Part shown: positions 1-23,479 of the stretch, in pieces | How the letters are laid out: each line of letters opens with the position of its first letter | Position numbering within the stretch: position 1 is the first letter of the stretch | From: a virus | Strand: one strand, 5' to 3' | DNA: 23,479 nucleotides | Virus record (IMG/VR): IMGVR_UViG_3300033052_000120 | Span: 1-23,479 of that record | Position numbers and translations under genes: made by a program | Notes under the pieces: model-generated | The model's database searches: none | The model's input: only the letters and a program-made list of their open reading frames with translations | Told to the model about the DNA's origin: nothing

Positions 1-29
1 CCCCCCCCACCCCCCAAATCGCGGCCGGC

Positions 30-46
30 CCCCTCGACCAGAGGGG
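30..46 (+). terminator. Hairpin in the left leader, terminator-like
   Basis: CCCCTC (30-35) and GAGGGG (41-46) form a perfect 6-bp stem around the loop GACCA, followed by the fairly T-rich TGTTCTT. It could end transcription from genes left of the window, or simply be leader structure. Bases 1-15 are almost pure C, with one A. No gene is visible in 1-153 apart from a poorly supported N-terminal extension of the terminase frame. Confidence 0.35.
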
Positions 47-77
47 TGTTCTTCCGTCCGGTACATGCCCTTCACGC

Positions 78-110
78 CCAAGCCCCCCGCCTGCCGGGTC
101 GGCCGAACCT
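78..110 (+). promoter_or_regulatory. Composite C-rich element, copy 1 (upstream of terminase)
   Basis: CCAAGCCCCCCGCC (78-91), 12 variable bases, then CGAACCT (104-110). It has the same architecture and spacing as the copies at 3827, 9415, 19884 and 21662. It lies 43 bases before the preferred terminase start. Function is unknown; a phage promoter is one hypothesis. Confidence 0.55.
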
Positions 111-153
111 GTCCTCGTCGAAACGGGTCAGGGTCTGGGAAGGCGGGTCAGGG

Positions 154-1683
154 GTGTCTGAGAGCGCTGGCGTCGAACTGCGGAACTACGCGGGGCCAGT
201 GGCTCGTGCGTACGAGCACAACCGGGCTCCGGTGTCCGTCATCGTCGGTCCAACTGGTGGGGGGAAGTCGCAGGCCTCGGCCCGGCGCATCCTCCGCGTC
301 GCTCTCATGCAGCACCCTAGTCCAAAGGACGGGGTGCGCAAGTGCCGCATCACCTGCGTGGCGCCGACCTATCGCATCCTCTGGGACACGGCGATCCAGA
401 GCTACCTGAAGGTGTTTCCCAAGAGCTGGGGGAGGTGGACCGGCGCCAAGGGCGACCCGGCCGAGCACATCTTCGAGATTAGTTTCGGCGGCGCGCGGCT
501 GCACATCGAGGTGATCTTCCGCGCGCTGCGCGAGGAGAGCGCGGAGGAGTTCGTGCGCGGGCGGGAGACCACGGGGTGGTGGTTCCCCGAGATGGACACC
601 ATGCCGGCCGAGGATCTGCTGTCGCTGGCCATCAACCGGGTGGGCCGCTATCCCGAGCCCGACGACAGGTGGGACCCCGACAATCCCGCCCATGCCGCGG
701 TGATCGCCGCCAACGGCTGGCCGCCGGCCTGGAAGGGCGTGTTCGGCGACGCCAACGCCCCGGTCATGGGCGCCTGGTTCCATGACCGCTTCTACCTGCG
801 GCGGGAGAACCGCGACGGCTTCTACGTGCAGCCGGCCGCCCTGCTGGGCAGCAGCAAGGATGGCTACACGCCCAACCCGCAGGCCGAGAACCTGCACAAT
901 CTGCGGCGGATCGACCCGGATTATTACATGAACATGGCGGCGAAAATGTCGGATTACGACATCGCCCGCCTGCTGCAGTGCTTGCCGGGCTGGCCGCGCA
1001 ACGGAAAGCCCGTGTACGAGGACTTCCGCGATGGCTGGCACGTCTCGAACGGCGTGCTGGTCCCCGAACGCGGGCGCAAGGTGATCATCGGCGCCGACGC
1101 CGGCATGACCTTCAAGCCCGCCGCGACTTTCAGCCAGCTGAGCTTCACGGGGCAGCGGCGCGTGCTGGATGAGATCTCGCCCATCGGCCGGGCGCTCGAT
1201 ATCGACGAGTTCTGCGGCGAGATACGCCGCAAGTTGGACACCGAGTTCGCTGGGTGCACGGAAGCGGAGATCACTGTCGATCCCGCCGCCAAGGCCGGCG
1301 TGATCTTCAACCGGTCGATCAGCCACGCCCAGTACATCCAGGCAAAGACCCGGATCGCCACGCGACTGGCGCCAAGCAACAAGCCCGAGGTGCGCATGGG
1401 CGCGGTGACCTCGCGCCTGAAGGCCACCTCGGGCGGCGGACAGCCGGCCCTGTTGATCAGCAGCAGGGCGACTGGCCTGATCGGGGCCTATAGCGGCGGC
1501 TACCACTTCGCCAAGTCGGGAAGCGTCTACCGGCCGTTGCCGGAAAAGAACGAGCACAGCCACGAGGCCGATGCCGATCAGTACGCCGAGTTGGGCGTCA
1601 GCGGCCTGGGCAGCATGGCCGGAGGTTTTATCCCCCCCTCGGCGGCGGCCTCGCACAATGGCCCAGGTGTCATCCTAGACTAG
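154..1683 (+). CDS. Terminase large subunit (DNA-packaging ATPase/nuclease)
   Basis: This is the motor that pumps phage DNA into the prohead through the portal and cuts it at the end of packaging. From the GTG at 154 the product is 509 residues. The N-terminal ATPase domain has a Walker A motif GPTGGGKS (about residues 32-39) and an acidic Walker B-like stretch WWFPEMD (E146, D148). The C-terminal half has the three acidic motifs expected of an RNase H-like nuclease: GADAG (D315), VDPAA (D376) and HEADADQY (about 470-477). The frame is open back to a GTG at 46, but the 36 extra residues look non-protein-like and run over the conserved intergenic element at 78-110. GGGAAGG at 137-143 is well placed for the GTG at 154. 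No small terminase subunit is visible; it may lie outside the window. The family call is firm, the start less so. Confidence 0.93.
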   Translation: MSESAGVELRNYAGPVARAYEHNRAPVSVIVGPTGGGKSQASARRILRVALMQHPSPKDGVRKCRITCVAPTYRILWDTAIQSYLKVFPKSWGRWTGAKGDPAEHIFEISFGGARLHIEVIFRALREESAEEFVRGRETTGWWFPEMDTMPAEDLLSLAINRVGRYPEPDDRWDPDNPAHAAVIAANGWPPAWKGVFGDANAPVMGAWFHDRFYLRRENRDGFYVQPAALLGSSKDGYTPNPQAENLHNLRRIDPDYYMNMAAKMSDYDIARLLQCLPGWPRNGKPVYEDFRDGWHVSNGVLVPERGRKVIIGADAGMTFKPAATFSQLSFTGQRRVLDEISPIGRALDIDEFCGEIRRKLDTEFAGCTEAEITVDPAAKAGVIFNRSISHAQYIQAKTRIATRLAPSNKPEVRMGAVTSRLKATSGGGQPALLISSRATGLIGAYSGGYHFAKSGSVYRPLPEKNEHSHEADADQYAELGVSGLGSMAGGFIPPSAAASHNGPGVILD

Positions 1684-1692
1684 GGCCAGGCG

Positions 1693-2142
1693 ATGAAAAT
1701 TCAGGGCGATCCCGACCACCCCGTGCCGACCATGGCGGTAACCGCCGCGGGCGACGACGTGGCCTATACCGACGTGGCAGGCTATCCGACGACGGCGACG
1801 GTGCTGCAGGTCTCGAGCGGCGTGGTGTCGGCGGCGCCTGCGGTGGCGACGCTGCCTGGGTCACTGGGGGTGACCGCCTATCTGACCGGCTTCGACATCA
1901 GCGGCGCGGGCGCCACGGGCGCCGGCGTAGTGGTGGCGACGATCGCGGGCCTGAGGGGTGGTGCACGGACCATCGTGGTGGCCGTGCCGGCGGGGGTGAC
2001 GGCGGCGCTGCCGCCCGTCGTCCAGCGCTTCGACCCGCCGCTGGTGGCGGCTGGCGAGAACACCGCCATCGTGATCACCGTGCCGTCGCTGGGGGTGGGC
2101 AATACGCACGCTTGCGTCAATGCCCAGGGCTTCGCCGCCTGA
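1693..2142 (+). CDS. Small phage protein of unknown function, probably structural
   Basis: This 149-residue protein is rich in Ala, Gly, Val and Thr, with little predicted helix, no Cys pair and no signal peptide. From about residue 57 it alternates short beta-type hydrophobic runs with Gly/Ala turns and ends in a GNTHACVNAQGF-like motif. This resembles small beta-sandwich proteins encoded near terminase or tail genes in other phages of alphaproteobacteria; that resemblance is from memory of sequence style, not a search. Its TGA overlaps the ATG of the deacetylase-like gene by one base (TGATG), so the two are probably translationally coupled and may work in the same surface structure. It starts nine bases after the terminase stop. 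No enzyme motif is seen. Confidence 0.72.
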   Translation: MKIQGDPDHPVPTMAVTAAGDDVAYTDVAGYPTTATVLQVSSGVVSAAPAVATLPGSLGVTAYLTGFDISGAGATGAGVVVATIAGLRGGARTIVVAVPAGVTAALPPVVQRFDPPLVAAGENTAIVITVPSLGVGNTHACVNAQGFAA

Positions 2143-3815
2143 TGCGTGCTTTCCGCCCCCATCGCGCGCCCGTCCAGCGGGTAATGCGCACCGGAGACGG
2201 CAGCGTCGGCCAGGTCTATTCCCTGAACTTCAGTCGCGGGACCGGCCTGCAGTGGCGCGTTGGCGGGATCAACGTCGCTGGCGCCAACGATCCGACCTAC
2301 ACCGCGCAAGCGGCGGACGAAGGCAAGGTCGTCTCGGTGCTGGATCTGTTCGGCGAGCATGCGATCGAAGTGCGGGCCGCCGGCCCGGTACTGGCCGCGC
2401 CTATCCTGGTGGAGGGCTTCAACGCCACGACGGGGTGGACGGCCAGCGCCGGGGCGGTTCTGACGGCTGACGGGGCCAGCAAGGTGCAGGGCGCCGCCAG
2501 CCTGCAGATCGCCGGCACGGGCACGACCTCGCCCAAGGCGACCAAGGCCAGCATCGGGGCGTGGACGCCCTCGGAACTGGGCGTTCTGGCCTGGTGGTTC
2601 CGCCTGGAGACCGATCCCAACAAGCAAAGCACCTCGTCGGTGCGTTGCTGTTTCGTCGACGAGGCGGCGACCGAACACTGGATCTCGGGCGTGAGCGGCA
2701 CGCCGGCCCTTTACCAGACGCCCGCGGCGCTGTTCGTCGGCGACTACTGGCACGCCTATCACATCAGCGACCTGCCGGCCCTGGCCAGCCAGGGCGCCCA
2801 GACGCTGGGCCTGGCCGTCACCGCCGCCAGCAACGTGCCCAGCAATGCGGCCGTGCGGGTTGACGCTCTGATGGCCAAGGCGGGTGGTCGGCCGACCGTG
2901 ATCATCGGTTTCGACGACTGCTACGCCACCCAGTTCACCCTGGGCCTGGAGATCCTGAAGGCGCGGGGCCTGAAGGCCAGCGCCCATGTCGCACAGGGCT
3001 ATGTGGGCGGTTCGGGCCGCATGACCCGCGACCAGCTGGACGTGCTCTATCGCGATCACGGCTGGGACCTGTGCGCCAACAGCACCGACGACGGACCCTT
3101 CACCGGCAAGGGCAGCGTGGCGGCCGCCGTGGCCGACCTGGTCGCCGATCGCCAGTATCTGCGCGACAACGGCTGGGATCGCGGCGCGGACTTCGGCTGC
3201 TATCCCAACGGCGCGATCGCGACGAATGGCGCGCGGGTTCTGGTGAACAGTGTGACGTCCACGGGAGATGAAAACATCGTCCTGGGCGCGGCGTCGCCTA
3301 CGGTCCAGGCAGGCTGGGAGGTGGAGGGCTACAACGTGCCGTCCGGCACGACCGTCCTGGCTGTCACCGACAGCACGCACTTCTCGCTGTCGGACGATGT
3401 TCCGGCGCAGACCAAGCCCATGTCGTTCACCGCCCCGGCGCCTTTCGGCGTGGGCAAGTTGCAGGCGGCCCTTATCGCCGCCGGCTTCAGGCAGATGCGC
3501 ACGACCCTGAACCGGGGGCACGTGCACACGCGCTTCGGCTGGGCCTGGCACTGGATGCTGTTCCACGGCAACGCCACCAGCGGCCTGACCATCGCCGCAT
3601 TCCAGGCCCTGGTCGACAAGACCATCCAGCTGGGCGGCACGCTGGAGCTCTACACCCATGGCCTGGTGGCGGGCGGCGGAGGCGGGCACACCGATCCGGC
3701 CTTCTACGCCCAGGCGATGGACTACGTCGCCGCCAAGCGAGACGCTGGCCAGCTGGACGTGCTGACCAAGTCGGAGCTGTGGGCGCGCGATGGTCGTTCC
3801 AGCGTGCCGGTCTAG
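2142..3815 (+). CDS. Tail/surface protein with NodB-like polysaccharide deacetylase domain
   Basis: The product is 557 residues from the ATG at 2142, chosen because it overlaps the previous stop as TGATG; ten upstream codons are open but add no recognisable sequence. Residues about 35-70 look like an Ig-like phage domain (QWRVGG...YTAQAADEGK). Residues about 80-245 are beta-rich and carbohydrate-binding-like. From about 252 comes a NodB-type fold: VIIGFDDCY (D258, D259) matches motif 1, YPNGA (354-358) matches a later strand, AALIAAGFR (442-450) follows, and YTHGLV (504-509) replaces the final His motif. The usual metal-binding H-x3-H of motif 2 appears to be N313 and D317, so catalysis is doubtful. 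A beta-rich segment (about 368-433) interrupts the domain. The likely role is binding or trimming capsule or exopolysaccharide. Location in the virion is inferred. Confidence 0.8.
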   Translation: MRAFRPHRAPVQRVMRTGDGSVGQVYSLNFSRGTGLQWRVGGINVAGANDPTYTAQAADEGKVVSVLDLFGEHAIEVRAAGPVLAAPILVEGFNATTGWTASAGAVLTADGASKVQGAASLQIAGTGTTSPKATKASIGAWTPSELGVLAWWFRLETDPNKQSTSSVRCCFVDEAATEHWISGVSGTPALYQTPAALFVGDYWHAYHISDLPALASQGAQTLGLAVTAASNVPSNAAVRVDALMAKAGGRPTVIIGFDDCYATQFTLGLEILKARGLKASAHVAQGYVGGSGRMTRDQLDVLYRDHGWDLCANSTDDGPFTGKGSVAAAVADLVADRQYLRDNGWDRGADFGCYPNGAIATNGARVLVNSVTSTGDENIVLGAASPTVQAGWEVEGYNVPSGTTVLAVTDSTHFSLSDDVPAQTKPMSFTAPAPFGVGKLQAALIAAGFRQMRTTLNRGHVHTRFGWAWHWMLFHGNATSGLTIAAFQALVDKTIQLGGTLELYTHGLVAGGGGGHTDPAFYAQAMDYVAAKRDAGQLDVLTKSELWARDGRSSVPV

Positions 3816-3826
3816 CGCCTGGAGAC

Positions 3827-3859
3827 CTAACCCCCCCGCCTTCCTTCCTGCCCGAAGCT
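3827..3859 (+). promoter_or_regulatory. Composite C-rich element, copy 2
   Basis: CTAACCCCCCCGCC (3827-3840), 12 bases, CGAAGCT (3853-3859), then seven bases to the ATG at 3867. The 14-base first half is identical to those at 9415 and 19884. The upstream gene stops earlier, at TAG 3813-3815, so the TAA here is not kept because it is a stop codon. Confidence 0.65.
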
Positions 3860-3866
3860 CTGTCGC

Positions 3867-4070
3867 ATGAGCTTCCTCCGCGCCCCGAAGGCCCCCGATC
3901 CGCAGGCGACGCCCGACCCGGCCGACGCCGCCAACCGCGTAAACGACGCCCGGCGCCGCCGCGTGCTGGGCGGCGGACGCAACGCCACCGTGCTGGGCCA
4001 GATGGTCGAGGGCGCATCGGCGGGCGGGGGCAGCCCCCGCACGCTGACCGGCCTGAACCCCGGCGGCTGA
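3867..4070 (+). CDS. Small pre-portal protein, function unknown
   Basis: This 67-residue protein begins MSFLRAPKAPDPQ and ends in a Gly/Pro/Thr-rich tail (RTLTGLNPGG). A short protein with this kind of start (MSF-x-PK-x-P-x-P) and a Gly-rich end commonly sits directly before the portal gene in podoviruses and related phages; its role is not established. It is highly charged in the middle (NDARRRRVLGGGRN) and has no membrane segment. The ATG lies seven bases after the composite regulatory element and there is no good SD. The portal start follows 14 bases after the stop, so both are likely on one transcript. Confidence 0.75.
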   Translation: MSFLRAPKAPDPQATPDPADAANRVNDARRRRVLGGGRNATVLGQMVEGASAGGGSPRTLTGLNPGG

Positions 4071-4084
4071 GCGGAGGGCGGGGC

Positions 4085-5755
4085 GTGGCCGAAGACTTCA
4101 AGGCGATCCGTCGCGAGTGGGACCACCTGCAGACCTTGCGCGCCACGCGGGACAGCGAAATGCAGCAGATCGCCGACGTGTTCATGCCGCGCAAGTCGTT
4201 CATCTGCACGCCCCAGCAGGGCCAGCTGCGGCCGCGCATGGTCACCACCAGCAAGCCGATAGAGTGCCTGAACCGCAGCGCGGCCATGCTGGTGGGCTAT
4301 CTGATCGACCCTACGCGGCCGAACATCCTGCCCAACGTCGATCGAGGCCTGGTCGCGGCCGGTCGCCAGACCGAGCTGGATAGCGAGAGCCGCGACTACC
4401 TGACCGCCACCGGCTGGACCATCCATGACCGCATGATGCTGGCCCAGAGCAAGTTCTTCGCCAGCCTGGCGCGCGTGGCGCTGGAAATGGTGGGTTTCGG
4501 CACGGGCGTTCTATGGACGGGGCGCAAGCGCGGCTTTGGGCCGATCTACGCCGCCAGGCCGCTTCGCAACTGCTGGATCGCGGAAGACGAGGAACAGGTG
4601 GTCGACACTCTGTTCTTCCGCTGGACCATGCCGGCCTGGAAGGTGGTGGAGAAGTACCCGGAGGCGGTCAAGGTCGAGAAGTTGGCCAAGATGGCCAGCG
4701 ACGAGAAGACCCAACAGGCGGCGGTCACCTTGCTGCATGCCGTGCGTCCGCGCATCGGCGGCGAGGTCGGCGCCTTCGCCGGCCGCAAGCCCTGGGCCAG
4801 CGTGGTGATCGCGCCGGACTTTGACGGCGGCGTGCTTGAGATCGGCGGCTTCGACAGCTTCCCCTTCGCCGTGCCGCGCCTGGGCGTCGAGGAGGGTAGC
4901 GCCTACGGCACGGGCCTGGCCTGGCGGGCGCTGCCGACGGCGCTGGTGCTGAATGACCTGCAGGGCAGCGTCGAGCGCGGCGTGGCGGGCCGGGTTGAGC
5001 CGGCGATGTTCGCGCCCAGCCGCTTCCTGACCAAGGCGCTGGATCGTCGCCGGGGCGCCGTCAACTATTATGACGAGAGCGGCCTGGGCTTTCAGAACCT
5101 GAAAGACGCGATCCAGTACCTGCAGCAGGGCGGCGATGTGGGCATCGGCGTCGACTACATGAAGATGCTCGGCCTGGACCTGGAAGAGGTGTTCCTGACC
5201 GACTGGATGAAGCTGCGCGAGAACGGCAACGTCACAGCCGAAGAGATCATCGAGCGTCGCAACCTGCGCACCCGATCGCTGGTGGCCTATGTGCCCAGTG
5301 TCGATCGCGACCTGATGGGCGTGACCGCCGACCGCACGCTTGAGGCCATGGTCGCTGAGGACCAGCTGCCGGTGACCCCCGACCAGTTGGATGGCGTGGA
5401 GGTCGACTGGGAGTACGGTGGCCCTCTGGCCGTCGCCCAGCAGCAGGGGCAGAAAGACGCCGTACGCGAGCTGCTGGGTGTGGCCCAGATCGCTGTCAAC
5501 CTGGATCCCGAAAGCGTCGACGTGCTGGCCCTGGACGAGGGTCTGCGCGCCGTGGCCGAAGCCGTGGCGGCGCCCGCCGGCCTGCTGCGCAGCCGCGCCG
5601 ACGTGGACGCCCGCCGACAGGCGCGCCGAGAGGCCGAGGCGGCGCAGCGTGAGGCAGAGATGGCAGCCCAGGCCGGGGCCGCGGTGCGTGACGCCGCCCA
5701 GGGCGTCAATAGCCTGGCGCAGGCCGCGCAGGGCGACATGAGTATGGCGGCCTGA
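4085..5755 (+). CDS. Portal protein (T7-type head-to-tail connector)
   Basis: This forms the dodecameric ring at one capsid vertex through which DNA is packaged and ejected. From the GTG at 4085 it is 556 residues, typical for the T7 gp8-like head-tail connector family. Family-like features are the N-terminal REWDHLQ...IADVFMPRK segment, the long alpha/beta core, and EEGSAYGTGLAWRALP (about 269-284), which corresponds to the conserved Y-G-x-G segment of the family, followed by a TAEEI..RR helix. The last 50 residues are an Ala/Gln/Arg-rich helix. The frame is open far upstream, overlapping the small pre-portal gene, but the extension is implausible. GGAGGG at 4073-4078, six bases before the GTG, decides the start. 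Confidence 0.93.
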   Translation: MAEDFKAIRREWDHLQTLRATRDSEMQQIADVFMPRKSFICTPQQGQLRPRMVTTSKPIECLNRSAAMLVGYLIDPTRPNILPNVDRGLVAAGRQTELDSESRDYLTATGWTIHDRMMLAQSKFFASLARVALEMVGFGTGVLWTGRKRGFGPIYAARPLRNCWIAEDEEQVVDTLFFRWTMPAWKVVEKYPEAVKVEKLAKMASDEKTQQAAVTLLHAVRPRIGGEVGAFAGRKPWASVVIAPDFDGGVLEIGGFDSFPFAVPRLGVEEGSAYGTGLAWRALPTALVLNDLQGSVERGVAGRVEPAMFAPSRFLTKALDRRRGAVNYYDESGLGFQNLKDAIQYLQQGGDVGIGVDYMKMLGLDLEEVFLTDWMKLRENGNVTAEEIIERRNLRTRSLVAYVPSVDRDLMGVTADRTLEAMVAEDQLPVTPDQLDGVEVDWEYGGPLAVAQQQGQKDAVRELLGVAQIAVNLDPESVDVLALDEGLRAVAEAVAAPAGLLRSRADVDARRQARREAEAAQREAEMAAQAGAAVRDAAQGVNSLAQAAQGDMSMAA

Positions 5756-5757
5756 CG

Positions 5758-6108
5758 ATGGACCAGATCACCGCCGCCAACGCCGAGGACATGCTGCGTC
5801 GTAACGACGCCGCCGAGATGCGGGCGGCCTATGCCCGCATTCCGCCCGTGGTGCTGCTGTCGATCATGGAAATCGCAGGGATCGGCATGCGGCGGCCTAC
5901 CAACCTGAGCGCTGAGGGCAACGCCTATGAGAACGGCATGCAGGCGCTGGCCATCGAAATTCTGGAGCGTGCGGGCTTCGACGCGACGTCGATCCGCTGC
6001 GCCCTGATCACCGGTTTGCTGAAAGGGAAAGACCATGAGCGACACGACGATGAACGGCGGCCAATCCTCGACGCCGGCGGGGGGTACGAGCCAAACCCAG
6101 AATACTGA
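5758..6108 (+). CDS. Unknown protein between portal and scaffold
   Basis: This 116-residue, mostly helical protein starts two bases after the portal stop. It has no recognisable family motif, membrane segment or signal peptide. Its last 25 residues are encoded in a 74-base overlap with the scaffold gene in a different frame and read as low-complexity, highly charged sequence (HERHDDERR), suggesting that the functional part ends near residue 92 and that the tail is a by-product of the overlap. Small unknown genes in this slot are common in podoviruses and may aid prohead assembly, but nothing here proves that. The sense of the frame before the overlap (compact, Ala/Ile/Leu-rich helices) favours a real gene. 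Confidence 0.65.
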   Translation: MDQITAANAEDMLRRNDAAEMRAAYARIPPVVLLSIMEIAGIGMRRPTNLSAEGNAYENGMQALAIEILERAGFDATSIRCALITGLLKGKDHERHDDERRPILDAGGGYEPNPEY

Positions 6109-6964
6109 CCAGGGCGTTGGCGGCGGCCAGCAGCAGCAACAACAGCAGCAGCAGCCGGCGGCCAAGTGGTTCGAGGCGCTGCCCGAGGCCATGCGCCAGG
6201 ACCACAGCGTCACCAAGTACGACAGCCTGGAAAAGATGGTCGAGGGGCACCAGCACGCGCTCAAGCGCCTGGGCACGCCCGCCGAGCGCCTTCTGGCCCT
6301 GCCTGAGAAGATGGACGAGCCCGGCGCCCTGGATGAGATCTTCGGCAAGCTGGGGCGGCCCGACGCGCCGGAGGGCTATCAGCTGACCCTGGCCGACAAC
6401 GCCAGTGACGCCGACCGGCAGTTCGTCGAGGGCTTCCGCGCCGTGGCGCACAAGGCGGGCCTGTCGCAAGGCCAGATGGTGGCGGCGGTCGGCTATCTGA
6501 ACGAGGTGACCGGCCAGGCGATGCAGGCTCAGCAAGCCGCCGACGAGGCCGCGTCGCGCCAGTGCCGCGCCGAGCTGGACAAGGCCTGGGGAGGCAAGGC
6601 CAAGGTCTATGACGCCGAAATCCCCCGGCTGCTGGGCGAGTTGGACACCAAGCTGAACCTGGGCGGCGGCTTGGTCGACGAGCTGAACGCCAACGGCCTG
6701 GCCAACAGCCCCAAGCTGCTGCAGGTGCTGGCGGCGATCACCGACATGCGCGCCGAGCCCGGCGTGCTGCCGGGTGCTGGTAACGGGGGCGGCGGTGACG
6801 GTCGCGGCATGACGCCGGCCGAGGCGCAGTCGACGCTGAACGCCCGCAACGCTGACGGGGAGTGGATGAAAGCCCTGCGCGACAGGAACCACCCGCGACA
6901 CGCCGAAGTGCTGGCCGAGCGCCAGCGTCTGCTGGGGTTCGTCAATCCGCCGAAGGCGGCTTGA
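6035..6964 (+). CDS. Capsid assembly scaffolding protein
   Basis: This 309-residue protein sits between portal and major capsid genes, the standard place of the T7 gp9-like scaffold, which fills the prohead and leaves on maturation. It is acidic and hydrophilic without Cys-rich or membrane segments. The first 40 residues are Gly/Ser/Thr/Gln-rich and disordered, ending in nine consecutive Gln (residues 32-40, bases 6128-6154). After that come KWFEALPEAMR, LEKMVEGH and LGRPDAPEGYQLT, the last being a motif seen in many podovirus scaffolds. The C-terminal end is basic and helical (HPRHAEVLAERQRLLGF), where scaffolds usually contact the coat protein. The SD-like AAAGGGAAAG just before the ATG supports this start. 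Confidence 0.9.
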   Translation: MSDTTMNGGQSSTPAGGTSQTQNTDQGVGGGQQQQQQQQQPAAKWFEALPEAMRQDHSVTKYDSLEKMVEGHQHALKRLGTPAERLLALPEKMDEPGALDEIFGKLGRPDAPEGYQLTLADNASDADRQFVEGFRAVAHKAGLSQGQMVAAVGYLNEVTGQAMQAQQAADEAASRQCRAELDKAWGGKAKVYDAEIPRLLGELDTKLNLGGGLVDELNANGLANSPKLLQVLAAITDMRAEPGVLPGAGNGGGGDGRGMTPAEAQSTLNARNADGEWMKALRDRNHPRHAEVLAERQRLLGFVNPPKAA

Positions 6965-6999
6965 CCGGCGCTGCAAATCAGCGCAGCCGTATCCATGTT

Positions 7000-7021
7000 C
7001 GGCGACCCTTCGGGGTCGCCG
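7000..7021 (+). terminator. UUCG-type hairpin after scaffold gene
   Basis: CGGCGACCC and GGGTCGCCG form a perfect 9-bp stem with a TTCG loop, 36 bases after the scaffold stop. There is no T-tract, so it may be a partial terminator or an mRNA-stabilising or processing structure rather than an efficient intrinsic terminator. A second, shorter pairing (CCGGT/ACCGG, 7019-7035) competes with it. Confidence 0.45.
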
Positions 7022-7080
7022 GTTCGGCCGACCGGCGGATACCGCGTTTCTGACGCGCCCGTTTGGAGCCGAGGCCCGCG

Positions 7081-7125
7081 GGGCCTAAAGCCGAAGTCTC
7101 GCGCCCGGACACGAAGCCGGGGACC
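7081..7125 (+). repeat. Leader repeat R1 upstream of capsid gene
   Basis: GGGCCTAAAGCC (7081-7092), GCCCGG (7103-7108) and CCGGGGACC (7117-7125). The same three blocks, in the same order but closer together, occur at 8174-8205 before the next gene. GCCCGG and CCGGGG can pair. Confidence 0.5.
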
Positions 7126-7130
7126 GCTGG

Positions 7131-7155
7131 CGATCAAACCCACACCCTTTGATCG
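7131..7155. promoter_or_regulatory. Perfect 8-bp inverted repeat before capsid gene
   Basis: CGATCAAA (7131-7138) and TTTGATCG (7148-7155) are exact reverse complements separated by nine C-rich bases. It is AT-richer than its surroundings and lies about 50 bases before the capsid ATG. It could be an operator for a dimeric regulator or an RNA hairpin. Confidence 0.4.
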
Positions 7156-7204
7156 ACGCCATGCGCGCGGCTGAACGCCTGCGCTGGCCGCAGCGAGGTC
7201 CGCC

Positions 7205-8128
7205 ATGGACAAGAGCCAAATTTCGCAGAACGACGTCGACGGCTTCAAGGCCAACCTGAACCTGTCGCCGCAGCAAGAAGACAGCATTTACGTCAACGCT
7301 GTCACCAGCGACCTGAGCCACAGCAAGGACGGAAAGCTGTTCAACGCCGACGACGTGGGCACCAGCGATCCGGTGGATGACGACGAGATCGTCGGCGACA
7401 GCCCTGAAGGCCTGGTCGAGCAGACCCGCCGCGTCGGCGCCTTCAAGGGCATGAAGGATGGCAAGTTCGTCGATCCTGCCGCCGTCGCCAACCAGCTGGT
7501 CGATCCGACGGGCGAGGTCATCATGGCCATGACGGCGGGCAAGTGGCGCGCCTATGACCGCACCATCCGCAACACCTTTTTCGCGCCGGCGCGCTGGGGC
7601 GAGAGCGGTGAAAACTCGAAGGCGTTCCCGTCCAGCCAGATCATCGCCGCGAACAGCCGCAAGTTCGTCCACCAGGACGAGGTGGTCGCTGGTTCAGGCG
7701 ATCTGCCGATCACCATCGGCAAGCTGCTCCAAGCGAAGGCGATGCTCGCCAAGGGGTACGTGAAGGGCAAGCGCTACATCGCCTGCGACAGCGACGACAT
7801 CAGTCAGCTGCTGACGACCGTGCCGGCCGGCAGCGCGGACTACGCCAAAATCAAGCGCCTGGAGGAAGGCGAAATCGATAACTTCATGGGGTTCACCTTC
7901 CTGAAGGACGAGGATCTGCTGAGCCTGGAAAGCGACACCACGATCCGCCGCCTTCCCGTCTGGGTCGACAAGGCCATGATCTTCAAGGCCCGCAGCATCG
8001 TGGATGCGCGGATCAGCGAGCGCGCCGACAAGTCCTACGCCACCTATGCTTTCTACAAGGCCCAGCGCGGCGCCGCCCGCCGCTACGACAAGGGCGTCAT
8101 CGAGATGCGGGTCAAGAAACCCGCCTGA
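7205..8128 (+). CDS. Major capsid protein
   Basis: This 307-residue protein builds the icosahedral shell. Its place directly after the scaffold and its isolation by structured non-coding DNA on both sides are typical of the major capsid gene. The N-terminal part has long acidic loops (DDVGTSDPVDDDEIVGD) and EGLVEQTRRVGAFKGM. The segment ITIGKLLQAKAMLAKGYVKGKRYIACDSDDISQLL and the later LPVWVDKAMIFKARSIVDARI match the pattern of podovirus capsid proteins, where helix 'KLLEAK..L' is followed by a 'R.y...' strand, consistent with an HK97-type fold. The ATG is preceded by GAGGT at 7195-7199. Identity as capsid is strong by position and pattern; the exact family was not searched. Confidence 0.9.
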   Translation: MDKSQISQNDVDGFKANLNLSPQQEDSIYVNAVTSDLSHSKDGKLFNADDVGTSDPVDDDEIVGDSPEGLVEQTRRVGAFKGMKDGKFVDPAAVANQLVDPTGEVIMAMTAGKWRAYDRTIRNTFFAPARWGESGENSKAFPSSQIIAANSRKFVHQDEVVAGSGDLPITIGKLLQAKAMLAKGYVKGKRYIACDSDDISQLLTTVPAGSADYAKIKRLEEGEIDNFMGFTFLKDEDLLSLESDTTIRRLPVWVDKAMIFKARSIVDARISERADKSYATYAFYKAQRGAARRYDKGVIEMRVKKPA

Positions 8129-8141
8129 GCCTGACAGCCGG

Positions 8142-8160
8142 CCGGGGCTTCGCGCCCCGG
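8142..8160 (+). terminator. GC-rich hairpin after capsid gene
   Basis: CCGGGGC (8142-8148) pairs perfectly with GCCCCGG (8154-8160) around TTCGC, 14 bases after the capsid stop. No T-run follows. It is possibly a partial terminator, like the one following the T7 capsid gene, or an mRNA 3' stabiliser. Confidence 0.45.
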
Positions 8161-8173
8161 TCCATCGCCATTC

Positions 8174-8205
8174 GGGCCTGAAGCCCGCCCGGCGCGCCGG
8201 GGACC
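8174..8205 (+). repeat. Leader repeat R2 upstream of the post-capsid gene
   Basis: GGGCCTGAAGCC (8174-8185), GCCCGG (8187-8192) and CCGGGGACC (8197-8205) repeat the blocks of R1. CCGGCGCGCCGG (8189-8200) is a perfect palindrome and CGGGC/GCCCG (8173-8187) can pair. The gene start is 16 bases downstream. Confidence 0.5.
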
Positions 8206-8220
8206 TGAAGAGACAAGACC

Positions 8221-8703
8221 ATGACCAAGCGTTACGGCACCATCGCCGGGGCGGCTCGCCAGTCGGACGGCTGGGCCGGCCAGAACCCGGCTCACTACAA
8301 CGGCCGGATCGTCACCCTGGTGGACGACACCATTGAGCTGGCGGCCGCGCCGGCCGCCGATACGGTGAGCGCCGCCGTCCTGGCCTGGGACACCATCATC
8401 GACCCGTACGGCAGCGATTTCAGCTTCGACGACCTGGGCACGGGCAACACCCTGAGCCTGGGCGACGTGACCTATCCCAACGCCCTGTGCAACGCCCAGG
8501 ACGTGGCCACGGCGCCCGGCACGGCCAAGGCCCTGAAGACCGTCGACATCGCCAACTACTTCAAGCCCCTGTGGCAGATCCTGGGCTATGCCGACATCGA
8601 GGCCGCCCGCGCCGTCGGCCAGCGCTGCGAGCTGCTGTTCACGATCAACGCGGCGGCCGCCACGGGCACCCTGACCTGGCGGCTGAAGGGCTCGCCCCAG
8701 TAA
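8221..8703 (+). CDS. Post-capsid small protein, probable virion component
   Basis: This 160-residue protein follows the capsid gene. No known domain is recognised. It looks globular, with a mixed composition: an N-terminal extended segment (KRYGTIAGAARQSDGWAGQNP), beta-type stretches (RIVTLVDDTIEL), an acidic Gly/Asn-rich loop, a helical middle (DIANYFKPLWQILGYADIEAARA) and a final strand pair (CELLFTINAAAATGTLTWRLKG). The slot right after the capsid gene, and the shared R1/R2 leader with it, suggest co-regulated abundant expression, so a decoration or minor head protein is plausible. It has only two Cys residues and no signal peptide. GAAGAGA at 8208-8214 could serve as ribosome site. Function is inferred from context only. 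Confidence 0.72.
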   Translation: MTKRYGTIAGAARQSDGWAGQNPAHYNGRIVTLVDDTIELAAAPAADTVSAAVLAWDTIIDPYGSDFSFDDLGTGNTLSLGDVTYPNALCNAQDVATAPGTAKALKTVDIANYFKPLWQILGYADIEAARAVGQRCELLFTINAAAATGTLTWRLKGSPQ

Positions 8704-8710
8704 CCCCCTT

Positions 8711-8755
8711 CGCCCCGGCCTGCCGCGTCGCTCTCAACTTCGCGACGCCGGGGCG
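8711..8755 (+). terminator. Two-part hairpin after the post-capsid gene
   Basis: An outer stem CGCCCCGG (8711-8718)/CCGGGGCG (8748-8755) and an inner stem CGTCGC (8726-8731)/GCGACG (8742-8747) with a one-sided 7-base bulge. There is no T-tract. Confidence 0.4.
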
Positions 8756-8760
8756 GAACA

Positions 8761-8795
8761 GACGGGGCGGCCTTGTTCCCTTGGGCCGCCCCGTC
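8761..8795 (+). terminator. Perfect 12-bp stem hairpin before tail tubular gene
   Basis: GACGGGGCGGCC (8761-8772) and GGCCGCCCCGTC (8784-8795) are exact reverse complements around an 11-base loop. It is the strongest hairpin in the window, sitting between head genes and tail genes. It lacks a T-run, so termination, attenuation and mRNA processing are all possible. Confidence 0.5.
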
Positions 8796-8815
8796 GCCAT
8801 GTTCGAGAGGTCGCC

Positions 8816-9418
8816 ATGCCCAGCCGCGAAAGCGTCGTGAACGGAGCCCTGCGGTGGCTGGGCGAGGAGTTGACCGAAACCCTGGACGTGAGCGTGGCGC
8901 GCGAGGCGGTGCGCAAGGTGCTGGCGTTCATGGACAAGGCGCGCGATCGGGTGCTGGTCGCCCAGGACTGGCTGGATGCGCGGGATTATCTGACGCTGCA
9001 GCCTTCGGCCGTGCCGGGCAACTGGCGATGGCCAGTGTGTTACCTGTTGCCGGCCGACGCGCTGATGGTGCGCGAAGTGGCCGGTTGCGGCGCCTGGGAG
9101 CGCGGCGTGGTCAGGGATTTCGCCACGGGGGCCGAGCAGCGCGTGATCCGGGCCTTGGGCTCGGCGGAGGCGCGCGTTGTGGTGACGCGGCGGATCGACT
9201 GGGCGGCAATGCCGACCTATCTGGACGACGCGCTGGAGTTGACCCTGGCGGCCATGGCCTGCCTGTCGGTGAACGGTGACGAGGGTAAGATGGCGCGGCT
9301 GGAGAAGAGCGCCCGCGAGGCCATCGGCGACGCCCTGGGCAAGGACGGCGTGCAGACCGTGCCCATCGACCCCTTCTTGCCCGACCCCTACGGGGCGTTG
9401 CGCCGCTCGGCGAGCTAA
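8816..9418 (+). CDS. Tail tubular protein A (gp11-like head-tail adaptor)
   Basis: This 200-residue protein resembles the T7 gp11 family, the gatekeeper ring that joins the portal to the tail nozzle. Family-type features are the start with a small helix bundle (VVNGALRWLGE), the segment FMDKARDRVLVAQDWLDARDYLTLQPS, where many homologues have 'R..vL..hpW..A', then a beta-rich middle (NWRWPVCYLLPADALMVREV) and the paired helices near LDDALELTLAAMACLSVNGDEGKMARLEKSAREAI. It ends in a Pro-rich tail with FLPDPY. The following gene is the B protein, as in T7. GAGAGG at 8805-8810, five bases before the ATG, fixes the start. Its TAA stop is also the TAA of the next composite element. Confidence 0.87.
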   Translation: MPSRESVVNGALRWLGEELTETLDVSVAREAVRKVLAFMDKARDRVLVAQDWLDARDYLTLQPSAVPGNWRWPVCYLLPADALMVREVAGCGAWERGVVRDFATGAEQRVIRALGSAEARVVVTRRIDWAAMPTYLDDALELTLAAMACLSVNGDEGKMARLEKSAREAIGDALGKDGVQTVPIDPFLPDPYGALRRSAS

Positions 9419-9447
9419 CCCCCCCGCCTGCGCCCGCGCGGGAAGCT
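9415..9447 (+). promoter_or_regulatory. Composite C-rich element, copy 3
   Basis: CTAACCCCCCCGCC (9415-9428), 12 bases, GGAAGCT (9441-9447), five bases, ATG at 9453. The TAA doubles as the stop of the upstream gene. The spacer contains the palindrome CCCGCGCGGG. Confidence 0.65.
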
Positions 9448-9452
9448 GGGGC

Positions 9453-11729
9453 ATGGCCAAGCACATCGGGTGGAAAAACAGGTTCAACGCCGGCGAGCTG
9501 TCGGACGAGGCCTGGTCGAACAGCGACCTGCAGCAACACGCCAACGGCGTGGCGATGGCGCTGAACGGAATGCCGCGTGCCCAGGGGCCGATGGCCAAGC
9601 GCTACGGCTTCTGGTTCGCGGGGTTGTGCCGCAACCAGTTGACGGCGACCAGGCCCATTCCCCTGCGCCGATCTGTCGATGATGCCTACATGGTCGAGCT
9701 GGCCGACGGGGTGGCGCGGGTGCGCGACGCCCTGGGCGCGCCGGTGCTGGTGGCGGGCGTGCCTTTGGAGTTCGCCAGTCCCTTCGCCGCGGCCGACCTA
9801 GCGGGGCTGCGGTGGGTGCAGACGGGCGACGTTGTGGTGTTCTTCCATGCCGACGGGCGCCGGCCGCGGCGTCTGCTGCGCGGGGCGGACGGGACGTGGA
9901 GCTTCGCCGTCTACAGCTTCGACAACGGTCCGTGGCGGACAGAGAACCTGGACGACACCTTCACCATCGCCGCGAGCGCGATCCGTGGCGCAGTGACGCT
10001 GACGGCAAGCAAGGAGCTGTTCCAGCCGGGCATGGTGGGCACGCGGTTTCGCCTGCGCAGCCCGCAGGGCAGCATCGGCCTGAACACCTGGGCGCCGGAC
10101 GTCGATCCCCAGGACCGCGAACTGTATCTGGCCAACGGCCGCGCCTACTACACCAGCACCAGCAACGGCAGCACCAAGACCGGCACCACCATGCCGATCC
10201 ACGAAAAGGGCACGGTGAGCGACGGCAACCTGCCGTGGACCTTCCTGCACGACGGCGCGGGGGTGGTGGAGATCACCGCCGTGACCGATGCATTCACCGC
10301 CTCGGCGACCGTGATCCGTACGCTGCCCTATCAGGCGACCAAGACCTATGATCCCGCGTCGACCTATGCGTTCGACGCCACCAGCAGCTGGGCCGAGGCG
10401 GCCTATAGCGACTATCGAGGATGGCCGACGGCCTGGCCGGCGGTGCGCGAGGAGCGCCTGGTGGTGGCCGGCAACGCCAGCGAGCCCGACAAGTTCGACG
10501 CCAGCCGCACCGCGGGGTTCGACACCGCCAAGGCCGACTTCACCCCCGGCCTTGGCACGGGGCGGGTGGTCGACGACGACGCCGTGCGCGGCTTCTGCGG
10601 CGACGAAAGCAGCAAGGTGGCGTGGCTGATCAGCGCGGGCCAGTTGCTGGCGGGGACGCACGCGGGCGAGAACGTGATCGCCGGCGCCACCCTGGACGAG
10701 CCCCTGACGCCCGAGGGGCGCAAGGTTCGCGGTCTGACCGACTATGGCTCCCAGCCCGGCGCGGCGCCGGTGAAGGCCCATGATGCGGTGCTGTTCGTGG
10801 CGCGTGGCGGGCAGACCCTGCGCGAACTGGTGGTCAGTGGCGAGTTGTCGGTGGCTGGCGGGGACCTGTCGTTCCTGGCCGAGCACATCGCCGGGCGCGG
10901 CGTGGCGGAGTTGGCCTGGACGGGCGAGCCGGACAACATGCTGTGGGCGCGCCTGGATGATGGCGGCTTGGCTGGGTTTCTGTATCACCGCGAACAGCGG
11001 GCTTTCGGCTGGGCCCGGCAGGCGCTGGCCGCCAGGGTCGCCGACGAGGCCGACGCCTCGCCCTGGACGGTGGAATACATCGCCGCCCTGCCGGGGGCGC
11101 AGGGCCGCACGGCGCTGTGGCTGCATGTGATGCGCGTCAAGAACGGCGCGCCCCAGCGCATGATCCTGATCCAGTCGGGGCGGCGCGAGACGATGCGGCT
11201 GGACGCGGCCGGGCGCTATGCCGGCGCGCCTGTCAATGCGGTGGCGGGCCTGGACCACCTGGCCGGCGAGACGGTGACCCTGATGGCGCGCGACGCCCAG
11301 GGGCGCTGGGCGCAGTATCGCGACTGCCTGGTCAGCGATGCGGGCGTGGCGACCCTGCCTGGTGATCGTACCTCGGGCGAGATCGTGGGCGGCCTGCCTT
11401 ACCTATGGCGGGTGGAGGGGCTGCCGCTGGATCTTTCCGGCCCGGGAACGACGCAGGGGTCTCGCACGCGGGTGGTCGCGACCATGGTGGTGATGAAGGC
11501 GGTCACCGGCCGGGCCGGCACGATGATCGACGGTGACCCGCCCAGCCCCCTGGACCCGTTCGGCCTGCGGGGCCTGGATGAGACCAGCGGCCTGGTCGAA
11601 AAGCGCATGGCCGTGAAGGTGACCAACATGGCCGGGGCCAGTCGCGATCCACGCTGGGTGGTCGAGGACGACAGCGGCTTCGACGCGGTGCTGCACGCCC
11701 TGCGTCCGGTGGGCTACGCCAATGACTGA
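9453..11729 (+). CDS. Tail tubular protein B (gp12-like tail nozzle)
   Basis: This 758-residue protein is close in size to T7 gp12, which forms the hexameric nozzle of the short tail. The N-terminus has the family hallmark: a FNAGELS motif, followed by a helix with ANGVAMALNGMPRAQGPMAKRYGF, matching the usual 'NF.AGELSP...C.ne...pqGp..rRpGt.f' pattern. The rest is a long beta-rich protein with repeated short strands, fitting a beta-propeller-like body. The frame is open upstream into the previous gene, but the hallmark motif begins right after the ATG at 9453, which lies five bases after the composite element, so that start is preferred. The last eight bases overlap the next gene. Confidence 0.9.
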   Translation: MAKHIGWKNRFNAGELSDEAWSNSDLQQHANGVAMALNGMPRAQGPMAKRYGFWFAGLCRNQLTATRPIPLRRSVDDAYMVELADGVARVRDALGAPVLVAGVPLEFASPFAAADLAGLRWVQTGDVVVFFHADGRRPRRLLRGADGTWSFAVYSFDNGPWRTENLDDTFTIAASAIRGAVTLTASKELFQPGMVGTRFRLRSPQGSIGLNTWAPDVDPQDRELYLANGRAYYTSTSNGSTKTGTTMPIHEKGTVSDGNLPWTFLHDGAGVVEITAVTDAFTASATVIRTLPYQATKTYDPASTYAFDATSSWAEAAYSDYRGWPTAWPAVREERLVVAGNASEPDKFDASRTAGFDTAKADFTPGLGTGRVVDDDAVRGFCGDESSKVAWLISAGQLLAGTHAGENVIAGATLDEPLTPEGRKVRGLTDYGSQPGAAPVKAHDAVLFVARGGQTLRELVVSGELSVAGGDLSFLAEHIAGRGVAELAWTGEPDNMLWARLDDGGLAGFLYHREQRAFGWARQALAARVADEADASPWTVEYIAALPGAQGRTALWLHVMRVKNGAPQRMILIQSGRRETMRLDAAGRYAGAPVNAVAGLDHLAGETVTLMARDAQGRWAQYRDCLVSDAGVATLPGDRTSGEIVGGLPYLWRVEGLPLDLSGPGTTQGSRTRVVATMVVMKAVTGRAGTMIDGDPPSPLDPFGLRGLDETSGLVEKRMAVKVTNMAGASRDPRWVVEDDSGFDAVLHALRPVGYAND

Positions 11730-12120
11730 TCTGGCGCTGCGCGCTTACGCCTATGCCGACGAGCTGCTGGTGGCCGCCCGCGAGGACTTCGCCGAGCAGA
11801 TCGGCCGCGAAGGCGGCTTCGTGCCGGAAGGGCCGAAATGGACGGTGATGGCCGGCGGCCAGGTGGTGGGCGTGGCGGGGCTGGAGCATCAGGGCGGCCA
11901 GCGGTGGAGCGCGTGGGCTTACATGGCGCCGCTGGGGCCGCGTCAGTGGCTGGCGGCGGGAAGGATGGCGCGCGAGCGCTTGACGGGCCTGGAATGGCTG
12001 GCGCGGCGCATCCTGGCCGTGCCCACGCCCGATCCCAAGCATCATGCCGCCGCTGTGCGGCTTCTGAAGCGTATCGGCTTCGTCGAGGTCGGCGAGCCCT
12101 ACATGGTCTGGGAGGGGTGA
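11722..12120 (+). CDS. gp13-like internal virion protein with GNAT-like fold
   Basis: This 132-residue protein overlaps the nozzle gene by eight bases. It looks like a small GNAT acetyltransferase-type domain: a central strand pair (KWTVMAGGQVVGVAGLE), a helix (AAGRMARERLTGLEWLARRIL), and the C-terminal AAVRLLKRIGFVEVGEPYMVWEG, which matches the common GNAT ending 'A..ly.k.GF.......m'. A clear R/Q-x-x-G-x-G/A acetyl-CoA loop is not obvious, so catalysis is uncertain. T7 gp13 lies in the same position, after gp12 and before gp14, and its family is GNAT-like; by position and fold this is its counterpart. GGAGGGG inside its 3' end serves the next gene. Confidence 0.72.
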   Translation: MTDLALRAYAYADELLVAAREDFAEQIGREGGFVPEGPKWTVMAGGQVVGVAGLEHQGGQRWSAWAYMAPLGPRQWLAAGRMARERLTGLEWLARRILAVPTPDPKHHAAAVRLLKRIGFVEVGEPYMVWEG

Positions 12121-12121
12121 C

Positions 12122-12622
12122 GTGGACCCGACGATGATCACGGCCGGGATCTCGGCCATTGGCAACATGCTGGGGGGCGTTGGCCAGTTCGCCGCCAGCC
12201 GCGGGCGCGCCCGGGCCCTGCGCGCGGCCGGCCTGCAGGCCAGGCGCGAGGCGGGGATCGAGGCCGGGATCGCCCTGGAAGAGGGCGACCGCGCCGCGGC
12301 TTCGGCGGCCGTGCAGGCGGCGGCCGGCGGCGGCGGGCTGACGGGCAGCGCGATCACGGCCCTGGACGACCTGGCTGGCAGCGCGATGTTCAATGCCCGC
12401 AGCGCCATCTATCGCGGCGTCGCCGAGGGGCGGAACCTGGATTACGAGGCCAAGGTGGCCAAGCGTCAGGGCGAGCTGGCCCTGGTGACCGGCTGGCTGG
12501 GGGCGACCGGGGCTGCCGGCAGCGCCCTGGGCGGCATGCAGGCGCGCCGGCAGGCGCGCCTGGACGCGGCGCGCTCGCGCAGCTGGAACAGCCGCGCCGA
12601 CGGCGGGCGGGGGGTCTACTGA
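12122..12622 (+). CDS. Internal virion protein B-like (gp14-type ejection protein)
   Basis: This 166-residue, Ala/Gly/Arg-rich, mostly helical protein is of the gp14-like kind that is ejected first and forms the outer-membrane pore in T7. It has an N-terminal hydrophobic Gly-rich segment (MITAGISAIGNMLGGVGQFAASRG), a long charged helix (RREAGIEAGIALEEGDRAAASAAVQAAA), a Gly turn with 'G.LTGSAITALDDLAGSAMFNARSAIYRG' and a second hydrophobic Gly/Ala segment (LVTGWLGATGAAGSALGG). The pattern 'helix, A..G..L.GS....' is shared by many podovirus gp14-like proteins. The start is GTG at 12122 with the strong SD GGAGGGG (12111-12117). It is coupled to the next gene by TGATG. Confidence 0.78.
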   Translation: MDPTMITAGISAIGNMLGGVGQFAASRGRARALRAAGLQARREAGIEAGIALEEGDRAAASAAVQAAAGGGGLTGSAITALDDLAGSAMFNARSAIYRGVAEGRNLDYEAKVAKRQGELALVTGWLGATGAAGSALGGMQARRQARLDAARSRSWNSRADGGRGVY

Positions 12623-14688
12623 TGGCGATCCTTCCCCGATCGGCGCCGCGCGCCGAGCGTCCCTCGACGGCGCAGGTGGATTACGGCGGCGTGGCCCAGG
12701 GCCTGGATGCGCTGGCGCGCGGGGCGGCGGCCTATGCCGAGGTGGGTCTCAAGCGCAAGGCCGATGAGGCCGACCGCTGGGCCGATCAGCAGTTTCAGGC
12801 CTGGCGGACCGAGAACGATGCGCGCCTGGCCAGCGCCCAGGCCACCTATGACGGCGCAGAGCCTGGCCTGACCGAGCGTGGGCTGGCCGAAACCGACGCG
12901 TCCTTCTCGCCCCTGATCGGTGGCGAGGGCGATCTGATGCGCCGTGACGCCCTGCAGCGGCGTTTCGATGGCTATCGGGGGGCGGTCGGCAACAACCTGT
13001 CGCAGATCGAAGCCGCGAAACGGGCCGAGCCGCTGGCGCTGCAGGCCAAGGCGCGCGAGGACGCCGAGGCGGCGGTGGACGAGATCGCCTTTGGCAGGCT
13101 TTTCGAGACCCGCCAGACCGCGCGACGGACGGGCGGCCTGGGGGCGATGACCGCCCAGGGGCGGCTGGATGATTTCGACGGGGCGCTGCAGGAGGCGCTG
13201 AAGGCCACGCCAGAAGCGCGACGCCCGCGCCTCGAGGCCGCGATGGCCTCGCGCCGCGCCGACGAGTTCGCCAAGGGGCAGCGCGAGGAGCGGGCCGCCA
13301 CCCTGGGCCTGGTGGCCCAGACGGCGACGCAGGGTCTCGATACGTTGAGCAACACGCTGCTGAGCAACCCCGGCGCCTATGGGGAGGCCAAGGCGCTGCT
13401 GCCGCGCCTGTCGGCCGGCATTCCCGATCCGGAGACGCGGGCCAAATTCGAGTTCGAGGCGCGCGGCGTCGTGGCCGGTTCTTACGTGCAGGGCCTGATC
13501 AACGAGGGGCAGTACGGATCTGCCAAGGCGCTGCTGGATGGCGGGACGCTGGACCGTGATCTGGATCCGTCGCGAAAGCAGGCCTACCTCCAGCAACTGG
13601 CCGTGGCCGAGCGGGTGGGCAAGCGGCGCGCCCGGATCGCGGTGGGCGGTAGTGGCGACGATGACGACGACGGCGGCGGCTGGAACGGCGCCAGCCTGCC
13701 GGGCGGCCCCAGCTTCGAGAACCTGAAGAACGGCTACGCTTCGGATCCGATCAAGTATGCGGTCAAGAAGGGCAAGGCGCCGGTCGAGGCCATGGACCCG
13801 AACATGGGCCTGGTGGACGGCGCCGGCGCAGGCGCGTGGGGGGCGACGCTGCAGCAGCGCCGGGCGGTCGGTGTGGAGCTGCATCGCGCCGACGGTGTGC
13901 AGCAGCGCATGCTGACCAACGCCGAGGTGACGTTCTACAAGGACGCGTTCGAGCGGGATCCCACGGCACGCTATCGTGTGGCCGAGGAGGCGCGGGGAGC
14001 GATCGGCGGCCAGGGCGCACAGGATCTGCTGCGCGAGATCGGCGTGGGAGATGAAGCGCCGGTCACGGCGGTGATCGCGCACCTGGCGGCGGGGGGCAGT
14101 CGCAAGTTTGCCGCCGACGCCCAGCGCGGGCTTGGCCTGAAGGCGCAGGGCGCGGAGTTGACCGCGGTCGAGAGGCGGGCTCTGACGGCGACGTTCGAAC
14201 CGTATCGAGGCAGCTTCAGCGCCGTGCCGGAAACCTTCCTGGCGGCCCAGCGCGCGGCCGAGGCGGCCTATCTGGCCGACAAGGCCAGCGGAACCCTGGC
14301 CGAGCCCGACTACTACGCCTTGCGGGCGCTGGGCGGCGTGCGGGTGAACAACACCACCTATGGCGGCGGCGCGACGATGCGTCGTCAGGCAACGGTTCTG
14401 CCTGGCTGGCTGAACCCGGACTATGCGGACGACGCCCTGCGGACCCTGGGCGACGTGTGGGCCAAGGGCGAGTTGGGGCCGCGGTTCGGCAACGGCGAAA
14501 AGATGACCGCCGCCCAGATCGGCAAGCTGGCGCTGAAGGTGACGCCAAGTGGCTGGTACCAACTGGTCAACGACAAGGGGCAAGTGGCCCTGCGCAAGAA
14601 CGGACAGCCGTTCATGTTCGACATGGATCGCGACCGCGCTTTCCTGGGCAAGCGCCTGGGTGGCAAGGCCGTTCTGGGGGCGAACTGA
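12622..14688 (+). CDS. Internal virion protein C-like (gp15-type ejection protein)
   Basis: This 688-residue protein follows the gp14-like gene as in T7, where gp15 forms part of the periplasmic ejection tube. It is strongly helical and Ala/Arg/Glu-rich for the first 330 residues (coiled-coil style), followed by a short acidic linker of five consecutive Asp between Gly runs (GSGDDDDDGGG, bases about 13650-13680), then a second helical half and a beta-type C-terminal end (SGWYQLVNDKGQVALRKNGQPFMFDMDRDR). No lytic transglycosylase or other enzyme motif is seen. The ATG at 12622 overlaps the upstream TGA by one base and is preceded by a G-rich stretch. A long open frame on the opposite strand is a GC-driven shadow. 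Confidence 0.8.
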   Translation: MAILPRSAPRAERPSTAQVDYGGVAQGLDALARGAAAYAEVGLKRKADEADRWADQQFQAWRTENDARLASAQATYDGAEPGLTERGLAETDASFSPLIGGEGDLMRRDALQRRFDGYRGAVGNNLSQIEAAKRAEPLALQAKAREDAEAAVDEIAFGRLFETRQTARRTGGLGAMTAQGRLDDFDGALQEALKATPEARRPRLEAAMASRRADEFAKGQREERAATLGLVAQTATQGLDTLSNTLLSNPGAYGEAKALLPRLSAGIPDPETRAKFEFEARGVVAGSYVQGLINEGQYGSAKALLDGGTLDRDLDPSRKQAYLQQLAVAERVGKRRARIAVGGSGDDDDDGGGWNGASLPGGPSFENLKNGYASDPIKYAVKKGKAPVEAMDPNMGLVDGAGAGAWGATLQQRRAVGVELHRADGVQQRMLTNAEVTFYKDAFERDPTARYRVAEEARGAIGGQGAQDLLREIGVGDEAPVTAVIAHLAAGGSRKFAADAQRGLGLKAQGAELTAVERRALTATFEPYRGSFSAVPETFLAAQRAAEAAYLADKASGTLAEPDYYALRALGGVRVNNTTYGGGATMRRQATVLPGWLNPDYADDALRTLGDVWAKGELGPRFGNGEKMTAAQIGKLALKVTPSGWYQLVNDKGQVALRKNGQPFMFDMDRDRAFLGKRLGGKAVLGAN

Positions 14689-16616
14689 TGGGCAGCATCC
14701 TTTCCGCCCTGCCGGTGGAGCCGCGCCGGCAGGGCCAACCGGCTCAGCCGATCGCGGCCCCGGTGGGCCGCATCGAGGCCTTCCGCAGCAACCTCGACGC
14801 CCAGGTGCAGCTCTACAACACCGACGCGCGCCAGGAGCGCGCGCGCCAGGACCTGATGGCGCGTCACCGCGACATCGAGCGGCGGGTGGGCAAGGCGCTG
14901 CCGTGGTCGGCGTTCATGCAGGCGGGCGAGCCGGAGGCGGCCGGCGGCGCGGCGGACGACGATCTGGGGTTCAATCCCGGGCGCGAGGCGCTGGAGCGCC
15001 AGCTGGGCTTGCGGCCGGCGGGGGCGCTGGACGAGGCGGCCTATGAAGCGCAGATCGACAAGCTTCGCGAACAGCACCCCCAGGCCATGGCCGGGGTGAA
15101 GGCACGCGGCGAACTGGACGCCGAGCGTGACCGTGGGTTCAACGACCTGGCCAGGCGCGCGGCGGCGGGCGCGGAGGCCGCGCCGGTGAGCGCCTTCGCC
15201 GGCAGTGTGGCCGGCGGCCTGCTGGACGCGCCGAACCTGCTCGCCGGGTGGGCGACCGGCGGCGTGGGCGCCTCGCGCGGGATGGCCCAGCGGGTGCTGA
15301 TGCAGGGCGGGGTGAACGCCGCCCAGGAAGCGGCCATGACGCCGGGGCGCATCAGCGACGCGCGGTACGGCGGGCCAAAACCGACCGTGGGTGAGATCGC
15401 CGGCAATGTGGTGACGGCCGGGGTTGGCGGCGCGGCGTTCGAACTGGGCGGCAGCGCCCTGGGCGCTGCGCTGCGCCGCGTGACCCCCGCGCGCGAGACG
15501 GCGCAGGCGCGGGCGGTCGAGGTGCTGGAAGACATCGAACGCATGGAGACGGCCGTGGGCCGTCAGGATGGCGAGGTGTTCGACGCGGCGACGGCGGCGC
15601 TGGCTCGTGGGGAGGATCCGCGCGCGGCCGTGGTGGAAATGAGATCGCGGGCGGGCGAATTCGTCGTTGAGCCGGGGCCTGACAATTCGTTCTTCGTGTC
15701 GCCGACCGAAACGACGGCCAGGCTGAACGGCTTACGCACGACCGATGGCCTGTTTGGCTGGGTCGAGGACGGGCGGTTGAGGATTGAGAGCGCCAACCTG
15801 CCTGAGCATGCGCGAGGCGTGGGCTTGGGTGTTGGGGCCTATCGTCAGGGCATTGCCGAGGCCAGGGCGCGCGGCGTCGATTTCGTCAGCGACCAGGAAG
15901 TCAGCGCTGATGCGCAGCGCGTGTGGGCGTCGCTAGGGCGGCGCGGGTATGCCGTCGAGCAGAACTCGGCGGCGGTCGTCGTTGACCGCCGGGGCATGCT
16001 GAGGACGCCCGATGGATCGCCAGTGTTTCGGATTGGGGCCGAGAGCATACAGGCGGTGGCGCCCGCGCCGCCCGTCATGGTCCGCTCGCCCCTGGAGGCC
16101 GAGGTGCTGAAAACCCTCGCCGCCAAGCCCGGCCGCCTGGAGGCCGTGGCGCGACAGGGCGACGCGATCGAGGCGGCCGGCGGCGGCCTCGCGGCCGATC
16201 CTGTGGCGGCCTCGGCGGCCGTCGAGGGGGTGGCGCTGGCGGTGCTGCGGCGTGGCGATCGGGGCGTGGCCAAGGCCCTGGCGGGGGCCGAGGAGAAACT
16301 GGCGGCTGGGGCGAGCCTGGCCGAGGTGGCCCCGGGCGTGGCCAGGGCCGTGCGGGCGGCGGCGCGGCAGGCCGAGAAGGTGGAAGCCGCGCGCGCGGCG
16401 GCGATCGACCCGCCGGCCGCGCCAGAGGCGGCGCGCGCCCAGGCCGAGGCGTTCGGTGATCCGTTCGGGCCGGCGGCGCAGGCGCAGATCAGGCCCAAGC
16501 CCGAGGGCGCGGACCTGGAGGCCGGCAAGGGGCCGCCGGGCATGCTGGATGATCTGGAAGCGCCCGACACGTACGAGCGCGCCCACGCCGCCCTGAAGGC
16601 CTGCGCCCCGGGCTAA
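14688..16616 (+). CDS. Ejection protein with embedded GNAT-like acetyltransferase domain
   Basis: The product is 642 residues from the ATG at 14688, which overlaps the previous stop (TGATG); the frame is open 77 codons further upstream inside the previous gene, but the coupling favours this start. Order of parts: a basic/helical N-terminus; a hydrophobic Gly/Ala-rich segment (about 165-265) of the kind seen in ejection proteins that enter membranes; a GNAT-like domain (about 320-430) with LPEHARGVGLGVGAY, whose RGVGLGVG (376-383) fits the acetyl-CoA binding loop, then VSDQEVSADAQRVWASLGRRGYAVEQ, the typical 'S.....A..vy..LGrrGY' ending; and an Ala/Glu/Arg-rich helical tail. Position suggests it replaces part of T7 gp16. 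Whether the GNAT domain is active is unknown. Confidence 0.75.
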   Translation: MGSILSALPVEPRRQGQPAQPIAAPVGRIEAFRSNLDAQVQLYNTDARQERARQDLMARHRDIERRVGKALPWSAFMQAGEPEAAGGAADDDLGFNPGREALERQLGLRPAGALDEAAYEAQIDKLREQHPQAMAGVKARGELDAERDRGFNDLARRAAAGAEAAPVSAFAGSVAGGLLDAPNLLAGWATGGVGASRGMAQRVLMQGGVNAAQEAAMTPGRISDARYGGPKPTVGEIAGNVVTAGVGGAAFELGGSALGAALRRVTPARETAQARAVEVLEDIERMETAVGRQDGEVFDAATAALARGEDPRAAVVEMRSRAGEFVVEPGPDNSFFVSPTETTARLNGLRTTDGLFGWVEDGRLRIESANLPEHARGVGLGVGAYRQGIAEARARGVDFVSDQEVSADAQRVWASLGRRGYAVEQNSAAVVVDRRGMLRTPDGSPVFRIGAESIQAVAPAPPVMVRSPLEAEVLKTLAAKPGRLEAVARQGDAIEAAGGGLAADPVAASAAVEGVALAVLRRGDRGVAKALAGAEEKLAAGASLAEVAPGVARAVRAAARQAEKVEAARAAAIDPPAAPEAARAQAEAFGDPFGPAAQAQIRPKPEGADLEAGKGPPGMLDDLEAPDTYERAHAALKACAPG

Positions 16617-16626
16617 GCCCCCCGGA
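16613..16626 (+). promoter_or_regulatory. Degenerate copy of the composite element (first half only)
   Basis: CTAAGCCCCCCGGA resembles the first half of the composite element and again supplies the TAA stop of the upstream gene. The second half is not recognisable at the expected distance. The next gene instead has a ribosome-site-like GAAGGGAAAGAC just before its ATG. Confidence 0.35.
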
Positions 16627-16674
16627 CCTTCTGGCCCTGCAGGATTTCCGCTCCACTGCCGGAAGGGAAAGACT

Positions 16675-17037
16675 ATGCAATCGGATACGCTGAAGGCCAC
16701 CGACGATTACAGCGCCGCGCAAGCGACCGCGCCGCGCGTCTCGCTGGCGGATATGGTGGGCAAGATCGTCGGTGAGTTCTACTTCACCGGCAACCAGGCG
16801 CTTCAGGCGATCAACCAGGCCGACGGCGCCGATTACCCGTACGTTCACGCGTTGGACGTGCTGACCATCTGCATCCTGGTCATGTGCAACGGCTTCACGA
16901 TCATCGGCAAGTCTGCGCCGGCCTCGCCGGAGAACTTCGACGCCGAGAAGGGCAGGCGCTTCGCCTACGAGGACGCGATCAAGCAACTGTGGCCGCTGGA
17001 GGGCTATGCCCTGCGTGAACGCCTCTCGGCGCGATAA
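16675..17037 (+). CDS. Gp49-family phage protein, function unknown
   Basis: This 120-residue protein matches the widespread Gp49 phage family by pattern: RVSLADMVGKIVGEFYFTGNQAL (family 'rvt...ie..I..e.yf...'), then LTICILVMCNGFTIIGKSAPASPENFDAEKGRRFAYEDAIKQLWPLEGYALRERL, corresponding to the family's 'C.l.l.NGF.v.GeSa...peNfd.e.G...A...A...iWpl.Gy.l.e.L'. The role of this family is not established. Its placement between two ejection-protein genes is unusual; it may simply be inserted there. The GAAGGGAAAGAC just upstream of the ATG is almost the same as the leader of the scaffold gene. The N-terminal 20 residues look disordered. Confidence 0.85.
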   Translation: MQSDTLKATDDYSAAQATAPRVSLADMVGKIVGEFYFTGNQALQAINQADGADYPYVHALDVLTICILVMCNGFTIIGKSAPASPENFDAEKGRRFAYEDAIKQLWPLEGYALRERLSAR

Positions 17038-17042
17038 GCGCC

Positions 17043-17207
17043 GTGGCCCGCGATGTTCCGGAATTGCCGCCCGAGGTGCTTGCCGCCTTGCGGGCGGCTG
17101 AGCTGCGGATGATCGCGGGCCTTCTCCGCGCCGATGGTCAGCACGGCCGCGCAGCGGACGCCGAACACAATGCCCTGCTTATCGACCCGCCGAAGGGGCG
17201 CGCATGA
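17043..17207 (+). CDS. 54-residue protein of unknown function
   Basis: A short frame from a GTG at 17043, five bases after the Gp49-family stop, encodes 54 residues and ends with a 4-base ATGA overlap with the large ejection-protein gene. It fills the only gap there. The product is helical and Ala/Leu/Arg-rich (ELPPEVLAALRAAELRMIAGLLRADG) with a polar tail, no membrane segment and no recognised family. There is no clear SD before the GTG; an internal ATG at 17109 is an alternative. The ATGA coupling and tight fit argue for a real gene; its short length in GC-rich DNA argues for caution. Confidence 0.5.
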   Translation: MARDVPELPPEVLAALRAAELRMIAGLLRADGQHGRAADAEHNALLIDPPKGRA

Positions 17208-19882
17208 CCACCCCGTTCCAAGCCTGTATCGCCGACGCCCTGGCCAAGGGCGATCTGGACGCCGAGACCGCCGCCGAGGTGCGCGAGGCCTATGACGGCG
17301 CGCGCGAGGCCGCGGCCGACCTGGGCGACGTGGAAGCTGATCGCGCCGGTGCGAGCGCGGCGCTGACGGCGATGGAGCGCAAGGCCCTGCGGGCCAAGGC
17401 GCATCAGGCGCTGATGGTGCGCACGCGCGTGGCGCGGCTGGAAGACGCCGTGCAGTTCCTGGAGGCGCGCGGCTACACCGGCGTGTCGTTCGATGCGGGC
17501 GAGGGCGACGGCAAGCCGCCCAAGGGCGGGTGGACGCTGACGGGCAAGCCGCCGCCCGAGGGGCATTACAGCAAGGGCGCGGTTCTGGCCGACTATCTGA
17601 AGGAACTGGTGGACGGCAGCGGGGGGCTGGCGGGCGCGGCGGGGCCTTCGGTGAAGGGGCGGTACCAGGCCCTGGCCGGGTCGTTCCAGGCGATGATGGC
17701 CGACCTGGCCGAGGCGTTCGACAGCGTGACGGGCCTGCCGACCAAGGGTCGCGCCATTCTGGACAACCTGGTGCGCGAGGCGTTCGGCGAGGACACCGGC
17801 GACCGGGCGGCCAAGGCTTTGGCAAAAGCGTGGGGCGACACGGCCGAGTATGCCCGCGGCCTGTTCAATGCGGCCGGCGGCGAGATCGGCAAGCTGGAGC
17901 GCTGGGGCCTGCCGCAGAGCCACGATCCGCTGGCGCTGAAGGGCGTGGGCAAGGACGCCTGGATAGAGGCGATCCTGCCGGCGCTGGACGTGGGCCGGAT
18001 GCTCGACAACTTCACCAACGCGCCCTACGGCCCGCCGCAGATGCGCCGGGTGCTGGGCGAGATCTACGACAGCGTGGTTACCCTGGGCGCGACCGAGCGC
18101 GAACTGGGCGAGAGCCTGGGCAAGGGCAAGGTGGCCAACCAGCGCCAGGAAGGCCGTTTCCTGGTGTTCAGGGACGCCGACGCCTGGATCGCCTATCAGC
18201 AGCGGTTCGGCGCCGCCGACCCATACGTGGCCATGATGCGCCACCTGGACGGCATGGCGCGCGACATCGCCCGCATGCAGGTGCTTGGCCCCAACCCCGA
18301 CTATCAGCTGGAGTGGCTGAGCCGGGCGGCCCTGCGCATGGGCGACATCGAGGGCGCAGGCGTGCAGGCGCGGGCCAATGTGGAAAGCGCCCGCCAGATG
18401 TATGGCCACCTGACCGGCGAGCTGGGCGGCCCCTATGGCCCCAACGTGGTGCTGGCGCGAGTGGGGCAGATGGTGCGCGGCAGCCTGACCGCGTTCCAGC
18501 TGGGCGGGGCGGTGATCAACGACCTGCTGAGCAATCCGGTGTTCGCCGCCCAGGCCAAGGCCCATGCTGGTCTTTCGGCCCTGCCTGACTTCCAGGCCTA
18601 TTTCCGGCAGGTGACCAGCCCGCAGGCGCGGGCGGCGGCGCGGCGCACGGGCTTCATCGCCGAGAACGCCCGGGTGCGGCAGGCCGAGGCGATCCAGCCC
18701 TTTCTGCGCGCCGGAACGGTGGGCAAGAAGGCCTGGGAGGGCGCCAACGCGTTCTCGTCGCTGCTGCCGCACTGGGTGAACGTGGCGGGCCTGCTGGACG
18801 GCAACATGCAGGCCAGCAGGCGGGCGTTCCAAGACGAGTTCATGGGCTATGTGATGGACCGGCGGGGGTCGTCCCTGGCCCAGCTGGAGACCAGCGCCGA
18901 CGCCGAGGAGCGCGCCTTCGCCCAGCTGCTGCGCGCGCGGGGGTGGGCCGACGAGGAGTGGGCCGTGGTCGGCCAGATCGAGCCGGAGCGGTTCGGCGCG
19001 GGGGCGGAGTTCGTTTCGCCCCAGGCCCTGGGCAGGGCCGGCCATGAGGAACTGGGCTGGAAGCTGGCCGAGACCATCGAGCGGGAGACCCGGTCCGTCG
19101 TGCCCGAGCCCAGCCTTTGGGCGCGGGCAAAGATGATGGGGGCCACGCGGCCTGGCACCGTGCGCGGCGAAGTCTGGCGCAGCCTGATGACCTATCGCAG
19201 CTTCAGCGTGACCCAGACCTACAGCTGGGGGCGTGAGTTCATCTTCCGCGCGGCGCAGCAGGGGCAGGATGCGCGCACGCCATGGAAGCTGCGCCTGGCC
19301 GCGCAGGTCGCGCCGCTGATCATCGGCGCCACGCTGGCCGGCGCCCTGACCGTGTGGACCAAGGACATGATCAAGGGCCGAGACCCCAGGCCCGTGTGGA
19401 GCGACGATCCCGACCAGCAGGGCAAGGTGGCCTACAAGTTCTGGGCGGCGGCGCTGGCCCAGGGCGGCGGCCAGGGGATACTGGGCGACTTCATGTTCGC
19501 GGCCGAGGCGCGCAACGGCAAGTCATCGGCCCTGACGGCGTTCGGGCCGGCCGCCGGGTTCGTGGCCGACACCTGGGAGTTGACGGCGGGCAATATCGAC
19601 CAGGCCGTCAAGGGCGAAGACCCGCGCGCGGGCCGTGACGCCGTGCGCTATGCCGGGCGCTACAACCCGCTGGCCAGCCTGTGGTGGAGCCGGGCGGCCA
19701 TGGACCGGATGGTCATCGACCAGATCCAGCGCCTGATCGACCCCGAGGCCGACGAGCAGTTCCAGCGCCAGAGCCGGCGCCTGGCGAGGGAGTATGGCCA
19801 GGGCGAGTGGTGGCCGGAGGGGCAGGCCCTGCCGTCGCGGGCGCCGAACCTGGCCAACGCGGTGGAGCCGGTGCAGCCCTGA
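17204..19882 (+). CDS. Large internal virion/ejection protein (gp16-like C-terminal type)
   Basis: This 892-residue protein resembles the large internal proteins of podoviruses that are ejected and span the inner membrane. It is predominantly helical, with one clear hydrophobic segment at about residues 698-718 (LAAQVAPLIIGATLAGALTVW). The C-terminal part has the family-type ending YNPLASLWWSRAAMDRMVIDQIQRLIDPEADEQFQRQ, then EYGQGEWWPEG and PSRAPNL. No lytic transglycosylase motif is visible at its N-terminus, unlike T7 gp16. With the 642-residue protein upstream it probably shares the work of gp16. The start ATG at 17204 has GAAGGGG (17192-17198) five bases ahead and is coupled to the preceding small gene. 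Confidence 0.83.
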   Translation: MTTPFQACIADALAKGDLDAETAAEVREAYDGAREAAADLGDVEADRAGASAALTAMERKALRAKAHQALMVRTRVARLEDAVQFLEARGYTGVSFDAGEGDGKPPKGGWTLTGKPPPEGHYSKGAVLADYLKELVDGSGGLAGAAGPSVKGRYQALAGSFQAMMADLAEAFDSVTGLPTKGRAILDNLVREAFGEDTGDRAAKALAKAWGDTAEYARGLFNAAGGEIGKLERWGLPQSHDPLALKGVGKDAWIEAILPALDVGRMLDNFTNAPYGPPQMRRVLGEIYDSVVTLGATERELGESLGKGKVANQRQEGRFLVFRDADAWIAYQQRFGAADPYVAMMRHLDGMARDIARMQVLGPNPDYQLEWLSRAALRMGDIEGAGVQARANVESARQMYGHLTGELGGPYGPNVVLARVGQMVRGSLTAFQLGGAVINDLLSNPVFAAQAKAHAGLSALPDFQAYFRQVTSPQARAAARRTGFIAENARVRQAEAIQPFLRAGTVGKKAWEGANAFSSLLPHWVNVAGLLDGNMQASRRAFQDEFMGYVMDRRGSSLAQLETSADAEERAFAQLLRARGWADEEWAVVGQIEPERFGAGAEFVSPQALGRAGHEELGWKLAETIERETRSVVPEPSLWARAKMMGATRPGTVRGEVWRSLMTYRSFSVTQTYSWGREFIFRAAQQGQDARTPWKLRLAAQVAPLIIGATLAGALTVWTKDMIKGRDPRPVWSDDPDQQGKVAYKFWAAALAQGGGQGILGDFMFAAEARNGKSSALTAFGPAAGFVADTWELTAGNIDQAVKGEDPRAGRDAVRYAGRYNPLASLWWSRAAMDRMVIDQIQRLIDPEADEQFQRQSRRLAREYGQGEWWPEGQALPSRAPNLANAVEPVQP

Positions 19883-19883
19883 C

Positions 19884-19916
19884 CTAACCCCCCCGCCCGC
19901 GCGCGAGGGCGACCCT
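19884..19916 (+). promoter_or_regulatory. Composite C-rich element, copy 4
   Basis: CTAACCCCCCCGCC (19884-19897), 12 bases, CGACCCT (19910-19916). The first half is identical to copies 2 and 3. It lies 32 bases before the tail-fibre ATG. The upstream stop is TGA at 19880-19882, so the TAA is not used as a stop here. Confidence 0.6.
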
Positions 19917-19948
19917 GAGGCCCCATCGAGGCTAGGGCGACCGCCAGC

Positions 19949-21652
19949 ATGACTGTGAATGTCGAAAATCCGGATACCATCCTGTTGCCGACCGGAGCCG
20001 CGCTGGGGCCGTTCTCAACCGTCTGGAGTTATGCTGCGCCTGAAGAGGTGCTGGTCGTGATCGAGGTCGACGGGGTGGAAGGCGAGCCCCTGGCGCTGGG
20101 TGTCGACTATACCGTGCTCGGCGTTCCTCGCGAGGCGGGCGGTAGCACCGGCGAGGTCACGCTGCGTGGGGCGGCTCTGCCTGGCGGGGGCTGGCAAGTG
20201 CTTGGCGAGCATCGCCTGATCCTTCGGCGCCGGACGAACCGTTCACAGTCGACGCCTTATGGGCAGGTCGAGGGTTTTCGCCCGAGGGTGGTCGAGATCA
20301 GCTTCGACGACTTGGTGCGCCAGGTTCAGGAACTTACCGCTCTTGTCGCCCGCGCGGTGCTGGGCCAGGCGGGCGAGCGGGGGTTGAACCTGCCGGCGCC
20401 TGGGCTGCGGGGCGATGGGCGATACCTGACCTTCAAGGATGGTCAACTGGCGACAGCGGGGGCGGTGGCCGCCGGCCAGCTGGCCAGCGATTTTGGGCAA
20501 GAACTCATCCTGTCTGAAACGGGCGCGGCCGCGCGGACCGTGCTCGGTGTGGCGGGATCGACCGATGGGACGAAAAGCTGGCTGGGAGAAACTGCGCTCA
20601 CTGGAAATGCGGGGGCCAACAATACCGTGGTCGGCTATGGCGCGGGGGCTTATGGCTCGGGCGGGTTGATGTCTGTGCTTGGTCAGGGCGCGAACATGTT
20701 CGCAGGCGGAGATTTCGCGTCGGCCGTTGGGGTGACCAGCAACATCTACGCTTCGGGGGCCGCCCGTACGAGCATTGGCGCTTTGGCGGGGCGGTTGGGC
20801 TACGGCGGCTATACGGTATCTCTGGGCTTTGCGGCGGGGCAGGGTCTCGATGGCGAGAACAATATCTGCATCGGCAATCATGCGGGCAGCCCCACCCGGC
20901 TGGCCTATCCGCTGAGCGGTCTTGGTGTGGATCCGGTGCTGAACCGTATCACCAGCAACACGCCGGCTTTGAGCGTGCCGACGGATCTGGCCATCGGTCG
21001 GTACTATCGTCTGCAGTTCGAGAACGGCGCGGGGACTGCGCCAGCGCCGTTGGCGTCGGTCAGCACCTTGGTGCGGCTGATCAGCAACGCTGGCGGCGTA
21101 TGCGTATGGCAGGCGATTGACGTGGATATCACGACATCCGGGGCGGGCGCTTACACCTGCGGCCTATGCTTCGCCCATTATGACGGCCAGATCAGTATCG
21201 GCGACAGCGCGTTCGCTGGACCGAACGAGGCTCGCCACGGGTTTTCGAATACCCGGTGGCTTCTTCCGAGCCTGGGCGCCGTCAACGTGGTTTCCATGGG
21301 GCGCTCGCCGTATGAGACCGACGATGTCTATCCCACGATCGAGCGGTGGCGCAGCTTCTGCTTCCGCTGGGGTGGGCTGTTCAGTCTGGCGGGGGAGCCT
21401 ACGTGGCTGGACCTCGGGGTGGGCGATGTGCGGCGCTGGCGGGCGCTGCTCGATGTGGGTGGAGACCTTTCCATCGTTCGGTTCGACATGGCGGGCGTTA
21501 GCCAGGGAGCGGTGCTGACCTTCAAGGCCGACGGTCGCATCGCCACCTCGGGGACGCCTGTCTATGCCGATAACGCAGCTGCGTTGGCCGGCGGCCTTGT
21601 GGCGGGGGATGGCTATCGGACGGCCTCGGGGGTCAGGATGGAGGTCTATTGA
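19949..21652 (+). CDS. Tail fibre protein (T7 gp17-like N-terminus)
   Basis: This 567-residue receptor-binding protein follows the ejection proteins, as in T7. Residues about 1-150 resemble the T7 tail-fibre attachment domain: a strand-rich start (GPFSTVWSYAAPEEVLVVIEVDG), then DYTVLG...GEVTLR, and LILRRRTNRSQSTPY. A coiled-coil-like stretch (FDDLVRQVQELTALVARAV) follows. Residues about 225-312 contain repeated short segments such as NTVVGYGAGAYGSG, SVLGQGANMFAGGDFASAVG and VSLGFAAGQ, similar to the left-handed beta-roll repeats of YadA-type heads. The C-terminal domain is beta-rich with Trp and Cys, and the end YADNAAALAGGL..GD.YRTASG is a common phage fibre C-terminus. The ATG at 19949 has no strong SD. 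Receptor specificity cannot be read. Confidence 0.87.
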   Translation: MTVNVENPDTILLPTGAALGPFSTVWSYAAPEEVLVVIEVDGVEGEPLALGVDYTVLGVPREAGGSTGEVTLRGAALPGGGWQVLGEHRLILRRRTNRSQSTPYGQVEGFRPRVVEISFDDLVRQVQELTALVARAVLGQAGERGLNLPAPGLRGDGRYLTFKDGQLATAGAVAAGQLASDFGQELILSETGAAARTVLGVAGSTDGTKSWLGETALTGNAGANNTVVGYGAGAYGSGGLMSVLGQGANMFAGGDFASAVGVTSNIYASGAARTSIGALAGRLGYGGYTVSLGFAAGQGLDGENNICIGNHAGSPTRLAYPLSGLGVDPVLNRITSNTPALSVPTDLAIGRYYRLQFENGAGTAPAPLASVSTLVRLISNAGGVCVWQAIDVDITTSGAGAYTCGLCFAHYDGQISIGDSAFAGPNEARHGFSNTRWLLPSLGAVNVVSMGRSPYETDDVYPTIERWRSFCFRWGGLFSLAGEPTWLDLGVGDVRRWRALLDVGGDLSIVRFDMAGVSQGAVLTFKADGRIATSGTPVYADNAAALAGGLVAGDGYRTASGVRMEVY

Positions 21653-21661
21653 GGCCAGTCT

Positions 21662-21694
21662 CTAAGCCCCCCGCATTCGCGCGCGGGCGAAGCT
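21662..21694 (+). promoter_or_regulatory. Composite C-rich element, copy 5
   Basis: CTAAGCCCCCCGCA (21662-21675), 12 bases, CGAAGCT (21688-21694), six bases, then the endolysin ATG at 21701. The upstream stop is TGA at 21650-21652. TTCGC and GCGAA (21676-21690) can form a small stem. Confidence 0.6.
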
Positions 21695-21700
21695 GGCGGC

Positions 21701-22366
21701 ATGACCAAGATCACCGCGCTGCAGCTGCAGCAACTGAGCCGCAAGTGTGACTATGTGAGGCTGGCGCCGCTGATCACGGTCGCCTGCGTCAACAACGGGA
21801 TTGTCGCGCCGGGCGACGTGGCGGCCTTCGTCGCCACCAACTGCGTCGAGAGCATGGGCCTGACGCGCTTCGTCGAAAGTCTTGACTACAGCGTCGAGGC
21901 GTTGATCTCCAAATTCGGCCGGCATCGGATCAGCGAGGCCGACGCTCGCAAGTTGGGGCGGCTGGAAGAAGTGCGCGGCGGGCGCAAGGTGGTGTTGCGG
22001 GCGGCCCATCAGAACGCCCTGGCCAACATTCTCTATGGCGGCGAGTTCGGCCGGCGCGAGCTGGGCAACACCGAGCCAGGCGATGGCTGGCGCTTTCGTG
22101 GCGGTGGGCCGGGCCAGGTCACCGGCAGGTCCTGGTACGCGCGCCTGGAAAGGGAAACCGGCTTGCCGCTTCTCGCCCAGCCGGAGCTGCTGCGGGATCC
22201 GGGGGTGGGTTTCGAGGTCACGGCGCGCCTCTGGCGCATCATGGGCATGGGCGCGCTGGTGGGCGGCCCCGCCGAGGCGCTGCGGAAGAAGTGGAACGGC
22301 GGGCTGAATGGCCTGGCCGAGTACAAGGGCTGGCTGATCCAGACCCGCAACATTCTGGGGGCTTGA
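21701..22366 (+). CDS. Endolysin, GH19 (chitinase-like) muramidase family
   Basis: This 221-residue enzyme is expected to cut cell-wall peptidoglycan at the end of infection. The GH19 pattern is clear: AAFVATNCVESMGLTRFVESLDYS with the catalytic-type E50 (and E59 as candidate second acid), then HQNALANILYGGEFGRRELGNTEPGDGWRFRGGGPGQVTGRSWYARL, corresponding to the family's 'GNte.GDG..yrGRGpiQlTGr.nY', and a final WNGGLNGLAEYK (usual 'iNGG.nGl..R'). Differences from the usual motif are GGGPGQVTG in place of GRGPIQLTG. There is no signal peptide or SAR-type N-terminal membrane segment, so export depends on the neighbouring holin-like protein. The start lies six bases after the composite element. 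No cell-wall binding domain is obvious. Confidence 0.9.
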   Translation: MTKITALQLQQLSRKCDYVRLAPLITVACVNNGIVAPGDVAAFVATNCVESMGLTRFVESLDYSVEALISKFGRHRISEADARKLGRLEEVRGGRKVVLRAAHQNALANILYGGEFGRRELGNTEPGDGWRFRGGGPGQVTGRSWYARLERETGLPLLAQPELLRDPGVGFEVTARLWRIMGMGALVGGPAEALRKKWNGGLNGLAEYKGWLIQTRNILGA

Positions 22367-22368
22367 CC

Positions 22369-22869
22369 ATGGCGGATATAGGCGACATCGCCAGTCTGGT
22401 GGGCGGCACGGCGACGGGTGGGCTGCTGGGCCTGGGCGGGGCGCTGGCCCAGAAGGTGGCCGGCTACTACATCGACAAGCAGAAGGCCAAGGACGACCTG
22501 GCGGCCAAGCAGGCCGAGTATGCCCACGCCCTGGACATGGCGCGCCTTGGCCAGTCGGCCGAGGCGGCCAAGGCTCAGGCCGACCTGCTGCTGGCCAAGC
22601 TGTCGGGAGAGGTGGCCTCGCTGCAGGCGTCGATCGCCGACAACACCGCGCTGATGGGGCGGGTTTCGCCCTGGGTGGCCGACGTGAACGGCCTGGCGCG
22701 CCCGGGGCTGACGCTGCTGCTGGTGCTGGCGGCGATGCTGACGGCGCTGGCCGTTACGCTGGGGGCGACGGATGCGTTGCTCAACCCGTTTTATCAGTTC
22801 AGCAGCATGGCCAGCATGGCGGTGGCCTGGTGGTTCGGCTCGCGCGACGGCGGTAGGGCTCGGGCGTAA
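22369..22869 (+). CDS. Holin-like membrane protein
   Basis: This 166-residue protein starts two bases after the endolysin stop; the frame is open earlier, but inside the endolysin gene. Residues about 8-30 are Gly/Ala/Leu-rich and weakly hydrophobic; residues about 36-90 form a charged, coiled-coil-like helix (DKQKAKDDLAAKQAEYAHALDM); residues about 114-133 are a clear transmembrane helix (LTLLLVLAAMLTALAVTL); and residues 144-157 (FSSMASMAVAWWFG) are a second membrane segment ending in the WWFGSR motif. The ARPGLTLLL...WWFGSR arrangement resembles phage and gene-transfer-agent 3TM holin-type proteins. Holins make pores through which endolysins reach the wall. The role is inferred from topology and position. 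Confidence 0.68.
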   Translation: MADIGDIASLVGGTATGGLLGLGGALAQKVAGYYIDKQKAKDDLAAKQAEYAHALDMARLGQSAEAAKAQADLLLAKLSGEVASLQASIADNTALMGRVSPWVADVNGLARPGLTLLLVLAAMLTALAVTLGATDALLNPFYQFSSMASMAVAWWFGSRDGGRARA

Positions 22870-22911
22870 CCGTTCGCCGGCGCCGGCGTTGTGATCTGCG
22901 AGGGGGTGAAG

Positions 22912-23193
22912 GTGAGCGAAGGACGCCAGACCGTGGCTGGAGCCTATCAGAAGATCGAAGCGCACGAGGAGTTGTGCGCCGAGCGCTATGCCAACATCCA
23001 CGCCAAGCTCGACGAGGTGAAGGGCGACCAGAAGGCCGCCCGCAACGCCATGTTCGGCCTGGCCATGGCGATCGTCGGCTGGCTGGTGGTGCAGATCTAC
23101 ACCGACCTCAAGGCGCCCAGGGCTGCGCCGACGGCCGTGGTGGCGGTCAATCCCGCGCCGGCGCCTCAGCCTTCACAGATCGCACCCCGTTAG
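22912..23193 (+). CDS. Small coiled-coil membrane protein of the lysis cassette
   Basis: From the GTG at 22912 the product is 93 residues; GTGs at 22891 and 22906 are alternatives, but AGGGGG (22901-22906) is best placed for 22912. It has an N-terminal charged helix (IEAHEELCAERYANIHAKLDEVKGDQKAARN), one transmembrane segment (about 46-64, AMFGLAMAIVGWLVVQIYT) and an Ala/Pro-rich tail (APRAAPTAVVAVNPAPAPQ). This layout resembles XhlA-type haemolysin/holin accessory proteins and other small phage lysis proteins; an Rz-like spanin role is less likely because the hydrophobic segment is not N-terminal. Its 3' end overlaps the convergent minus-strand gene by 47 bases. Confidence 0.68.
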   Translation: MSEGRQTVAGAYQKIEAHEELCAERYANIHAKLDEVKGDQKAARNAMFGLAMAIVGWLVVQIYTDLKAPRAAPTAVVAVNPAPAPQPSQIAPR

Positions 23194-23479
23194 CGTCGTC
23201 GGCCCGGAAGCGGGCGACGTAGTGCAGCATGCCGACGTCCATGCAACTGACGTCGACCGCACTGGCCGCCAGGCCGCCGCAGCGCGTCCGGCAGGTGAGG
23301 GCGCAGGTCGTCAGCAGGTGGGCGATTGGCCTGGCGGCGCTGGGGTGGTCGACGACCTTGGCCAGGTGGAGGTCGGTGGAGTGCCGGCAGCCGGGGCAAT
23401 GGACCGTGACCCGCCAGCCGAGGTCGGCGCAGACGCGCAGGGTGATCAGATCGGGGTTGATGGGCCAGCGTTCGCGCAT
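23147..23479 (-). CDS. Cys-rich protein of unknown function, possible zinc-binding
   Basis: On the minus strand an ATG at the very edge of the window (23479-23477) opens a 110-residue frame ending in TGA at 23149-23147. The gene may begin further to the right, outside the window. The protein has a possible zinc-ribbon layout: CPGC (C28, C31) and C-x3-C-x3-C (C59, C63, C67), plus C17 and C79. Its sequence is varied and protein-like (RWPINPDLITLRVCADLGWRVTVHCPGC), unlike most antisense shadows here. No + strand gene competes beyond 23193. It is convergent with the lysis genes, so it is probably a separate unit, either phage accessory or host. A chance frame cannot be excluded. Confidence 0.55.
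   Translation of the reverse strand: MRERWPINPDLITLRVCADLGWRVTVHCPGCRHSTDLHLAKVVDHPSAARPIAHLLTTCALTCRTRCGGLAASAVDVSCMDVGMLHYVARFRADDANGVRSVKAEAPARD

Follow-up and report, generated by a model that had tools for sequence, protein, structure and literature searches.

Can a phage protein with the fold of a polysaccharide deacetylase still bind a metal and act on sugar polymers once the H-x3-H pair of its metal site has gone? The question is raised by a 557-residue protein encoded near the left end of a 23,479-nucleotide stretch of viral DNA (IMG/VR record IMGVR_UViG_3300033052_000120, positions 1 to 23,479; hereafter the window). The ATG of its gene overlaps the stop codon of the upstream ORF by one base, and the local gene order is terminase large subunit, 149-aa ORF, the gene itself, head-tail adaptor/portal and major head protein. 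The relevant features are as follows, with residue numbers referring to the 557-aa protein.

46-1683, plus strand: terminase large subunit, open at the left end of the window (PHROG 2, E 1.6e-10)
1693-2142, plus strand: 149-aa protein directly upstream, a candidate partner, without a PHROG match
2142-3815, plus strand: gene of the 557-aa protein (translation gives 557 residues)
2142-2387, plus strand: residues 1-82, a possible virion anchor (pLDDT under 50)
2394-2879, plus strand: residues 85-246, predicted jelly-roll domain similar to carbohydrate-binding modules (model and structure comparison)
2889-3812, plus strand: residues 250-557, predicted NodB-fold (polysaccharide deacetylase) domain (Pfam, profile search, two models and structure comparison)
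2910-2918, plus strand: motif 1, F257-D258-D259, intact (sequence and alignment)
3078-3092, plus strand: motif 2 site, N313-S-T-D-D317 in place of the H-x3-H of CE4 (sequence; a strand ends at 313 in both models)
3198-3212, plus strand: motif 3 region, C353-Y-P-N-G357, without the Arg (alignment)
3222-3437, plus strand: residues ~361-432, beta-rich segment inserted into the barrel following motif 3 (models and alignment)
3531-3533, plus strand: R464 in T-R-F-G, invariant in 8/8 homologues (alignment)
3657-3659, plus strand: motif 5 H506, invariant in 8/8 homologues (alignment)
3779-5755, plus strand: head-tail adaptor/portal ORF, true start uncertain (PHROG 332, E 6.7e-71)

The Pfam profile PF01522 (Polysacc_deac_1) matches residues 248-361 with an E-value of 0.0019 and 18.6 bits, below its curated cut-off of 23.1, so that the fold assignment from this one sequence was weak and models were needed. 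An AlphaFold2 model of the whole protein, built from 13 aligned proteins, has a mean pLDDT of 71.3 (block means 86-97 within residues 241-310), and a model of the domain alone (11 proteins) has a mean pLDDT of 80.7. Structure prediction had been among the checks proposed in the first-pass annotation, and both models yielded a NodB barrel, CE4/NodB structures filling the top of the structure comparison with the domain model. The barrel strands end at residues 258, 313 and 505 (the last just before H506), which is where motifs 1, 2 and 5 belong; the motif-2 loop itself is moderately modelled, with block means of 67 (residues 311-320, whole-protein model) and 77 (domain residues 71-80, domain model). 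The prediction of a NodB fold for residues 250-557 is therefore firm. Known structures of carbohydrate-binding modules align to model residues 83-256.

Most of the relatives came from searches with alignments. Neither P0001, used as a single protein against viral_contigs and genome_contigs, nor P0002 and alignment A1, used against viral_contigs, returned a relative; alignments A2-A6 did. The alignment-led scans yielded L008, L015, L020, L026, L028 and L032, and tblastn yielded the near-identical Rhizobium phages RHph_I38 and RHph_I40, which were counted once (RHph_I40, L001); together with the window these make up the set of eight used below. Pairwise identity among the eight within the domain ranges from 25.2 to 50.4%, with a median of 30.8. 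The insert of ~70 residues between motif 3 and the next helix is present in seven of them (the window, L008, L020, L026, L028, L032 and RHph_I40) and is missing from L015, as well as from the haloarchaeal rows and the phage G row of the alignment.

The closest structure known comes from an archaeal virus. The best match of the whole-protein model was gp31, the turret head protein of Haloferax tailed virus 1 (HFTV1; PDB 8QPG), with a Z-score of 27.3 and an rmsd of 4.7 A over 341 aligned residues (model residues 85-550), followed by CE4 enzymes at Z about 16; the higher score of 8QPG in this comparison comes partly from the alignment of two domains. With the domain model 8QPG was again first (Z 20.2; rmsd 2.5 A over 203 residues), followed by 3RXZ (Z 18.2), HP0310 (Z 17.2) and a tied group that includes PdaC (Z 16.6), the allantoinase PuuE (3CL6, Z 16.5) and SpPgdA, and a search of PDB sequences with the profile of alignment A7 placed 8QPG first as well (E 1.6e-17). 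The HFTV1 protein is described as a trimer mounted on the capsid hexamers, each chain combining a galactose-binding-like with a deacetylase-like domain, in which zinc was assigned from ligands and geometry in the map and the activity was predicted (PMC12494034). The protein of the window likewise has a jelly-roll followed by a NodB-fold domain, although identity is only about 14%, gp31 is shorter (413 versus 557 aa), HFTV1 is an archaeal siphovirus while the window has a gene set like that of short-tailed phages, and gp31 retains H-x3-H with its modelled zinc where the window protein has N313 and D317.

This match bears on the place of the protein in the virion. The first-pass annotation had named it a deacetylase-like tail protein, of which the fold has held up and the word tail has not fared well: the gene lies in the head and packaging block, between terminase and portal and away from the tail genes of the window (8816-11729), and the nearest solved structure, for the whole protein and for the domain alone, is that of a capsid turret. 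Head or packaging genes also adjoin the homologue in five of the eight members (the window, RHph_I40, L028, L020 and L008), which is why we favour a role in the head; in the other three the gene lies elsewhere, beside lysis-like ORFs as judged by eye (L015 and L026) or beside a DNA polymerase (L032). On the strength of one structural match and the gene order, our first guess is that the protein perhaps forms a capsid turret. Against this, an enzyme acting on glycans at the tail tip or baseplate, like the minor-tail 'glucosaminyl deacetylase' of Gordonia phages, is a serious possibility that comes close to an even chance, given that Gordonia and Arthrobacter phages have distant homologues under the names minor tail protein or glucosaminyl deacetylase and that residues 485-555 are matched by PHROG 11373 ('tail protein', E 4.7e-05). 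In turrets of the HFTV1 type, the trimer is carried by a hexameric base protein on the capsid hexamers. When the small upstream ORFs of the window, RHph_I40, L008, L015, L020, L021, L026, L028 and L032 were compared by phmmer in search of a shared turret base, none matched another; HFTV1 gp30 was not in this set, and a common base may still exist. The 149-aa upstream protein of the window had a single Pfam match, below the cut-off, which we take to be due to chance.

Farther along the window, the ORFs at 12622-14688, 14685-16616 and 19949-21652 are large members of the virion block without PHROG or Pfam matches, the last of which resembles a tail fibre by eye. A 132-aa ORF at 11722-12120, between the tail genes and the genes for internal virion proteins, resembles a small acyltransferase by eye and likewise had no PHROG or Pfam match.

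The motifs of the NodB domain are unevenly kept. The assignments made from the sequence alone, FDD at residues 257-259 as motif 1 and N313-x3-D317 instead of H-x3-H in motif 2, agree with the residue numbering. The tandem Asp of motif 1 (D258-D259) is invariant in all eight homologues. The motif-4 Asp was not recognised in the 557-aa protein, and by analogy R464 might stand in for the absent Arg of motif 3. In CE4 this motif reads Arg-Pro-Pro-Tyr-Gly, or Ala-Tyr-Pro-Tyr-Gly with the Arg coming from elsewhere, and in NodB2 proteins the motif-3 Arg is described as being contributed by a different segment of the protein (PMC10967932). The possibility that another histidine stands in the metal site, named in the first-pass annotation as the counter-case, was set aside at the level of the sequence: of the nine histidines within residues 241-557 (282, 306, 413, 460, 462, 470, 475, 506 and 516), only H506 is kept in all eight rows, while H462, for instance, is kept only in the window, L008 and L015. 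Because the CE4 definition fails at motif 2, we do not class the 557-aa protein as a CE4 member, although it may work like one.

Both motif-2 histidines are absent from all eight members, which conform to the pattern [D/N]-x-[T/P]-x-[D/N]. The motif begins with Asn in the window (NSTDD), L008 (NFTND) and L026 (NGTPD) and with Asp in RHph_I40 (DSPSD), L020 (DGTSD), L028 (DSPND), L032 (DATPD) and L015 (DSTPN), so that the position of the first histidine is N in 3/8 and D in 5/8 and that of the second is D in 7/8 and N in 1/8. In the eight-row alignment, just four of the 221 gap-free columns are restricted to D or N, namely 258, 259, 313 and 317, which in CE4 are the positions of catalysis and metal binding; none of 20,000 within-row shuffles, which ignore relatedness, produced even one such column. 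With pairwise identities as low as 25.2% and no higher than 50.4%, this retention is not due to recent descent alone. Among six H-x3-H rows, restriction to D or N is confined to the columns of the two motif-1 Asp and of the Asn that precedes the first His. The fold is a known one and the conserved motif-2 variant within it is real; as far as sequences can tell, the missing histidines suggest an altered metal site rather than random loss.

Outside the eight, the 26-row motif table holds seven rows with H-x3-H (five haloarchaeal proteins, Bacillus phage G and HFTV1), two with H-x3-E (L021 and L023, with the acid at the second position), eight that keep the first His but have Y, D, Q or N instead of the second (Gordonia, Arthrobacter and TM7 phages) and one with neither (LT985570). 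Pseudomonas phage Hadban was left out of the table, as its motif 2 could not be registered; L023, a near copy of L021, was left out of the trees and L022, which looks identical to L023, out of both. L025, L027, L029-L031 and L033-L036 were not counted, being on the same contigs as rows already included.

The reading of motif 2 depends on its register. In 8/8 members the first motif-2 position comes six residues after the beta-3 glycine, as it does in those H-x3-H rows that have this glycine. An hhalign alignment of the two groups, which used a single gap on either side, gave another result: here N313 is matched to the conserved Asn preceding the first His, and S314 to the His itself. Read this way, the place of the first ligand would be taken by S, F, G or A, leaving only the second-position acid. 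We prefer the gap-free register with N313 and D317, with slight uncertainty, because of the fixed count from the glycine and because L021 shares this register with H first and E second. In L015, the alignment was moved by one residue to set an Asp at column 317; ungapped, this row has Asn there and Asp next. A tree that included the motif united the eight in one clade (83/85 support), yet once the motif-2 loop had been cut out and HFTV1 added, they grouped in only 5% of bootstrap trees (14% without two long rows), which leaves a single shared invention of the variant unsecured.

What might such a site do? Our best explanation, held tentatively and a little short of an even chance, is that the 557-aa protein is a glycan-binding and probably glycan-modifying component of the virion with a metal site made of oxygen ligands. 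The jelly-roll domain would hold a glycan of the host surface, and the NodB-fold domain would modify it, probably by removing acetyl groups. In the rebuilt metal site, N313 and D317 would take over from the two histidines beside the motif-1 residue D259; Mg, Ca or Mn would fit such a set of ligands more readily than Zn. D258 would serve as the base and H506 as the acid, as in CE4. The retention of D258, D259 and H506, together with the restriction of positions 313 and 317 to D or N, fits a functional site better than decay. Asn is a poor metal ligand, and its presence at the first motif-2 position in 3/8 members counts against an oxygen-ligand site, as do the missing motif-3 Arg, the unrecognised motif-4 Asp, the moderately modelled motif-2 loop and the register shift in hhalign. 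Of the two options raised in the first-pass annotation, other metal ligands or mere binding of polysaccharide, the former gains from the D or N at both positions in all eight members and from the invariant DD and motif-5 His, and the latter is the main rival. Its further suggestion that the target is a capsule or a holdfast-type polymer gained nothing, as none of our results points to a holdfast or to a particular capsule.

Under that main rival, which we consider less likely but still a real prospect, the domain has lost both metal and chemistry and only binds an acetylated polysaccharide of the host surface. The loss of the motif-2 histidines and of the motif-3 Arg would agree with this, as would the attached jelly-roll domain with its similarity to carbohydrate-binding modules, and there are precedents: the entry titles of BA3943, a protein of CE4 fold, call it a pseudoenzyme, and BA0330 and BA0331 are described as CE4-fold proteins without deacetylase activity (PMC4505593). 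A dead site, however, need not keep D258, D259 and H506 invariant in 8/8 members or hold its altered positions to D and N, and BA3943, which is described as departing in motif 1 and keeping motif 2 (PMC6115787), shows the reverse of the pattern found in the window. Less probable by far is a hydrolase that works without metal, in the manner of PuuE, which has been described as a non-metal-dependent enzyme of NodB fold (PMC10967932). The PuuE chain does match the domain model (Z 16.5), but in a tie with ordinary metal-dependent CE4 enzymes, and no PuuE row appeared in the A7 profile search of PDB sequences at E 0.01; moreover, PuuE acts on a small molecule, whereas a glycan-facing virion protein with a jelly-roll points to a polymer, and the retained D/N pairs suggest a role as ligands. 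Finally, it is very doubtful that [D/N]-x-[T/P]-x-D-[D/N/G] is a structural calcium-binding loop that stiffens a sugar-binding surface without any catalytic metal, since, despite an apparent likeness of its spacing (D/N at position 1, T at 3, D at 5) to the D-x-[DN]-x-D calcium loops and a D at position 6 in 5/8, position 6 also admits G, N and F, position 3 is Pro in 2/8, and the fixed D258, D259 and H506 would be left unexplained.

If the oxygen-ligand site does bind a metal, it would represent a natural change of ligand set in a much-studied carbohydrate-esterase fold with the rest of the active site intact, and a caution that such phage genes should be neither labelled Zn deacetylases nor written off as dead; a protein that is only a binder would exemplify the way in which phages convert sugar enzymes into receptors. 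Through the kinship to a capsid turret of an archaeal virus, it can also be tested whether phages of bacteria carry head proteins that act on glycans. The wider proposition, that one phage lineage of NodB-fold virion enzymes has exchanged the histidine zinc site of CE4 for an all-oxygen D-[D/N]-D site (Mg, Ca or Mn) and that bacterial phages, like archaeal viruses, mount a glycan-modifying turret on the capsid, is an unlikely one on present evidence.

Among known systems, the CE4 esterases (PF01522; PdaC, SpPgdA) share with the window protein the NodB barrel, the motif-1 DD, the motif-5 His and the order of motifs, but differ in having the motif-2 His and the RPPYG Arg of motif 3, while the PF01522 score of the window protein is below the cut-off. 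The closest annotated relative found is the 'CE4 superfamily protein' of Rhizobium phages RHph_I38/RHph_I40 (QXV73679.1; 27% identity over 351 aa), which has a D/N motif 2 (D-x3-D) and the insert, and whose gene lies two ORFs downstream of the terminase; unlike the window protein, it has D at the first ligand position (N in the window), belongs to an Autographiviridae genome and is annotated only as CE4 superfamily or hypothetical. With PuuE allantoinase, a small-molecule enzyme without a virion context, the window protein shares the NodB fold, and the match is at the level of the fold only. The deacetylating tailspike of phage Aristophanes was dropped as a relative, as it is described as an SGNH hydrolase (PMC8471582). 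In the open-licence literature we found no paper on a NodB polysaccharide deacetylase in a phage tail and, for such deacetylases in phage virions, only a paper on a defence system.

Several other phage proteins depart from the canonical motifs in their own ways. The 'glucosaminyl deacetylase' or 'esterase' proteins of Gordonia and Arthrobacter phages are phage-borne and, like the window protein, have the NodB domain after a long N-terminal part, but they keep the first motif-2 His in 7/7 rows, the second position being Y, D or Q. In five of these seven rows (L006, L009, L010, L011 and L014), where the second position is Y or D, another His follows three residues further on, and to judge from the motif these proteins may have an altered site too. 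The phage NodB proteins with H-x3-E are encoded at 2846-4270 in both L021 and L023, and the next ORF downstream codes in each for a large terminase-like protein, confirmed as a terminase by PHROGs for L021. An 814-aa phage protein (L024, LT985570.1, 836-3280) has a C-terminal NodB-like domain with F-D-N as motif 1 and without the motif-2 His; its motifs make it a likely true pseudoenzyme and hence a contrast case.
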